Origin: Candidatus Synechococcus calcipolaris G9
GTDB lineage: Bacteria; Cyanobacteriota; Cyanobacteriia; Thermosynechococcales; Thermosynechococcaceae
Direction of reading: 5' to 3'
Assembly (NCBI RefSeq): GCF_029582805.1
Contig: NZ_JAKKUT010000002.1
Coordinates: 1,388,001 to 1,452,000, forward strand
Length of the DNA: 64,000 bases
Part shown: in pieces, positions 1-64,000 of the stretch
How the letters are laid out: each line of letters opens with the position of its first letter
How positions within the stretch are numbered: the first letter of the stretch is position 1
Position numbers and translations under genes: made by a program
Notes under the pieces: generated by a model
Database searches by the model: none
Seen by the model: the letters and a program-made list of their open reading frames with translations, nothing else
What the model was told of the DNA's origin: nothing

Positions 1-909
1 GCGGCCCTACCCGTGATGGAAGGCAAGGCGATGCTCTTCCAAGAATTTGGTGGCTTAGATGCCTTTCCCATTTGCTTGGCCACCCAAGATGTGGATGAAA
101 TTGTGGCGACGGTAAAGCGTATTGCTCCGGTGTTTGGCGGTGTCAACCTAGAGGATATTAGTGCCCCCCGTTGTTTTGAAATTGAGGCTCGACTACAGCA
201 GGAACTCGATATTCCCATTTTCCATGATGATCAACATGGTACGGCGATCGTCAGTTTGGCGGCTTTGATCAATGCTCTGAAAGTCGTTGGTAAATCCTTG
301 GATACCATTCGCATTGTGATTAATGGGGCCGGGGCTGCCGGGGTGGCGATCTCTCGATTATTGCGAAAAGCCGGGGTGAAAACCATTTTCCTGTGTGACT
401 CCAAGGGCATCGTCAGTCAAGATCGCCCCAATTTACCCCCCGGTAAAGCTGAATTTGCCGTACCGGATGCCGGAACCTTGGCAGATGCCCTCAAGGATGC
501 CGATGTTTTTATGGGGGTTAGTGTCCCCGGTGTCCTCACCCTGGAAATGGTGCAATCGATGGCCAAGGATGCCATTGTATTTGCCATGGCCAACCCGATT
601 CCCGAAATCCAGCCGGAACTCATCTATGATCATGTGGCTGTTTTAGCAACGGGCCGCAGTGACTATCCCAACCAAATTAATAATGTGCTGGCATTTCCCG
701 GAGTCTTTAAGGGGGCCCTGGCCTGCCGTTCCCAAGCCATGACAACGACCATGTTTTTAGAGGCGGCCCAGGCGATCGCCGATCTCGTCTCCCCCCAAGA
801 CCTGAACCGTGATCATATTATTCCTTCGGTCTTCGATCGCCGAGTGGCCAATGTGGTTGCCTCCGCCGTCGAGCATTGTGCCCGTTCCCAGGGTTTAGCC
901 CGTTGTTAA
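1..909 (+). CDS. NAD(P)-dependent malic enzyme, C-terminal part
   Basis: The enzyme oxidatively decarboxylates malate to pyruvate in the cytosol. The reading frame is open from base 1 (codons for AALPVMEGKA), so the 5' end lies outside the window. Visible are the malic-domain motif FHDDQHGTAIV (around bases 218-250), followed by the Rossmann dinucleotide site NGAGAAGVAISRLL (about 322-363), and the late conserved segments SDYPNQINNVLAFPGVF and ANPIPEIQPE. About 302 codons are present of the roughly 450-460 usual for the short bacterial form. There is no phosphotransacetylase domain at the C-terminus, so it is not the long MaeB type. Cofactor preference cannot be read from the sequence. Confidence 0.93.
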   Translation, partial: AALPVMEGKAMLFQEFGGLDAFPICLATQDVDEIVATVKRIAPVFGGVNLEDISAPRCFEIEARLQQELDIPIFHDDQHGTAIVSLAALINALKVVGKSLDTIRIVINGAGAAGVAISRLLRKAGVKTIFLCDSKGIVSQDRPNLPPGKAEFAVPDAGTLADALKDADVFMGVSVPGVLTLEMVQSMAKDAIVFAMANPIPEIQPELIYDHVAVLATGRSDYPNQINNVLAFPGVFKGALACRSQAMTTTMFLEAAQAIADLVSPQDLNRDHIIPSVFDRRVANVVASAVEHCARSQGLARC

Positions 910-948
910 TTAATTATGTAGGCTCACCTCCCATCTCTCATTTTACTT

Positions 949-1212
949 TTACGGTTCATAGGCTTGACTACGATGGGCGATCGCCACAACAAACACCTGA
1001 ATCAACTCATCATCCACCGAATAGATCATCCTGTAGTCTCCGATACGATAGCGATAGTAGCCTGCGTAATCCCCTTTGAGAGCTTTGATGTTGGGATGAG
1101 ATCGGGGAGTTTGCTCTAACTGTTGTAAACATCGGGTAATCTTCTTGGCTAAGGCTTTGTCAGCATTCACATAAACTTTTTGGGCATCGGGATGGAGAAA
1201 AACTTCATACAT
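949..1212 (-). CDS. RelE/ParE-superfamily toxin
   Basis: An 87-residue protein of the RelE/ParE fold, most likely an mRNA interferase held inactive by the antitoxin encoded just upstream. The C-terminal run YYRYRIGDYRMIYSVDD and the following beta strand with IAHRSQAYEP are typical of the RelE group, as is the N-terminal YEVFLHPDAQK strand. The ATG at 1212 is chosen over a longer reading because it starts inside the antitoxin stop region: the bases GATGTATGA hold both the antitoxin's end and this start (8-base overlap), implying translational coupling. The active-site set cannot be confirmed without an alignment. Confidence 0.82.
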   Translation of the reverse strand: MYEVFLHPDAQKVYVNADKALAKKITRCLQQLEQTPRSHPNIKALKGDYAGYYRYRIGDYRMIYSVDDELIQVFVVAIAHRSQAYEP

Positions 1213-1528
1213 CGGAGCGAAGGGTTCTCCAACTGCTGTACTGGGTTTTAGAGGTTGTTTGATTTTGCTTAACACGCTCTAGCAAGCCAGGAATTGCCAG
1301 AAGTTCTTGAGTTGCAGCTTCACTTTCAGCATTTGCCAAGTAAGCCGCAAAATCAGCAAGCACCTGTAAGCGCTCTGGCGATAGTTGCTTGAGTGAGTCA
1401 TTGAGTTGACGCTGTAACTCGGCTACAGATACCAAAATCGACGACTCCTCCTCTATTGGGGAATTATAATTATCCGTAGTATTCATTGCCTGTTTCACAC
1501 TTTCAAGGGTTAATATCCATTCTGACAT
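1205..1528 (-). CDS. Antitoxin partner of the RelE-type toxin
   Basis: About 107 residues. The central part (LSPERLQVLADFAAYLA) and the tail YSSWRTLRSDV are characteristic of cyanobacterial antitoxins encoded upstream of RelE-like toxins; the tail probably wraps the toxin. It precedes and overlaps the toxin gene by 8 bases. The start is uncertain: ATG at 1528 is chosen, but GTG at 1549 and ATG at 1486 are possible, and no Shine-Dalgarno sequence decides among them. No clear DNA-binding domain of the MetJ/Arc or AbrB type is obvious by eye, so the assignment rests mainly on context and the C-terminal pattern. Confidence 0.7.
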   Translation of the reverse strand: MSEWILTLESVKQAMNTTDNYNSPIEEESSILVSVAELQRQLNDSLKQLSPERLQVLADFAAYLANAESEAATQELLAIPGLLERVKQNQTTSKTQYSSWRTLRSDV

Positions 1529-1594
1529 CCTCCCTAATGGTATAATCACTGGAATTTCTCAAACGTCATCATCCACACCAAGGAGTGTCCAGTC

Positions 1595-2824
1595 TTGCGC
1601 TACCTGTTCTCCTCGGAATCTGTTACAGAAGGGCATCCCGATAAAATCTGTGATCAGATCTCTGACACCATTCTGGATCATCTGCTCAGTCAAGACCCTT
1701 TCAGTCGTGTAGCAGCGGAAGTGGTCGTCAATACCGGCCTCGTTTTAATTACCGGGGAAATTACCACCAAGGCGATCGTAAATTATGTCGATATTGCCCG
1801 TGAAAAAATTGCCGAAATTGGCTATGTGGATGCGGAAAATGGCTTTGCCGCCAATAGCTGCTCCGTTTTAGTTGCTCTAGATGAGCAGTCTCCCGACATT
1901 GCCCAAGGGGTAAATACCGCCCAAGAAGCTCGCACCAATCTCAGTGAGGCAGAACTGGATCGCATTGGTGCTGGGGATCAGGGCATTATGTTTGGCTATG
2001 CCTGTAATGAAACTCCTGAGTTGATGCCCCTTCCCATTAGCCTATCCCACCGCATGGCCCGTAAATTAGCCGCCGTGCGGAAAACTGAGCAATTGCCCTA
2101 CCTGCGGCCCGATGGCAAAACCCAGGTTACGGTCATCTATGAGGATGGCCGCCCCGTTGGCATTGATACGATTTTAATTTCCACCCAACATACCCCTGCC
2201 ATCGGTGATATTACCGACGAGAAAGCCATCCAAGAAAGAATCAAGGCGGATCTCTGGGATAGTGTTGTCCAGCCTGTCTTTGCTGATTTAGCCGTTAAAC
2301 CCGATGATCACACCCGCTTTTTAGTCAATCCCACGGGTAAGTTTGTCATTGGCGGCCCCCAAGGGGACTCTGGTTTAACGGGTCGTAAAATTATTGTGGA
2401 TACCTATGGCGGCTATTCTCGCCACGGGGGTGGAGCCTTTTCCGGGAAGGACCCCACCAAGGTCGATCGCAGTGCCGCCTACATGGCCCGCTACATTGCT
2501 AAAAATATTGTGGCAGCAGGCCTGGCTGAAAAATGTGAAATCCAGTTCAGCTATGCCATTGGGGTTGCCCGCCCCGTTAGCCTGTTTGTGGATACCTTTG
2601 GAACGGGCAAGATTTCCAGCGATCGCCTACTAGAATTAGTCAAAGATCATTTTGAACTTCGTCCCGCTGGCATCATTCAGACCTTTGGCCTTCGCAATTT
2701 ACCGGGAGAGCGCGGGGGGCGATTCTACCAAGACGTGGCGGCCTATGGCCACTTTGGTCGCTCGGATTTGGATCTCCCTTGGGAGCAAACCGATAAGGCA
2801 ACCCTATTAAAAACCTCTGCCTAA
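1595..2824 (+). CDS. metK: S-adenosylmethionine synthetase
   Basis: MetK makes S-adenosylmethionine from methionine and ATP in the cytosol, releasing PPi and Pi. The 409-residue length fits the family. Signatures seen are [12 protein letters not shown] at the N-terminus, [12 protein letters not shown], and the P-loop-like [19 protein letters not shown]. The start codon is TTG at 1595, supported by the conserved [14 protein letters not shown] opening and by AAGGAG about ten bases upstream. It stands alone between two toxin-antitoxin loci. No SAM riboswitch is apparent in the short leader. Confidence 0.97.
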
Positions 2825-2831
2825 TCGAACC

Positions 2832-2874
2832 GTTAAGCGGCGCGGAAGCCTGGGTGTAGAAGCGTCAGCTTAAC
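2832..2874. other. Inverted repeat downstream of metK
   Basis: GTTAAGC at 2832-2838 is the exact reverse complement of GCTTAAC at 2868-2874, with a 29-base interval. It directly follows the metK stop codon. No T-run follows, so it is not a typical intrinsic terminator. It may be an RNA hairpin or a remnant of a small repeat. Confidence 0.3.
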
Positions 2875-2898
2875 TATTTGTTACATAAAATTCTCTGT

Positions 2899-2916
2899 TG
2901 TACAATGAGTTGTACA
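2899..2916. promoter_or_regulatory. Putative YefM operator (two TGTACA boxes)
   Basis: Two identical TGTACA hexamers occupy 2899-2904 and 2911-2916, 12 bases apart start to start, just upstream of the yefM start at 2934. In E. coli the YefM-YoeB complex represses its operon by binding palindromes with a TGTACA core, so these two boxes are the natural candidates for autoregulation. Confidence 0.7.
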
Positions 2917-2933
2917 TATGGAGTTCTGTGCCT

Positions 2934-3185
2934 ATGAATATTCTGAGCTATTCGGAAGTTCGCAGTCAGCTTGCTAAGACAATGGATAGGGTATGTGATG
3001 ACCATGCCCCCATTGTTATTACTCGCAAGAATTCCCAATCGGTAGTGATGATGTCACTGGACGACTATCAAGCAATTCAGGAGACTGTGTACCTGCTTCG
3101 CAGCCCCAAGAATGCCCAACGGTTGATTGAGTCAATGGCAGAAATCAAATCCGGTGGAGGTACTGTACAGAAGCTTATTGAATGA
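2934..3185 (+). CDS. yefM: YefM/Phd-family antitoxin
   Basis: This 83-residue Phd/YefM antitoxin begins MNILSYSEVRSQLAKTMDRV, the usual N-terminal DNA-binding dimer region, and continues with ITRKNSQSVVMMSLDDYQAIQET, the family's core. The C-terminal part (about residues 55-83) would be the toxin-binding tail. The start at 2934 is chosen over an upstream in-frame TTG at 2898 because the family begins here and the upstream stretch contains the TGTACA operator boxes. It is joined to the toxin gene by an ATGA overlap at 3182-3185. Expected role: neutralise YoeB and repress the operon. Confidence 0.92.
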   Translation: MNILSYSEVRSQLAKTMDRVCDDHAPIVITRKNSQSVVMMSLDDYQAIQETVYLLRSPKNAQRLIESMAEIKSGGGTVQKLIE

Positions 3186-3436
3186 AAATTGAATTTTCTG
3201 AGAACGCTTGGGAAGACTATTTGTATTGGCAAAAAACAGATAAGAGCGTACTAAAGCGCATCAATGGATTGATTCGAGATATTCAACGATCTCCCTTTGA
3301 AGGCATAGGAAAACCCGAGCCGCTAAAGTATACACTCTCTGGTTTTTGGTCTCGTCGAATTAATGACGAGCATCGCCTTGTATACTCCGTCGAAGATAAT
3401 GTTCTTTGTATCGTTCAAGTTCGCTATCACTACTAA
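3182..3436 (+). CDS. yoeB: YoeB-family mRNA interferase toxin
   Basis: An 84-residue ribosome-dependent mRNA endonuclease of the RelE superfamily. It shows the full YoeB pattern: FSENAWEDYLYWQKTDK at the start, IQRSPFEGIGKPEPLK in the middle (Glu and Lys of the active-site region), and FWSRRINDEHRLVYSV then CRYHY-like CIVQVRYHY at the end, with the conserved Arg, His and Tyr. The length equals that of E. coli YoeB, so the toxin looks intact. It overlaps yefM by four bases. Confidence 0.93.
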   Translation: MKIEFSENAWEDYLYWQKTDKSVLKRINGLIRDIQRSPFEGIGKPEPLKYTLSGFWSRRINDEHRLVYSVEDNVLCIVQVRYHY

Positions 3437-3447
3437 TTAATTTTAAT

Positions 3448-4140
3448 TTAATTTAAGAAATCCTCTATACAGTGACTTGCCCCGGCCTCCTTCAGTTCTA
3501 AAAAACTATGGGTTGTCAATACGCCCCAGCAAGCCATACCAGCATTACGGGCTGCTTGCACACCGGCGATCGCATCCTCAAAAACAAGACATTCCTGGGG
3601 TGAAACCCCCAAGCGTTCAGCAACCAGTTGATAGCATTGGGGGTCGGGCTTGCCCCGTTGGACATCGGTTTCCATCACCAGCGTATGAAAAAACTGCCGC
3701 AGATTTTGGCCGTCTAAAATTGCATCCATATTTTCTTTACAGGCCGATGTGCCTAGGCCAATTTTGTAACCTTCCCGTTGGGCCTGCTTCAAAAACTCAA
3801 CTAATCCCGGCAATGGGGTAAGGCGATCTCGAATGAGTTCCCGAAAAACGGCCTCTTTCCCCTGGCCCCAGCGTTCTACCTCTGCGGCACTCACCGATCG
3901 CCCTAGCAGTTCGGGTAGCAGTTCACTATTTCGCTTCCCCCCCATGGTAGCCAATTGAGCTATATCAATTTCTGAATTGAGTTCGGGAGTTTGCTCCACA
4001 TAGGTTTTCCAGGCCTGTATGTGGTAGGGCATCGTATGGCACAGCACCCCGTCCATATCAAAAATTAGGGCAGAGAGTCGCGATAGATTGTGGGCTTGAA
4101 ATCGTTTTTCTAACAAGTTTTTCACCTTTCTAGGAAACAT
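3448..4140 (-). CDS. HAD-superfamily hydrolase (beta-phosphoglucomutase-like)
   Basis: About 230 residues. The nucleophile motif DMDGVLCHTMPYH has Asp28 and Asp30 (numbered from the chosen start). Later motifs are GLGTSA (motif II), GKPDPQCY (Lys of motif III) and VFEDAIAGVQAA (motif IV acidic pair). This combination is typical of the beta-phosphoglucomutase/sugar-phosphatase subgroup with an alpha-helical cap. Substrate is not predictable. ATG at 4140 is preferred to a TTG at 4155 that abuts the stop of the upstream alkB-like gene; the two genes are 15 bases apart and likely cotranscribed. Confidence 0.88.
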   Translation of the reverse strand: MFPRKVKNLLEKRFQAHNLSRLSALIFDMDGVLCHTMPYHIQAWKTYVEQTPELNSEIDIAQLATMGGKRNSELLPELLGRSVSAAEVERWGQGKEAVFRELIRDRLTPLPGLVEFLKQAQREGYKIGLGTSACKENMDAILDGQNLRQFFHTLVMETDVQRGKPDPQCYQLVAERLGVSPQECLVFEDAIAGVQAARNAGMACWGVLTTHSFLELKEAGASHCIEDFLN

Positions 4141-4155
4141 TAAGGGGCCGGTCAA

Positions 4156-4782
4156 TTAAAGAACAAACCTAAACGTCAAGTTAATTCTAGGGCCAACATT
4201 TTTCTTGGTTTTAGGAACCTGATGCTCCCAATAATGCTGAGTTTCATCCAACATGAGAAGCAAACTACCATGGGCTAATTGCAGGGAGATTTTTGACGGA
4301 TTAGGATCAATGGATTTGACTTTTCTAAGCATAAATGTTCGCATATTTCCTAAGCTAACTGAAGCAATAATCGGATTGTTGCCCAACTCTATCTCATTGT
4401 CACTATGCCATCCCATACTATCATTTCCATCTCGATATAAATTAATCAGTACACTGTTAAACGCGGTCTGGGCAATGGCTTCAACCTCATTTTTCAAGCC
4501 ATAAAGGCAACGTGTCCAGGGGATGGGTTCCATCGTGATGCCAGAATAGGTGTAGCTTTTACCTGTATCTCCATACCAAGCACTGAGGCGCGGTACGTTC
4601 ATTTTCTTGCCATAGATGCGGATAACGTCTTGTTGCCAAGGGGTTTCCTGCTCTAAGGTGCGATACAAATCATTGGCCCTTGTTGTCTCTATAAAATCGG
4701 GACAATATTGCACCGTACCCTGATCCTTTAGTACCTCATAGATCGTGTCTTGGGGAAAGATAGGTGTGATACACGGAGTCAT
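4156..4782 (-). CDS. AlkB-like 2-oxoglutarate/Fe(II) dioxygenase
   Basis: A 208-residue protein of the AlkB dealkylase family, which removes alkyl lesions from nucleic-acid bases. Iron ligands are visible as His126 and Asp128 in WHSDNE and His187 in EHQVPK. The 2-oxoglutarate-binding signature RINLTFR follows with Arg199 and Arg205. NLYRDGNDSMGWHSD and MLRKVK also match the family. The length is close to E. coli AlkB and to the ALKBH2/3-like bacterial forms. It is upstream of, and nearly touches, the HAD gene. No Ada-type regulatory context is seen. Confidence 0.92.
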   Translation of the reverse strand: MTPCITPIFPQDTIYEVLKDQGTVQYCPDFIETTRANDLYRTLEQETPWQQDVIRIYGKKMNVPRLSAWYGDTGKSYTYSGITMEPIPWTRCLYGLKNEVEAIAQTAFNSVLINLYRDGNDSMGWHSDNEIELGNNPIIASVSLGNMRTFMLRKVKSIDPNPSKISLQLAHGSLLLMLDETQHYWEHQVPKTKKNVGPRINLTFRFVL

Positions 4783-4935
4783 AATTCAGCCTGAAAAACC
4801 TTAGCTGTCCCTTTTAACCATGAAATTTTAGCCATGAATTTCTCCCCTAGGGGCGATCTCTGGTTGGGACGAAACCAATATATGCTAAGTTTTATTACAG
4901 TTTGCCGATTCTTCCTAGTATTTACTGAGTTTTCT

Positions 4936-5400
4936 ATGGACATTCCTGCTCCCCTTCAGCCGATCATTACCTTTGCCCACCCTGTCCTCATGTGGATTTT
5001 ACTAGGGTTATCCCTCTACGCCATGTATCTGGGAATTCAATCTCGGCGGACTCGTACTGCCAGTGGCGACGAAAAGAAAACCCTCGTGCAAGGTAAATTT
5101 ATTCTAAAGCACCATCAAATGGGTTCAATTCTATTGGCCTTGATGGTCTTGGGAACCATTGGTGGCATGGGAGCAACCTACATTAACAATGGCAAGCTCT
5201 TTTTTGGGCCCCATCTATTAGTCGGCTTAGGGATGACTGGGATTGTCGCTGTCTCCGCTAGTCTGACACCCCTGATGCAAAAGGGAAATGATATTGCCCG
5301 CTCCCTTCATATCGCCTTAAACGCCACCCTGGTGGGATTATTTGGCTGGCAAGCGGTGACTGGACTTCAGATTGTGCAGCGGATTCTTAATCCTAGTTAA
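4936..5400 (+). CDS. DUF4079 membrane protein
   Basis: A 154-residue integral membrane protein of the cyanobacterial/plastid DUF4079 family, function unknown. Four hydrophobic segments are seen: one after the N-terminal MDIPAPLQPIITFAHP, one beginning with HHQMGSILLALMVLGT, one around GPHLLVGLGMTGIVAV, and a last one near the C-terminus (HIALNATLVGLFGWQAV). Paired His residues (FAHP, KHHQMG, GPHLL, LHIALN) in or near membrane segments recall a haem-binding b561-like arrangement; that is inference. ATG at 4936 is chosen because upstream codons lack family-like sequence. Confidence 0.8.
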   Translation: MDIPAPLQPIITFAHPVLMWILLGLSLYAMYLGIQSRRTRTASGDEKKTLVQGKFILKHHQMGSILLALMVLGTIGGMGATYINNGKLFFGPHLLVGLGMTGIVAVSASLTPLMQKGNDIARSLHIALNATLVGLFGWQAVTGLQIVQRILNPS

Positions 5401-5475
5401 TTGAAGGACTTGGCATACTCTTCACGGATTCAGTGGATCTCTTCAACAATCTCATCTGTCCACTTTGTCGAGACA
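5397..5475 (-). pseudogene. Remnant of a small antitoxin-like protein
   Basis: Read on the minus strand, this stretch encodes KWTDEIVEEIH, then a TGA stop, then IREEYAKSFN and TAA. The pattern KW-D-IVEEI-x-IREEYAKSFN is widespread at the start of short cyanobacterial proteins next to toxins. The internal TGA could be a CGA-to-TGA nonsense change, and the usual continuation after FN is missing. No start codon or intact partner toxin is present. Recognition is from memory of the motif, so confidence is modest. Confidence 0.45.
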
Positions 5476-5478
5476 ACA

Positions 5479-5973
5479 TCAAGTACCCTGAAATTCCTGA
5501 ATAGCGATCCTGGGGGTGAGGGTAACGTGATAGAGCCGTCTAAACCCTTCTTCCAGGGAGGGCGGTGTTTGGGTTAAGTCTTGATACATTTGTTCAATCA
5601 CTGTTTCAGGAACCTGGCGATCGCGGGCGTGGTTCCACTGTTTGCAGGTCTCTAGATCCGTGAGAAGTTGCCAGCCGATCCAAGGCTCAGGGGTCAGGAT
5701 TCTGACTTGACGGAGAAATTGGACGCGATAGCGGTGCTGAACATTGGTGGCATCATAAATAATTGTGAAACCCCGTTGGAGCGATCGCTGGATTTGGCCC
5801 AAGACTTCCGCTTCAATCTGTGGCCATGCCCCTTGATGCCGTGGGTCTCCGTACAATAGGCGACGAATATCATCCGTGGCAACAATAACAGCATCGGGGA
5901 GGTTAAGACACAGATAGTCAGCAAAGGTAGATTTACCACTGGCAGGGGGGCCAATTAAAAGATGGTGGGCCAT
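5479..5973 (-). CDS. P-loop kinase, polynucleotide-kinase-like
   Basis: A 164-residue predicted ATPase/kinase. A Walker A motif, GPPASGKST, lies at about residues 8-16. It is followed by VIVATDDIRRLLYGD, where the Asp resembles the catalytic Asp of T4 polynucleotide kinase, then IIYDATNVQHRYRVQFL (Walker-B-like strand plus helix) and a lid with Arg residues near NHARDRQVPETVIEQM. These are the marks of the COG4639-type kinase family. The substrate (an RNA or DNA 5' end, or a small molecule) is unknown. It is 18 bases from the upstream secreted-protein gene and probably cotranscribed with it. Confidence 0.82.
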   Translation of the reverse strand: MAHHLLIGPPASGKSTFADYLCLNLPDAVIVATDDIRRLLYGDPRHQGAWPQIEAEVLGQIQRSLQRGFTIIYDATNVQHRYRVQFLRQVRILTPEPWIGWQLLTDLETCKQWNHARDRQVPETVIEQMYQDLTQTPPSLEEGFRRLYHVTLTPRIAIQEFQGT

Positions 5974-5991
5974 CCCAACCCCGGTGTGGCG

Positions 5992-6471
5992 TTATTCAGC
6001 GCGGGGAAAGTCAATGCCGATAATCTTGGCATTTTCATCAAAAATCAAAATCATGCTGTCCGTGACTTTAGCAAACTCTAGGCTGACAGCCACAACATTG
6101 CCGTTTACCCTAGAGTCGAGGCGACGTTGAAAGTCACCTACCCGCTTCAAAAAGGCACGATTTTTCCGCATCAATACTCGGGGCGGATTTTCGCTCTGAG
6201 TGACGGGACCCAAATATTCCCACGCCTGGTCGTAATTAGCGGCAAACAGGTAATCAACAAAGGATTCGGCATTGGCTTGAAATTGTGCTGCAAGGGCCGG
6301 ATCAATGGATTCCTCGGGCAAATCCTGGCTGAGGATCAATGGTTCGCGATCGCCTAAAGGAGACAGGGGCGATCGCTGTCCCGCCACAGCCTTGATATTC
6401 AGGCTAAAAAATCCAGACAGAAGGGCTAAACACAGTATGGGAGATACTGAAGATTTAGGAAATAGAACCAT
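5992..6471 (-). CDS. Secreted hypothetical protein with DUF3887-like domain
   Basis: A 159-residue protein with an N-terminal signal-like hydrophobic stretch (residues about 9-30, SPILCLALLSGFFSLN). The mature part contains QANAESFVDYLFAANYDQAWEYL, which recalls the NTF2-like/DUF3887 fold where a short helix pair precedes a cupped beta sheet. No catalytic motif is visible. Probable location is periplasmic. It lies upstream of the small kinase gene and downstream of, and on the same strand as, the cellulose synthase gene, but there is no evidence of a joint function. Confidence 0.55.
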   Translation of the reverse strand: MVLFPKSSVSPILCLALLSGFFSLNIKAVAGQRSPLSPLGDREPLILSQDLPEESIDPALAAQFQANAESFVDYLFAANYDQAWEYLGPVTQSENPPRVLMRKNRAFLKRVGDFQRRLDSRVNGNVVAVSLEFAKVTDSMILIFDENAKIIGIDFPRAE

Positions 6472-6518
6472 TGCTCTTAATCTCTTGGCTAAAAATATGT
6501 GATGTTAGTCTCTTAGGC

Positions 6519-8708
6519 TTAACGATACAGGGTGAACAGTGATCGGAAATCAAAGATCCGCGCCAACATTGACCAAATTGCATCTAAGCCACTCGGAGCC
6601 TTGGGTTTATTCCACCATGTTAGGCCACCGTAGAGCAATTGCACCAATTCTCGGCTGGCCTGATCATCCACTTCTAAAAAGCGTAAAAAGACGTGACACT
6701 GGCCATCAGTGGAACTAGAGCGAACAACCGCCGCTTGAACCTTAAAATTGCGCTCTAAGAACCAGAGTTTCCCTTGATCCTGTTTGCCCACGTAGCGGCC
6801 GGCGGTGAGAGTAAGGGCAGTTCCCGTTTCCGATAGATCCTGGGTATAGCCCCAGTAGGTTTGTCGTCCAATGCGTAGACAGCAGACGGTGCAAATGGGG
6901 AAGCGATCGCTCTGGCGACGTACAGGCTGATCAATGGCTGCTAAGATCGCCACCAAAGCAATCAAGAGATTGTAGGATGTCCATACCAACATCACCTCTA
7001 GACCCGTGCGTTCATACTCACCGGGGGGCCAAATCCCCAACCAGTAGCCTCCATAGCGGAGGAAGATACCGATGATTGAAGCCGCAACAAAAAAGACCCA
7101 GGGCCAGGTATAGGCAAGATTTAGACTTTTGTGATTCATGAGTGCCCCTTTCCGCGTTACCACACTGCCCAGTTTGGCAAAGGGATTTTTGAGAATGGCA
7201 ATTAAATGCTTTATGGCTGGAAAGGCAAAGAGAACTTCGTAGACTTCTCCCCAAAGGCTAAAGAAACGACCTTTGGTTGCCCAGCTAAAGGTGGCAATAT
7301 TGAGAAATGAGTAGGGAACCGCATAGTAGGCATATTCCCAAATGCCCGCAACGGTTAAGGAAACCCCTGTCACCATACTAATTAAGGGGCCAAAAACAAA
7401 GGCTACCCGAATAAAGGAATTGAAATTATAGAGCAGTAGAGACAGGTGGCAACTTTTTTGAAACCAGTTTAGGCGTGACCAAATGGGAATATCCTTACCG
7501 CAGTAATAGAGTTGCATATTCCCCTGAAGCCAACGCAGCCGTTGTTCTAAATAGTCTTGAAAGTTGCGAGGTGATTCCCCCATACTCAGAATTTCATTCA
7601 GGTAAATGAGGCGATACCCGTTGGTCTGCATCCGGGTTCCAGTTTGATAATCCTCCACAATACAGTCGGTGTAGTAGCCGCCACTGGCCTCAATATCTTT
7701 ACGCCGTACCACGTAGGATGTGCCGCAGCAAATAATTGCATTTCCCGCATCTCTGCCCGGCTGAATAAAGCCAAAGAAATATTCCATATCCCCCGGCATC
7801 ATAAAATCAATGCCCAAGTTCTGGGAATGGTAATCAGCATTATAAAAATGTTGGGGAGTCTGCACCATGGAAATATTTGGGTTCTGAAAAAAGCCGACGG
7901 TGCGGACTAAAAAGTTACGAAAGGGGACAAAATCTGAATCAAAAATAGCAATGAGTTCGCCCTGGGTCTGTTTGAGGGCATGGTTAAGATTTCCGGCTTT
8001 ACGGTGTTCATTGTTGGGACGAGTAATATACTTGCATCCTAATTTTTGACTAAGTTTAGCGATTTCGGGGCGGCGGCCATCGTCGAGGACATAAATGGTT
8101 TTGTTGGGGTAGGCCATCGCTTGGCAACCCACAATCGTTCGCCGAACAATGTAGGCAGCTTCGTTATAGGTGGGAATTAAAACATCCACCGTGGGGCAAT
8201 AGTCCCCCGAGAGAACCGCTTCCTGGTAGTAGTTGGCTTCTCGACTACGTTTTACGTCAGTGAGCCAACTGGTTTGAATCAGATACAAGCCATAAATTAA
8301 AAAGTAGAGAACTTCAAGTCCGTAGAAAATACTACTAAAACCGGCACTAAACCAATGGGCAAAGTTGAGGGTAGCCATGCCGCGCCAAAGAATATACCGT
8401 GCCCCTAGGAGAAATACAAACCAACGAACAATGAGCCGAGAAACATTATTGCTGGGGATAAAGTTAAGGGAAATAGCAATGGCGATCGTTGCCACTAGGG
8501 GTATCCAGAGACGTTCACTCTCTGCGTCAAAGTCCAGGAATTTGGGTAGGGGACGTAACTCATTGGGGTTAACTAAATGTACTGGAAAAAGAGTCGGCTG
8601 CCAGACGGTAGCCAGGAAAACCACCACCATGGTAATGATGCTAAAAATAAAAAATCCCCAGGCCCAGGCAGAAACCAGTTGGGGAGGAGATGATGATGGT
8701 TTCGCCAT
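6519..8708 (-). CDS. Cellulose synthase catalytic subunit (GT2, PilZ)
   Basis: A 729-residue inner-membrane BcsA/XcsA-type processive glucosyltransferase polymerising UDP-glucose. Order: N-terminal membrane helices, GT2 domain with DDG at 209-211, DSD at 257-259, the catalytic-base region VEDYQTG near 351-357 and QRLRW at 389-393, then further membrane helices, then a PilZ domain. The PilZ domain keeps both c-di-GMP-binding motifs: R598xxxR602 and D624xSxxG629. So activity is probably switched on by c-di-GMP, as in other BcsA proteins. In Thermosynechococcus the XcsA synthase works with HlyD-like XcsB and TolC-like XcsC rather than BcsB/C. Two HlyD-like genes occur 1.5 and 4.7 kb upstream. 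No bcsB, bcsC or cellulase gene is adjacent. Confidence 0.9.
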   Translation of the reverse strand: MAKPSSSPPQLVSAWAWGFFIFSIITMVVVFLATVWQPTLFPVHLVNPNELRPLPKFLDFDAESERLWIPLVATIAIAISLNFIPSNNVSRLIVRWFVFLLGARYILWRGMATLNFAHWFSAGFSSIFYGLEVLYFLIYGLYLIQTSWLTDVKRSREANYYQEAVLSGDYCPTVDVLIPTYNEAAYIVRRTIVGCQAMAYPNKTIYVLDDGRRPEIAKLSQKLGCKYITRPNNEHRKAGNLNHALKQTQGELIAIFDSDFVPFRNFLVRTVGFFQNPNISMVQTPQHFYNADYHSQNLGIDFMMPGDMEYFFGFIQPGRDAGNAIICCGTSYVVRRKDIEASGGYYTDCIVEDYQTGTRMQTNGYRLIYLNEILSMGESPRNFQDYLEQRLRWLQGNMQLYYCGKDIPIWSRLNWFQKSCHLSLLLYNFNSFIRVAFVFGPLISMVTGVSLTVAGIWEYAYYAVPYSFLNIATFSWATKGRFFSLWGEVYEVLFAFPAIKHLIAILKNPFAKLGSVVTRKGALMNHKSLNLAYTWPWVFFVAASIIGIFLRYGGYWLGIWPPGEYERTGLEVMLVWTSYNLLIALVAILAAIDQPVRRQSDRFPICTVCCLRIGRQTYWGYTQDLSETGTALTLTAGRYVGKQDQGKLWFLERNFKVQAAVVRSSSTDGQCHVFLRFLEVDDQASRELVQLLYGGLTWWNKPKAPSGLDAIWSMLARIFDFRSLFTLYR

Positions 8709-8724
8709 TGATCATTCCAGTTAC

Positions 8725-10119
8725 TTATAGTTGCAATAACCAGCGGGCAAAGCTTAAATAAATAGCTACCCCCAACACATCCACCGCCGTTGTAATAAAT
8801 GGGGCAGACATTAGGGCAGGGTCAAATTTCATTAGATTAAAGAGAAATGGTAAACTGGAACCCGCCACCGCAGCTAAAACAGCGATCGCAAACAAGCTGC
8901 CACCCACCGCAATGGACACTAACCAGTCCCCTTGTAAGAGATAGGCCCAGAGGGTGACAACAACGCCCAGGGCTGCCCCCAATAAAATGCCGGCCATGGC
9001 TTCCCGCCCAATAATCCGCCAGACTTGGGCCCCACGAATGTCTTCCGTACTCAGACCCCGAATTACCACCGTTGACGATTGGGCCCCCACATTACCGCCG
9101 GTATCAATCAATAGGGGAATAAAGGCGGCCAACGTCACCACTTGCTCTAACACATCTTCTTGGGCCCGGATCACCCCCGTGGTCAAGGTGTTGGTCAATA
9201 GAAGTACCGAGAGCCACACCACCCGCTTCCGGGCAACGGTAAATAAATTGGTACGAAAATAACCATCGCCACCGGACTGCACACCCCCTAGGGCATAAAT
9301 ATCTTCCGTGGCCTCATCTTCGAGGATGTCGATCACGTCATCAACGGTGACAATGCCCACGAGGCGTTGCTCGGAATCAACGACGGGAACGGAGAGAAAG
9401 TCATAGTGTTGGATGGTGCGGGCCACTTCCTCTTGGTCGGTGTCCGTATGCACCCAAATTACCTCCCGGGTCATGATGTCGCGAATGATGTCGGTGGGCT
9501 GGGCAACCAGTAAATTTCGTAGGGATAGGGTGCCGGATAGGTGGCGGGAGGCATCGGTGACGTAGAGGGTATAGATTGTTTCAATGGTAGTGGCAATCTG
9601 CCGAATCCGATCCAGGGCTTGGGCAACGGTCATCTCTTCCTTGAGGGAGACGTACTCCGGTGTCATAATCCGACCGGCAGTTTGAGATTTATACCCCAAG
9701 AGCAGGGCCGTTGCTTCCCGTTCCTGGGCACTCAGATGCTGCAAAAGCCGCCGCACAATTTTAGCGGGTAGTTCATCGAGGAGGCGCACCCGATCGTCGG
9801 GGGAAATGTGATCGAAAATTTCTAAAACATCGGGATGCTTAAAATCCTCTAGAAGAGCTTCTTGGACAGAGGGGTCAAGGTGTTCGTAAACATCGATGGC
9901 CTTGTCTTTTGGAAGGAGGCGAAACCCCACCACCTGTAATCGAGTGGGTAAGGACTCAATCACATCGGCAATATCCGCAGGCTGAACCGGAATCAGAATT
10001 GCCTTGGCGGCTTCGTAGTTAGATTGGGCTAAAAGGGCCTGTAATTGCGATCGCACCAGTTCTTGTAACTCTTCGCGATCGGGATTTAGGACACGGGTGG
10101 TCGAGGCATCCTCAAGCAT
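8725..10119 (-). CDS. mgtE: Magnesium transporter MgtE
   Basis: A 464-residue Mg2+ channel. The order is the classical one: an N-terminal superhelical MgtE_N domain (about residues 25-140, with LPKDKAIDVYEHLDPSVQEALLE), two CBS domains (about 145-270, IMTPEYVSLKEEMTVAQAL and DIMTREVIWVHTDTD), an acidic linker DILEDEATEDIYALGG, and five C-terminal membrane helices. The pore signature region PLLIDTGGNVGAQSS is present. In known MgtE, Mg2+ binding between the N and CBS domains closes the pore. The gene is 17 bases upstream of the cellulose synthase gene on the same strand, so the two may share a transcript; a functional link is not obvious. Confidence 0.95.
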   Translation of the reverse strand: MLEDASTTRVLNPDREELQELVRSQLQALLAQSNYEAAKAILIPVQPADIADVIESLPTRLQVVGFRLLPKDKAIDVYEHLDPSVQEALLEDFKHPDVLEIFDHISPDDRVRLLDELPAKIVRRLLQHLSAQEREATALLLGYKSQTAGRIMTPEYVSLKEEMTVAQALDRIRQIATTIETIYTLYVTDASRHLSGTLSLRNLLVAQPTDIIRDIMTREVIWVHTDTDQEEVARTIQHYDFLSVPVVDSEQRLVGIVTVDDVIDILEDEATEDIYALGGVQSGGDGYFRTNLFTVARKRVVWLSVLLLTNTLTTGVIRAQEDVLEQVVTLAAFIPLLIDTGGNVGAQSSTVVIRGLSTEDIRGAQVWRIIGREAMAGILLGAALGVVVTLWAYLLQGDWLVSIAVGGSLFAIAVLAAVAGSSLPFLFNLMKFDPALMSAPFITTAVDVLGVAIYLSFARWLLQL

Positions 10120-10215
10120 AGGCGCACCGTAACGGATGAATGATGGGGACTAGCACCCTCAGCTTACCAGCAGGTTGAATATCCGCAAAGAATGGTTGAA
10201 AAATTTTTATCGGTT

Positions 10216-11568
10216 TTATCGACGGATATCAAACGTGACTTGGCCGGTATAGCCCACATAACAAAAGGCGTTTTTGTTAACTGATTCCCCAGGATCAAAT
10301 TCAACTCGGATTTGACTTTGACGTGGGTAGTTTTCAGGAATAGGTAGGGCTTGAGCTTCCCCAGGGGTGAGGCGACCTAGACCAGAGCGAATGTGGCTAA
10401 CGGTTCCCCGGAAATGTTGTCGATTCCCACCACCGTAGAGTTCAATGGTGGCTTTGGTTCCTGGTGCTAGTAATTTGATGTATTTCTCATCCACAAAGAC
10501 ATCGACCCAGCGGCGATCGCAATCTAGGACTTGCATAATTGGCTCACCCTGTTGGATGAACATACCGTTGCGGGCATTCGCCTCCCAAACAACCCCGGAG
10601 ACGGGAGAATCAACCAAGGAGGTTTGTTGCTGCTGAAGTTCTTTTTCAGCCTGCAAAAGGCGGGTTTGTTGGGCCGCAATGGCTTCCTCGATACCGGCAA
10701 TAACCGCTTCCTGTGCCCCAATTTGCATTTGTAATTCCTGTAGACGTAAGCGGGGATCATAGTTGCTGCGGGTATTCCGTAGGGTTAGTCCCCTTTGGGC
10801 AGCCTTGACTTCTGTTTTCAGGGCTTCCACCTTGCGGGCCAGGGAGTCCACAATGCGCTGCTGACTTCTGACTTGGGCCTGGCTTTGCTGAAGTTCGGTG
10901 AGGGCAGCATCAGCTTGGGCTTGGCTGACAACCCCTTGGGCGGCAAGGGAAGAAAAACGCTTGTTATTAATGGTAGCCAGACGTTGACGGGCTTGGGCAT
11001 CTTCTAGCTTAGCCCGGGCTGATTGTAATTCTGCTTGGGCGGCGGCCACTTGGAGATTGCTTTCGATAATCTCAAGGTTACGTTGATTTTCAGCATCTCC
11101 CTGGGCCGAGGCTAGTACCCCTTGTAACTGTTGTAGTTTCGCCTGGGCTGCGGCAAGTTCTCCCCGTTGCCGTGCGATCTCCGATTCAATGGTTTGGGGG
11201 GTTTCTTCACTGGCACGATCATTCTCAATGACCGCTAAAGGGCCATCCTCGGGATCAATAAAATCGCCAACTCTTGTAATGAGATCAACAATGGTGCCAT
11301 TTTCCGGGGCCCGCAGCGTTACGAGAACACCATTTACCACCGCATCCCGGCTGCGAACCACTGTCAGATGACGATGAAAAAAATCAGCCGTAAAGGCTAA
11401 AACCCCGATGCTGGCTGCCACGACAACCAAATTTGCCGCCACGGATCGCTTGACCCGTACTCGCTGCGGCTCAACACTGTTAGGTTCAAGGCGTTCTTGG
11501 GTTGTACTGGAAGTTGGCAGGTTTTTGGGTGAAGACATCGGCAGGGAATCGAGTTTTTGGGTTTTCAC
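10216..11568 (-). CDS. HlyD-family membrane-fusion protein
   Basis: About 450 residues. One N-terminal membrane helix (VAANLVVVAASIGVLAF) is followed by a split biotinyl-lipoyl domain, a long coiled-coil hairpin rich in Gln/Ala/Leu (about residues 120-320), and a beta-barrel domain with VDVFVDEKYIKLLAPGTKA. This is the periplasmic adaptor of a tripartite exporter. The GTG at 11568 is chosen because AGGAG (11579-11583, complement) lies ten bases upstream; ATG at 11538 and the longer frame from 11622 are alternatives. A CRP-type box lies about 100 bp upstream. Position near the cellulose synthase suggests the XcsB-like adaptor role proposed in Thermosynechococcus; this is inference, since HlyD proteins also serve multidrug and protein exporters. 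Confidence 0.82.
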   Translation of the reverse strand: MKTQKLDSLPMSSPKNLPTSSTTQERLEPNSVEPQRVRVKRSVAANLVVVAASIGVLAFTADFFHRHLTVVRSRDAVVNGVLVTLRAPENGTIVDLITRVGDFIDPEDGPLAVIENDRASEETPQTIESEIARQRGELAAAQAKLQQLQGVLASAQGDAENQRNLEIIESNLQVAAAQAELQSARAKLEDAQARQRLATINNKRFSSLAAQGVVSQAQADAALTELQQSQAQVRSQQRIVDSLARKVEALKTEVKAAQRGLTLRNTRSNYDPRLRLQELQMQIGAQEAVIAGIEEAIAAQQTRLLQAEKELQQQQTSLVDSPVSGVVWEANARNGMFIQQGEPIMQVLDCDRRWVDVFVDEKYIKLLAPGTKATIELYGGGNRQHFRGTVSHIRSGLGRLTPGEAQALPIPENYPRQSQIRVEFDPGESVNKNAFCYVGYTGQVTFDIRR

Positions 11569-11810
11569 AATGTATAAACTCCTGACTTCATAGCCTAGGA
11601 AGATGACTGAGTAAGGAACCATCTATCTAGGACATTCGTCGCTTGCTTCCTATTTCGAGAATACCTGTGATTATTGTCACAGCACATCTGTATATTTACG
11701 GACATCGCGATCGCCTAGATAGATACATCTGCTCACAAGCGTGACTTAAAAGATCACACATAATGCTTGCCATGGGGTTTGCCGTGGCAGTCGTCAATCA
11801 AGGCCTAACT
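11569..11810. other. Intergenic region between amt and hlyD-like gene
   Basis: This gap holds the Shine-Dalgarno sequence and likely promoter of the HlyD-type gene. It contains the CRP-type palindrome at 11666-11681. Near the amt stop, 11768-11792 can form an imperfect stem (complement strand TGCCACGG pairing with CCATGGCA) without a following T-run, perhaps a weak terminator for amt. No RNA gene is seen. Confidence 0.4.
11666..11681. promoter_or_regulatory. CRP/SyCRP1-type binding site
   Basis: TGTGATTATTGTCACA matches TGTGA-N6-TCACA perfectly, the consensus bound by E. coli CRP and by cyanobacterial SyCRP1. It is intergenic and 98 bp upstream of the chosen start of the HlyD-type gene, a usual activator distance. 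It implies cAMP control of this exporter gene. Confidence 0.72.
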
Positions 11811-13313
11811 TTAACGCCCTGTGGTCATCCGCTTCAGAATATCCACAAAGCCCTTAACCTCATCCCGGAACATAAAGCCGGAGTAGGCTTCCATGCCATG
11901 TTCCCCTAAATCTAGGCCTTCCACCTCTTCCTCTGGGGAAACACGAATACCGATGGTGGAATTTAGGACAATCCAAACAATGGTACTAAACAGTACCGTA
12001 AAGCCACCAATGGCTAAAATACCCACGATTTGATACCAGAGTTGCTCAATGCCACCGCCGAGAAGTAACCCCCGCAAGGGGCCGGCCCCTTCACCGTAGA
12101 ATCGACCGGGGCCATCGGCAAACAAACCCACCGCCAGGGTGCCCCAAACACCATTGACAAGGTGAACCGAAATGGCCCCCACGGGGTCATCAATTTTGAG
12201 ACCATCAACAAAGATGACAGAGAAAACAATAATCACCCCGGCGATCGCCCCAATGAGGACGGAACTTTCGACACTAACGTAGGCACAGGGGGCCGTAATC
12301 GCCACGAGACCCGCCAGAACACCATTGATAATCATGGAGAGATCGGGTTTGGTGAAATAGAGGGTGGAAACCACCGTTGCCGTCACCGCACCAAAAGCGG
12401 CAGCCATATTGGTCGTCAGCGTAATGTGGGCGATCGCCATCGGATCCGCTTCCATGGTGGAGCCAGGATTAAAACCAAACCATCCCAGCCAAAGAATCAA
12501 ACAACCGAGGGTGGCGATCGCAAAGTTATGGCCAGGAATCGCCATCGCCGAGCCATCTTCCATAAAGCGTCCCATCCGGGGCCCTAATAAGGCCGCCCCC
12601 ATTAACGCCGCCCAGCCACCGACGGAATGCACCACCGTTGAGCCGGCAAAATCCCAAAAACCTAACTCAGCTAACCAGCCCCCACCCCAGACCCAATGCC
12701 CCGTCATCGGATAGGAAATACCAATCAAACACAAGCTAAAAAGGAAAAACGCATAAAACTTAATCCGCTCGGCCACGGCCCCAGAAACAATGGTGGCAGC
12801 GGTTCCGGCAAATACGAGCTGAAAGAAAAACTTGGCCGCAAGGGGCACAGCCGCCCAACTAATGGAGGTATAGACACCCACATAGTTATCGTCGGTGGCA
12901 GGGCTATTGTCAGCACCCGCCAGGAAAAAGCCACTGTAGCCCAAAAATCCATTCCCATCCCCAAACATGATGGCAAACCCGAGGATCCAAAAAGCAATGG
13001 AGGATAGGGCAAAGACAATCAGGTTTTTGGAGAGGAGATTGACGGCATTCTTGGAGCGGCAAAATCCCGTTTCCAGCATACAAAAGCCCGCATTCATAAA
13101 GAATACCAAGGCTCCGGCATAGAGAACCCATAGGGTGTTGAGGGCAACCTGTAAGTCCTCGGATATATCTTGAGCCGGGGCCTCTTGAGCAAGTACTGCC
13201 GTTCCCGACATCAACAAAATAATAGCCGCTAACCCGGCGATCGTTCGCAATCGCGGCGGTTGAGATAAAAAGCGTAGGGGAGAATACATGGGGGAACGAT
13301 GATGACGGGGCAC
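11811..13313 (-). CDS. amt: Ammonium transporter (Amt family)
   Basis: A 500-residue Amt/Mep/Rh channel. It has an N-terminal signal-like hydrophobic stretch ([22 protein letters not shown]), then eleven predicted membrane helices. Conserved features are [37 protein letters not shown] with the first pore His, and [17 protein letters not shown] with the second. The long loop [13 protein letters not shown] and the cytoplasmic tail are those of cyanobacterial Amt1. The GTG at 13313 is preferred because AAGAGG precedes it by about eight bases; ATG at 13289 is an alternative. A perfect NtcA box lies upstream, indicating induction under nitrogen limitation. It lies between two HlyD-type genes on the same strand. 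Confidence 0.95.
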
Positions 13314-13371
13314 TATATCTTACCTCTTAAGCGTCTTGAGCCATCATCACAAAATCAGCTTAAAAAGATGT

Positions 13372-13385
13372 GTATCAATCACTAC
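13372..13385 (-). promoter_or_regulatory. NtcA-binding site upstream of amt
   Basis: On the minus strand the sequence is GTAGTGATTGATAC, a perfect GTA-N8-TAC box, 59 bp upstream of the chosen amt start. NtcA is the global nitrogen regulator of cyanobacteria and activates amt genes. A canonical TANNNT -10 element at the usual spacing is not clear; GATGAT is the nearest candidate. Confidence 0.8.
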
Positions 13386-13450
13386 GAAACTAGAACCTAA
13401 GGCTGCCACCACCTACTGAAATAGCAATTACAAGGGAACCCAGGCTAAAT

Positions 13451-14713
13451 TTATTCAAATATCACCTCCACACTCTTGCCCACACCACAAAAACTTTCGG
13501 CGGTTAATTCTTCAGGAACTTGATTAAAACTAACCTGAACTTCTAACTCATTTCGCACCAGATCCGGCGGCGGTACGGCCACATCTTCCCCAGCAACTAC
13601 TTTCCCGGGGCCGCCACGAATAGAACGAACCTGCCCCGAAAATGAACGATTACTGCCATCTAAGAGGCGAATACTGGTGGGCTGACCCATCTCTAAACGG
13701 CTACTATCCCGCTCAGATACGAGGGCTGACACCCAACTATCTTGACAATCAATCACCTTGACAATCGGATCACCAGCGGCTAGGGCAATCCCTAGGGGGC
13801 CCGATTTATTGGCGATCGACCAAATCACACTCATCACGGGGATATTTATCGGGGCATACTGTTGCAGGGCAATTTGAGCATCAATATTTTCGATTTCCAG
13901 TTCCAGTTCTTTTATCAGAACCTCTGCCTCCTGCAACTCTAGTTCCAGGTCGATAATTTCTGTTTGCAAATCCAAAAGACGAATATCGGGAAAACTAAAG
14001 GTGCGGGCGGAGCTAAGTTGCAATCCTTCCCGGGAGGCGGCAAGGGCGGTCTGCTGTTGTTGGAGTTCCGCTTGCTTACTGGCCACAAATTCCTGGGCTT
14101 CTTTAGCCTTAGAGGCGGCCCCTTCTGCCAACTGGCGGGATACGGCCCCCGATTCCACTAAACTGGCATACCGTTCCGCATCAATTTCGGCAAAGGCGAG
14201 GTTTTCTTGGGCTTGACGCAGTTCCTTGAGGGTACGATTGGCGGCTTCTTGATGGTATCTAACCTCTAGGGCCAGTTGACTATTGGCCTGGGCCAGTAAC
14301 ACCGACTGCTGATTTTCGCGGCTGGCAATTTTACGGGCGATCCCTTGGCGTTGGGTTCGGGCCAAACTGAGGCGATTTTCTAAATTTTGGCGATCGGTTT
14401 CTAGCTCTGGATTGCGGATATTTTCAATCTGACCAATGGTTTGGCCTTCCATCACCCCTAAGCCGGGCTGCAAATCCATGAGGGTTAAGGTTCCCGGGAT
14501 GGGGGCATAAAGATTGATCACGGTGGCATTAATATAGCCCACCCGACTCACCACATTGCGCCGCTGCCACCAAAGGGTATAAATAGCCAATCCAATTAAG
14601 CTAAGACCTAAGCCGACTCGAACCCAGCGAAAGGCCTGCCGTCGCAACTTTGCATCCTTGGGTTTAGTTGTTGTTAAAGACTCGGCGGGGGAAAGGGAAG
14701 ATGAAGCGATCAT
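13451..14713 (-). CDS. Second HlyD-family membrane-fusion protein
   Basis: About 420 residues. An N-terminal membrane helix (LGLSLIGLAIYTLWW) is followed by a lipoyl half-domain (APIPGTLTLMDLQPGLGVMEGQ), a coiled-coil hairpin of alternating Glu, Gln, Ala and Leu (about residues 95-285), a second lipoyl half and a beta barrel ending VSFNQVPEELTAESFCGVGKSVEVIFE. It is a diverged paralogue of the HlyD protein encoded downstream of amt: both contain ATIELYGG/TSIRLLDG-type barrels followed by RSIRGGPGKVV or HIRSGLGRL. ATG at 14713 is chosen over an upstream in-frame TTG. The transport partner is unknown. Confidence 0.8.
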   Translation of the reverse strand: MIASSSLSPAESLTTTKPKDAKLRRQAFRWVRVGLGLSLIGLAIYTLWWQRRNVVSRVGYINATVINLYAPIPGTLTLMDLQPGLGVMEGQTIGQIENIRNPELETDRQNLENRLSLARTQRQGIARKIASRENQQSVLLAQANSQLALEVRYHQEAANRTLKELRQAQENLAFAEIDAERYASLVESGAVSRQLAEGAASKAKEAQEFVASKQAELQQQQTALAASREGLQLSSARTFSFPDIRLLDLQTEIIDLELELQEAEVLIKELELEIENIDAQIALQQYAPINIPVMSVIWSIANKSGPLGIALAAGDPIVKVIDCQDSWVSALVSERDSSRLEMGQPTSIRLLDGSNRSFSGQVRSIRGGPGKVVAGEDVAVPPPDLVRNELEVQVSFNQVPEELTAESFCGVGKSVEVIFE

Positions 14714-14860
14714 ACACAAAATTTAGGCACAACAGGATTTATAAGCTTCAAGGGTACAGGGATTTTAAATGTGCGTCAATTCAAAAAAAGCGTTTGTCCT
14801 ACCTAATTTCACCCATTTCCGCTTAATTTCACTGTCCCCTTTTTCGAGACAAGGTCAACC

Positions 14861-15997
14861 TTAGCGTTGATCAATGGGCACATAGGTTTGACCATGATTG
14901 CCCGCGTAAATTTGGGTGGGACGATAGATGCGATTGGCTTCCAATTGTTCTTTCCAGTGGGCTAACCAACCCGCCACCCGGGCGATCGCAAACACGGGGG
15001 TAAATAAATCACTGGGAATGCCTAGGCGACGGTAAACCAAGCCAGAATAGAAATCAACATTGGGATAAATGCCCTTATGGCCCAGTTCATCACTGACCAC
15101 CTTTTCCAGTTCTAGGGCAATATCGTAGTAGAGATCGCCACCAAACTTATCAAAGAGTTGCTCCGCCAGTTTTTGTAAAATCGTTGCTCGCGGATCCTTC
15201 ACCTTGTAGACCCGGTGGCCAAAACCAGCAATCTTGGATTTATGCTGCAAGGATGTTTCCACGAATTCCCGCACCTTATCCACCGTGCCAATGGTTTCTA
15301 ACATATTGATCACATCTTCATTGGCTCCACCATGGAGTGGCCCGGCCAAGGTTCCCACCGCTGAAGCAACCACCGCATAGGGATCCGTCAATGTTGAAGC
15401 CGTTACCCGCGCCGAAAATGTGGAGGCATTCATCGTATGTTCGGCATGGAGGGTCAAGCAGGTATCAAACACCCGGGCGGCAAAGGGATCTGGCTTTTGT
15501 TCATTCAGCATATAGAGAAAATTGGCCGCATAGTCCAAATCATCACAGGGCATGACCGGATCATTTCCCTTGCGAATCAGTTGGAAGGCTGCCACCATTG
15601 TCGGAATTTTGGCCAGAAGTCGTACTACCGCCGCTCGAATATAGTCAGGATCATCCAAGGCCCGCCGGGAGTAAAAGAGGCCCAGGGCTGCGGCTGAGGC
15701 TTGGAGGGCATCCATGGGGTGGCCACTTTCGGGAAAGCATTTCATCATATCCCGGATGCGATACTTCACCCGCCGATGGTAGGTAATGTCATGCTTAAAG
15801 GCCGCCAGTTCGTCAGCGGTGGGCCAGGTTCCCCAAATTAGCAGGTACGTCGTTTCTAGGAAAGAGCTTTTTTCCGCCAGTTCATCAATGGCAACGCCGC
15901 GATATTCCAGCACCCCCGCCACGCCATCAACATAACTAATGGCAGAATGGGCAGCGGGTATCCCGTCAAGACCGGGGCTAAAATCGCAAACAACCAT
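14861..15997 (-). CDS. gltA: Citrate synthase
   Basis: A 378-residue citrate synthase, which condenses oxaloacetate and acetyl-CoA to start the oxidative branch toward 2-oxoglutarate. It begins with the short-form opening PGLDGIPAAHSAISYVDG. Catalytic regions seen are LHAEHTMNASTFSARV (His), PLHGGANEDVINML (His) and GFGHRVYKVKDPRATIL, with the active Asp in NVDFYSGLVYR. The length matches the Gram-positive/archaeal-like short type found in cyanobacteria. It stands alone on the minus strand. In cyanobacteria it feeds 2-oxoglutarate for ammonium assimilation, consistent with the nearby amt gene. Confidence 0.96.
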   Translation of the reverse strand: MVVCDFSPGLDGIPAAHSAISYVDGVAGVLEYRGVAIDELAEKSSFLETTYLLIWGTWPTADELAAFKHDITYHRRVKYRIRDMMKCFPESGHPMDALQASAAALGLFYSRRALDDPDYIRAAVVRLLAKIPTMVAAFQLIRKGNDPVMPCDDLDYAANFLYMLNEQKPDPFAARVFDTCLTLHAEHTMNASTFSARVTASTLTDPYAVVASAVGTLAGPLHGGANEDVINMLETIGTVDKVREFVETSLQHKSKIAGFGHRVYKVKDPRATILQKLAEQLFDKFGGDLYYDIALELEKVVSDELGHKGIYPNVDFYSGLVYRRLGIPSDLFTPVFAIARVAGWLAHWKEQLEANRIYRPTQIYAGNHGQTYVPIDQR

Positions 15998-16117
15998 TGA
16001 GTTCTCCCTATACTGGATGCGAATAGAAATGGTTAAACCGTAAAAATCTACATGAAACGTGTGTATAAATTCTAGAGCAGATGTTGCCCTTTGCTTTGTA
16101 TGTTTTGCTGCACTCTT

Positions 16118-17194
16118 CTAGGCCGGGCCGTGGTTCCCTGTATCGCCTTCGAGGACATGGAGGCGAATCGATTGGCGATGCTCCTCGCTGCCCAGTTCAA
16201 TTTGTAGTAAATCCCCGGAAAGGAGATCCAAGGATTCTAGGAGTCTTTGCAGATGGGGGGTACTGGCCCCAGATTCAACGTATAGCTGTTCACTGAGTTG
16301 CCCTACCCGTTTCCAGAGACCATGCAACCGGGCGATCGCCCCCTCCAATTGGGCCGCTTGATGAATTAAGTCTGCCGCCGTTTGTAACTGCCCCAATCGC
16401 TGGGCTTCCCCTAGGGCCTGCTCTAAATTGACCGCCGAACCCTGAAGGGCCTGAACCTGGGGGGCTGATTCCAAATACCGAGCCAAGTAGCGAGCCTCTG
16501 CCGTCACCTGTTTGAGGGTATCCACATTGGGGGAATTGACAATTTCTGCTTGCAAATGTCTCTGATGTTCGGCGGGAAGTTTTTCGAGTTCCTTGACAAA
16601 GGGAGCTATATAGCGGGGAGATAGACTGCGATCGCTGGCTTTTTCACGAATGACCTCTGGCAGTAAATCGGAGTGGAGGGCCGTCCATTCATCCTGGAGT
16701 TGTTTAACTTCGCGGTAGGTAATGCGATCGCCCTGTTGGGCCGCGTCTGTAATCAGGGTTTGTACTTGCGGATCTGCGGCGGCGGTTTCCATGAAGGCCC
16801 GCTTACTAAAGCGATCGATGGCTTCGGCCGGTAAATCCGTATCGGTGATCAGCTGATCGGCCCGATTGGCCAACTCAATAAGACTGTAGGCGCGGGTTTT
16901 GCTAATATCTTGATCCTGGAGCCAAGCCAAAAAGCCAGTTCCCTGATGTGCACCTTGGTGTTTCTCGCGATCGCGGACGGTGCGCAAAATTCGCCCCCGC
17001 CAGATTTCTGTTTGCAGGTCAAATCGTTCGCACACTTGCCAGGCCTGCTCTACCTTGGTTAGGAACACTTCCTCAGACACCTGAGTATCTTCAGGATGGG
17101 GCAGATCTAAGGGAAAATCCCCTCCCAGAGACAACCGTAGATCGGCATCACTGTCAGTCTGGGAAGAGATGGAATCAACTAAAGAATGGGTCAT
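16118..17194 (-). CDS. Conserved protein with possible HTH and helical repeats
   Basis: A 358-residue soluble, mostly alpha-helical protein that I do not recognise as a named family. Residues about 40-120 contain WQVCERFDLQTEIWRGRILR and a stretch DQDISKTRAYSLIELAN, resembling an HTH segment of ParB/DUF3102-like proteins. The C-terminal half is heptad-like and rich in Leu, Gln and Ala (LEQALGEAQRLGQLQTAADL), probably coiled coil or a helical bundle. No signal peptide, membrane helix or catalytic motif is visible. ATG at 17194 is chosen over a TTG at 17212. It is 57 bases downstream of the small gene at 17251-17610 on the same strand. Confidence 0.5.
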   Translation of the reverse strand: MTHSLVDSISSQTDSDADLRLSLGGDFPLDLPHPEDTQVSEEVFLTKVEQAWQVCERFDLQTEIWRGRILRTVRDREKHQGAHQGTGFLAWLQDQDISKTRAYSLIELANRADQLITDTDLPAEAIDRFSKRAFMETAAADPQVQTLITDAAQQGDRITYREVKQLQDEWTALHSDLLPEVIREKASDRSLSPRYIAPFVKELEKLPAEHQRHLQAEIVNSPNVDTLKQVTAEARYLARYLESAPQVQALQGSAVNLEQALGEAQRLGQLQTAADLIHQAAQLEGAIARLHGLWKRVGQLSEQLYVESGASTPHLQRLLESLDLLSGDLLQIELGSEEHRQSIRLHVLEGDTGNHGPA

Positions 17195-17250
17195 AGTTTG
17201 CCGAAGCAACAATCCAAAAAAGAAATCAAAAATTCAACTCAACTGAAAAC

Positions 17251-17610
17251 CTAGAAATTAGGCTTTCGCACCTGCCGTGCCATGTCTAAGAAGCCCACCA
17301 TATTGGCACCGGGCCGGCGACGGGCAAACTGAAAATAGGGCACAGTCGCCACGGGGGCAGCTTCTTTTACCGCTGGTTCCTTTGTTGCAGGTTGGGTAAC
17401 GGCGGCCGCCACGGGTTCTTTTTTCTGGGCTGGAGCAGCTTTCTTCGTATCCTTCTCAACCACGGTTTCTACGGCCTGTTTGGGGCTGGCATGATCCGGT
17501 GTCGGCTCCATTTCCACAAAGAACTCACCCTTTTTACCAATTCCTACCAACTTGCCAAGACTGGCCAATAGCCCAAAGAGTCCAGCAAAAATCTTTTTTA
17601 ACAAAACCAT
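17251..17610 (-). CDS. Small membrane-anchored protein with Ala/Pro/Lys linker
   Basis: A 119-residue protein of unknown function. It has three parts: an N-terminal hydrophobic or amphipathic helix (MVLLKKIFAGLFGLLASLGK), a low-complexity linker of about 55 residues rich in Ala, Pro, Lys and Glu, and a compact C-terminal block PYFQFARRRPGANMVGFLDM ending ARQVRKPNF. Such a tethered layout suggests the last block is a short binding motif presented from the thylakoid or plasma membrane. ATG at 17610 is preferred to an upstream in-frame start at 17628. No partner is identifiable from the neighbours. Confidence 0.5.
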   Translation of the reverse strand: MVLLKKIFAGLFGLLASLGKLVGIGKKGEFFVEMEPTPDHASPKQAVETVVEKDTKKAAPAQKKEPVAAAVTQPATKEPAVKEAAPVATVPYFQFARRRPGANMVGFLDMARQVRKPNF

Positions 17611-17794
17611 AATAGATAAACCTCCCAACGGTTCAGCGATGATTTCAAATAATCGGCCAACTATTTTCCGAGAATCCTAAGACCGTTGCCATCGAATCCC
17701 CAAGAAAACAAGACCAGGTCAGCATCCCCATTATCTAGGCTGGTGGGACGGGGAAGCAAGGGCAATGTATTCGATCAAATTCCCGCAAATTCCA

Positions 17795-20668
17795 TCAAAA
17801 CTGTTGATTCAAGGCCGCAACACACCGTTCACAGATCAATGGATGATCTGCTACTGTTCCCACCTGCTCCGAATAGTTCCAGCAGCGATCACATTTTTGG
17901 CCATCAGCATCAGTAACACCAATACCCAGGCTATCCGTTTGCTGGCAATGGCTGAGGGTATCGAGTTCCCTGGGATGATCAATCAAGACCACCTGGGAGG
18001 TTAAAAAGAGATAGCGCAATTCGTCTACGCCATTTCCCGCCAGACTGGGGGGATTCATTCCTTCGAGGACCTGACGCAGATCGGGGTCGGGGACATACAG
18101 AAGTAATTTAGCCTCCAGAGACGAACCGATCGCCTTTTCGCTGCGGGCCTGTTCAAGGACTTTATTGACTTCAGCCCGAAGGTTTCGCAGGGTTTGCCAT
18201 TTTTTGCCGAGAGCCTCATCCCGCCAATGTTCGGGACAGGTAATCCAACCACTCTGAAAGACAGATAAATGGGGCGTTTCGTAGGGTAGGTGTTGCCAAA
18301 TATCCTCCGCCAGATGACATAATACTGGGGCAATGGCCCGGGCGAGGTTTTCTAGGGCAAGGGCGAGAACGGTTTGACAACTGCGGCGGCGATCGCTAGT
18401 TTTGGCACTAATATAAAGGCGATCTTTGGCAATATCTAAATAAAAGTTAGACAGATCGAGGATACAAAAACTCGAAATCGTTTGGTAAAAGCGAAAGAAC
18501 TGATAACTCTCAAAGGCCGCCGTAATGTCGGCAAACACCTCGGTCATCCGGTGCAGGAGATAGCGATCGAGTTCCGGGAGTTGGGCGTAGGGAATGGCAT
18601 CTTGGCTGGGATTAAAATCATGGAGATTCCCCAATAAAAACCGGGCCGTATTGCGAATCTTGCGATAGGCATCCCCCAGTTGCTTAAGAATGGTTTTACC
18701 AATGGGCACATCCGTGGCATAGTCCACCGACGATACCCACAGCCGCAACACATCGGCCCCGTAGGCGGGATCCTGTTTTTGGTTTTTGCCCCCTTCAATG
18801 ACATCCCGGGGATCCGTGACATTCCCCAGGGATTTACTCATTTTCCGGCCCTGTTCATCTAGGACAAAGCCGTGGGTCAGAACCGAGCGATAGGGGGCCT
18901 GCCCCTTTACCGCCACACTGGTGAGCAAACTGGATTGGAACCAGCCCCGGTGTTGATCCGACCCCTCTAGGTAGAGATCCGCCGGATAGCGATCGCCCCC
19001 TAGAACCGCTGCCCAGGAGGAACCAGAATCAAACCACACATCCATGGTATCCGTGCCCTTACGGTAGCGATCTCTCTGTTGACGGTAGGGTTCGGGTAAT
19101 AATTCCGCCACCGAGAGTTCCCACCAAGCATCGGAGCCGCGATCGCCAATAATGGTTTGCACATGGGCAATGGTTTCCGGGGTTAAAAGGGGTTCATTAG
19201 TTTCAACATCATAAAAAACCGGAATGGGAACACCCCAACTGCGCTGCCGCGAGATGCACCAATCCGATCGCTCTGCCACCATACTGGTAATCCGATTTTC
19301 CCCTTGGGCCGGAATCCACTTCACCTGGGCGATCGCCCCTAGGGCCTGATCTCGAAAGCCCTCCACCGAGGCAAACCACTGCTCCGTTGCCCGAAAAATT
19401 GTCGGTTTTTTAGTGCGCCAATCGTAGGGATACTTATGGACATAGGGTTCTTCCTTCAGGAGACAGCCGACAGCTTCTAGGGCTTCAATCACCGCTTGGT
19501 TGCCTTCTTTTAGGACATTTAAACCCGCGAAGGGCCCCGCTTCCGCCGTAAATTTACCATCCCCATCCACCGGCGATAGGATCGGCAAGCCATAGCGTTG
19601 CCCCACACCGTAGTCTTCTAAACCGTGGCCAGGGGCGGTATGCACAAGACCCGTTCCTGAGTCCGTTGTCACATAATCGCCACCGATTAAAATCTCACTC
19701 TGGCGATCAAAGAGGGGATGGCGATAGACCGTATGCTCTAGGGCTGCACCGGCAACTTGGGCTTTGATTTTCAGAGGAATACCCAGTTTTTCACTGAGGG
19801 TATCGATTAACTCCGCCGCCACAATCCAATACTTAAACCGACCCAGGGGCTTCTCCAACTCCACCAGGGCATAGGTTAATCCTGGATTAATACTCACCCC
19901 CAGGTTCCCCGGAATCGTCCAGGGTGTGGTGGTCCAGATGGCAACCCCCAAGTGCCCTAACGTCTTTTGCCAGGTTTTCTTTTTTTGTAACTCCTTGGAC
20001 AGGGCAATGACCTCAAAGGCGGCATAGAGACTGCGGGATGTGTGGCCCTCGGGGTATTCCAATTCCGCTTCCGCTAGGGCGGTCTTTGAACTGGGACTCC
20101 AATGGACGGGTTTCAGTCCCCGATAAATATAGCCCCGCAGAACCATTTCCCCAAAGACACCGATTTGGGCCGCCTCGTAATCTGTCCGCAGGGTGAGATA
20201 GGGGGCATCCCAGTGGCCCCAGACTCCATAGCGTTGAAAACTTTGGCGTTGCTCATCCACGGTCTTCAGGGCAAATTCCGCTGCTTTTTGCCGCAGACTC
20301 AGGGCATCTAGGCCCTTGCGCTGCTCTGGTTTCAAATTTTGCAAAACCTTTAGTTCAATGGGCAAACCATGGCAGTCCCAACCCGGACGGTAGAATACCT
20401 TACGTCCCTGAAGTAATTGATATTTATTAATAACATCCTTGAGGATTTTATTGAGGGCATGGCCAATGTGGAGCGAGCCGTTGGCGTAGGGGGGGCCATC
20501 GTGGAGAACAAAGGACGGCCCTGGGTTCTGGCGGGCTAGATTTTCGTAAACTTGGTTTTCCTGCCAAAATGCCTGAATCTCTGGTTCTCGCTGGGTGGCA
20601 TTGGCCCGCATCCCAAACTGAGTTTGCGGCAAATTAACAGTATCTTTATAGGCGGCGGTTTCAGTCAT
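17795..20668 (-). CDS. ileS: Isoleucyl-tRNA synthetase
   Basis: A 957-residue class I aminoacyl-tRNA synthetase charging tRNA-Ile. The HIGH motif lies at residues 67-70 in PPYANGSLHIGHALNK, the editing domain contains WTTTPWTIPGNLGVS, and the KMSKS loop appears in EQGRKMSKSLGNVTDP. The C-terminal zinc finger is intact: CDRCWNYSEQVG then ICERC. The length matches bacterial type 1 IleS. The PIxxF-type opening and finger mark it as the mupirocin-sensitive bacterial form (inference from class). No T-box leader is seen. It is monocistronic, transcribed toward the small protein gene at 17251. Confidence 0.97.
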   Translation of the reverse strand: MTETAAYKDTVNLPQTQFGMRANATQREPEIQAFWQENQVYENLARQNPGPSFVLHDGPPYANGSLHIGHALNKILKDVINKYQLLQGRKVFYRPGWDCHGLPIELKVLQNLKPEQRKGLDALSLRQKAAEFALKTVDEQRQSFQRYGVWGHWDAPYLTLRTDYEAAQIGVFGEMVLRGYIYRGLKPVHWSPSSKTALAEAELEYPEGHTSRSLYAAFEVIALSKELQKKKTWQKTLGHLGVAIWTTTPWTIPGNLGVSINPGLTYALVELEKPLGRFKYWIVAAELIDTLSEKLGIPLKIKAQVAGAALEHTVYRHPLFDRQSEILIGGDYVTTDSGTGLVHTAPGHGLEDYGVGQRYGLPILSPVDGDGKFTAEAGPFAGLNVLKEGNQAVIEALEAVGCLLKEEPYVHKYPYDWRTKKPTIFRATEQWFASVEGFRDQALGAIAQVKWIPAQGENRITSMVAERSDWCISRQRSWGVPIPVFYDVETNEPLLTPETIAHVQTIIGDRGSDAWWELSVAELLPEPYRQQRDRYRKGTDTMDVWFDSGSSWAAVLGGDRYPADLYLEGSDQHRGWFQSSLLTSVAVKGQAPYRSVLTHGFVLDEQGRKMSKSLGNVTDPRDVIEGGKNQKQDPAYGADVLRLWVSSVDYATDVPIGKTILKQLGDAYRKIRNTARFLLGNLHDFNPSQDAIPYAQLPELDRYLLHRMTEVFADITAAFESYQFFRFYQTISSFCILDLSNFYLDIAKDRLYISAKTSDRRRSCQTVLALALENLARAIAPVLCHLAEDIWQHLPYETPHLSVFQSGWITCPEHWRDEALGKKWQTLRNLRAEVNKVLEQARSEKAIGSSLEAKLLLYVPDPDLRQVLEGMNPPSLAGNGVDELRYLFLTSQVVLIDHPRELDTLSHCQQTDSLGIGVTDADGQKCDRCWNYSEQVGTVADHPLICERCVAALNQQF

Positions 20669-20914
20669 GCAGTATTCAGTCGGATCAATACATAAAGTAA
20701 ATGGGCAAATAATTTGGCAAAGGTCTTCTGGTTGCCCTTGCCCGTTGAGTCCAGAGTTGGCAGCAATTCATTATACCGAATAACCATCCGGGGCTAGTGG
20801 TTTCGTCGCTGCTAAATGACCGGCTAAATGATCGGGTTTCTTTGGGGGATCATCACTAAACTAGAGGAAAGGAAACAACCCTTCTCTCAACCTGAATCTG
20901 GATCATTACCTGCT

Positions 20915-21817
20915 ATGGCTCCCACCCCCGTGACTGAACATACTTACCTCCCTGCTCAAACCTATCAGTGGCGAGACTGGGCGATCGCCTACCGTCAGAG
21001 TGGGGACGCGGGGCCCCCTGTGGTACTGATCCATGGGTTTGGTGCTTCCAGCCTCCATTGGCGGAAAAATTTGCCCGTTCTTGGTGCCACCTTTCAGGTC
21101 TATGCCCTTGATTTAATTGGTTTTGGTCAGTCCGCTAAACCCAATCCTGATAATTTTGCCTATACCTTTGATCATTGGGCCCAATTAGTTCTCGATTTTT
21201 GCCAAGACATTATTGGTGAACCCGTTTTTTTAGTGGGTAATTCCATTGGCTGTGTCGTTGCACTGCAAGCCGCAGTCACAGAACCTAACCGAGTTCGCGG
21301 ACTGGCACTCCTCAACTGCTCCCTACGCCAACTCCATCACCGCAATCGCGAAAAACTGCCCTGGTATCAACAGTGGGGTGTGAATTTAGTCCAAAAATTT
21401 CTCGCCTACCCACCCTTGGGCCATCTCTTTTTTGCTTCCCTAGCTAAACCCAAGGCAATTCGCAAGATTCTCTGCCAGGCCTACGCCAGTGCTGATGCCG
21501 TCAGCGATGAATTGATTGACATTATCTATCAGCCGGCCCGAGACCCTGGAGCCGCCGATGTTTTCATTGCCTTCATCACCTACTCCGATGGCCCCCTACC
21601 GGAAGATTTGCTGGCCCAAATCACCTGTCCCACCCTCATTTTGTGGGGGGAAAAGGATCCCTGGGAAGACTACCGCGTCGGTCAAGAATGGGTTAAGTTT
21701 CCGGGGGTCAAGGAGTTTATTCTTCTGCCTGGTTTGGGGCATTGTCCCCAAGATCAAGACCCAGACGTAGTGAATACCTATTTGCAGACTTTTTTAGCGG
21801 ATCTAGCACTTCGTTAA
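20915..21817 (+). CDS. Alpha/beta-fold hydrolase
   Basis: About 300 residues, with the catalytic triad visible: Ser in the nucleophile elbow GNSIGCVVALQAA, Asp in WGEKDPWEDYR, and His in LPGLGHCPQDQDP. The oxyanion-hole segment VLIHGFGASSLHWR precedes them. This is the cyanobacterial and plastid group related to pheophytinase and haloalkane-dehalogenase-like hydrolases; substrate unknown. ATG at 20915 gives the typical length and begins just before the conserved QTYQWRDWAIAYRQSG. An upstream in-frame ATG at 20828 would add 29 residues. It is divergent from ileS, with about 245 bp between their starts. Confidence 0.85.
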   Translation: MAPTPVTEHTYLPAQTYQWRDWAIAYRQSGDAGPPVVLIHGFGASSLHWRKNLPVLGATFQVYALDLIGFGQSAKPNPDNFAYTFDHWAQLVLDFCQDIIGEPVFLVGNSIGCVVALQAAVTEPNRVRGLALLNCSLRQLHHRNREKLPWYQQWGVNLVQKFLAYPPLGHLFFASLAKPKAIRKILCQAYASADAVSDELIDIIYQPARDPGAADVFIAFITYSDGPLPEDLLAQITCPTLILWGEKDPWEDYRVGQEWVKFPGVKEFILLPGLGHCPQDQDPDVVNTYLQTFLADLALR

Positions 21818-21983
21818 TTGCTATAAAAATGAGAATACAAAAATAATTTTACGAGAAACAAAAATACAAGTAGAACTATGACAGTTCGTAAATCTACACT
21901 TTGTTTCCCCACGAACTGATTGCTCTCGTTACAGTAAGCGCAGGGAACTAGTTTTTCTGTTAATATCTTGTAATATTAAAACC

Positions 21984-24900
21984 ATGAAAGCAACACACTG
22001 GTTGGGAATTGCACTACTGACAGGTTTCCTTGCGGGCCCTGAGATTCCAGCAACGGCTCAAATTACGCCAGCGGTAAACGGTACCGGCACGATCGTTAAT
22101 TTTAACGGTCATCAGTACGACATTTCCGGTGGTGCAACCTCCAGTGATGGTCGCAATCTCTTCCATGTTCTCAAGGACTTTAATCTCAGCGATCAGCAAA
22201 TTGCCAATTTCATGGCCAACCCGGGACTTTTTAATATTTTAACAGGGGTTAATGGTGGGCAGCCCTCTTACATTAATGGTCTGATTCAAATTACAGGGGG
22301 TTCCCCCAACCTCTATTTCCTTAATCCGGCCGGAATTGTGTTTGGGCCCAATGCCAGTTTAAATGTACCCGCCGCCTTCCATGCCTCAACGGCCCAGCGA
22401 GTCCACTTTGATGGTGGCATTTTTGATCTCAATGGGGTCAACGACTATGCCAATCTCCTCGGGAATCCCACAGGTTTTCAGTTTGCCAATACTGGAATTA
22501 TCATCAATGAAGGAAATTTGTCTGTCCAGCCTGGTCAAAATCTGAGCCTAATGGGCCACCAGGTTCTGAATACGGGAACCCTCTCGGCCCCAGGTGGAAA
22601 CGTTACGATTGTGGCCGTGCCTGAGACGGGCATGGTGCGGATTTCCCAGGAGGGGATGCTCCTGAGCTTAGAAATTCCCATGGATCGCATTCCCGAAGAT
22701 GGGGTGATTCGGGCGACAGATCTACCGGCCCTAATAACGGGTGGGGGACAGCGTCCTCGCGTCAATAGCGTGATTCACCATGCCGATGGCTCCGTTAGCT
22801 TGATCCATGATCCGACCAAGGTGGCCATGAATCGGAATACGGCCTTAGTGGGCGGGGCGATCGATGTTTCTAGCGGTAGTGGCATGGGGGGAACAATTAA
22901 TGTTCTCGGTAAAAATATTGGACTCATTAGTGCCAACCTAGATGCCTCCGGTATTTTGGGTGGTGGCACGATGTTGATTGGCGGTGACTATCTGGGGGGC
23001 AGTGCCGGAACCCAGCGGTTGGATGCTAGTTTCAATGCCCAGAACCTATTCATTAATCCGGGTAGTGTGATCAAGGCTGATGCCCTCACCCATGGAAATG
23101 GCGGAACCGTGATTGCCTGGGCCGATGGTAGTACCCAGTTCCATGGCTTAATTACGGCCCGAGGTGGCCCCCAAGGGGGGGATGGTGGTTTTGTGGAAAC
23201 ATCGGGTCGGCAGGCACTCAGCGTTACCGGCATGGTGGATACCTCTGCTCCCCAAGGGTTAACGGGAACCTGGCTCCTTGATCCCACGGATATTGAAATT
23301 GTACCTGGGACGGTGGGGCTTGTTGGTGGAGTTGTGGATGGTGTCTTTGAATTCAAGGAGCTTGGACTAGCTGCTAATGCGCAAGTTGGGGCTGAATCTA
23401 TTCAAAATGCTCTCTTAACTAACAATGTCATCGTTACCACCCAAAGTGGCGGCCCGTCTCAGGGAAATATTGTCGTCAATGCACCGATTACTTCTGGCTC
23501 AGGTAATTTCCTTGAGTTATTGGCCAATAACAATATTGCGATTAATCAATCGATTAGTTTGCAAAATGGAAAACTAATTTTACATAGTTCGGGTACGGGC
23601 ACAAATGTCACTCAAACGGCCAGTATCACTGCCAATGCCCTAGAGTTAATTGGTGCAGCTAATTTTAACTTGACCAATCCCCAAAATGCCGTCACCACTT
23701 TGAGTTCATCTTCAACGAATCCAATGAACTCCTTAGCCTTCGTTAATAACGTGCCGCTGATTATTTCCAATCTTCAAAGTACAGGCAATATTGATCTAAC
23801 TTCAGGCACATTAACTCTTAATGGAGCAACCATTACGAGTCAATCCGGTGGAATCAGCTTTAACGGAAACACTACTCTTCAAGGGAATAATACGGTCAAT
23901 GCCATCAATAACAATGTCATTTTTAATAATCTCCTGAATGGGCCCGGTAGCCTATCTCTTTCCGCTAGTAATGCTAACTTCGTGGGGGCGATCGGTTCGA
24001 CTACCCCTGTGGTTAACCTGGGTTTAAGTATTAGTAATACAACGATTTTTAATAATACCGTTAACTCCCAAACCATTACGACCGGCTCTAGTGGCACAAC
24101 TCAGATTCGCGGCAATATTGATACTAGCAATAACCAAATTTATAATAATGCTGTTGTTATCAATCCCGTAAATCCTGGTTCGCCCTTAACGATCAATGGT
24201 AATCAAATTAACTTCAACTCAACCCTCAACACGGGCAGTGGTACGATTGTCTTATCCTCCGGGGCGGGGGTGAATTTTAACGGCGGTGCCAATAGTGTTT
24301 CTGGTACGGGCGGTTTGATTTTTGGGGTGACGGGAATCGGTAACTTTAGTCAAAGCAACTTTACCCCCCTAGCCAATGGTTTTAGTTTTATTGGTGTAGG
24401 TGCACCCCAAGGGGTCAATATTACCAGTAATATTACGGTGCAGGATCCCCTAATTATTGGTTCCCTGGGTTCAATTAACACCAATGGCAATTCGATTACT
24501 GGGGTCGATAATGCCAGCATTACCCTGCGTAGTGTAACACCACAAACCTTTCAGCAGTTAACCACAGGCACACTTTCCCTGGCAAATTTGAACCAATTAC
24601 CCATTGGTCAGGGCAGTATCATCGCTGGTAATATCTCCTCATCCGGTGGCTTTATCAATCTGGCAGGTCAAACGATCAGTGCGAATAATATTTTCACGAG
24701 TACTAATAATGCCCAAATTCGCCTAGTGTCTGACGATGCCATTAATACGGGTAATTTGACGTCTAATGGCGGGGCGATCGCTTTATTTTCAGCGTTTAGT
24801 AGTATTACAACGGGAAATATTTTTAGTGGCGGGGGTTTGGTTTACTTAGATTCCATCGGGGATATTACAACTGGAAATATATTCACCCGTGGCGGCAATA

Positions 24901-26918
24901 TTGATATAGCTGCCTATGGTGGTGGAAACATAGCAACGGGGACCCTTGACACCTCAGGCAGTGGCGGAAATATTAGCTTATTCGGGCAAAATGTTTCTAC
25001 TGGCAATATCAACACAAATGGCGGCACCTTCATCAGTCGTTCTGGTAATTTCACGCCATTGACCGGCGTTGCGGATATCGATCCCGTTGTCTCTGGCAAT
25101 CTTTCCATTAGTAGTCTTTTTGAGGGTACTTCTTCCTCTGGAACCCAGGTTGGGAATTTAACCTTTGGAAGTTTAACCACAAATGGCGGTAATGTCTCTC
25201 TCACGGGCAATAATATTTTATTTGAATTTATTAATGCGGGTTCTGGAACGATCAATATCAATGCCGGGAATAGTTTACGAGCGACGGGTGGCTTTTTCCA
25301 AAATGGTATCTTTACTAGCTTGTTTGGTAGTTCAATTAATCTCTTTATCAACAGTGATACGCCCTTTTTAGTGGGTGATTCCAGTCAAAATGGAGCCGCT
25401 GGGGCCTTGTCTACGGGAACGACGACGATTGCCCCCACCAGTCCAACTAGCCCAATTACACTCTCGGGAGTCGTTCAACAGGATACAATCCGTTTTGAAA
25501 ATCTTGGTCCTCAACTTGCCCAAGGCTGTACTGCCCAAGAATTGGATAATAACGAGTGCGCCCAGATTGAAACGGATTTAATTCCGATTCCACCCGTATC
25601 CAGAAGCCCATTCATCGATCCACTTCTCGCCACTGGGCCAGTTCTCTTTAATCCAACCTTTCTGTTGTCGCAGATTGATTTGGCCTTTGCCCAGGGTGAT
25701 TTAGAACGGGCCCTATCCTTAATGGAGCAGCTTTCGGATCAGGAATTTAATAGTTACTTTGGTCGGGCCTTTTCTGAAGGAGCGATGAGCCTAGAGCGAG
25801 TGCAGCAAATCCTGGCATTAATTGCCGAACAAACTGGTCAAAAACCTGCCCTCATTTATGTTCTGTCCCGCCCACAACAGGTTGAGCTACTATTGGTGAT
25901 GCCAGAAGGGGAGCCAATCCATCGCCCCATTCGCGGAGTAAGCCAAGTTGAACTGACCAGTGTTGTTCAAAGTTTTGCCAATCAGGTGCGAGATCCACGT
26001 CTGACCGAAACCACAAGTTATCTAGCTCCGGCCCAACAGCTTTATCAATGGCTGATTGGCCCCCTACGGGAAGACCTCGATGCCCAAGATATTAATACCC
26101 TGGTATTTTCTTTGGATGCGACAACCCGTGGTATCCCCATGGCTGCCCTCCATGATGGTCAGCAATTCCTGGTGGAAAATTTCAGTACAGGGTTAGTTCC
26201 CAGTATGAGCTTGATGGACCCACGCTATCGGGATATTCGTCAAGGACGTATTTTGGCGATGGGTGCGGAAGAATTTGTGGACCAGTCACCGTTGCCAGCG
26301 GTTCCCATTGAACTGGCCCAAATTACCCAGGATTTGGGGGGTGGGGTTGAATTTATCAATGAGCAATTTACAATTCCAAATTTGCAAGCAGAACGGCGGC
26401 GGCAATCCTTTAATGTCATTCATTTGGCAACCCACGGGGAGTTTAATCCGGGTTCCCCCGACGATTCGTTTATTGTCTTTTCTGATGGCCGGCTGACTTT
26501 GAATGATATGCCCAATTTGCGGCTGGATCGGTCTGATATTGAGCTTTTGACCCTGAGTGCCTGCCGGACAGCCGCAGGGGATAATAATGCGGAGCTAGGT
26601 TTTGCTGGGTTGGCGGTTCAATCGGGAATTAAGTCTGCCTTAGCCAGTCTGTGGTATGTGAGTGATGAAGGCACATTGGCTCTGATGACGGAGTTTTACC
26701 GGCAACTAAATACAGCACCCATCAAGGCGGAAGCTCTACGGCAAGCCCAGATCGGTATGATTAATGGCACGGTGCAAGTTCGGGATAATGAATTACAGTC
26801 TGTGCGGGGTGAGGCCGGTATTCCCTTGCCAGCCACAATTACCCGTGGTGTGAGCGATCGCACCTTAACTCATCCATATTACTGGGCGGCCTTTACAATG
26901 ATTGGTAGTCCTTGGTAA
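21984..26918 (+). CDS. TPS exoprotein fused to a CHAT protease domain
   Basis: A 1644-residue exported protein. A signal peptide (about residues 1-25) precedes a haemagglutinin-type TPS secretion domain (about 28-150) with GGTSSDGRNLFHVLKDFNL-like start and the NPAGIVFGPNA motif. Residues about 200-1150 form a beta-helix-like region of Asn/Gly/Thr-rich imperfect repeats (NGGNV, TGNIxTxGG, SGGGLVYLDS). The C-terminal part is a CHAT (caspase-like) domain: catalytic His1484 in HLATHGEF and Cys1527 in LSACRTA, both present. Export would use an Omp85-type TpsB partner, which is not in this window. The leader is AT-rich and lacks a clear Shine-Dalgarno sequence. Cyanobacteria carry several such fusions; their role is not settled. 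Confidence 0.88.
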   Translation: MKATHWLGIALLTGFLAGPEIPATAQITPAVNGTGTIVNFNGHQYDISGGATSSDGRNLFHVLKDFNLSDQQIANFMANPGLFNILTGVNGGQPSYINGLIQITGGSPNLYFLNPAGIVFGPNASLNVPAAFHASTAQRVHFDGGIFDLNGVNDYANLLGNPTGFQFANTGIIINEGNLSVQPGQNLSLMGHQVLNTGTLSAPGGNVTIVAVPETGMVRISQEGMLLSLEIPMDRIPEDGVIRATDLPALITGGGQRPRVNSVIHHADGSVSLIHDPTKVAMNRNTALVGGAIDVSSGSGMGGTINVLGKNIGLISANLDASGILGGGTMLIGGDYLGGSAGTQRLDASFNAQNLFINPGSVIKADALTHGNGGTVIAWADGSTQFHGLITARGGPQGGDGGFVETSGRQALSVTGMVDTSAPQGLTGTWLLDPTDIEIVPGTVGLVGGVVDGVFEFKELGLAANAQVGAESIQNALLTNNVIVTTQSGGPSQGNIVVNAPITSGSGNFLELLANNNIAINQSISLQNGKLILHSSGTGTNVTQTASITANALELIGAANFNLTNPQNAVTTLSSSSTNPMNSLAFVNNVPLIISNLQSTGNIDLTSGTLTLNGATITSQSGGISFNGNTTLQGNNTVNAINNNVIFNNLLNGPGSLSLSASNANFVGAIGSTTPVVNLGLSISNTTIFNNTVNSQTITTGSSGTTQIRGNIDTSNNQIYNNAVVINPVNPGSPLTINGNQINFNSTLNTGSGTIVLSSGAGVNFNGGANSVSGTGGLIFGVTGIGNFSQSNFTPLANGFSFIGVGAPQGVNITSNITVQDPLIIGSLGSINTNGNSITGVDNASITLRSVTPQTFQQLTTGTLSLANLNQLPIGQGSIIAGNISSSGGFINLAGQTISANNIFTSTNNAQIRLVSDDAINTGNLTSNGGAIALFSAFSSITTGNIFSGGGLVYLDSIGDITTGNIFTRGGNIDIAAYGGGNIATGTLDTSGSGGNISLFGQNVSTGNINTNGGTFISRSGNFTPLTGVADIDPVVSGNLSISSLFEGTSSSGTQVGNLTFGSLTTNGGNVSLTGNNILFEFINAGSGTININAGNSLRATGGFFQNGIFTSLFGSSINLFINSDTPFLVGDSSQNGAAGALSTGTTTIAPTSPTSPITLSGVVQQDTIRFENLGPQLAQGCTAQELDNNECAQIETDLIPIPPVSRSPFIDPLLATGPVLFNPTFLLSQIDLAFAQGDLERALSLMEQLSDQEFNSYFGRAFSEGAMSLERVQQILALIAEQTGQKPALIYVLSRPQQVELLLVMPEGEPIHRPIRGVSQVELTSVVQSFANQVRDPRLTETTSYLAPAQQLYQWLIGPLREDLDAQDINTLVFSLDATTRGIPMAALHDGQQFLVENFSTGLVPSMSLMDPRYRDIRQGRILAMGAEEFVDQSPLPAVPIELAQITQDLGGGVEFINEQFTIPNLQAERRRQSFNVIHLATHGEFNPGSPDDSFIVFSDGRLTLNDMPNLRLDRSDIELLTLSACRTAAGDNNAELGFAGLAVQSGIKSALASLWYVSDEGTLALMTEFYRQLNTAPIKAEALRQAQIGMINGTVQVRDNELQSVRGEAGIPLPATITRGVSDRTLTHPYYWAAFTMIGSPW

Positions 26919-26931
26919 TTTTTAGACCCCT

Positions 26932-27918
26932 ATGTTTCCCACCCACCGCCCCCGCCGCCTCCGCCAAACAGCCCAACTCCGCCGCATGGTTCGCGAAAAT
27001 ATTCTGACAACGGCGGATCTGATTTATCCTTTATTTGCGGTTCCCGGAGAGGCGATCGCCCAGGAAGTGAAATCCATGCCTGGGGTGTATCAGCTATCCA
27101 TCGATAAAATCGTTGAAGAAGCCAAACAGGTTTACGACTTGGGCATTCCGGCGGTCATCTTATTTGGGATTCCCGATACCAAGGATACGGACGCTACGGG
27201 GGCCTGGCACGACTGCGGCATTGTCCAGCGGGCCGCCACGGCAATCAAAGAACAAATCTCGGATTTAGTGGTTATTGCCGACACCTGTTTGTGTGAATAC
27301 ACCGATCACGGCCATTGTGGTTATTTGGAGGTGGGAGACCTAAGCGGCCGCGTCCTCAATGATCCAACCCTAACGCTGCTGCAAAAAACAGCGGTGTCCC
27401 AAGCGAAGGCAGGGGCGGATATTATTGCCCCCTCTGGGATGATGGATGGCTTTGTCCAGGCAATTCGGGAGGGGTTGGATCAGGCCGGGTTTACGGATAC
27501 CCCCATTTTGTCCTATGCCGCCAAATATGCCTCAGCCTACTATGGCCCCTTCCGGGATGCAGCGGAGTCTAGCCCCCAGTTTGGCGATCGCCGCACCTAT
27601 CAGATGGATCCGGCCAATTCTCGGGAAGCCCTCAAGGAAATTGAACTGGATATTGCCGAAGGCGCCGATATGCTCATGGTTAAGCCCGCCCTCGCCTACA
27701 TGGATGTCATCTGGCAAGTCAAAACTGCCTCTGATTTACCCGTAGCTGCCTATAATGTCTCCGGGGAATATTCCATGGTCAAAGCTGCCGCCCTCAATGG
27801 TTGGATTGATGAAGAAAAAGTCGTCCTGGAAACCCTGATGAGTTTCAAACGGGCTGGAGCCGACATGATTTTGACCTACCATGCCAAGGATGCAGCCCGC
27901 TGGCTGGCTGGGTCTTAA
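26932..27918 (+). CDS. hemB: Porphobilinogen synthase (ALA dehydratase)
   Basis: A 328-residue cytosolic enzyme that condenses two 5-aminolevulinate molecules into porphobilinogen for haem, chlorophyll and phycobilins. The metal site [14 protein letters not shown] keeps three cysteines, pointing to the zinc-dependent form rather than the Asp-rich magnesium form of many phototrophs. The Schiff-base lysines lie in [17 protein letters not shown] and [28 protein letters not shown] and the C-terminal [17 protein letters not shown] complete the family pattern. It follows the TPS-CHAT gene by 13 bases, so the two may share a transcript. Confidence 0.97.
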
Positions 27919-27936
27919 CTTATCTTGAGTACATAA

Positions 27937-28893
27937 GTGATTTTTCTACAAGAATTAAAGCGATTGGGACTTTTAGATAGTCTCCATATAACGATCGCCC
28001 AGATTGGCTCTCGGAAACTTTCACTAAATGATGATCTAGGCTCCCAAGAATGGCAAATTTTTGCACCTAATTTAACGATCTATGGGTTTGATGCTGATGT
28101 CGATGCTTGTGAGGCCGCCAATCAAGACCTGCAAGAACGGGCTCCTAATTGGAACGAAATTCATCTGCCCATTGCCCTAGGAAGAGAAACAACAGAAGTA
28201 ACTCTGTATGTTACCAAAAATCCTTTTTGTAGCTCCTTATATCCTCCTGATGAAAATTTTGTGAACCGCTTCCCTCGGGTTGGTCATCATTCCTCTCTAG
28301 ACTTTACAGTTGAAATTGATGTTATGGCCCTAGACGACTTTCTCGATCAGGAAAAGATTAACTCAATTGATGTTCTAATCATTGATGTCCAGGGAGCTGA
28401 CTTAGATGTTTTACAAGGCGGACAAAAAATTCTAGCTCAGAGCGTTGCTGCCATTCAAACTGAAATTGAGTTTAACTCCCTTTATATTGGTCAACCCTTA
28501 TTTGCGGATGTGGATCAGTTTTTGAGAGCCAACGGGTTTAGCTTGTTTGATTTTAATCTTGCCTATAGACCACGCACCGAGGTTTTCTTACCACCGCCCT
28601 ACCGCCGTGGACAATTATTATGGGGAGATGGCTACTATATTCGAGATTTAATCAAAGACGATTCCTCTAACTGGCTTACCCAAGATGGAAAAATTTTTAA
28701 ACTAGCTTGTATTGCAGACTGTTGGGGATTTTCCGATTATGCCCTAGAACTTTATGCCTATATTCTCAAAAATTTTCCTGAGAGTTCTTTCGTTCAATTG
28801 GGAATGAAACAAGCAGTTATAGATTCCCTTTTAGCAATTCCAGATGTTACCGAAATGGGTATTGAATCTCTATCAATCTTAGAAGATATTTAA
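27937..28893 (+). CDS. FkbM-family methyltransferase
   Basis: A 318-residue SAM-dependent methyltransferase. The FkbM signature is the region IDVLIIDVQGADLDVLQGG (about residues 145-165) preceded by the DVMALDDFLDQ segment. The SAM-binding acid is in IYGFDADVDACEAANQDL. FkbM enzymes O-methylate sugars or polyketides; cyanobacterial members are often found with glycan or glycosyltransferase genes, so a surface-polysaccharide substrate is plausible. The start is GTG at 27937, 18 bases after hemB, and no Shine-Dalgarno sequence is evident. A C-terminal extension of about 100 residues beyond the core is of unknown function. Confidence 0.8.
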   Translation: MIFLQELKRLGLLDSLHITIAQIGSRKLSLNDDLGSQEWQIFAPNLTIYGFDADVDACEAANQDLQERAPNWNEIHLPIALGRETTEVTLYVTKNPFCSSLYPPDENFVNRFPRVGHHSSLDFTVEIDVMALDDFLDQEKINSIDVLIIDVQGADLDVLQGGQKILAQSVAAIQTEIEFNSLYIGQPLFADVDQFLRANGFSLFDFNLAYRPRTEVFLPPPYRRGQLLWGDGYYIRDLIKDDSSNWLTQDGKIFKLACIADCWGFSDYALELYAYILKNFPESSFVQLGMKQAVIDSLLAIPDVTEMGIESLSILEDI

Positions 28894-28934
28894 GACTATT
28901 AAAATAAAATTGATTCCAATACCAATATTTATGA

Positions 28935-29262
28935 TTAACGCTGGCGATTCTGTTCCAGTAGAGCTTGGGCGCGGGGTTTATAAAGCAGGTAAAACAGGGA
29001 CTCAATATAACGCATCATGTCTTCACGGTTTTCGTGGGATACATAATTCCAAAAGCCGTAGATTTTTGCCAGGGAAAGGAGTCGCGTTGTATGAATTTTC
29101 CAGGTGTAGGTACTGTAGACTCGCTCAATGGCCGCCTGGGAAATTTTCTGCCAGTAGTTTGTATCTTGCTGGCATTGATCAAAAAATGTGATGACGATTT
29201 GAGCCACTTCTTCCGGCAGCGTCGGGTTAATATAAAAACCATTGATTTGGTCTTGGATGATT
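28935..29262 (-). pseudogene. susA: Sucrose synthase C-terminal remnant, interrupted by IS
   Basis: Minus-strand frame reading from IIQDQINGFYINPT through QAAIERVYSTYTWKIHTTRL and LAKIYGFWNYVSHENRED to YLLYKPRAQALLEQNRQR then TAA. This is the C-terminal end of the sucrose synthase (SusA) glycosyltransferase domain, about 110 of some 800 residues. The expected preceding GGPLE-type residues are replaced by sequence that belongs to an IS end, so the upstream nine-tenths of the gene is lost here. Without the fragment's own start it cannot be functional. Identification rests on recognition of the family's C-terminus. Confidence 0.8.
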
Positions 29263-29480
29263 GACCCTGACTGAAAAAAGTGGGCAAACTCCAAGAGTCG
29301 CCAATGAAGGAGAATGTCCAAATGAGCCAAAAACCAAGACGAACATTTACTGCCGAACAAAAAGCTGATTTTTCTGACCATAGGTCAGTAGCTGTGGCAA
29401 TTGTGCAACAGTCAGGTAAGCCGATCAGCCACGTCGCCCAGGAAATGGGTTTGACAGAAATCATCGACGGAGCAAAATAA
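29263..29480 (+). mobile_element. IS3-family insertion-sequence left end and orfA fragment
   Basis: The left end probably begins at the TGACCCTGACTG near 29263, exactly where the sucrose synthase homology stops. An orfA-type transposase start follows, ATG at 29322 with AAGGAG nine bases upstream, reading MSQKPRRTFTAEQKAD and AVAIVQQSGKPISHVAQEMGLTE: the HTH of IS3-family OrfA. Between the two blocks seven extra codons (FSDHRSV) include the palindrome CTGACC-ATA-GGTCAG (29374-29388). After GLTE the homology is lost (IIDGAK, TAA). No orfB or right end is seen, so the element is a dead remnant of about 200 bp. Confidence 0.72.
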
Positions 29481-29644
29481 CTCTTCTAGACTAAGCATAG
29501 GGCAAGCAGAGGGATGAGAATTTAGCACTTTCAGCCTATCTGTTCTGCCCCTCTCTTATCCCGAACTCACGTTATTCTAGAAACGGAATTTTTTGATCTC
29601 CATCAAAGCTATCGGGTACATCAATAAATAAAGGAGTCACTGTT

Positions 29645-30493
29645 TTGAAAGAATGGAAACGATCTCTGCGTATTAGCCTCAAGTACGCTAGGAGCCTGCT
29701 TTATGGCTACCCTTTTTTTTATGCTCATCAACAAACTCCCCATCGGTCACATCTTTACCCTCATTTATGGTGTGATTCCGTTACAGCCATTCCAAATCGT
29801 GGCAATCTAGAAATTCAGGAAAATCGTGTTTTAAACCTGCAACTGGCTACGAGCAAAATTCACCAACTTCAACTCAATTCCGGACAAATCTTCAGCTTCT
29901 GTAATTGCGTAGGTGACCCAACTTTAAGTAATGGGTTTAAGGCAGGCCCCGTGTTTGTGGGCGGTCAAGTGCAGACGGGAGTTGGTGGCGGATTATGTTT
30001 AATTGCTACCAACCTGTTTCATACGTTTTTGGTTTCAGGCTGCCAGATTCTGGAGCGACATTGTCACAGCATAGATGCTTACGGGAATGATCGCTTTTAT
30101 CAGCTCGGACAAGATGCTTCGATCTCCTATGGCTATAAAGATTTGATCGTCCGGAATCACAGTGCTGTGGCACTACAGTTGCGATTACAAGTACTGCCAG
30201 AGACAGGTCAGGTGATCTCTAGCTTATGGGGGCAGTCTCCTTGTCCCTGGGAGGTGAAAGTTGACTCTATGATTTTGCAAGAGTTGTCATCTCCTTCAAC
30301 TAACATTTCTGGTTGGATCGTTGAAACTCGACGATCTGTGTGCGATCAGACAGACAATTCAAGAGCAAGGGCTGGATCGAAAACCATGACTGAAGAACTT
30401 TTATGGCAACTTGATTACCGCGCCATTAGCGTTTATAAGCCCTGTACTGATAGCAGTTTGGAATCTACTGTTAAGCTCGATAAGATAATATGA
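29645..30493 (+). CDS. VanW-family protein
   Basis: A 282-residue protein of the VanW family, named from a vancomycin-resistance cluster but of unknown biochemical function. The core pattern is visible: SGQIFSFCNCVGDPTLSNGF (about 82-101), FVGGQVQTGVGGGLCLIATN (about 106-125), and DRFYQLGQDASISYGYKDL. The start is TTG at 29645, supported by AAAGGAG about nine bases upstream. There is no clear signal peptide. The last 60 or so residues are less like the family. It follows an IS remnant, so its own promoter region is mosaic, and the next feature is a MITE-like repeat. Confidence 0.82.
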   Translation: MKEWKRSLRISLKYARSLLYGYPFFYAHQQTPHRSHLYPHLWCDSVTAIPNRGNLEIQENRVLNLQLATSKIHQLQLNSGQIFSFCNCVGDPTLSNGFKAGPVFVGGQVQTGVGGGLCLIATNLFHTFLVSGCQILERHCHSIDAYGNDRFYQLGQDASISYGYKDLIVRNHSAVALQLRLQVLPETGQVISSLWGQSPCPWEVKVDSMILQELSSPSTNISGWIVETRRSVCDQTDNSRARAGSKTMTEELLWQLDYRAISVYKPCTDSSLESTVKLDKII

Positions 30494-30584
30494 GAAATAT
30501 CTGTGAAGGTGAGTCCATCATTTATAGAAGTCAATGCTTGGAAAAGCCCGCTAACAAGTTGATGAAGCGGACTGTTGAGAGACT

Positions 30585-30693
30585 CTAGTGGGCACCTCGA
30601 AAAATTGCTCGATCTGCTATAAATAGAGGCTGAAATCATTGAAATCCCGTTTGCGATCGCCCCGAATTTTGAATTAATCGAGGTGCCCTCTAG
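30585..30693. repeat. MITE-like element with terminal inverted repeats
   Basis: GGGCACCTCGA at 30590-30600 and its exact complement TCGAGGTGCCC at 30678-30688 bound an element of about 101 bp. The inverted repeat continues imperfectly into AATT on both sides. CTAG flanks it at 30585-30588 and 30690-30693, a probable 4-base target duplication. No coding sequence fits inside; it carries one HIP1-like GCGATCGC. The right CTAG supplies the stop codon of the TamB-like gene (TAG read on the minus strand at 30690-30692). Confidence 0.68.
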
Positions 30694-33600
30694 AACCGAC
30701 GACGATATTCAAAAAGTCCCAGGCTTTGGCCATCCGCGCCCAATTGAGTGCTGACTCCAAAATGTTCCGTAAACTGATACCCCAAATTCAGTCGGGTAGA
30801 GGTCTGAGGAGCCGTGAGTAATTGCAAGGCTGAAATTGAAAAGCGATCGGTCACTTGGAAGCCTAATTCAGCACCAACGGCGAGGACGGGAGACTCTTCC
30901 CGATCGCCCCGATTTGGGGGAACCAGTGCCGGAAAAATCCGAAAACTGGTTTGACTGCCCACGAGATTATCTAAGGCCGCCTGAACATTATTAAATAGTG
31001 CCGATGTGGCTAAATTCGCCAAAATCAGTTCCCCAGAGGCTTGGTTCTGTAGGGGGTTAAAACCACCACCCAGTAAGGATAAAATCTCCGCATTAGAGCG
31101 GGGTGGGCTGCTGGAAAGCTCAATCGCCGCCGGCAAGTTGGTTTGGAACTGACTGGCCCGGCCCTCCACTTGGGCAACAACCCGAATGGTATTCAATGAC
31201 CCTAAAGACGTAGCGGTAACATCTCCAAATTCATTGAGACGATTTGTTCCAGTGGTGAACACCTCCGTCACCGTCGTCACTAAGTTGAGATTGAGTTCTG
31301 GATCAAGACCAAAGGCCGGATTAAAACGTACCGTATTGGGTCGATTGGGCATTAAAACAAATAGGCTCGTAAATAAGTTTAATTGGCCCCGGGTGAGGCG
31401 GATTTCTCCCTCGGGTTGCAGGGTTCTTAATGTGCCATTGAGGGTGAGACTTCCCTCCGCGGTTAGATTGAGAACTGGTGCGCGGGTAATATTGACATTT
31501 TGCCCTAGTAGAATCTGAAAACCATCAAACTCCGGCGGCTGAAATAAGCCATTACCATTCCTGTTTCCGTTTCCGTTTAGGGCTGGAACTGTACCATTGC
31601 CAGCTAAGGCTATACCGAGATCAAATTGGCCCTGGCTTAACCTGACCGTTCCAGAAATATCAGGGCTACGCAAGCTATCGGTAATCAGAATCGTGCCATT
31701 GACATCGCCGGTATAGACTTCCTTGGCTTGGAGGCGAATTTGATTCAAGCTCAGGGTTAGGGGGGTGTCTCGATCCGGATCATCGCTGCTGAGGGCAATC
31801 GCAAGGGGGAGTACACCGGCCATCTCAATTTGACCGGAACTAAACTGGCCCTGAACGCCTTCCACTCGTATGCGATCGCGATCGAAGCGAATCCGCGCAC
31901 TCACATCCGTTAAGGGGGCATCCAGAGCAGGGGTAGAAAGGGTGGCCTGATCAATACTCAGAATCCCTTCCACAAGGGGCTGGCCAAGAGTTCCTTGTAC
32001 CTGTACCTGAAGTTCTCCCTGGCCATCTACCCACTTCACTTCATCGGTGAGAAGGTTAACTAACCCCAACCCTTGATCCTTCACCTGCATCGTCAGCAGG
32101 AGGGAATCATCCTGGAGCGGGCCTGGACTAAAGGGAGCCTGGTAGGGAAATGAACCGGAAACAGTGACGGGATCCGGTGAATCAAACAGAGCTTGGCCCT
32201 GGAAGGCAACCCGATCTTGGCCATAGCTAAAGGTTGCATTTGCCTCCCTGACCGGGTGAGTATTGAGGGTTCCATCCTGGAGAGCTAATTGCCCTTCAAA
32301 CTGGGGTCGTCCCAGGGCTCCGGTTAGGGTGGCCCGCAGATCTAAATTTCCCTCTAGATCAACATCAGGAAAGGGAATCAGACTGCGAAGGGTTCCCAGG
32401 GAAAAATCATCAATGGCAAGACGGGCGGAATGGGTTTGGCCAATGCGACCCTCGGCCTGAATCGTGCCGCCGCCAGCATCAATTTGAAAGGTGTTCAAGG
32501 TCAAGGTACGATCGCCAAAGCGGCCACTGGTAATGACGCGCTCAATGGGATACCGACCCCATTGCCAGGACTGACCCTGTAATTCAAAGCTAGTGACAAG
32601 ACCCGTTCCTGGGTGATTCATTAAGGTGATTTGACCATTAAATTGGCCATTTAGGTCCTGCCAGCGGGGCAACCTCACCTCCTCTGCGGCGGCGATCGCC
32701 TCGGCTTGGAGCAATTGAACTTCAGAAAAGCGACGAATTTGACTCAGGAGGGGGGCTTGGGGGATGCCCACGGGTACAAGGTCTAGATCTGCCGCCGTGC
32801 CGTACACCGGTGGGTCTAATCCCGGTAGTCCCAGGAGATTCCCCAACGCGACCACATCATTGAGTTCACCGTTATCAATGACCAGTTGGGCCCGGCTCAG
32901 ACCCCGATCTGGTTGGAGGCGTGCAGTGAGTTGGTAGCGACTCTCGTCCTTGGTTAATTCACTACTGGTTAGGTTAAAAGCTCCGTCGGCATAGTTAAAG
33001 GCGGCCTGGAGGCGATCGCCCCGCCAATTTCCCAGACCAGGCTCTTCAACCAAGAGGGTTCCCCTCAGGGTGGGGGTACGCCAATTCAATAGGGCATCGG
33101 CGGTCGCCATTCCAGCGGGAATCGCATACTTGGGTAGGTTGGGTAAGCGCACCTCAAGGCTTTCTAGGGGAAACTGGGCCACCTGAATGCGTAAATCCTC
33201 TCCCTGGCGTTGTCCCCGGGCAATGGCCTGATCTCGCTGGATTAAAAACCGTTCCGGCTCAAAATTAGCATCTAAGACCACCTGGAGGCGATCGCCCTGG
33301 CCGGCCAGGGCTAATTCCACCCCCTGGGTCTGGGAAAGGCTGACCGTACCGGCTAAATTTTGTGCAAAGTCAAAATCATTAATGCCAAAGTTAGTCAGAC
33401 CCAACTGCCCTGTAAATTGCAGATCTCCCAGATTACCCGTGAGTTGTCCTTGAAAATTACTGGTTCCCGCCAGGGCCACTGGAATTGGCAGTTCGGGCAA
33501 GGGAAGGGATGTAAGGGGTAGCTCATCGGCCTGGAGCGTCAAATTCACACCAGCAATGGTCAAGTCGTCGAAATTGAGGCCAATGGTGCCCCGGGCCAAG

Positions 33601-35438
33601 ATTGCCCCAGCCCGACCCTCTTGGAGACGGAGGGTTTGTCCATCCCATTGCAGTCGTGCATTCACCGGATCCGCTAGGGGAGTATTGACCAGTTGAATCT
33701 GGGCCGTTGCCAGGGTTGCAGCCGCCGAAAATTCATCTACGAAACCCGTCGCCCGGAATTGGCCCTGGAGTTGTCCCGGTAGGTCTGGATTAAACTGCCG
33801 CAGGGCCACATCTTCAGCATTCAGATTAAGTTGCCAGCGTCCTGCGACAACCTGCCCCTGGCCTCGCACCCGTCCCCCTAGGAGTTGACTGTCTAATTGC
33901 TGAAGTAATAGCCGCTCCTGATCAAAGACAATGGTACCAACGGTGGGGTACTGGGCCTGGGGAGCCTGAAAATCAAGCCGGCCCTGGAGCGTTTCCGGTT
34001 GGGCTATAAATCCGCTCAGTTCCAGTTGGGCGGCAACCGTGCCTAGGGTAATAGGGGCAGCCAGATCATAGCTACGGGCGATCGCATCGGCGGGTATCCC
34101 CGTCAAACGCACATTTCCCATGAGTTCTCCCATGGCATCAAGGCGGGCTTCACCGCGAATTTCACCCCCCGCCCGGGGTTGAATCAATAGGCTAGGAATC
34201 GTCAGTTGGCTGGTATCCCCCTGAAAGGCCACATCCAGGGTCTCCACCTCTAGGCGATCCAACTGCATCCGATTGGCATTGGTGATGCGGCCGCTAATGT
34301 TAGGTTCCAAAAGGGGGCCACGAATTTGTATATCATTGACCCGCACTTGCCCCAGTACCGGAATGGGTAACTCAAGCCCCCAATCTGAAAGGGTCTGGCC
34401 AATATCTAGGGGTGCAATTTGAGCCTTCAGATTCCAGCCCTGATCCAGATGGGCCGTTCCCGTTGCCTGCCAATTAACGCGGCCGACGGATCCACTTAAA
34501 TTCCTAACCCGTAGGAGCGACTCTTGAAATTGGGCCTGGCCATTCACATTTCGTAGAGGTTGGGGGAGCATTTCGGCGGTGGCCCCTAGTCCCCTGAGCC
34601 ACAGTTGTCCCTGGATATCTGCCCCAGAGTCAATGGGCAAGGGCGTACTCACATGGCCATCCAACTGCCCCTGCTGCACTTGCACCGTCTCCGGCAAAAA
34701 GCTATTCAGAATAACTAAATTGAGATCTTTCCCCCGCACTTGGGCGCGACCTTGGGTCTGAGCCTGATCCCAGTCTGCTTCTAATCGCCATGTGCCTCCC
34801 ACCCCTAATCGTCCGTGAATATTAGCGCGAATTTGCTCCGTATCCGCCTCAATCTCAATGTTGCCCCGAATCTGCTCAAGCCGCTGGGGAGTTTGGCCGT
34901 AGGGATCAATGATTAGCTGGGCATCCTGGAGCCTGATGGTAACTAAACCGGCATCAATGGGGCCCGGATCCCCCTCAGGTAAGTTTAATTCAGTGCGAAA
35001 CCAACGTCCCTCTTCATCTTCCACTAGAGTGAGTTGGGGTTCTTCCAAGGTAATTCCTAGGTCAAGGCGGCGACTCACCAAAACTTGCCAGAGGTTGAAG
35101 TTAACTTGAATACCATTAACAGAAACATTATCGGCTTCAAAGATGTCTTTGTCGTTTTCCTGGTAACGGTAGGTGGGAATCGTTGAGGGGCCAAAGCGAA
35201 TTCCGTTTAAGCTCACCCGCTCCACGTCCCCCAATTCTACGGGGCGATCTAGGGTTTGTTCCAATTGTTGAGATAATTGGGGAGCTAATTCATCATGGAT
35301 ATAGATCCACAATCGCCATGTGCCACCTGCAATGACGGCGGAACTCGCTAAGAGACTTAACCAAAGAGACCGACGGGTTAGAATTTGCCGCAGGAATCTC
35401 CGTCCCGATCGTGGCTCGGAATTGGAGGGGTCTACCAT
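30690..35438 (-). CDS. tamB: TamB/DUF490-domain translocation protein
   Basis: A 1582-residue giant of the TamB/YtfN (AsmA-like, DUF490) family. An N-terminal membrane helix (LWLSLLASSAVIAGGTWRLWIYI, about 24-46) anchors it in the inner membrane; the rest is periplasmic beta-taco repeat. C-terminal features are the conserved DUF490 region (LNLTAEGSLTLNGTLR, LTRGQLNLFTSLFVLMP), GGEAI-like SSPPRSNAEILSLLGGG, and a final outer-membrane-protein-like end LGLFEYRRRF. The family spans the envelope, moving lipids or assisting outer-membrane protein insertion. No TamA/Omp85 partner gene is adjacent. Its stop codon lies in the target duplication of the MITE-like element. Confidence 0.9.
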   Translation of the reverse strand: MVDPSNSEPRSGRRFLRQILTRRSLWLSLLASSAVIAGGTWRLWIYIHDELAPQLSQQLEQTLDRPVELGDVERVSLNGIRFGPSTIPTYRYQENDKDIFEADNVSVNGIQVNFNLWQVLVSRRLDLGITLEEPQLTLVEDEEGRWFRTELNLPEGDPGPIDAGLVTIRLQDAQLIIDPYGQTPQRLEQIRGNIEIEADTEQIRANIHGRLGVGGTWRLEADWDQAQTQGRAQVRGKDLNLVILNSFLPETVQVQQGQLDGHVSTPLPIDSGADIQGQLWLRGLGATAEMLPQPLRNVNGQAQFQESLLRVRNLSGSVGRVNWQATGTAHLDQGWNLKAQIAPLDIGQTLSDWGLELPIPVLGQVRVNDIQIRGPLLEPNISGRITNANRMQLDRLEVETLDVAFQGDTSQLTIPSLLIQPRAGGEIRGEARLDAMGELMGNVRLTGIPADAIARSYDLAAPITLGTVAAQLELSGFIAQPETLQGRLDFQAPQAQYPTVGTIVFDQERLLLQQLDSQLLGGRVRGQGQVVAGRWQLNLNAEDVALRQFNPDLPGQLQGQFRATGFVDEFSAAATLATAQIQLVNTPLADPVNARLQWDGQTLRLQEGRAGAILARGTIGLNFDDLTIAGVNLTLQADELPLTSLPLPELPIPVALAGTSNFQGQLTGNLGDLQFTGQLGLTNFGINDFDFAQNLAGTVSLSQTQGVELALAGQGDRLQVVLDANFEPERFLIQRDQAIARGQRQGEDLRIQVAQFPLESLEVRLPNLPKYAIPAGMATADALLNWRTPTLRGTLLVEEPGLGNWRGDRLQAAFNYADGAFNLTSSELTKDESRYQLTARLQPDRGLSRAQLVIDNGELNDVVALGNLLGLPGLDPPVYGTAADLDLVPVGIPQAPLLSQIRRFSEVQLLQAEAIAAAEEVRLPRWQDLNGQFNGQITLMNHPGTGLVTSFELQGQSWQWGRYPIERVITSGRFGDRTLTLNTFQIDAGGGTIQAEGRIGQTHSARLAIDDFSLGTLRSLIPFPDVDLEGNLDLRATLTGALGRPQFEGQLALQDGTLNTHPVREANATFSYGQDRVAFQGQALFDSPDPVTVSGSFPYQAPFSPGPLQDDSLLLTMQVKDQGLGLVNLLTDEVKWVDGQGELQVQVQGTLGQPLVEGILSIDQATLSTPALDAPLTDVSARIRFDRDRIRVEGVQGQFSSGQIEMAGVLPLAIALSSDDPDRDTPLTLSLNQIRLQAKEVYTGDVNGTILITDSLRSPDISGTVRLSQGQFDLGIALAGNGTVPALNGNGNRNGNGLFQPPEFDGFQILLGQNVNITRAPVLNLTAEGSLTLNGTLRTLQPEGEIRLTRGQLNLFTSLFVLMPNRPNTVRFNPAFGLDPELNLNLVTTVTEVFTTGTNRLNEFGDVTATSLGSLNTIRVVAQVEGRASQFQTNLPAAIELSSSPPRSNAEILSLLGGGFNPLQNQASGELILANLATSALFNNVQAALDNLVGSQTSFRIFPALVPPNRGDREESPVLAVGAELGFQVTDRFSISALQLLTAPQTSTRLNLGYQFTEHFGVSTQLGADGQSLGLFEYRRRF

Positions 35439-35624
35439 AGGAATCTATCTCGCTCACACATCGCTCACATATATGCTATATGCCTAGTGGCACACCTAGC
35501 CTAGCGAATTTTGGCACAGGGTGGAACATGACTCTTTATTCCCCCTAGGGCGATCGCTGGGAATGTATGCAACTTTTAGGATCATATTCAAATATTCAAA
35601 TTCTCCATGGGTCAGGTGCATCGT

Positions 35625-36297
35625 ATGAAATGGCTGTACGGACTGTATATTGCGGCGGGGGTTGCCCTCTTTTTCAAAATGTTATTCATGCCGGATCAGG
35701 TCTTCGATGCGGATAATCGGGCGATCGTGGCGGCCATTGTCCAAGATAGTGGCATTCCCAATGCCCTTACGGGGATACTATTTCGCAATCGCCTCTATGA
35801 CACTATTTTTGAAGTGTTGGTCTTCACCGTTGCCATTATGGGGGTACGGTATTTATTGGCCAATGAGAAACCCCTGAGCACGGTACATCAATTGCCCGAT
35901 CAACCCTCCATTGTCCTGGCTCGCTTGGGGGCAACGATCGCCGCCATCGTCAGTATTGAACTGGCTCTGCGGGGGCACCTCAGTCCGGGGGGGGGGCTTT
36001 GCGGCGGGGGTGGCAGGGGGAACTGCCATTAGCTTGGTGGCTATTACCGCTGCACCGGAATGGATGGAGGCCCTTTATCAGCGATGGCGGGCCGGGACGG
36101 TGGAAAAAGTTTCAGTCTTAGTGTTTATTCTCTTGGCCTTCATGCCCCTGATCGGCCTGGAACTTCCCCAGGGGGAAATGGGCCGTCTTGTCAGTGGGGG
36201 GATCATCCCCTTGCTGAATGTTTTGGTGGCGGTGAAGGTGGCCCTTGGTTCCTGGGCTGCGATCTTGCTTTTTATCCGCTATCGTGGGCTATTGTGA
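35625..36297 (+). pseudogene. MnhB/MrpB-like antiporter subunit, frameshifted at a 10-G tract
   Basis: A membrane protein related to subunit B (MnhB/MrpB) of Mrp-type Na+/H+ antiporters. The first frame gives helices and RLYDTIFEVLVFTVAIMGVRYLL, then ALRGHLSPGGG. At 35987-35996 ten consecutive G residues shift the frame, after which FAAGVAGGTAISLVAITAAP and VSVLVFILLAFMPLIGLE continue in the other frame. With nine G residues the two halves join into the family's conserved HLSPGGGFAAG motif. This may be a sequencing error, a true mutation, or a slippage-controlled gene. ATG at 35625 follows AGGTG; ATG at 35607 is possible. No other mrp genes are near. The end overlaps nanE by nine bases. Confidence 0.72.
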
Positions 36298-37017
36298 ATC
36301 CCCAGTGGAACTAGGGGCGATCGCCCGGCAGTAGGCCTGAACCTTGAGATCAATCCCGGTAATATCCGTGCCCACCACGACGGCAAAGGCTCCCAAATCC
36401 AAGGCTTTTCGGGCCATTTGCGGCGATGAGATGCCCCCTTCGCACAATACTGGCACCTTTAAGGTTTGCACTAGGGTCTCTAATAATTCCCAACCGGGGG
36501 GCGCGTAGGTCTGGGTTTCTGCGGTGTAACCATAGAGGGTCGTACCAACACAATCGGCTCCGGCGGCAACGGCTTCCTCCGCTGCTCCTAGGGTATCAAT
36601 GTCCGCCATCACCGGCTTTTCTAGTTCGGTATGGATCCGTTCAATTAAGGACTTTAGGGGTTCGGGGCGCGATCGCAGCGTGGCATCGATGGCAATGATA
36701 TCGGCTCCGGCTAAGGCCACGGCGGCGGCATCCCCAAATCGCGGCGTAATATATACGGGATAGTCGGCTAAAACCTGTTTCCATAGGCCAATGATCGGCA
36801 GGTGAGTCTGATTGCTCTGATGACGCTGTTGCCGCACTGCCTGGATATGGGCTGGCGTATTAATGCGGACACCAACGGCCCCTTGCCCGATCGCGGCGAT
36901 CGCCATGGCAGCAATGATATTCGGTTCGGCCAGGGGCGATTCCGGTGGAGCCTGACAGGAAACAATCAAACCTCCCCGCAACTGGGGAAAAAATTTAGCC
37001 GTCAGATTTTGATTCAT
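36289..37017 (-). CDS. nanE: N-acetylmannosamine-6-phosphate 2-epimerase
   Basis: A 242-residue TIM-barrel enzyme interconverting N-acetylmannosamine 6-phosphate and N-acetylglucosamine 6-phosphate. The family opening GGLIVSCQAPPESPL and the barrel motifs PVYITPRFGDAAAVALAGADIIAIDAT, VMADIDTLGAAEEAVAAGADCVGTTLYGYT and VPVLCEGGISSPQMARKALDLGAFAVVVGTDI are all recognisable; the Lys-containing active site near GLWKQVL is present. Other sialic-acid catabolism genes (nanA, nanK) are absent here, so in this organism it may feed amino-sugar recycling. It converges on and overlaps the MrpB-like gene by nine bases. Confidence 0.93.
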   Translation of the reverse strand: MNQNLTAKFFPQLRGGLIVSCQAPPESPLAEPNIIAAMAIAAIGQGAVGVRINTPAHIQAVRQQRHQSNQTHLPIIGLWKQVLADYPVYITPRFGDAAAVALAGADIIAIDATLRSRPEPLKSLIERIHTELEKPVMADIDTLGAAEEAVAAGADCVGTTLYGYTAETQTYAPPGWELLETLVQTLKVPVLCEGGISSPQMARKALDLGAFAVVVGTDITGIDLKVQAYCRAIAPSSTGDSQ

Positions 37018-37083
37018 GGCATTTGTAACGTATTGTAAAGGAGATTAAGATTTAAGATAGAAGTGAGAACACCCTAATAACAT

Positions 37084-37395
37084 ATGCTGCATTCAAACCT
37101 GCCGGAACCCCAACTGTTGAAAATTCTTTTAGAACCCCTACTAGATGACTATCAATACTGGTTTAGTCGGGCTAATACCCTCCTGCGCACCGAGGTCATT
37201 CCCTTTTTAGGGGTTGAATCCCAGCAAGCCCTACTCCATCGGGTTGAAGAGGCCCAACGCAATGTCACCGCCGCCCAAAGTTTGTTTCAGGCCACGGATG
37301 GCCAAGTGGGGGTTGATACCGCAGTTCTAATGAACTGGCATAAATTAGTAACAGAGTGTTGGCAAATTGCGCATCAATATCGTTCTAGTAAATAA
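37084..37395 (+). CDS. DUF2605 protein
   Basis: A 103-residue cytosolic protein of the cyanobacteria-specific DUF2605 family. Recognisable are LLKILLEPLLDDYQYWFSRA at the start and LMNWHKLVTECWQIA at the end. No catalytic residues can be proposed. It is the first gene of a conserved set with DUF2973 and the GTPase below (DUF2605 and DUF2973 genes commonly occur side by side), which points to a shared process. Spacing to the next gene is about 110 bp. Confidence 0.8.
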   Translation: MLHSNLPEPQLLKILLEPLLDDYQYWFSRANTLLRTEVIPFLGVESQQALLHRVEEAQRNVTAAQSLFQATDGQVGVDTAVLMNWHKLVTECWQIAHQYRSSK

Positions 37396-37505
37396 TTTTT
37401 CCGTAAAATGAATGAGGCCACCCCGGCGATTATTCTAGATCATTGCCATTTAGCCCAGCGCTAAGCCCTGCCTACCCCACCCTAGCCCCTCGGAGGATGA
37501 GTTCA

Positions 37506-37796
37506 ATGCTACAGTTTCTCTATATTGTTGCCTTTACCATTTTGGCTCTTTTAGCAATGGCTAACCTCATTCGTAATTTACTCACCCTAGGCATTGAAGC
37601 CCAGCGCAACTATGGCCAGCCCCGTTCGCCGATGCCCTCCGTTAGTCATCCTGAATTGCTCGATAGCCATGGAGATGTCATTGATGAACCCCTATTGGTG
37701 ATGCGATCGCTGAGTGTGGATGATGCCCGAGCCCAGTTAGATGCCCTTTACGATGAGTCACCGGGTTATGGAGATGAATCTCGCGGCGAAGTTTAA
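37506..37796 (+). CDS. DUF2973 membrane protein
   Basis: A 96-residue protein of the cyanobacterial DUF2973 family. It has one N-terminal membrane helix (LQFLYIVAFTILALLAMANLI) and a hydrophilic tail with SVSHPELLDSHGDVIDEPLLVM, the conserved family block. ATG at 37506 is chosen because GGAGG lies about ten bases upstream; in-frame starts further upstream (37443, 37497) lack a site. The last 29 bases overlap the start of the GTPase gene, suggesting coupled translation. Confidence 0.8.
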   Translation: MLQFLYIVAFTILALLAMANLIRNLLTLGIEAQRNYGQPRSPMPSVSHPELLDSHGDVIDEPLLVMRSLSVDDARAQLDALYDESPGYGDESRGEV

Positions 37797-38991
37797 GGCA
37801 TGGGCCGGGTTAGCGCCCCTAAAACAATGGTTTCAAGTTGATCCCGATCGCCTAGCGGAAATTCTTAAGGAGGCGCGATCGCGGCTACCGACTACAGAAG
37901 TTTTACTCATTGGTAAACCCCAGGCGGGCAAAAGTTCGATCATTCGCGCCCTTACAGGTGCAGATCCTAACATTATTGGCCAGGGATTTCGTCCCCATAC
38001 CACCCATACCCAGCGGTATCAATTTCCCACCGCTGACCTACCCCTTCTCACCTTTACCGATACGGTGGGCTTAGGGGAAACGGCCGCAGATACCACGGCG
38101 ATCGTTGAGGAATTAGATCAACTCCTCACTGATAGCCAAAAAGCCCAGATCATTATCCTGACGATTAAGGTGAATGATTTTGCCACGGATCGCCTCTACC
38201 AGATTGCCCATCATCTCAAGGAAAAGCAGCCGCGTATTCCCATTCTTTTGGCCCTGACCTGCCTCCATGAACTCTATCCAGCAAATGTAGTCGATCATCC
38301 CCCCTATCCGCCAGAACTGGCCCAAGTTCAAACAGCCCTAGACAGCATCCAGAATCAGTTTGCCCCCCTAAGCTCCACCGCCATTCCCCTAGATTTCACC
38401 TTAGACGAAGATGGGTTTACCCCTGTTTTTTATGGTCTAGAGGCCCTTGGCTCATCCCTAGAAGCAGCCTTACCGGACGCAGAAGCTAAAGTCATTCATG
38501 ATCTTCTCCAGCAAACGGATAGGGGGGATCAGTTGGGTTCCCTCTATCGCCAAGTGGGGCGACGGTATATTGCCCCCTTTGCTGTTATTGCCGCTACCTT
38601 AGCTGCCGTACCCTTACCCTTTGCCACAATGCCGGTGTTGATTGCGGTGCAGATGACCATGGTGGTGTTACTAGGGCAGTTGTATGGCCAAACCCTTTCT
38701 CCCTCCCAGGCAGGGGGAATTTTAACGACCATTGGCGGCGGTTTTATTGCCCGACTGGTGGGGCAACAACTGGTCAAGTTTATTCCTGGGTTTGGTTTGA
38801 TTTTGTCAGCGTCTTGGTCTGCCGCCTATACCTGGGCCCTGGGGGAAGCAGCCTGTGTCTATTTCGGCGATTTAATGGGCGGCAAAACGCCGGATCCCGA
38901 TCGCATCCGTCAAGTGTTAGATGAAACTTTTGTACAGGCTCAGCAGGAACTCCGTCAATGGACAACCACCGCAGTGAAGAAACCAGAATAA
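37768..38991 (+). CDS. GTPase with DUF697 C-terminal membrane domain
   Basis: About 407 residues. A Ras-like GTPase domain has a P-loop GKPQAGKSS, a switch/G3 element FTDTVGLGE, and a G4-like position that reads LALTCLHEL rather than the usual NKxD, so nucleotide specificity is uncertain. The C-terminal part (about 275-380) has two hydrophobic segments and matches the DUF697 region of YcjF-like GTPases (FAVIAATLAAVPLPFATMPVL, GGGFIARLVGQQLVKFIPGFG). ATG at 37768 is one of two close starts (37774 is the other), both inside the DUF2973 gene. Probably membrane-associated; function unknown. Confidence 0.78.
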   Translation: MEMNLAAKFKAWAGLAPLKQWFQVDPDRLAEILKEARSRLPTTEVLLIGKPQAGKSSIIRALTGADPNIIGQGFRPHTTHTQRYQFPTADLPLLTFTDTVGLGETAADTTAIVEELDQLLTDSQKAQIIILTIKVNDFATDRLYQIAHHLKEKQPRIPILLALTCLHELYPANVVDHPPYPPELAQVQTALDSIQNQFAPLSSTAIPLDFTLDEDGFTPVFYGLEALGSSLEAALPDAEAKVIHDLLQQTDRGDQLGSLYRQVGRRYIAPFAVIAATLAAVPLPFATMPVLIAVQMTMVVLLGQLYGQTLSPSQAGGILTTIGGGFIARLVGQQLVKFIPGFGLILSASWSAAYTWALGEAACVYFGDLMGGKTPDPDRIRQVLDETFVQAQQELRQWTTTAVKKPE

Positions 38992-39744
38992 CTATAATCC
39001 GAGGAAATTACGGATTTGTGCGACGGTTTGCTTTTGCTGCATTAACGACCCGCGACAAAGGGGATCAAGGGAGATACGCTTACCAGAATCCTGAATGACC
39101 AAAATTTCCGGAGAACCTTTAGGGGCAGAGGATGGTTTGAGCTCAATTGCCTGGATGTGATTCAGAGGATACTGGCTTAACTGTCGGCTGAATACCCCTT
39201 GATATCCCATCGTCAATGTTCCGAGGGACTGATCAAAATCCACGATTCCAACTTTGCTAAATCCAAGGATCCAAACAATCCCGATACTGGGAAAAAGTAC
39301 CAAAAATATCCATCCCAGCCAACGATCATCCTGACGAGCAAACAGTTCAGCTTGTCCGGGTTCTTCTAAAAAGAGATTAATTTCTTGGGCTAAATTTTCA
39401 TGCCACTCTCGAAATCCAGTATGGTCGCCGACATTAATAGAGCCATCACGGGTTTGCAATTTTGTTTGATAACCACGATTCACTCGTTCTGATCCTAGTT
39501 GCTCAACCCAAGCTCCTTCAATAATTGCCAAAGGAATCGTGCGACTCTGGCTTCCCCAAAGATGACTGTCCCTGAGGTGACATTCGCCGTCATTGGCCGA
39601 GGTACGATGACAGTCGAGTTCATTGGTTCCCATGACCATAAGAGGAATAGTCCCCCCTAGGATCAGGGCACATCCAAGTCCCCAGCTTAACCAGGGGCGA
39701 TCGCGGAGGATCAGACGATGGGGACGGGAGGTAAAGCGAGCCAC
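38992..39744 (-). CDS. Membrane protein of unknown function, paralogue 1
   Basis: A 250-residue protein with two membrane regions: LSWGLGCALILGGTIPLMVMG near residues 20-40 and WLGWIFLVLFPSIGIVWILG near 145-165. Between them is a domain with paired cysteines (LDCHRTS and GECHL), and after the second region a PH-like beta segment (VDFDQSLGTLTMGYQG, LNHIQAIELKPS). It is clearly related to the protein encoded immediately upstream (ITC/LTCQR with GDCRM, IDKSLGTVLIRKKG), so the pair arose by tandem duplication. I do not recognise a named family. The two genes are 30 bases apart. Confidence 0.55.
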   Translation of the reverse strand: MARFTSRPHRLILRDRPWLSWGLGCALILGGTIPLMVMGTNELDCHRTSANDGECHLRDSHLWGSQSRTIPLAIIEGAWVEQLGSERVNRGYQTKLQTRDGSINVGDHTGFREWHENLAQEINLFLEEPGQAELFARQDDRWLGWIFLVLFPSIGIVWILGFSKVGIVDFDQSLGTLTMGYQGVFSRQLSQYPLNHIQAIELKPSSAPKGSPEILVIQDSGKRISLDPLCRGSLMQQKQTVAQIRNFLGL

Positions 39745-39774
39745 ACATGCTCCTGCAAGGCAAATTAATATGTC

Positions 39775-40566
39775 CTAATAATATCCAGATCTGTCGTGAT
39801 TTATATCAGAACTTAAATTAAGAAATTCACGGATCTTTTCAGCTATTAGGGCTTTGGGACGGCGGCCAGAACTATAATAACTTCGCAGGGGAATATAACC
39901 TCCAGAACGCATCACTAGGGCAACACGGTAGGTATCACCATCGGAACAGTCAGATGTTTGTACTATCACTGACGTTACATCCTTCAAGGCATACTTATTG
40001 ACATCCTGATTCAGAAAACCCTTTTTGCGGATCAGCACGGTTCCTAGGGATTTATCAATCTCAATAATCAGTTTCTTGATACCAAATAAAAGAACCAGGA
40101 GTGAAATTCCCGGAACAAGGATCACAATGAGAATGCCAAGCCAAAAGTTATCTTCTTCTTCGTACAGTGTTGATCCAGAGCCAGCAATAAATTGATTAAT
40201 ACGGCGGGCTAAATCACGATGGTAGCCATAATTTGAGGTATAGATCCCACTAAAGGGAAATACCCCTTCTGTTGTCACTAATCGAACTTGGTAGGTTGTG
40301 GATCCCTCACTATCCGTACTGCTCTCGACGATCGCTTCTTGGATAGCCGCGAGGGGAATGCGCTTAATATCCCGTTTAATCAAGGTCATCCCCGACATTC
40401 GACAATCGCCACTTCCATCATTTTGGCGTTGACAGGTTAGCTCATATCGACCTAAAAAAAGAAGCGGAATAAATGCAGCAAAAATAAAAACCACCCAAAT
40501 CACAATCAACGTCCAAGGTTGCTCTTCAATCACTAATCGACGATGGGACTCTTCAGTTACTTTCAT
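39775..40566 (-). CDS. Membrane protein of unknown function, paralogue 2
   Basis: A 263-residue paralogue of the previous protein. It has a first membrane region LIVIWVVFIFAAFIPLLFLG, a paired-cysteine loop (LTCQR and GDCRM), the conserved IPLAAIQEAIVES segment, a second membrane region WLGILIVILVPGISLLVLLFG, and a PH-like segment with IDKSLGTVLIRKKGFLNQDV. Paralogue 1 has the matching IPLAIIEGAWVEQ and VDFDQSLGTLTMGY. The gene lies 40 bases downstream of an ABC exporter gene on the same strand, so these small proteins may assist that transporter; that is inference. Function unknown. Confidence 0.55.
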   Translation of the reverse strand: MKVTEESHRRLVIEEQPWTLIVIWVVFIFAAFIPLLFLGRYELTCQRQNDGSGDCRMSGMTLIKRDIKRIPLAAIQEAIVESSTDSEGSTTYQVRLVTTEGVFPFSGIYTSNYGYHRDLARRINQFIAGSGSTLYEEEDNFWLGILIVILVPGISLLVLLFGIKKLIIEIDKSLGTVLIRKKGFLNQDVNKYALKDVTSVIVQTSDCSDGDTYRVALVMRSGGYIPLRSYYSSGRRPKALIAEKIREFLNLSSDINHDRSGYY

Positions 40567-40606
40567 GGTTAAGTCCTGATTAATTCTTGGTTAGGTGAAG
40601 TTTAAT

Positions 40607-42430
40607 TTAATCGGGCGATCGCCCTCGGTATTTATGATCCGCTTGAATAGAATAGAGATGGGCATAGAGACCCTCTTGATGTAATAGGAATTCATGGGTT
40701 CCAACTTCTTTAATATAGCCCTGATCAAGGACGACAATTTGATCCGCATCCCGTACCGTACTAAGGCGGTGGGCAATGATAATCATTGTGCGAGTACCGG
40801 TAATTTCCTGGAGGGCCTGTTGAATTTCCAGCTCCGATTCGTAATCCAGGCTAGAAGTTGCTTCATCAAACACTAAAACATCGGGGTTAGCCATCAGAGC
40901 GCGGGCAATCCCTAACCGTTGCCGCTGCCCCCCAGAAAGGCGGACTCCCCGCTCGCCGACAATGGTTTGATAGCCCATGGGTAAAGAGGTAATAAATTCA
41001 TCCACCCGGGCAATTTCACAGGCCCGAATCACGTCCCTAGGGTCTGCTTGGGGATTGGCATAGGTGAGATTATCCCACAGGGTACCGTTAAAAACATCCA
41101 CTTCTTGGTGAACAATTGCCAGCCGTTGACGATAGGCGCGAATATTCAGGTCTTGAATATCCTGACCATCCATGAGAATGCGGCCTGTATCGGTGGAGAA
41201 ATAACGGAAAAGGAGTTTAATGAGTGTGGATTTCCCCGATCCCGATCGCCCCACTAAGGCAATGGTTTGACAAGGCTCAATGAGAAGATTGATATCCTTA
41301 AGGATGGGGTTGCCGTCATGGTAGCTAAACTGAACATTTTGAAAGTGAATTTTACCCGTGAATTTTAGCTGCTGCGTGGCCGTCACCGTCAGGGATCCGC
41401 CATCTTGGCCGGTGGATACGTCCATAAATTCATGGAATCGCAAAATGGAGGCATAACGGCGGGCAAAGACTTCAGCCACTTGGCTAATGGGGGTAATTTC
41501 GGCATAGGCCATACTTGCCAAGGTATAAATGGTAATGAAATGGCCAATGGACATGCGCCCGGCGATCGTTATCGCCAAAGAAAATCCGAGCAGAATAAAT
41601 AAACAAAACTGGACAAAGGTGGTCTGCCAAGTAATTAACCACACATAACCTCGGTGAATCCGATTGATCACCACATTGATTTCCCGATCCAGGCGTTTCC
41701 GTTGACGCTCTAGTTCCCTTGCTTCACTGGCAAAAGCTTTGACGGTTTTAATATTGGTGATAATTTCCGATGTGCGGCTTTCTGTGTTTTCAATGTAGCT
41801 ATCGAGGATTTCTTCTTTTTGGATCAGGTAATGGAGCGATCGCAGGGTGAAGATTAAAATCAGACCAAAGGACATTAAAAGTCCTAGGGAAACGGGCCAT
41901 TCTAGCCACCAGAGAATGACACCAATACCCAAAACTCGCACCAGCTTGGGAATTAACTGTCCGGCAATTTCTGGATAGCTCCAGGTATGATTTGATACCC
42001 CTTTCGATACCCGTGAGGCAATCCGCCCCGGATTATTCTCGTCATAAAACTCTAGGGGCAAGGTCAAGACTTTTTCGATGGCCTTGTAGCTGTAATCGCG
42101 GCGGGCTTTTAAGGCAATGAGCCAGTGATACCACACCCCCAGCCAGGGCTGCACCGGCGCACGCACAATCGTTGCCAGAAAAATAATACCGCCCAAAACC
42201 CCCAGATAAAGTCCTGGGGTCACACTCCAACCAGCAAAATTAGCAATGGTCTTTGCCAGCCATTCCACGGGAAAATCAAGGGACTGATCGGATAAGAGAT
42301 TGAGGATTTGCCCGATCGCGTAGGGAACTAGGAGATCAACTAATTCAAATAAACTCGAGGCTGCAATACTGAGAATTGCCACCCAGCGATAGTCCCGGTA
42401 GTATCCCAAGATGTCCTTAAAGGTTGCCAT
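40607..42430 (-). CDS. ABC exporter, fused permease and ATPase
   Basis: A 607-residue half-transporter of the ABCB/MsbA-like exporter class. Six membrane helices fill residues about 15-320. The ATPase domain follows with Walker A GRSGSGKST, Q-loop IVHQEVDVFNG, signature LSGGQRQRLGIARALM, Walker B VLVFDEATSSLD and the switch IIIAHRLSTV. It would act as a homodimer in the inner membrane. Substrate cannot be inferred; typical relatives move lipids, peptides or drugs. It starts 150 to 200 bp from the RHH antitoxin gene and leads into the paralogous pair downstream on the same strand. Confidence 0.92.
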   Translation of the reverse strand: MATFKDILGYYRDYRWVAILSIAASSLFELVDLLVPYAIGQILNLLSDQSLDFPVEWLAKTIANFAGWSVTPGLYLGVLGGIIFLATIVRAPVQPWLGVWYHWLIALKARRDYSYKAIEKVLTLPLEFYDENNPGRIASRVSKGVSNHTWSYPEIAGQLIPKLVRVLGIGVILWWLEWPVSLGLLMSFGLILIFTLRSLHYLIQKEEILDSYIENTESRTSEIITNIKTVKAFASEARELERQRKRLDREINVVINRIHRGYVWLITWQTTFVQFCLFILLGFSLAITIAGRMSIGHFITIYTLASMAYAEITPISQVAEVFARRYASILRFHEFMDVSTGQDGGSLTVTATQQLKFTGKIHFQNVQFSYHDGNPILKDINLLIEPCQTIALVGRSGSGKSTLIKLLFRYFSTDTGRILMDGQDIQDLNIRAYRQRLAIVHQEVDVFNGTLWDNLTYANPQADPRDVIRACEIARVDEFITSLPMGYQTIVGERGVRLSGGQRQRLGIARALMANPDVLVFDEATSSLDYESELEIQQALQEITGTRTMIIIAHRLSTVRDADQIVVLDQGYIKEVGTHEFLLHQEGLYAHLYSIQADHKYRGRSPD

Positions 42431-42634
42431 AAAAACTCAAGAAAGTGAATTAAAGGTACAATGCGGGGCTTCCCGCCGATAAAGCTAAGTCCGACCAATC
42501 CTGCTCATCCTTGCCACGCCACACCAACTGCGGGTCTAAATCTCAGTTGCGCCGTTCATAGGCTACTTGAATGGAGGGTGTCAACCGCCTCCGACATCAG
42601 CACTCATACCCAGCAGTGGGAATATACTTAAAAC
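42431..42634. other. Non-coding gap between ABC exporter and antitoxin genes
   Basis: This 204-bp gap shows no confident gene. On the minus strand it contains GCGGGAAGCCCCGC, a short palindromic stretch that could be a transposon end, but no transposase reading frame supports it. No tRNA or terminator is seen. Confidence 0.3.
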
Positions 42635-42901
42635 TTAAGAATGGGGGGTTACTTCATGCTCAATAAACCGATGCAAAATATTGGCCATTAATACCGAGAG
42701 GGACACACCTGTTTTATTGGCAAGGGACTGTAGGGCCTGGAAATCATCTGTTGGCACTTGTAAATAAATCGACTCTGCATTGTGTGCTTGAGCATAGCCG
42801 CGATACCGCTCAATTTCTTCGGCTAAATTTGTAACCGACTGCCACTCGCCCGCTTCAACAGAGGTTAATAGGTCTTGTTCTTCTGCATCTAGCTCATACA
42901 T
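42635..42901 (-). CDS. Ribbon-helix-helix-type antitoxin
   Basis: An 88-residue protein. The C-terminal half (IYLQVPTDDFQALQSLANKTGVSLSVLMANILHRFIEH) looks like a ribbon-helix-helix DNA-binding domain, the usual antitoxin of BrnT-type toxins. ATG at 42901 is chosen, with AAGGAG about eight bases upstream and the start overlapping the toxin's end (GATGTATGAG). An in-frame longer reading from 43081 runs inside the toxin gene and is rejected. Being intact while its toxin looks shortened, it could still bind the promoter. The order toxin then antitoxin matches the brnTA layout. Confidence 0.72.
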   Translation of the reverse strand: MYELDAEEQDLLTSVEAGEWQSVTNLAEEIERYRGYAQAHNAESIYLQVPTDDFQALQSLANKTGVSLSVLMANILHRFIEHEVTPHS

Positions 42902-43115
42902 CAGACGACTCTCCTTGATACTTATATTGATTAATTTCAAGCACGAAAATTCTCTGAAATGGATAGCGTTCCGGGTTGGGGTGTTCTCGAATATCCAAGA
43001 TGGCATTATTCCGAATAGCTGCCAAAACGTGTTCAAACTCCACTCCCCTCTCAGCCTTAAGTTGTTCATTCTTCTCGGCACTCCAGCGAAAAATTTTATT
43101 CCTCAAATCGGGCAT
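42894..43115 (-). CDS. BrnT-like toxin, probably shortened
   Basis: A 73-residue protein beginning FRWSAEKNEQLKAERGVEFE and continuing ILDIREHPNPERYPFQRIFV, the N-terminal two-thirds of BrnT/DUF4258-like ribonuclease toxins. In relatives the strand after FVVEI is followed by about 25 residues including the LVPFV and K-IIPSRKAT segments. Here the frame goes from EINQYKY directly to QGESSDV and stop, suggesting an in-frame internal deletion. If so, the toxin is likely inactive. This comparison is from memory of the family, not an alignment. It is followed by its antitoxin with an eight-base overlap. Confidence 0.6.
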   Translation of the reverse strand: MPDLRNKIFRWSAEKNEQLKAERGVEFEHVLAAIRNNAILDIREHPNPERYPFQRIFVLEINQYKYQGESSDV

Positions 43116-43178
43116 CTTAATTTCCGGTCATCAATGGGAATCCAACTCAGATGAAACAATGGCGACTAAAATTAGAAC

Positions 43179-44162
43179 CTAAGTTAAGGGCCCGGTGTGA
43201 TAGTTTCCCATCAAGTAAAGTAATGCCATGCGAATGGCAACCCCACTGGCTACCTGCTGGTTGATCAAGCTAAAGTGGGGATCATCCATTAGGTCTGAAC
43301 TGATTTCAACCCCTCGATTTACGGGCCCAGGATGGAGGACTTTCACCTCTGGATGGCATTGTTTTAGGCGATCGCGGGTAAGGCCAAACTGTTGATGGTA
43401 TTCCCGTAAACTGGGGATCAGATGCTGATCCATGCGCTCCCGTTGCAGGCGTAAGGTCATGACAATATTGGCCTTCTCTAGGGCTGGCTCTACCTGCCAA
43501 TGGCGAGTGGCCCCATAGCAATCAAACTCCTTGGGCAGTAACGTCGGTGGAGCGGCTAAATGCACATCGGCTCCAGCAGCTTTGAGACTATACAAATTGG
43601 ATCGGGCCACCCGGGAATGGCGAATATCTCCAACAATGGCCACTTTTTTGCCTTTTAAGGATTCACTGCGGGGGCGATCGCTGCCAAACCCTTGACAGAG
43701 GGTAAACAAATCCAACAGGGCTTGGGACGGATGTTCATGGCAACCATCTCCAGCATTGAGAACCCCCACATGGCCCCCCAGTCGGTCCATTTCCGCCGCA
43801 ATGGTTTGGGGTACACCAGATTGCTGATGACGAATCACCATAAATTCGGCCCCCATCGCCCAAAAAGTCTTTGCCGTATCCAAAATGGTTTCCCCCTTCG
43901 TCAGAGCCGACGTTCCGGGAGCAAAGTTTAAAATATCTGCGGAAAGACGTTTAGCCGCTAGCTCAAAGCTATTGCGGGTGCGAGTAGAGCTTTCAAAAAA
44001 TAGATTGGCCACCACCCGCGCCTGTAACGTAGGCACTTTTTTGGTGCGACGACTCAGAACTTCCTGAAAACTATGGGCCGTTTGCAGGACTATATCTAAC
44101 TCTGCCACCGTAAAATCCCGCAGCGACAGGACATGGCGACGTTCCCAAGCAGCCGGTATCAC
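43179..44162 (-). CDS. pyrB: Aspartate carbamoyltransferase catalytic chain
   Basis: A 327-residue enzyme of pyrimidine biosynthesis, transferring carbamoyl phosphate to aspartate. The carbamoyl-phosphate motif [13 protein letters not shown] and the later [12 protein letters not shown] are intact, as is [12 protein letters not shown] near the C-terminus. The length fits the catalytic chain; no pyrI regulatory gene is adjacent, as in other cyanobacteria. The start is GTG at 44162, and the upstream phosphoribosyltransferase gene ends in TGA at 44159-44161, giving a four-base overlap and probable translational coupling. Confidence 0.95.
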
Positions 44163-44707
44163 AGGGCAGACCCTTCTTTATCACTGGCATCTTTACGACT
44201 GGCATGGTGGGCCATCAATTCCGCCGCGCCCATCTGTTCATAAATTTCAAAGGGTTGATGAATCCAAGGGTTATCCTCTAGGTAATCCCCATAGTAGTTG
44301 GGGGTAATTACGGAACTGGCCTTGCACCAGAGGACAGCAGTTCTTATCTCGGAAATATAAAATCCGTAGTGACGATCCAACCAAACCAGGGATCGCTCTA
44401 GGGTAATGCCGGAGTCAACTAAATCATCCACTAAAAGAATATGACTGCCCAAATTGGCGGTGGTCATGGTTAAATCCCGGCCAAAGGTAATAGAACCACG
44501 CACCCGATTACCGGGGCCACCGTAGGACGAGGCCGCTAAAATTGCCAGGGGTTGATTAAAGATGCGACTGAGGGTATCTCCTACCCGTAGCCCTCCCTTG
44601 GCCAGGCAGACAATTTGATTAAACTGCCACCCTGAGGAATGAATGGCGATCGCCAGCCGCTCAACGGCACAATAGTAATCTGTCCAATTAATAAATAATT
44701 CAGCCAT
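44159..44707 (-). CDS. Purine/xanthine-type phosphoribosyltransferase
   Basis: About 182 residues. The PRPP-binding motif [13 protein letters not shown] is present, with the hood residues [14 protein letters not shown] and a flexible loop [10 protein letters not shown]. This belongs to the cytosolic COG2236-like phosphoribosyltransferases. Substrate base is not predictable. ATG at 44707 ([12 protein letters not shown]) is chosen because the family begins with a similar short W-S/T-D-Y opening; in-frame GTG at 44779 or ATG at 44767 would add extra residues. It is coupled to pyrB, consistent with nucleotide salvage or pyrimidine function. Confidence 0.78.
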
Positions 44708-44828
44708 AGCCAGCCAACTCAGATGATGGTCTAACGGAGCGAATTTCTCCCCTAGCACCCTACCCATCTTAGTCGTCACCAGACTTTAGTGGCTATACTG
44801 ACGGGGGAAGAATGAAATTTCCATTTCT

Positions 44829-44849
44829 GAAATTATTTCAAATAATTTC
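44829..44849. promoter_or_regulatory. Perfect 9-bp inverted repeat, candidate operator
   Basis: GAAATTATT-TCA-AATAATTTC is a perfect inverted repeat with a three-base centre. It lies 42 bp upstream of the 44892 gene and about 120 bp upstream of the divergent phosphoribosyltransferase gene. The half-motif CTGAAATTATT recurs at 45610-45620 near the DUF4327 start. Confidence 0.45.
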
Positions 44850-44891
44850 CCACCCAGCTGTTGTTAGCTTTACCCAAGGAATCATACGTTT

Positions 44892-45248
44892 ATGGATAGC
44901 CGCAACCCCATTGAACTATTGCAAAAAGGGTACTACACCACCCTAGGCGTTGCCACCTCTGTGGTTGAATCGGTTCAAGATCAAGAAAAACGTCAAGAGA
45001 ACCTTGCCCAACTACGCCTAGATTTTAGTCAACTCGCTGAAATTTGGGCCGATAAGGGTAAGGTAACAGAAACGGAAGCCCGGAAATTTGTGGAAGTTGT
45101 CTTGGAACGCCCCGATGCTGCCTCCCCCTCTTCGGCTTCAACTTCTTCCCCTAGCCGGCGCATGATTGAAGATGACCTGATCAGCTTAACGGAGACCCTA
45201 GCAGCGATTCGCCAAGACCTAGAAGCAGAACAATCGGGGCAAAATTAG
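44892..45248 (+). CDS. Conserved hypothetical protein, phasin-like
   Basis: A 118-residue, mostly helical soluble protein. The N-terminus (ELLQKGYYTTLGVATSVVESVQD) and the following heptad-like region with LRLDFSQLAEIWADKGKVTE resemble the phasin/poly(3-hydroxyalkanoate)-associated helical family seen in cyanobacteria. A Ser/Pro-rich linker (ASPSSASTSSPSR) leads to a C-terminal helix ISLTETLAAIRQDLEAE. I am not sure of the family. The gene is single, with a palindrome upstream that may control it. Confidence 0.5.
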   Translation: MDSRNPIELLQKGYYTTLGVATSVVESVQDQEKRQENLAQLRLDFSQLAEIWADKGKVTETEARKFVEVVLERPDAASPSSASTSSPSRRMIEDDLISLTETLAAIRQDLEAEQSGQN

Positions 45249-45321
45249 TCTATCGGACTAAAATCTATCAATTAATGTCTATCCGATTAATTGACTGTAT
45301 GAAAGTCAATCATCATCGAAC

Positions 45322-45543
45322 TTAATCGTTTTCCCAGCATTCCCGGCCAATTAAGTCACCGATGCGATCGCGGAGCATAAAATCACAACGCTCTAATTCC
45401 GACTCGATCATCGGCCATTCCCGGACGGGAACGAACTGGCAAAGGGTATAAATGGGCTGTTGCCGACTGACTAGACCCTTGGCCACCAAGTGGCGAGCCT
45501 CGTCTTGGACAAGTTCGATGGAGTATTGGATGGATTGAACCAT
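45322..45543 (-). CDS. DUF4327 protein
   Basis: A 73-residue cyanobacterial protein. The family pattern is seen in YSIELVQDEARHLVAKGLVS and REWPMIESELERCDFMLRDRIGDLI. It is small and soluble, with no known function. Upstream, at 45610-45630, lies a sequence similar to half of the palindrome at 44829, possibly a shared regulatory site. Confidence 0.82.
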   Translation of the reverse strand: MVQSIQYSIELVQDEARHLVAKGLVSRQQPIYTLCQFVPVREWPMIESELERCDFMLRDRIGDLIGRECWEND

Positions 45544-45827
45544 ATCATCCTCTTTTGGCGTTAAGCGGCCATATTTGGGACAGCTTCTGGAAAACGGTAT
45601 TCCCTAATACTGAAATTATTCCAATTTTCCAGCTTATGGACTACCCGTAATCATAACAAATGTTTCATAGGTCAGGGAGGCTTGACATTTAGGGCACAAT
45701 TTTAGAGAGACCCTCTCAGAAATCGAGGTGGGAAATGGAAGGGAGGAATGGCCCTCCTAGGGTGATTGAGCATTTCCTAAGCACTCCGATTGGGGGTAGG
45801 ATGATCCTAATATCGAGGACCTAGAGT
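45544..45827. other. Intergenic region upstream of nblB
   Basis: A 284-bp gap between divergent genes. It holds the CTGAAATTATTCCAA sequence (45610-45624) similar to the 44829 palindrome and a TTGACA at 45692-45697 that could serve a promoter toward nblB, though a clear -10 box is not seen at 17 bp. No RNA gene is found. Confidence 0.35.
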
Positions 45828-46493
45828 GTGACCGCAGAGTTTGTCCAGAGAGCTTTGGCTTCAGAGGATTTAGGCGATCGCCTAGATGGGATTAACCAAC
45901 TGAGGCAACTCCCGCCGGAGGTGGCCTTTGAACTGATTCAACCGGCCGTGAATGATAGTCATCCTCGCATTCGCTATGGAGCCGTGAGTCAACTGGCTAA
46001 CCTAGGTCGCTGTAATCCTACTCTAGCAGGAGAGCTTCTCCGCGATCGCCTCTTTAATGATGACGAAGTTGATGTGCGATCAGCGGCGGCGGATGCCATG
46101 GCGGCCCTACAACTCACCAATAGTCTGGCAGATTTACAATCCGTCTATGAAGATACCTCTGACTGGCTATTGCAGTTTAGTATTATTGCCGCCCTAGGGG
46201 CCCTAGGGGATCGGGCAGCCCTGCCCCTGCTCTATGAAGCCCTCAGTAGTGATCAGGAACTGGTCAAACTTGCGGCGATCGGCTCCCTGGGTGAATTGGG
46301 TTGTCACGAAAGTTTAGACCGCCTAGGGGACTATATCAATTATCCTGATTGGCAAATTCGCCATCGTTTAGCCATTGCCCTTGGACAAATCGGCGGCGAT
46401 CGCGCCCGGAGTCTTTTAGAGCAAATGATCCAGGATCGCAGTGAAACCGTTGTGGATGCAGCCCAGAACAGCTTGAAAACCACGGCTGCCTAG
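45828..46493 (+). CDS. nblB: HEAT-repeat protein, NblB-like
   Basis: A 221-residue protein made of HEAT/PBS-lyase-like repeats: LRQLPPEVAFELIQPAVNDS, DVRSAAADAMAALQ, IAALGALGDRAALPLLYEAL and LAIALGQIGGDRARSLLEQM. This length and repeat layout match NblB, the phycobilisome degradation protein that acts under nutrient starvation and is related to phycobilin lyases. Other HEAT proteins of the CpcE/F type are possible, but no phycobilisome genes are adjacent. The start is GTG at 45828. Several short HIP1 sites lie within. Confidence 0.68.
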   Translation: MTAEFVQRALASEDLGDRLDGINQLRQLPPEVAFELIQPAVNDSHPRIRYGAVSQLANLGRCNPTLAGELLRDRLFNDDEVDVRSAAADAMAALQLTNSLADLQSVYEDTSDWLLQFSIIAALGALGDRAALPLLYEALSSDQELVKLAAIGSLGELGCHESLDRLGDYINYPDWQIRHRLAIALGQIGGDRARSLLEQMIQDRSETVVDAAQNSLKTTAA

Positions 46494-46533
46494 GCGGTGA
46501 GGGATTATTTGAAGCGTGGATAACTTGAGATGA

Positions 46534-47097
46534 TTAATGTCGACGGCGAGAACGCTTCATTCTGCTCATTGTGCCCTTGAACCTAGAAACTCCCCAATCG
46601 CTTAGGTAATGCACCATGGCAGCCACCTCTAGGCCCATAAATGCCGTCAGCCAATGGTAGGGATGACTCCGTAAAGACAGATCGATCCATGCTAGAACAT
46701 CGCTCCATAGGAATTCTCCCCTAGGAAGTATATTCTCTTGGGCAACCCCCAGATGGGCGGACATTCGCTGGAGTGCAACTAAAAATAAAAATAAGACTCC
46801 TAACCAACAGCCACCATAGATAAGGCGCAGGACGGTACCAATGATCGGGCCATGGGAGAGGACAGAACGATGGGGAATCCATTGGCGATAGGGCCACCAA
46901 AGCCAACGCAAATAGCCCCAGCGTTGATAGGGTAGGGAATAGGTATCCAGGTCTGGACTTAAAAATAAGCCCCCCACCAAATAACTAATACCGGCGATCG
47001 CCCCCAGTTGCCATAGACGACTTAGGCAACCCACCGCTACTGCAATAATTGGACAGCCGATCCAGGTGAGGCGATCGTGGGTTTGACCACTGGGCAT
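46534..47097 (-). CDS. DUF2227 membrane protein, possible metal-binding
   Basis: About 187 residues with four or more hydrophobic segments. It begins MPSGQTHDRLTWIG, and contains LFLSPDLDTYS and IPHRSVLSHGPIIGT, with His and Asp residues at the positions expected for the DUF2227 family, annotated as putative metal-binding membrane proteins. ATG at 47097 is chosen; 47130 adds residues without family similarity. Function unknown. It converges with nblB and is separate from the DivIVA-like gene downstream. Confidence 0.75.
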   Translation of the reverse strand: MPSGQTHDRLTWIGCPIIAVAVGCLSRLWQLGAIAGISYLVGGLFLSPDLDTYSLPYQRWGYLRWLWWPYRQWIPHRSVLSHGPIIGTVLRLIYGGCWLGVLFLFLVALQRMSAHLGVAQENILPRGEFLWSDVLAWIDLSLRSHPYHWLTAFMGLEVAAMVHYLSDWGVSRFKGTMSRMKRSRRRH

Positions 47098-47181
47098 CCG
47101 CAATCGCTCCTTTCCTGATCCATCGGCCAAGATAACGCCGGAACGGCAAGAATCATACAGATTTTAGGAATGAGATGGGTT

Positions 47182-47847
47182 TTAAGGGCGAGATGGGCCC
47201 GGCTGACCCGAATTCGAGCGCGGCTTTAGGTGTTGGCGACCATTTTTAATCACCATTAGCATTTCATTAAATTGTCGCTCCATTTCCCCAAGAACCCGAT
47301 CGGCGTAGTGATCCGCCTCCGTTTGCCGTTCATGGCATTCGGCCCGAGTTGCTTGCCGGAGTTGGGTCAGTTCTTTCTCACTGTTTTGGCGCAGGGCATT
47401 CACTTCCTCCATCACCCGCTTCCGCATCATATCCACCTCTTGTTGGACTTGGTGACGGATTTTTTGGGCTTCTAGTTCAGCCTGCTGGCGAATTCGCAGT
47501 TCATCGGCAATTTGGGCTGCCCGTTGTTCGGCGGATTTAATAATATCTTGGGCTTGTTTTTGAGCCTGGGCAATAATACTATCCTGGCGTTCAATAATCG
47601 TTTGGGCAGTTTGAACGCTTTTGGGAAAACTTTCCTCAATCTGGGCTAACTGGGCCAGGATGTCCTCTTCATTAATCAGTTTACGGCCCGTAAAAGGTAC
47701 CTTTGTCCCCTCCAAAATCAATAGTTCTTCCAGCTTATGGACTTGCTCAAGGAGGGAAAGCTGCGCGGATGAGATAGGGGGAGAATTCATATCGAGAGAA
47801 GGTGTAAAGGAAGAAACATTTAATCGTTCAGTATTAGAGTAAAACAT
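47182..47847 (-). CDS. Coiled-coil protein, DivIVA-like
   Basis: About 221 residues. From roughly residue 25 it is strongly helical and rich in Glu, Gln and Ala, with a long coiled coil over [19 protein letters not shown] to [20 protein letters not shown]. The N-terminal part around [29 protein letters not shown] resembles DivIVA-type proteins of cyanobacteria. This suggests a scaffolding or cell-division role. The start is uncertain: 47847 overlaps coaD's end, while ATG at 47790 (MNSPPISS) is a plausible shorter start. No transmembrane segment is seen. Confidence 0.6.
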
Positions 47848-48310
47848 TTTTTAAATCCCTAGCGACAGTTGGTGGAACCAGATGATTAATCGTACCGCCA
47901 AAGCGAGCAATTTCTTTCACTAGACTACTGCTCAAGAAACTATACTCATTGGAGGTCGTTAGGAACACGGTCTCGACATCAGACCATAAACTTTTATTAG
48001 TATGGGACATCTGTAGCTCATACTCAAAATCAGACAAAACACGCAATCCGCGCAGCAGAACCTTAGCCCCTTGGGAGCGGGCATAGGTAACGGTTAGGCA
48101 ATCAAAGGAATCAACCTCAACATTTGTCAACTCTACCGTAGCATCTTGAATTTGGGTCATGCGCTGTTCTACAGAAAAGAGGGGAGTTTTTTGGGGATTT
48201 CGAGACACCGCCACAATCACCTTGGCAAATAACCGGGAACCCCGCTGAATAATATCCAGATGGCCCAGGGTAATGGGGTCAAAGCTACCAGGGTAAATGG
48301 CGATCGTCAT
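47834..48310 (-). CDS. coaD: Phosphopantetheine adenylyltransferase
   Basis: A 158-residue enzyme of coenzyme A synthesis. The nucleotidyltransferase motif TLGH lies at residues 14-17 in [14 protein letters not shown]. Also seen are [14 protein letters not shown], the central [18 protein letters not shown], and the late ISS-like [17 protein letters not shown]. The start overlaps the stop of lepB by ATGA at 48307-48310, so the two genes are coupled. The 3' end overlaps the DivIVA-like start by 14 bases if the longer start is used. Confidence 0.96.
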
Positions 48311-48912
48311 GGAGACCTGCGGGAAAAATGTTTATTTGCTACGACCCCTAAATGATCCAGAGGCCAGTAGCAAAAACCTGCCCGGCCAAGGACATAGGCC
48401 TCTGGTAAAAAGCCCCAGATATGGGAGTCATTACTATTATTGCGATTGTCTCCCATGACAAATAGGGAATCTTCAGGAATGGTGATCGCATCAAGTTCGT
48501 AGGTGGGTGGCTCTTGTACATAGGGTTCCTCTAAGGGCTGTCCATCCAGCCATACCTGGCCACTATGAACCTGTACCACCTGGCCGCCATGGGCAATGAC
48601 CCGTTTAATTAATACCTGGTTGGGGCCATATCCCAAGGTTTGCAGTAGCGGTGGTGTCCGAAAAATGACAATATCCCCAGCATGGGGTGGATGAAAACGA
48701 TAGGAAAGTTTCTCTACGACAATGCGATCGCCCGGCCAGAGGGTTGGCTCCATGGACTCCGAAGGAATATAGCGGGATTCTGCCACAAAAAGCCGCAGGG
48801 CAAAGGTAATCACCAGGGCAATGATTAACAGAAGAACATTCCCCCGCTGTTGCTGCCAAAGCTTTTGCCAAAGGGATGGCGAATCAGATGCACTGGGCAC
48901 GGGTTCATTCAT
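48307..48912 (-). CDS. lepB: Signal peptidase I
   Basis: A 201-residue inner-membrane protease removing signal peptides. The N-terminal membrane anchor ([19 protein letters not shown]) precedes the catalytic Ser53 in PSESMEPTL and Lys103 in [10 protein letters not shown], then the conserved GDIVIF, and the box [16 protein letters not shown]. The length fits the short bacterial form. It sits between sds and coaD on the minus strand, with coaD overlapping its stop by four bases. Six bases separate it from the upstream sds gene, so sds-lepB-coaD form one operon. Confidence 0.96.
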
Positions 48913-48918
48913 AGACTA

Positions 48919-49890
48919 TTAATACAATCGCTCTAAAACATAATCCGTTAGGCGCGCAAGGGCTTGCCGCGACTCTGAGGCGGGTAATACCTCCAAGTGG
49001 GGAATGGCCCCATGGGCATAGTGACTGGCAAGGGCCCGAGATCGTTGAATGCCACTACTTTCATGGACAAGGGCAAGGGCCGTCTCAATATCCCCCTCTT
49101 CGCTAAACTCCCGTTCAATCAAGACATTCAAGTAGGGTTTTTCTTCTAGGGCAAACAACACCGGTGCCGTTAAATTACCATCCTGGAGATCGGAGCCTGC
49201 CGGTTTCCCTAGCTCATTGGTGGAGCGGGTAAAGTCTAAAATATCATCCACAATCTGAAAGGCTAATCCCAGATTACGGCCATAGTGATAAATATCCTGA
49301 ATCCGCGCGGCCGGCAATCCACTTAACACCCCGGCGGCCTTGGCACTGTTGGCAATCAGAGAAGCTGTTTTGTAATAGGTCTTGTTAAGATAGGCCTCTA
49401 GGGTTAGGCTCGTATCAAACCGATTAAAGCCCTGCTGAATTTCTCCTTCAGCAAAGTCTTTGATCACTTGGGAGAGGAGCTTGACGACTTCTAGGTTGTC
49501 TAAATCCGCTAAATACCAAGAAGCCTGGGCAAATAAAAAGTCTCCGGCCTGAATGGCAACCCGATTGCCAAACAAACTATGAACCGTGGGCATACCCCGA
49601 CGCAACTGGGATTGATCCACCACATCGTCATGGAACAGACTGGCGGTATGAATCATCTCCGTGATCTCAGCCAAGCGGCTGTGGCGGGGGGTAATCTCTT
49701 GGTTGGGCAGGGTCGCCCTAGACATCAGAAAGACAATGGCAGGGCGAATACGCTTCCCACTGGTGGAAAATAGATGCTCGGCGGCAGCGTAGAGAACCGG
49801 ATGCTGAGCCCCAATTAAGCCTTTTAGGTTCTCAGTGAGTAACTGGAGATCAGCCTCAACGGGGGAAAATAAAGAAGTTACCGAGGTCAT
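48919..49890 (-). CDS. sds: Solanesyl/polyprenyl diphosphate synthase
   Basis: A 323-residue trans-prenyltransferase making the long prenyl tail of plastoquinone. The first Asp-rich motif DDVVD is at residues 88-92 (FHDDVVDQSQLRRG) and the second, DDILD, at 215-219. GKRIRP and KTASLIANSAK fit the long-chain type, with small residues just before the first DD consistent with a long product. It heads the sds-lepB-coaD run. The C-terminus ends YVLERLY, as typical. Exact chain length is inferred, not shown. Confidence 0.9.
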   Translation of the reverse strand: MTSVTSLFSPVEADLQLLTENLKGLIGAQHPVLYAAAEHLFSTSGKRIRPAIVFLMSRATLPNQEITPRHSRLAEITEMIHTASLFHDDVVDQSQLRRGMPTVHSLFGNRVAIQAGDFLFAQASWYLADLDNLEVVKLLSQVIKDFAEGEIQQGFNRFDTSLTLEAYLNKTYYKTASLIANSAKAAGVLSGLPAARIQDIYHYGRNLGLAFQIVDDILDFTRSTNELGKPAGSDLQDGNLTAPVLFALEEKPYLNVLIEREFSEEGDIETALALVHESSGIQRSRALASHYAHGAIPHLEVLPASESRQALARLTDYVLERLY

Positions 49891-50192
49891 GGACGGGGTA
49901 GCCGCTAGGTTAGTTACGAAATTTTACATAATTCTAGTTGTATTCTAAGCGAAGCTCTCAAAGTTAGGTAAGGGCCGAACCGAATTCCGGCAATTTTTCA
50001 ATCTTAAAACGAGAAAAAACCGCACCAGGAGTAGCATGGAGCAATTCTGAGAAACTTTCGGCTCATCTTTCGGCCTATGGAGGGAACTGGGCCGGATTAT
50101 CCTTCGTCAGGAGACCCTGGAGTTCTACATGGAATTCTACATAAATTGTGAAAATAAGATTCATGCTAGTAGCACGGAAAGGAGATTTAGCG
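49891..50192. other. Intergenic region between sds and DUF1400 gene
   Basis: A 302-bp divergent region. It contains a tandem near-repeat GGAGTTCTACAT / GGAATTCTACAT at 50119-50142, upstream of the 50193 start, and AAGGAG at 50178-50183, which serves that gene. No RNA gene or confident promoter is seen. Confidence 0.35.
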
Positions 50193-50747
50193 ATGATAGG
50201 TCGATGGTTAGGACTTGCCCTATCCGGGGCGATCGCCGGCGGTTTGGGAATGACGATGTTGGGCATGGCCCGGCCAGGAATTGCCGCAGAGGACATTAAT
50301 TTGGTTTTGGGGAGCGATCGCCAAGCCGGTATTGTTTTGCCCGTGGCGGATCTGCGCACTTTTGCGGAAACGGGGGTGGCTTCTTCTAAATTGCAGGCAT
50401 TATTATCCTTTGCCTCCCCTGAACAGCAGACAAAATTTCGGCAGCTATTTACAACCGTTTTGCCCATTACTCCCCAAACCTTAGATCAAGGGATAGACAG
50501 TACCCAGGCGGATGAAATCTTGGGGACTATTGCCGCTGCGACATTTCGCCCGGATGAAGAGGGGATCGAAGCCCTAAAAGTTGCCGTAGAAAAAGCTGCT
50601 GATGCCAGTGAGGGCTTAACCTTGCTAACGCTGCTAGAAGCTTATCCTGCGGAACAACTGGATATTAGTATCGTGAAAATGCAAGAATTGATGGAAGCCC
50701 ATCGTGATGTTATTCCTAATGATGTGCCCCAGGCTTCTGATTTCTAG
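50193..50747 (+). CDS. DUF1400 secreted protein
   Basis: About 184 residues. An N-terminal signal peptide (LGLALSGAIAGGLGMTMLGMARPGIAAED) precedes a DUF1400 domain, known from cyanobacterial proteins often fused to alpha/beta hydrolases. The pattern IVLPVADLRTFAETGVASSKLQALLSF and PITPQTLDQGIDS are helical; no hydrolase domain follows. ATG at 50193 is chosen because AAGGAG lies nine bases upstream; the in-frame ATG at 50163 and a further upstream reading are rejected. The likely location is periplasmic or thylakoid lumen. Confidence 0.75.
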   Translation: MIGRWLGLALSGAIAGGLGMTMLGMARPGIAAEDINLVLGSDRQAGIVLPVADLRTFAETGVASSKLQALLSFASPEQQTKFRQLFTTVLPITPQTLDQGIDSTQADEILGTIAAATFRPDEEGIEALKVAVEKAADASEGLTLLTLLEAYPAEQLDISIVKMQELMEAHRDVIPNDVPQASDF

Positions 50748-50779
50748 CCCCTTTTCCTAAATAAACCTAGCCGCCCTCC

Positions 50780-51775
50780 ATGAACCATGGTAAACCCGAC
50801 CCCCACGTTAGCCGTCCCCGCAAACGCCGTGCCCATCTGATTTTTAATCCGGTGGCAGGCCAGGGAAATGCGGAAGCTCGGTTGTTTGTCTTGCAGGACA
50901 TTCTCCATCCCCATTTTGACCTAACTATTGAGTTGACGGAACCGGATATTCCGGTGGAAGCCATGGCCCAAGAGGCGATCGCCCCTGGTGTGGATGCGAT
51001 TTTTGCGGCGGGCGGTGATGGGACAATTTCCGGGGTAGCCCATGCCCTCATTGGCACATCCATACCCTTGGGGGTGATTCCCCTGGGAACGGCCAATGCC
51101 TTTGGTGCTGCCTTGGGAATTCCAGCAAATTTAGAAGCGGCCTGCCAGGTTGTAATTGAGGGACATCACCAGTGGGTGGATACGGCCTGCTGTAATGGAC
51201 GTACCCTGATTTTATTAGCGGGGATTGGCTTTGAAGCCGAAATGGCCGAACGCGCCAGTCGCGAAGCAAAGGATCGCCTAGGGGCCCTGGCCTATCTTTG
51301 GGCGGGATTACAGCAGCTACAGGATCAGGAGGAATTTCAAGTCTCGTTTTGCCTCGATGGCCAAGGCAGTGACTTGATGGCTAAAGCAATTACTATTGCC
51401 AATGCGGCTCCTAGCACCTCAGTTCTGGCCCATGGAACCGGTAACGTGATTGCCGATGATGGACTCCTTGACATTACCATTGCCCATACGGAAAATCGTT
51501 TAGAAGCCTTTAATGCCCTATTACAGCTTTTTCGCAGTGCCCTGACTCAGATCCCCCCGGATCGCGAAAATATTATTGGCCTGCGGGGAAAACATCTAAA
51601 AATTGAGACGGATCCACCCCAAAAGGTTGTTCTGGATGGGGAAATGATTGGCACAACTCCCGTGGAAATTACCTGTGCCCCTAAGAGTTTGCGGGTTTTT
51701 GTGCCCTTAGTCCCTGAACAGGAATCTAACTTGCAAAAGTTACTTGAACTTGATCATGCGGAACCGGGGACTTGA
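50780..51775 (+). CDS. Diacylglycerol-kinase-family lipid kinase (YegS-like)
   Basis: A 331-residue kinase-like protein. The DAGK catalytic domain has HLIFNPVAGQGNAE, the glycine-rich GGDGTISGVAHAL and PLGTANAFGAALG. The C-terminal beta domain contains DDGLLDITI and the ADP-site-like LKIETDPPQKVVLDGEM. It phosphorylates a lipid such as diacylglycerol or ceramide; the exact substrate is unknown. The 3' end (51757-51775) lies over the antisense strand of a tRNA-Leu gene, so the final residues AEPGT are read through the tRNA's 3' half. Confidence 0.9.
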   Translation: MNHGKPDPHVSRPRKRRAHLIFNPVAGQGNAEARLFVLQDILHPHFDLTIELTEPDIPVEAMAQEAIAPGVDAIFAAGGDGTISGVAHALIGTSIPLGVIPLGTANAFGAALGIPANLEAACQVVIEGHHQWVDTACCNGRTLILLAGIGFEAEMAERASREAKDRLGALAYLWAGLQQLQDQEEFQVSFCLDGQGSDLMAKAITIANAAPSTSVLAHGTGNVIADDGLLDITIAHTENRLEAFNALLQLFRSALTQIPPDRENIIGLRGKHLKIETDPPQKVVLDGEMIGTTPVEITCAPKSLRVFVPLVPEQESNLQKLLELDHAEPGT

Positions 51776-51840
51776 ACCCCGAAGTCCTTGCGGACACTAG
51801 AACCTGAATCTAGCGCGTCTACCAATTCCGCCAGTTCCGC
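51757..51840 (-). tRNA. tRNA-Leu (CAG)
   Basis: Reading the minus strand from 51840, an 84-nt class II tRNA forms. The acceptor is GCGGAAC paired with GTTCCGC, the D-loop has GGAATTGGTAGA, the anticodon stem CTAGA/TCTAG encloses TTCAGGT with anticodon CAG at 51804-51806, a long variable arm TGTCCGCAAGGACTT follows, then the T arm CGGGG-TTCAAGT-CCCCG. The discriminator base A is at 51757. CCA is not encoded. Its 3' end overlaps the end of the lipid-kinase gene on the opposite strand by 19 bases. Confidence 0.96.
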
Positions 51841-51922
51841 AGTTCCTACAGCTTTAGTCAGCGATCTATGATTCTCTTACATTGGGGGGCGATCGTCAAC
51901 GGACAGATTCTCAAAATTTGCC

Positions 51923-52867
51923 TCATACATTGACACTATGGGGGCGGGGAATGTCATAGCTGAGGAAATCTGCGGCTAACTTGGTTGCTGGAAAAATGGC
52001 GCGAGCTTCCTCTAGCAAGTTGTCTAGCCGGAGCGGATTCCCCGGTGCGTAACGGGGACTGAAATGGGTTAAAAAGAGCAGTTTGACTTGGGCTGCTAGG
52101 GCGACTTGGGCTGCCATGGTTGAGGTGGAATGGAGGCGTTGAAAGGCCAGTTCCGCATCCTGATGGGCAAAGGTTGACTCATGGATTAGTACCGTTGCCC
52201 CCTGGGAGAGTTCTACGGCGGAATCACAGTAAATGGTATCGGTGCAATAAACAAAACTTCGACCCGGTTGGGGTGGATCACAAAAGTCTGTGCCCTGAAA
52301 TTTACGACCGTCCTTGAGGGTAATGGTTTTCCCCTGTTTGAGCTGCCCATAGAGGGGGCCGGGGGGAATGCCTAGGGACTGGGCTTTTTCGACATCAAAT
52401 CGGCCGGGGCGATCGGCTTCACTGACCCGATAGCCAAAGGCGGGCACTCGATGGTGCAAGGGTTGGCAGTCCACCCGAAAATCACTATCGGCAAAAACCT
52501 GGCCCGGCTCGACGGTGTGTAGCTTTAGCTGATAGGGGAGCCGCATCTGCGACCAGCGTAGGCAATCCGTTATATAGCGATCGAGGGTGGGGGGGCCATA
52601 GATATCCATGGCGGACACGGTTCCTGCTAAACCACAGCTAGCGAGTAAGCCCATCAGGCCAAAAATGTGATCCCCATGCATGTGGGTGACAAAAATACGA
52701 CGGATCTGGCTACTGCGAAGATCACTACGAAGTAACTGGTGTTGGGTTCCTTCGCCACAATCAAAGAGCCAGATTTCCTTCCGCTGGGGGAGGCGCAGGC
52801 CAATACTGGAGACATTCCGAGATCGGGTGGGTACTCCCGAACTGGTTCCTAAAAACGTAATTTCCAA
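51923..52867 (-). CDS. rnz: Ribonuclease Z
   Basis: A 314-residue zinc-dependent endonuclease that trims the 3' trailer of tRNA precursors. The metallo-beta-lactamase signature THMHGDH is at residues 61-67 (ligands His62, His64, Asp66, His67), with [15 protein letters not shown]. Later ligands appear in the segments [11 protein letters not shown], and [10 protein letters not shown] and LTHFSPRY. Length matches the short bacterial form. It lies 83 bases upstream of a tRNA-Leu gene on the same strand, an apt neighbour since that tRNA lacks an encoded CCA. Confidence 0.96.
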
Positions 52868-52989
52868 CCCCTAACTCCTTGACGGTGGCCAAAACTTGCC
52901 TACTGGCCTGATACCTGACTCGTGAACTTGCCATAATTTAATCATAGCCATACAAATCATGGCCCTATAGAGTTGGGTACACTGAATCC

Positions 52990-53427
52990 GTGTTTATGAT
53001 TAGTTCAACGGCGATCGCTCCAGAAAAATTGAAATCGCTCCTAGTGGATACCCAGTCCGGCGGATTTGTCAGCTTTGAGGGGTGGGTTCGCAATCATAAT
53101 CTGGGTCAGGCCGTGACCGCCTTAGACTATCAGGTATACGATGCCCTAGCTTATAAGGAAGGGTCAAAAATTATCGGCGAAGCATTGGCAAAATTTAATC
53201 TGTGCCACGCGATCGCCTGTCATCGCAGTGGCCACTTGGAACTGGGGGAGATTGCGGTTTGGGTGGGAACCACTGCCCATCATCGCCGCGGGGCATTTTT
53301 AGGCACGGAATATATTATTGATCAAATTAAAGTTCGTTTGCCCATCTGGAAAAAAGAGCATTATGTGGATCAGCCATCGGCTTGGGTCTATTGCCGTGAG
53401 CATCACTCGCATTTAAGTAATCATTAA
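52990..53427 (+). CDS. moaE: Molybdopterin synthase catalytic subunit
   Basis: A 145-residue MoaE that, with MoaD, adds sulfur to precursor Z for molybdenum cofactor. [34 protein letters not shown] with the catalytic Lys region, and [23 protein letters not shown] are recognisable. Start GTG at 52990 is weak; ATG at 52996 may be the true start. No moaD or other moa gene is adjacent. Confidence 0.94.
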
Positions 53428-53518
53428 AATTCCTTGAATTTCTGTGTTGTTGGGGGAAATCCCCAAAGTTTCGGGAAAATCATGGTCAAATTTTGGGCAT
53501 AGGGGCCTACACTGTTGC

Positions 53519-53544
53519 GTATAGCGAGAAACAGATCGCTATAC
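53519..53544. promoter_or_regulatory. Perfect 9-bp hairpin upstream of alr
   Basis: GTATAGCGA (53519-53527) and TCGCTATAC (53536-53544) form an exact inverted repeat with an eight-base centre, 55 bp upstream of the alr start. No T-run follows, so it is not a terminator of moaE. It may be an operator or an mRNA leader hairpin. A weaker TTGGGG/CCCCAA pair at about 53450-53466 follows the moaE end. Confidence 0.45.
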
Positions 53545-53598
53545 CTAGATTATTGTGGGGTAGTTACCCTGCCTGATTGGGTGTGAGGAAGGATCACT

Positions 53599-54774
53599 AT
53601 GTTAAGTCAAGAGCGGCTTTCAGGCTCTCATGAGTGTGAGCGGGCCTGGGTTGAGGTGGATTTAGGTGCCCTAGCTGAAAATACACAGCAGATTAAGGGC
53701 TGGCTAGCTCCAGAAACAACATTAATGGCGGTCGTAAAGGCGGATGCTTACGGCCATGGGGCAATCACCGTGGCTCAAACGGTACTCAAGCACGGGGCCT
53801 CTAGTTTGGGGGTTGCCACTATTCCCGAAGGGATTGAATTACGGAAAGCGGGTATTGATGCCCCAATTTTGGTGCTAGGGGCGGTGACGATGCCAGCCCA
53901 AGTGCGGGCGATCGCCGATTGGCACCTGCAACCGACCCTATCGAGTGTCAAACAAGCCCTAGTTTTTAGTAACTATGCCGAAAACCTAGAGGCTCCCTTG
54001 GACGTGCATCTGATGATTGACACCGGCATGGCTCGCCTAGGCTGTCCTGCGGAAGAGGGCTTCCAGTTTATTGATTTTGTTCGCCGTGTGCCCAAGTTAC
54101 GGATTGTCGGTCTTTATTCCCACTTTGCCGCCGCCGATGCCCCCAACCCCCAATTGATGTACCAACAACATCACTGTTTTGAAACCATTCTCAGGGAGGT
54201 ACAACGGGCGAATATTGCCATTCCCCAACTCCATTTGGCTAACTCTGCGGCCACCCTCCGCGATCGCTCGGTTCATTACGATCAGGTACGGGTGGGTCTG
54301 GCTCTCTATGGCCTCTATCCGGCCCCCCATTTACGGGATATTGTGCCGTTGCGGCCGGTGCTTCAGGTGCGCTCCCGGATCACCCTGACAAAAGAGTTGA
54401 GGCCGGGGATGGGGGTGAGCTATGGCCATCAGTTTGTGGCCCGGAGATCGATGCGGATTGGTGTCCTCGGAATTGGCTATGCCGATGGTGTACCTCGTCT
54501 CCTGTCTAACCGCATGGAGGTTTTATTGCGGGGACAACGAGTCCGTCAGGTGGGGGCGATCACCATGGATCAAATGATGATTGATGTGAGTGATTTTCAG
54601 GATTTACAGGAAGGTGAGGTGGTAACGCTTCTGGGGGAGGACGGTCAAGAGCAAATTACTGCGGATACTTGGGCTGAGACCCTGGGAACCATTTCCTGGG
54701 AAATTCTCTGTGGATTCAAGAACCGCTTGCCTCGGATTCCCGTGGATCAAGGCTTTTATAACCAGCCCTATTAG
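53599..54774 (+). CDS. alr: Alanine racemase
   Basis: A 391-residue PLP enzyme making D-alanine for peptidoglycan. The PLP Lys47 lies in MAVVKADAYGHGA. Also seen are IDTGMARLGC, HFAAADAP, NSAATLR, VRVGLALYGLYP and the catalytic-Tyr region GVSYGHQF. The second-domain block IGVLGIGYADGVPRLLSNRMEVLL and the Asp MDQMMIDVS are typical. ATG at 53599 follows GAGGAAGGATCAC, giving a clear Shine-Dalgarno. An upstream hairpin may control it. Confidence 0.97.
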   Translation: MLSQERLSGSHECERAWVEVDLGALAENTQQIKGWLAPETTLMAVVKADAYGHGAITVAQTVLKHGASSLGVATIPEGIELRKAGIDAPILVLGAVTMPAQVRAIADWHLQPTLSSVKQALVFSNYAENLEAPLDVHLMIDTGMARLGCPAEEGFQFIDFVRRVPKLRIVGLYSHFAAADAPNPQLMYQQHHCFETILREVQRANIAIPQLHLANSAATLRDRSVHYDQVRVGLALYGLYPAPHLRDIVPLRPVLQVRSRITLTKELRPGMGVSYGHQFVARRSMRIGVLGIGYADGVPRLLSNRMEVLLRGQRVRQVGAITMDQMMIDVSDFQDLQEGEVVTLLGEDGQEQITADTWAETLGTISWEILCGFKNRLPRIPVDQGFYNQPY

Positions 54775-54819
54775 GTTAAGCTATAGTTAAGAGAACGTTA
54801 ACGACAGGGGGTAATACCT

Positions 54820-55041
54820 ATGGATAAGCACGAGTTCCTGTATCCCCGGAGTACCTACTATGGCAAAGTTACGCCTGAGCAACTTATTTTTAATGCCAAT
54901 TTGCAAGAGTTCTCTACGAAGGTTGGCTATATTTCTAGTCTAGAAACCAGTGGTAAGCTCAGTTCCCAGGATGCCTATCAGCAAATTAAGCACCTGTGGA
55001 AGGAACTAAAACAAAGCAAGAAAAATCTGTTGCCTAGTTAG
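54820..55041 (+). CDS. Small conserved cyanobacterial protein
   Basis: A 73-residue soluble helical protein beginning FLYPRSTYYGKVTPEQLIFNAN, then QEFSTKVGYISSLETSGKLS and IKHLWKELKQSKKNL. The pattern is conserved across cyanobacteria, but I cannot name its function. It follows alr by 45 bases and has AGGGGG upstream, so the two may be cotranscribed. Confidence 0.7.
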   Translation: MDKHEFLYPRSTYYGKVTPEQLIFNANLQEFSTKVGYISSLETSGKLSSQDAYQQIKHLWKELKQSKKNLLPS

Positions 55042-55055
55042 GATCGACAGTCAAG

Positions 55056-56192
55056 TTAAGATTGGCAGTTAAGCCGGATGTCTTCCAGTAATGCTTGGCC
55101 ACTCACCTCAAAACAAAAATGCTCTGCTGCCTGATGACTGGCGTTTTTGAAGGCTTTGATTTGTTCGGCCGTGAGGTCATTTAGTTTTTGGGCCAGGTCC
55201 TGGGGGGCAAAGGAGTCAGCCACAACCCCCAACTGATACTGATGGACAATTTTAGCCATTTCAGGGGATGGGCCAATGGCGATCGCCAGACGGGCTTGAA
55301 TATACTCAAATAACTTATTAGGTAGGCAATAAATATAGTTAAGGATGTTTGAGTTAAGTAAGAAGATGCCAATATCGTACTCATTAATATGCTGGCAAAT
55401 TTCTGGCATCGGTACTGGCTCTCGAAAGTGAATCCGGGGGTTATGGGCGGCCAGTTGCTTCAACTGCTCCAGATACCAGGGCTTAAAGGGAGTCAGAATA
55501 AAATCTAAGGTAAATCGTTCATCTAATCCATCTAAGACTTGAATCATATCCTCTAAGTTACGGGAGGGAATGGCTGCTCCATGGTGGACTAAGCGAATGC
55601 GATCGCCCTGGACAGGGGTGGGATATAAATGTTGGCGAAAGGGCGTATTCATCACCACTTTTGGCTCAATATTAAACTGTTTCTTATATTCCTGAGCTAG
55701 ATGATCATTCACTGTCGTCATGGCCCTGATCTGGGGTAAATAGGTACGACATAGATAGGCTGCGTAGGGATGACGTAGCAATCGCCACGCTAAGCGATTA
55801 CTGTATTCCTGGGGAGCAAACTCATGGGCATCCAGAAGAACAGGCTTCCCTTGGGCAATTTTTAAGGACAGGGGTAGGGTATTGACATCATTGGCAATGA
55901 CTAGATGGTAGACCGGTGAGTTAGGATACCCCAGCTGCTCCAAGGCAGAGCGTACTGAGCGATCGCTCCAATACCAAGATTCATACTGGCGTAGGCTTAA
56001 CCAAAGGGCCATCCTTAATTTATGAATCAGTTGCTGATCAAAGGGTGGAACCTGAATAAATTGCACATTAGGATGGGGCGATCGCCCAAACCCGACCACC
56101 GTTAGTTCGTAGCGATCGTGCAAAACCTGAATTTGTCGATAAACACGCGGATCCCGCCAGACCTCAGAAAACACTAAAATTAAAATTTTCAT
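55056..56192 (-). CDS. Glycosyltransferase, GT4-like (GT-B fold)
   Basis: A 378-residue cytosolic glycosyltransferase. The opening ILILVFSEVWRDPRVYRQIQ is a GT-B N-terminal Rossmann start; the middle has VIANDVNTLPLSLKIAQGKPVLLDAHEF, and the C-terminal half contains LPNKLFEYIQARLAIAIGPSPEMAKI, the GT4/GT1 sugar-nucleotide region with the E of the EX7E-like motif. Substrates cannot be inferred. It converges with the small gene above, 14 bases away. Confidence 0.8.
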   Translation of the reverse strand: MKILILVFSEVWRDPRVYRQIQVLHDRYELTVVGFGRSPHPNVQFIQVPPFDQQLIHKLRMALWLSLRQYESWYWSDRSVRSALEQLGYPNSPVYHLVIANDVNTLPLSLKIAQGKPVLLDAHEFAPQEYSNRLAWRLLRHPYAAYLCRTYLPQIRAMTTVNDHLAQEYKKQFNIEPKVVMNTPFRQHLYPTPVQGDRIRLVHHGAAIPSRNLEDMIQVLDGLDERFTLDFILTPFKPWYLEQLKQLAAHNPRIHFREPVPMPEICQHINEYDIGIFLLNSNILNYIYCLPNKLFEYIQARLAIAIGPSPEMAKIVHQYQLGVVADSFAPQDLAQKLNDLTAEQIKAFKNASHQAAEHFCFEVSGQALLEDIRLNCQS

Positions 56193-56514
56193 CGTAAACT
56201 CGGTAGTCTATTTTTGTAAATGGTGGAGAAAAACAAGCGACTTATGCCATTATCGCCTTCAAATGCAGTGTTTTATTGTAGTGCTGAGTAACGTTCCAAA
56301 TCACTCCCTCATGGTTCTCTATCCCAGTCAATCAGTGGGGAGTACCAATGGGAAGAACCTCTGCTTTGATGTTCCCCGCCAGCTATAATGCCCTAGTATG
56401 CAGGCTTAATTATGGGCACTTAGCAGTTGCTGGCTTTCCTATAGGACAAAGGTTTAGCAGGGCAAGTTTTTAATTCTATAACTCAAATTAAAGTTAAGAA
56501 TTTTGTATAGATTT
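56193..56514. other. Intergenic region upstream of DUF433 gene
   Basis: A 322-bp gap between divergent genes. It contains TATAAT at about 56382-56387, with no clear -35 at 17 bp. The last 60 bases before 56515 are AT-rich, perhaps the promoter of the DUF433 gene. No RNA gene, repeat or insertion sequence is seen. Confidence 0.35.
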
Positions 56515-56838
56515 ATGACAATAGCAATAGTCGCCGAAAAAACACCCTTGGTTACCGATCCTTACGGTGTTGTACGAGTTGCGAAAACTCGCATCACTTT
56601 GGATACAGTGGTGACTGCTTTTCTTGAAGGGTGTACGCCAGAAGAAATAGGAGAGCAGTATCCATCTCTACAACTACCGGATGTCTACTTAGTCATCGGT
56701 TACTACCTCAGACACCGAGATGAAGTTGAGACATATCTTGCAGAACGTCAACGTCAGTCAGAAAAAAATCGGCGGGATGTTGAACAGCGTTTTAATCCCA
56801 TCGGAATCCGTGAACGGTTATTAGCAAGAAGAATCTAA
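56515..56838 (+). CDS. DUF433 protein, antitoxin-like
   Basis: About 107 residues. DUF433 proteins contain a winged-HTH-like core: LVTDPYGVVRVAKTRITLDTVV and FLEGCTPEEIGEQYPSLQLPDVYLVIGYYL are its signature. The partner DUF5615 PIN-like gene starts 15 bases after its stop, the usual order for this putative VapBC-like system. ATG at 56515 is preferred to an in-frame TTG at 56503. Confidence 0.82.
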   Translation: MTIAIVAEKTPLVTDPYGVVRVAKTRITLDTVVTAFLEGCTPEEIGEQYPSLQLPDVYLVIGYYLRHRDEVETYLAERQRQSEKNRRDVEQRFNPIGIRERLLARRI

Positions 56839-56853
56839 AACGTTTAAACCATT

Positions 56854-57132
56854 ATGATTCGGTTTCTTGCTGATGAAAATTTTAACAATCAGATTGTCCG
56901 AGGCATTCTTCGTCAAAATTCGCAGATAGATATTGTGCGTGTTCAAGATGTGTGGTTATCAGGAGTTGATGACCCCAATGTTTTAGCATGGGCCGCACAA
57001 GAAGGACGTATTGTTCTTACTCATGATGTTGCCACGATGACAATTTTTGCTTATGAACGCCTTGAATCGGGTCTATCCATGCCTGGGTTGTTTGAAGTGA
57101 ACCGTCGTGTCCCAGTAGGATTAGCAATTTAA
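56854..57132 (+). CDS. DUF5615 PIN-like protein, shortened C-terminus
   Basis: A 92-residue PIN-like nuclease candidate. FLADENFNNQIVRGIL (first Asp/Glu), VRVQDVWLSGVDDPNVLAWA and IVLTHDVATM (next Asp) match the family. In relatives about 20-30 more residues follow the VFEVxRxxPVGxxI segment; here the frame stops right after RRVPVGLAI. The end overlaps the stop of the convergent GT2 gene by four bases. Activity may be lost or reduced; the missing length is recalled, not aligned. Confidence 0.75.
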   Translation: MIRFLADENFNNQIVRGILRQNSQIDIVRVQDVWLSGVDDPNVLAWAAQEGRIVLTHDVATMTIFAYERLESGLSMPGLFEVNRRVPVGLAI

Positions 57133-58517
57133 GCTCCATGGTGAACTGTCTTCACCCATTTCAATCGCTTCGCCCGCACCGCCATTCGCACCGTCACACT
57201 ACTTACCACCGGCAACCAATGGAACATATAGAGGGTTCCCATCAGGCTTGTCCAAAATAGGCGCAGGGGAGATAGTTTTTGCGATGACTCTTTCTGACTC
57301 TGGGCCAGCCCCTTCACCATGCCAATCAAGGAAATCGTTACCGAAAGACTGGTGAGGGGAATCAGCAGGGGGGGACGACTTCGCAAAATTGCCATTACAA
57401 AGTCCGGCACGGTAGCCGTGGGAATGGCGTATTTAATTAAAAACCAAAACAGGACATCCAGGCTTTTGCCGAGGCCAAGACGGTTTTGTAGTAAGGGCCG
57501 CCAATAATCTAAATAGCTTTGATAGCCCCCTTCTCCCCAGCGATTTCGTTGATGCCACAGGGCGATCTCCGTGGTTACACCCTCTTCCTTAACCCCTGGA
57601 TCCATGAGCAGATCAATATCCCAGTGGTGTAAATGGAGTTTTAAGCTGAGATCCAAATCATCGGTAATCGTTTCTTCATTCCAACCCCCACATCGCTCCA
57701 TCGCCTGTCGCCGCACAAACTGACCATTACCCCGCAGTTCTCCCATGCCAGCGATCGCAATTCGTTGTTGCTGATAGTAGGCATCCAAGGCCATTTCTGC
57801 ATTTTGGCCTTCCGTATAAATATTTAGATCCGCATTACTGATGGTTTTGCGAACCTGAACCGCACCAATTTTAGGCTCCTGGAACCGTTTAATAACCTGC
57901 CGTAGCAGGTGGGGTTCAATGCGGGCATCGGCATCAAAGACACCAATAATATCTCCCTTAGCTAGGGGTAAGACTTGATTGAGGGCCCCGGACTTACCAC
58001 CACCTGCTCCCGGCAAACGACGCAAGACTCGTAATTGAGGATAGGTCTTTTGCAGACCATCTAAAATATCGGGGGTGCGATCGCTACTATTATCATCTAT
58101 GACCCAAACTTCATAACATTGGCGTGGATAATCCACCTGGCAAAGGTTTTCAACAAGGCGACCAATTACCGCTTCTTCATTTTTAGCCGCCACCATCAAG
58201 GAGACAAAGGGTAAATCCGTTACCTCACCCGTGCCCGCATCTGGCAATGCCCTAGGCCGCGCCCACCAATAACGGAGGGTTTGCAGACTCATCAATACCA
58301 TTACGCCATAGACCAGCCAAATGCCCCCCGTCACCAAATGCAACAAAATAGTACTACCCCAGATCAGGGCCAGGGCCAAGGCAGCTTTTTGCCGTCGTCC
58401 CTCTGAACGGGGTTGCACCGAGGGGGAATCGGGTAGGTCAACCCACTCCGACAGTAGATCGTCCAGGGGATCCACTTCGCTGTAGAAATTGTTTTCGGGC
58501 CAGGAATTCTCCGGCAT
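57129..58517 (-). CDS. mgdA: GT2 glucosyltransferase, MgdA-like
   Basis: A 462-residue membrane-bound GT2 enzyme. Two membrane helices (about 45-80) precede the catalytic domain with DDNSSD at 141-146, DADA at 195-198, TDDLD at 285-289 and QRNRW at 323-327; C-terminal helices follow. The arrangement, with LVENLCQVDYP and GELRGNGQFVRR, fits the monoglucosyldiacylglycerol synthase of cyanobacteria (Sll1377 type), the first step to galactolipids by the glucolipid route. Identification is by resemblance. Its first 80 bases overlap the end of the radical SAM gene in another frame. Confidence 0.72.
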   Translation of the reverse strand: MPENSWPENNFYSEVDPLDDLLSEWVDLPDSPSVQPRSEGRRQKAALALALIWGSTILLHLVTGGIWLVYGVMVLMSLQTLRYWWARPRALPDAGTGEVTDLPFVSLMVAAKNEEAVIGRLVENLCQVDYPRQCYEVWVIDDNSSDRTPDILDGLQKTYPQLRVLRRLPGAGGGKSGALNQVLPLAKGDIIGVFDADARIEPHLLRQVIKRFQEPKIGAVQVRKTISNADLNIYTEGQNAEMALDAYYQQQRIAIAGMGELRGNGQFVRRQAMERCGGWNEETITDDLDLSLKLHLHHWDIDLLMDPGVKEEGVTTEIALWHQRNRWGEGGYQSYLDYWRPLLQNRLGLGKSLDVLFWFLIKYAIPTATVPDFVMAILRSRPPLLIPLTSLSVTISLIGMVKGLAQSQKESSQKLSPLRLFWTSLMGTLYMFHWLPVVSSVTVRMAVRAKRLKWVKTVHHGA

Positions 58518-59445
58518 AGGTCACCTGATTGAGGAACCAATATTTATCAACACCCTTAAAAAAGCTAGGAATGAGGTAACACCAAACCGTACAACCTTCA
58601 CAGACTGATAATCGTCCCTGGGAACGGCGGTATTCCTCCACCACTTCCGACTCTTTATAGAGATCGTAGAGACGACCATTAATCGGTACGCCCTTTTGGG
58701 CAAAATGGTAGCAGGGCAGTAACAACTCATCATTGGGAGAGATGGCAATTACTGCATCCACGGCTTTGCAGCGAGGATTTTCTGTGTTATTCCCACCCGC
58801 ACGAATAAGGGCTAGGGCTGCCCTATTGTAACCAACATTGTTATACTTCTTGGCGTTTTCTTCAATACTATGGGCAATTTCTGGGGTGGGATTCTTCTTA
58901 TTGTTATAGCTTTCGTAGGCCGTAAATGCAGGATTGAGCCAAATGCGTACCCCCAATTCCTGACCTAGTTCGGCTACTTCACCAATGCGCCCATAGTTTT
59001 GGGCTGTCACCGTATGGTTGAGTACCGGATATTCCCCCAAGTCTTTGGCAATCTTCACCGACTCCACCAAGGTATCAAAAATTTTAACGCCCCGAGAATA
59101 GTCGTGGGTATCCGCATCCGGGCCATCTAGGGAAAAATTCAGAAAATCCACTAGGCCTTGAATAGCTTGGGCACGGCGGGGATAGAGAATGGTGTTGGTG
59201 GTCATACTAGTGACAAAGCCAAGGTTCTTTGCCTCTTTGTAAATCTCAGGGGCATCGGCCCGGAGCAAGGGTTCACCACCGGTAAAGTCAACATACTTGA
59301 CCCCCAGACGTCTCAAATCCCGTAGGTTCTGTTGAATGGCCGCAAAGTCCGCCTCTTTGCCTGGCTCTAGGGCCCAAATGTCACAAAAATGACAGCGGGC
59401 ATTACACCGATAGGTGAGATAGTAGTTCGCAACGAGCGGAGCCAT
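58438..59445 (-). CDS. Radical SAM protein with SPASM-like C-terminus
   Basis: A 335-residue protein. The radical SAM cluster motif is CxxxCxxC, Cys14, Cys18 and Cys21 in YRCNARCHFCDIW. The glycine-rich SAM site is FTGGEPLLR. Near the end, CEGCTVWCYLIP carries further cysteines that may ligate an extra iron-sulfur cluster as in SPASM/twitch domains. The hopanoid HpnH class is one relative. Substrate is unknown. It is upstream of and overlaps the mgdA-like gene by 80 bases, an unusually long overlap that suggests coupling. Confidence 0.8.
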   Translation of the reverse strand: MAPLVANYYLTYRCNARCHFCDIWALEPGKEADFAAIQQNLRDLRRLGVKYVDFTGGEPLLRADAPEIYKEAKNLGFVTSMTTNTILYPRRAQAIQGLVDFLNFSLDGPDADTHDYSRGVKIFDTLVESVKIAKDLGEYPVLNHTVTAQNYGRIGEVAELGQELGVRIWLNPAFTAYESYNNKKNPTPEIAHSIEENAKKYNNVGYNRAALALIRAGGNNTENPRCKAVDAVIAISPNDELLLPCYHFAQKGVPINGRLYDLYKESEVVEEYRRSQGRLSVCEGCTVWCYLIPSFFKGVDKYWFLNQVTYAGEFLARKQFLQRSGSPGRSTVGVG

Positions 59446-59690
59446 AGACGTTCAACCCTCAAAACTTGAAAACGGCTGGATCTTTTACGGATATTCGATT
59501 AGGAGGCAGTTGATGGGGTAAATCATAGATAAAAATCTAGGGGAATTAGGTTTTCTCCATGACCTTGCTCAACAGTTTAGAGCAAATTTCGGTCATCTTG
59601 GTAGGAATCTGAATTGCCATAGGAGCGAAGGGCAAACCAGAGATTAGAATTGAAGCAGTTAATTGGATTGAATGCGTTGAGGACTACTCC

Positions 59691-60065
59691 ATGAATCCCC
59701 TGGATCAGCTACAACCGGCTAATCCCAAGGAGGCCAATATCTTTTCACCCTACATGAATGCATCGAAGCGGGCTATTTTGCCCCTAGGGATTGCACTCTA
59801 CCGAAAAGGGAAATTAGAGGGACAGCGAGGCATTGAAGGCGGTGATAATGTCCCCTTTTTGGCCACTTGGAATATTGCGAATTTGCCAGCGGATTTATCC
59901 CGATGTACGGTTATGTTTGAGAATTCACCGGATCTGAGTTATGAGATATCGATGACCACATTTGAACTGGTGGATCACCTCATTGACGTGATTAGTAATT
60001 ATAAAAAATATCGGGTGGCTGATTTTTCTAAGCCGTTCTATCGTAAGCTACTACGTTTAGAATGA
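59691..60065 (+). CDS. EbsA-like conserved cyanobacterial protein
   Basis: A 124-residue soluble protein. Conserved stretches are KRAILPLGIALYRKGKLEG and RGIEGGDNVPFLATWNIANL, and the end SKPFYRKLLRLE. The size and pattern recall EbsA, a cyanobacterial protein needed for type IV pilus assembly and biofilm control together with PilB and Hfq; I recognise this only tentatively. A pilin-like gene lies 1.2 kb downstream on the same strand. Confidence 0.5.
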   Translation: MNPLDQLQPANPKEANIFSPYMNASKRAILPLGIALYRKGKLEGQRGIEGGDNVPFLATWNIANLPADLSRCTVMFENSPDLSYEISMTTFELVDHLIDVISNYKKYRVADFSKPFYRKLLRLE

Positions 60066-60107
60066 AGAACCCTGTCCTAATCGTTTTCTTCAGGAGTGAC
60101 TGCGACG

Positions 60108-61181
60108 GTGCCTAAACATTTACTCATTGGTTCAATGGCGGCCTACAGTGGTAAATCAGCAACTATTCTAGGCTTGGCTCAACAATTTCGCAGTCGTAAC
60201 CTCAAAATTGCCTACGGAAAACCCTTGGGAACCTGTCAGCCGGAAGCAGAAACGGAAGAACTGGAGGCGGATGTCTGGTTTATTCGCCAGACCTTGGACT
60301 TGGCCCCAGCGGATCTACGGCCAACCCTACTGACCCTGAATGATCAAACCATTGGCGATCGCCTCCGGGGTGTGGATGGGGCAGACTATGGCCAAACTCT
60401 GATGGAATATCAGGGGTTGAATGGGGCGGATGTCGTTCTTCTGGAAGGGCCGGGAACCCTGGCGGAGGGCCGCCTTTTTGATTTGGATCTGGGGCAAATG
60501 GCTTCGGTCTTAGATGCCCAAGTGTTGCTGGTGATGCGCTACGAGTCCTCCTTAATTGTGGAGTCTTTGCTCCTAGCTCAATCGGAATTGGGCGATCGCC
60601 TCCTGGGGGTATTAATTAACGATATTCCAGTCGATAGTGCTGAGATGGTCGCTCAGGTTAAGAACTTCTTGGAAAGCCGGGGCATCCCCGTGTTGGGTCT
60701 TTTGCCCCGTAGTCAGTTGCTTCGCAGTGTCACCGTAGAAGAGTTAGTGCATCAGCTAAAAGCCGAAGTACTCTGTCGTCCCGATCGCTTGGATTTGCTT
60801 GTGGAAGAACTCACCATTGGCGCAATGAATGTGAGTGCGGCCCTGAAGTATTTCCGCAAGGGGAACAATATGGCCGTCATTACCGGGGGCGATCGCACCG
60901 ATATTCAGTGGGCTGCCTTAGAAACTTCCACTCACTGTTTAATCTTGACCGGGCATTTACCCCCCACCCCAGCGGTCCTTAGTCGGGCAGAAGAATTAGA
61001 AATCCCCATTCTCTCGGTGGATCTGGACACCCTAACGACGGTAGAAATTGTGGATCATGCCTTTGGCCAGGTGCGTCTTCACGAAGCCGTTAAGGTCAAC
61101 TGCATTGAACAACTCATTGCCAAGCATTTCGACTGCGATCGCCTTCTAGACAAATTGGGCCTGGTTACAGTTCAAGCCTAA
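60108..61181 (+). CDS. CbiA/BioD-like P-loop protein with DRTGG domain
   Basis: About 357 residues. The N-terminal domain is a dethiobiotin-synthetase/CobB-like P-loop fold with [20 protein letters not shown] and [12 protein letters not shown]. The C-terminal DRTGG domain shows [13 protein letters not shown] and [11 protein letters not shown]. This arrangement is that of the N-terminal regulatory part of phosphotransacetylases, here without the catalytic domain, so it is likely a regulatory protein. GTG at 60108 is chosen, with AGGAG (60092-60096) upstream; the GTG at 60096 overlaps that site. Confidence 0.8.
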
Positions 61182-61305
61182 GTTACATGCCTAAGTGAAA
61201 CGTACGTTAAAAAAATTAAAGAAATTTGCCCGCCCTGTTAATTTTTTCTTAAAAGTGGGAACTCTACGACTAAGGCTAAGTCGTCTCGGATAGTAGAGAG
61301 AAAAG

Positions 61306-61773
61306 ATGAAAGTATATCATGACAACAACCGACTTCTTTTGTCTCTTTTTCACCATAGATTAAGAAATCAAGGACTGACCCTCATCGAACTCCTAGTCGT
61401 CGTGATTATTATTGGCATTATTGCCGCCATTGCCCTGCCAGCAATGCTCAACCAAGCACGGCGGGCCCGAGAGGCAGAGGCCATGAACTACCTAGGGGCC
61501 ATTAATCGTGCCCAGCAGGTCTATCGCCTAGAAAATGCCACCTTTGCGGGGGATATTACGGCACTTCGCATTAATGTTCCGACGAATACGCAAAACTACA
61601 CCCTCACCTTTGAAGCACCAACGGCAACCCTTGCGGAAACCTCCGCCGTCCCTTCGGATCCTGAAGCACGGGCCTTCACAGGGTGTGCCAGGGCCGATAC
61701 AGTGAACCCCTTGGCAAGTACCAATTCTGAAATTATTCGCGCTGATGACAGTACGGCCCTTCCTTGTCCCTAG
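61306..61773 (+). CDS. Type IV pilin-like protein
   Basis: A 155-residue prepilin. The leader of 23 residues ends in Gly23, and cleavage would give LTLIELLVVVIIIGIIAAIA, with Glu at position +5, the class of type IVa pilins and pseudopilins. The C-terminal part has two cysteines (in GCARAD and LPCP) that could form the D-loop disulfide. The gene is preceded by AGAGAG and by an AT-rich promoter region with the inverted repeat ACGACT/AGTCGT (about 61267-61285). No other pil genes are visible. Confidence 0.85.
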   Translation: MKVYHDNNRLLLSLFHHRLRNQGLTLIELLVVVIIIGIIAAIALPAMLNQARRAREAEAMNYLGAINRAQQVYRLENATFAGDITALRINVPTNTQNYTLTFEAPTATLAETSAVPSDPEARAFTGCARADTVNPLASTNSEIIRADDSTALPCP

Positions 61774-61799
61774 CTGGTTTGTCCTAGGAAGGATATCGT

Positions 61800-62801
61800 T
61801 TAGCTTTCTTTTTTCTGAAATACCAAGACTACCTCACCATCATCCTTGTACAGGTATAACTGATCTTGATTTATTTCAAAGCGCGTAATTTGCCCTAGGG
61901 CTTGATAAAATTCTCCTTCGATTTTTTGGATTTGATCTAAGCAAGCCCGCTTGGTACTAGCCACTGCTGAAAAATTAAGCGTCATCTCTGATTGCTCAAA
62001 GGAACCCATATAGCGATTACAGCCACTAGACCCAAAAAAACGTTTTTCCTTTGCATCAAATTGAAGGTAGGGAGTATCCATCATGGCTGACTCCTGCGGC
62101 ACGGATTCTGTTCCGACACGGACTAAACGCCAAGGTGTACTCAATAAGGTACCGGCGGGGGGCATGGAAGACCCATTGGCATTTTGGCGAGTGTTTACCC
62201 CCGTGGGGAGTAAATCGGGGATATCAGCATGGCGCAGGGTGTAGGTTATTCTGGTTGTGCCGGAGGGGCAGCAGAGGGGATCCGCTTCACCATAGCGGTT
62301 AAAGTCCGCCACAATTTCACTGGGGCTGATCACCCGAAAATCATTGAGGGAGCCATCGGTACGGGCATCCATTAATTCTGGAGACAGGGTTCCGGCATAG
62401 CGGCCCTCGGCATAGACAAACACTTGATAGCCCATGGGGCGGCACATCCCATCAAAACCCGAGGCTCCCAGAATCATTTGGATCCGATCCTCTTGGTGGC
62501 GATCGCCCACTAAATGCCAACCTTGCTTAGCGATCGCCTGTTCAGCAGTGGTGGCTGGTTGACGAATCACCGATTCACATTGCTCGATATTTTCGCCAGG
62601 GCCAGGTTTAGGCAGCGTTGGAAACGCGGTGGGAGTGGGCCGATTCCAGGGCATCAGGGGTTGATCCAACCAGGATGGGGAGGATAGCTGACTCATGGTG
62701 GGGTTGGGAGCCATGGCCATCAACAGGGGGGCTACTGCTAAGGGCACTAAAGGCAATTTAGTTCTTAGATTTGCTTGAAGAGTCTTTAGGAAGAAAACCA
62801 T
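61800..62801 (-). CDS. Secreted META-domain protein
   Basis: A 333-residue protein. An N-terminal signal peptide (LPLVPLAVAPLLMAMAPNP) is followed by a Pro-rich stretch and an unknown middle domain with two cysteine pairs (CESVIRQ, GMCRPMG, PLCCPSG). The C-terminal META domain (about 225-333) has STPWRLVRVG, FFGSSGCNRYMGSFEQ, and RACLDQIQKIEGEFYQAL, as in HslJ-like proteins. Its periplasmic role is unknown. It converges with the pilin-like gene, 26 bases apart. Confidence 0.8.
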   Translation of the reverse strand: MVFFLKTLQANLRTKLPLVPLAVAPLLMAMAPNPTMSQLSSPSWLDQPLMPWNRPTPTAFPTLPKPGPGENIEQCESVIRQPATTAEQAIAKQGWHLVGDRHQEDRIQMILGASGFDGMCRPMGYQVFVYAEGRYAGTLSPELMDARTDGSLNDFRVISPSEIVADFNRYGEADPLCCPSGTTRITYTLRHADIPDLLPTGVNTRQNANGSSMPPAGTLLSTPWRLVRVGTESVPQESAMMDTPYLQFDAKEKRFFGSSGCNRYMGSFEQSEMTLNFSAVASTKRACLDQIQKIEGEFYQALGQITRFEINQDQLYLYKDDGEVVLVFQKKES

Positions 62802-62904
62802 TGATCAGTCATCCATCAAAAATTATGTATTAAAACCCTTTATTTTTTCCAGGTTGGTTTACCCGAAAAGGGATCAGCCCCCTTCAAGACGAGATTGATG
62901 GTAC

Positions 62905-64000
62905 TTAGGTTTCCTTTGGTTCAATCCATTGGCCATCCGCCTTAATTAAATTAATGAGTTCAATCACCCCCTGATCTTCGGGCACTTTTTTCACCTCGTC
63001 TCGACCGCGATAGAGGGAAATAAACCCCGGTTGTTTACCCACATAGCCATAGTCAGCATCGGCCATTTCGCCAGGGCCGTTGACAATACAGCCCATGACG
63101 GCAATATTTAAGCCCGTCAGATGACTGGTGGCTTCTCGCACCTTATGTAAAACCTCTTCCAGATTAAAGAGGGTGCGCCCACAGGAGGGACAGGCGACAT
63201 ACTCGACCATGGTGCGCCGCAAGCCCAGGGCCTGCAAAATACCGTAGCAAACGGGAATTTCTTTTTCAGGGGCTTCGGTGAGGGATACACGAATGGTATC
63301 GCCAATGCCTTCAGCCAAGAGGGTGCCAATGCCTGCCGTAGATTTAATCCGTCCGTATTCGCCATCCCCCGCTTCCGTTACCCCTAAATGTAAGGGATAG
63401 TCCATTCCCAGTGCCTCCATGCGCTTCACCATGAGCCGATTAGCGGCAATCATCACGGGTACACGGGAGGCTTTCAGGGAAATTTCTAAATGATAAAAAC
63501 CAAAGGATTCACACATCCGAATAAATTCTAGGGCTGACTCTACCATGCCTTCGGGGGTGTCGCCGTAGGTAAAGAGCATCCGCTCGGCCAAGGAGCCATG
63601 GTTGACTCCAATGCGCATGGATTTGCCCTGATCTCGGAGGGACTCTACCAAGGGTTTGAGGGTTTCCCGGATTTTTTCACCAATTTCGTTAAATTCGGCT
63701 TGGGTATATTCGGTGCGATCGGCCTTGGGTTTTTCAAAGACATAGAGGCCGGGATTAATCCGCACGTTATCGACATAGTTGGCGACTTCTAGGGCAATTT
63801 TCATGCCATTGTGATGGACATCGGCGACTAGGGGAACAGGTTGATAGGTTTTGTAGAGGCGATCGCGGATTTCTTCCATGGCCTTGGCGTGGGCAAGACT
63901 GGGAACGGTGACACGGACAATTTCACAGCCAATTTCATGTAACCGGCGAATTGCGGCTACGGAGCCAGGAATATCTAGGGTATCTTCATTGATCATGGAT
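62905..64000 (-). CDS. ispG: 4-hydroxy-3-methylbut-2-enyl diphosphate synthase, partial
   Basis: IspG reduces MEcPP to HMBPP in the MEP isoprenoid pathway. The frame continues past the right edge (codon for Ser before the first Met), so about 40 N-terminal residues are missing. Visible are the TIM-barrel part [16 protein letters not shown] and the iron-sulfur ligands CPSC in [13 protein letters not shown], then Cys in GCIVNGPGE with the Glu. ADADYGYVG ends the reductase domain. Bacterial two-domain type. Confidence 0.97.

What the first reader, a model, noticed from the sequence alone, without database searches (positions are those of the whole stretch)
35987..35996. Ten-G tract breaks an MnhB/MrpB-like gene at a conserved motif
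The frames before and after the tract join into HLSPGGGFAAG if nine G are read. Homopolymer G runs are classic sites of phase variation and of transcriptional slippage, as well as of sequencing error. Other mrp genes are absent, so this is an orphan subunit whose expression could be switched.
Basis: partly seen in the sequence, partly recalled or inferred. Interest (0 to 1): 0.6.

Follow-up and report, generated by a model that had tools for sequence, protein, structure and literature searches.

The report
G-run miscall in cyanobacterial mrpB gene
A run of ten Gs puts a conserved ion-transporter gene of a cyanobacterium out of frame, but the same assembly shows the same one-extra-G fault in long G runs of genes the cell should not live without, so this is most likely a sequencing or assembly miscall of nine Gs rather than a genetic switch.

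Summary
The ten-G tract (35987-35996) is present in the given sequence. It splits a cyanobacterial mrpB/mnhB gene (35607-36297) inside the motif HLSPGGGFAAG; nine G would keep one frame. The switch reading is not supported. In 126 homologous loci the motif is in frame and the run is 2-8 G. Both halves here keep the family's near-invariant residues (34/37 and 48/49), so the gene is not decaying. In the same assembly 5 of the 8 G runs of ten or more are out of frame, all by one G too many. They include the only hemY (no HemJ found) and ispG, which a phototroph should need. Runs of 8-9 G in this genome are in frame in 47 of 49 classifiable cases, and runs of ten or more in sampled relatives in 27 of 29. 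A length-dependent +1 overcall explains all of this at once. A real 9/10-G mixture or slippage rescue cannot be excluded without reads. "Other mrp genes are absent" holds for the window only: mrpE/F/G-like and MbhD-like genes lie about 0.71 Mb away, so mrpB has been separated from its usual operon.

The parts
35607..36297 (+). mrpB/mnhB gene (cyanobacterial Mrp antiporter subunit B), split into two frames at the tract
   Evidence: NF009219 and PF04039 matches of both halves; both halves conserved
35987..35996 (+). ten-G tract; nine G would keep the frame
   Evidence: direct sequence; homologues have 2-8 G and an intact frame
35973..36007 (+). codons of the conserved motif GHLSPGGGFAAG in which the tract lies
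   Evidence: motif present in frame in all 126 homologous loci read; PGGGF shared with B subunits of solved complexes 6u8y and 6cfw

Best explanation
The gene is an ordinary cyanobacterial mrpB/mnhB (subunit B of an Mrp-type cation/proton antiporter). Its Pro-Gly-Gly-Gly motif is written with a G-rich codon choice, CCG GGG GGG GGC, a nine-G run. The tenth G is most likely a +1 length miscall by sequencing or assembly, a fault that in this assembly affects G runs of about nine or more. Shown: the tract, the two conserved halves, and the same +1 pattern at other long G runs including genes that should be essential. Inferred: that the DNA of the strain carries nine G and the protein is made whole.
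For: 5 of 8 G runs of ten or more in this assembly are off frame, all by +1, including single-copy hemY (no HemJ found) and ispG. G8-G9 runs in the same genome are in frame in 47 of 49 classifiable cases, and runs of ten or more in seven family members in 27 of 29; Fisher p 0.00025 and 0.0023. Both halves of mrpB keep near-invariant residues. No homologue has a broken frame or a run over 8 G at the site. In T. elongatus HemY is the sole protoporphyrinogen oxidase (PMC4500134). Spurious G extension at G tracts is documented for Illumina reads (PMC9187656). A frameshift found in one genome only, with homologues intact, is usually read as sequencing error or a recent indel (PMC3711429).
Against: The sequencing platform is unknown and no reads were available. 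The frame calls rest on open-frame length and some are near gene starts. Some runs of ten or more in this assembly are in frame, so the fault is not universal. A HemG-type oxidase was not searched for. One A10 tract is also off frame, in the other direction, so not every fault is a +1 G.
Confidence: 0.67

Rival explanations
1. The tract is truly variable in the population (9, 10 or 11 G) by replication slippage, and the assembly recorded a common off-frame allele. This may be neutral instability or a phase-variation switch of the antiporter.
For: G tracts of this length do vary in bacterial cultures; in Bifidobacterium breve the reference says G11 while the culture was about 37% G11 and 60% G12 (PMC9187656). 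Several long G runs here are off frame.
Against: The same shift is found in hemY and ispG, where an off allele in most cells should be lethal. The tract is not kept in relatives. Runs of ten or more G are not enriched in the genome.
Confidence: 0.2
2. The tract really is ten G and a full-length protein is still made from part of the mRNA because RNA polymerase slips on the G run; the same would hold for hemY and ispG.
For: Explains why several needed genes tolerate +1 runs with no other decay. Slippage rescue of homopolymer frameshifts is shown or proposed for poly-A/T tracts in Buchnera and Blochmannia (PMC3017870).
Against: Those cases are A/T tracts in AT-rich endosymbionts; I found no cyanobacterial poly-G case in the papers searched. 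Relatives with equally long G runs mostly keep them in frame. No RNA data.
Confidence: 0.06
3. A real, recent +1 mutation has inactivated mrpB in this strain, perhaps tolerated because the gene was already separated from its operon.
For: mrpB stands alone while mrpE/F/G-like and MbhD-like genes lie about 0.71 Mb away. 102 of 290 class members sampled gave no match, so the gene can be absent.
Against: No other damage in either half, and the same +1 pattern occurs in genes that should not be losable.
Confidence: 0.07

Closest known systems
Cyanobacterial mrpB/mnhB (NCBIfam NF009219, Pfam PF04039), last gene of group-3 mrp clusters
   Same: Sequence, length, motif HLSPGGGFAAG, and near-invariant residues in both halves.
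   Different: Split by a ten-G run as sequenced, and separated from the mrpE/F/G-like and MbhD-like genes by about 0.71 Mb, whereas 78 of 80 named relatives have an MbhD-like gene directly upstream.
G-tract phase variation, e.g. the Bifidobacterium breve pilus loci (PMC9187656)
   Same: A run of ten or more G within a coding sequence, off frame by one.
   Different: Those tracts recur across related strains and sit in surface genes; here no relative has the tract and the gene is a membrane antiporter subunit. No length variation was observable.
Slippage-rescued homopolymer frameshifts of Blochmannia and Buchnera (PMC3017870)
   Same: Several needed genes carry single-base shifts in homopolymers without other decay.
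   Different: Poly-A/T in AT-rich endosymbionts, against poly-G in a cyanobacterial genome of about 50% GC, with no RNA evidence.

Membership tests
MrpB/MnhB antiporter subunit (NF009219 / PF04039) | Profile match over the full length | tested here: met
   The two halves together cover model positions 1-220 of 220 of NF009219. Neither half alone spans it; the first exceeds the curated score (185.8 vs 179), the second just misses (173.9).
MrpB/MnhB antiporter subunit (NF009219 / PF04039) | Conserved motif and near-invariant residues | tested here: met
   34/37 and 48/49 columns that are at least 95% conserved are kept.
MrpB/MnhB antiporter subunit (NF009219 / PF04039) | Located in an mrp cluster | tested here: not met
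   Neighbours are a TamB-like gene and a NanE-like gene (names from my reading of the sequences); the mrpE/F/G-like and MbhD-like genes are at C2:711025-712706.
Phase-variable locus (simple-repeat switch) | Tract conserved or recurrent in relatives at the same site | tested here: not met
   126 homologous loci: run of 2-8 G, all in frame.
Phase-variable locus (simple-repeat switch) | Tract length differs between cells of one strain | not testable with these tools
   No reads and no second assembly were available.
Transcriptional-slippage gene | mRNAs of mixed tract length | not testable with these tools
   No RNA data.
Homopolymer sequencing/assembly miscall | Same fault at other long runs of the same assembly, including genes that must work | tested here: met
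   5 of 8 G runs of ten or more are +1 off frame, including hemY and ispG; 2 of 49 classifiable at G8-G9.

The most novel reading that the evidence does not exclude
The tracts are real, and this cyanobacterium tolerates +1 shifts at G runs of ten or more in several needed genes (mrpB, hemY, ispG, an FhaC-like gene) because its RNA polymerase slips on poly-G, giving a mixed pool of transcripts with some in frame. That would be genome-wide slippage rescue at G runs in a free-living bacterium.
Probability: 0.06. Interest if true: 0.6.

Novelty: not a real feature. Interest (0 to 1): 0.12.

Why it matters
Mainly as a caution: long G runs in this assembly carry single-base length faults that make needed genes look broken, so no pseudogene or switch should be inferred from them. 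If the tracts were real, the genome would be a test case for slippage rescue at poly-G.

Tried and rejected
Old pseudogene: rejected, both halves keep nearly all near-invariant columns. Tract conserved in relatives: none among 126 homologous loci. Orphan because other mrp genes are absent: rejected, mrpE/F/G-like and MbhD-like genes were found elsewhere; the PF01899 genome search missed MrpE, while a direct scan gave a match below the curated cut-off. A first read-through with a four-letter code word shifted frame at every GGGG and was discarded. A paper search for the strain and its platform found none. Promoter and terminator scans gave nothing informative.

Full report
Observation. The window holds exactly ten G at 35987-35996. 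The frame entering the tract from 35607 gives ...RGHLSPGGGLCGGGGRGNCH and stops at 36032; the frame leaving it gives GGGFAAGVAGGTAISLV... to the stop at 36295-36297. The two pieces match consecutive parts of one family, NF009219 'putative monovalent cation/H+ antiporter subunit B', at model positions 1-125 and 117-220 of 220, and both match Pfam MnhB above its cut-off. A run of ten is not itself surprising: a first-order Markov model of the window expects 0.43 for G and 0.30 for C, and the 3.30-Mb genome holds only eight runs of ten or more (two runs of eleven are each listed twice there).

What the gene is. It is the cyanobacterial B subunit of an Mrp-type cation/proton antiporter. 188 of 290 sampled members of the class have a match. 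Solved relatives are the B subunits in 6u8y, 6cfw and, weakly, 6z16; the PGGGF motif is shared with the first two in the printed alignments. In Bacillus MrpB the substitution P37G disturbed complex assembly and F41A impaired complementation (PMC5703873). P37 and F41 have the spacing of the P and F of PGGGF, but I did not align that protein, so the correspondence is an inference.

Relatives. I read the motif DNA in 126 distinct homologous loci. Every one is in frame, and the longest G run is 2, 3, 5, 6 or 8, never 9 or more. The window's two halves keep 34 of 37 and 48 of 49 columns that are at least 95% conserved. Their mean identities to the family (0.64 and 0.73) lie inside the family ranges, toward the low end (ranks 10 and 17 of 126 from the lowest). 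The gene therefore shows no decay other than the tract.

The rest of the genome. All G runs of ten or more were examined. In frame: C2:271697 (G10), C5:94245 (G10), C7:86557 (G11). Out of frame by one G too many: this tract; C2:1452087 (G10) in the N-terminal part of ispG (GcpE match E 1.7e-124; the start ATG ACG CAA ... runs into CCC CCC CCC CGT TGA); C2:1742273 (G11) in hemY, whose two pieces match Amino_oxidase at positions 1-196 and 195-442; and C7:86597 and C7:86628 (G10 each) in a gene that looks FhaC/ShlB-like to me. By contrast, of 23 G9 runs 20 are in frame, 1 is off (C2:1564449) and 2 are unclear; of 30 sampled G8 runs 27 are in frame, 1 is flagged and 2 are unclear. Of 34 runs of ten or more sampled in seven genomes of the same family, 27 are in frame, 2 are flagged broken and 5 are unclear. 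The excess of off-frame long runs here is significant against both comparisons (p 0.00025 against own G8-G9 runs, 0.0023 against relatives), with the reservation that frame calls rest on open-frame length and that some are close to gene starts.

Why a miscall is the best reading. HemY is present once and HemJ was not found, although the same search found HemJ in a control cyanobacterium. In Thermosynechococcus elongatus HemY is the only protoporphyrinogen oxidase (PMC4500134); the window's family includes genomes that I take to be Thermosynechococcus (an inference from size and closure). HemG was not searched for. A truly broken hemY, and a truly broken ispG, should not be viable. So at least some +1 lengths in this assembly are unlikely to be simple fixed mutations, and the most economical account is a length-dependent overcall of G runs, which then also covers mrpB. 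Spurious extra G at G tracts is documented for Illumina reads (PMC9187656); the platform used here is unknown. A frameshift found in one genome alone, with intact homologues, is generally attributed to sequencing error or a recent indel (PMC3711429).

Rivals. A real 9/10 mixture would also put off-frame alleles into an assembly, and G tracts do vary in culture (PMC9187656). Slippage rescue would explain why several needed genes tolerate +1 runs; it is shown or proposed for poly-A/T tracts in endosymbionts (PMC3017870). A recent null allele of mrpB alone would not explain hemY and ispG. None of these can be excluded without reads or RNA.

Correction of the orphan claim. In 78 of 80 named relatives an MbhD-like gene lies directly upstream of mrpB, usually preceded by mrpG, in agreement with the published cyanobacterial order mrpCDCDEFGBB (PMC5703873). 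In this genome the MrpE-like, MrpF-like (by sequence resemblance only; no Pfam match), MrpG and MbhD genes are at C2:711025-712706, next to a tRNA-Ser and a phage-type integrase. mrpB is about 0.71 Mb away from them. I did not search for the large MrpA/MrpD subunits.

Verdict. The tract and the split frame are in the sequence as given, but most probably not in the organism.

Noticed in passing
L174:9339-12707 (G000:C2:709338-712706): mrpE/F/G-like and MbhD-like genes lie beside a tRNA-Ser(GCT) gene and a phage-type integrase with an integrated-element-like stretch beyond it; mrpB has been separated from this cluster.
   Followed up: partly
L176:3410-4856 (G000:C2:1741409-1742855): The only hemY-type protoporphyrinogen oxidase gene is split at an eleven-G run, one too many for the frame; no HemJ was found in the genome.
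   Followed up: yes
L004:1501-1510; the gene continues into the window at 62908-64000, minus strand: ispG is out of frame near its start at a ten-G run lying 87 bases beyond the window's end, one G too many.
   Followed up: yes
L008:1400-1760 (G000:C7:86557-86637): An FhaC/ShlB-like gene has three G runs of 10-11 within 80 bases, coding proline-rich repeats; two of them are each one G too long for the frame.
   Followed up: partly
L147:736-1985 (near G000:C1:277394): A glycosyltransferase-like gene is split at a run of ten A; here the shift is in the other direction (one short or two long).
   Followed up: partly
L148 and L169 (G000:C1:297701, C7:93703): Two IS630-like transposase genes have their two halves meeting at a run of nine A, as expected of frameshift or slippage sites in insertion sequences.
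   Followed up: no
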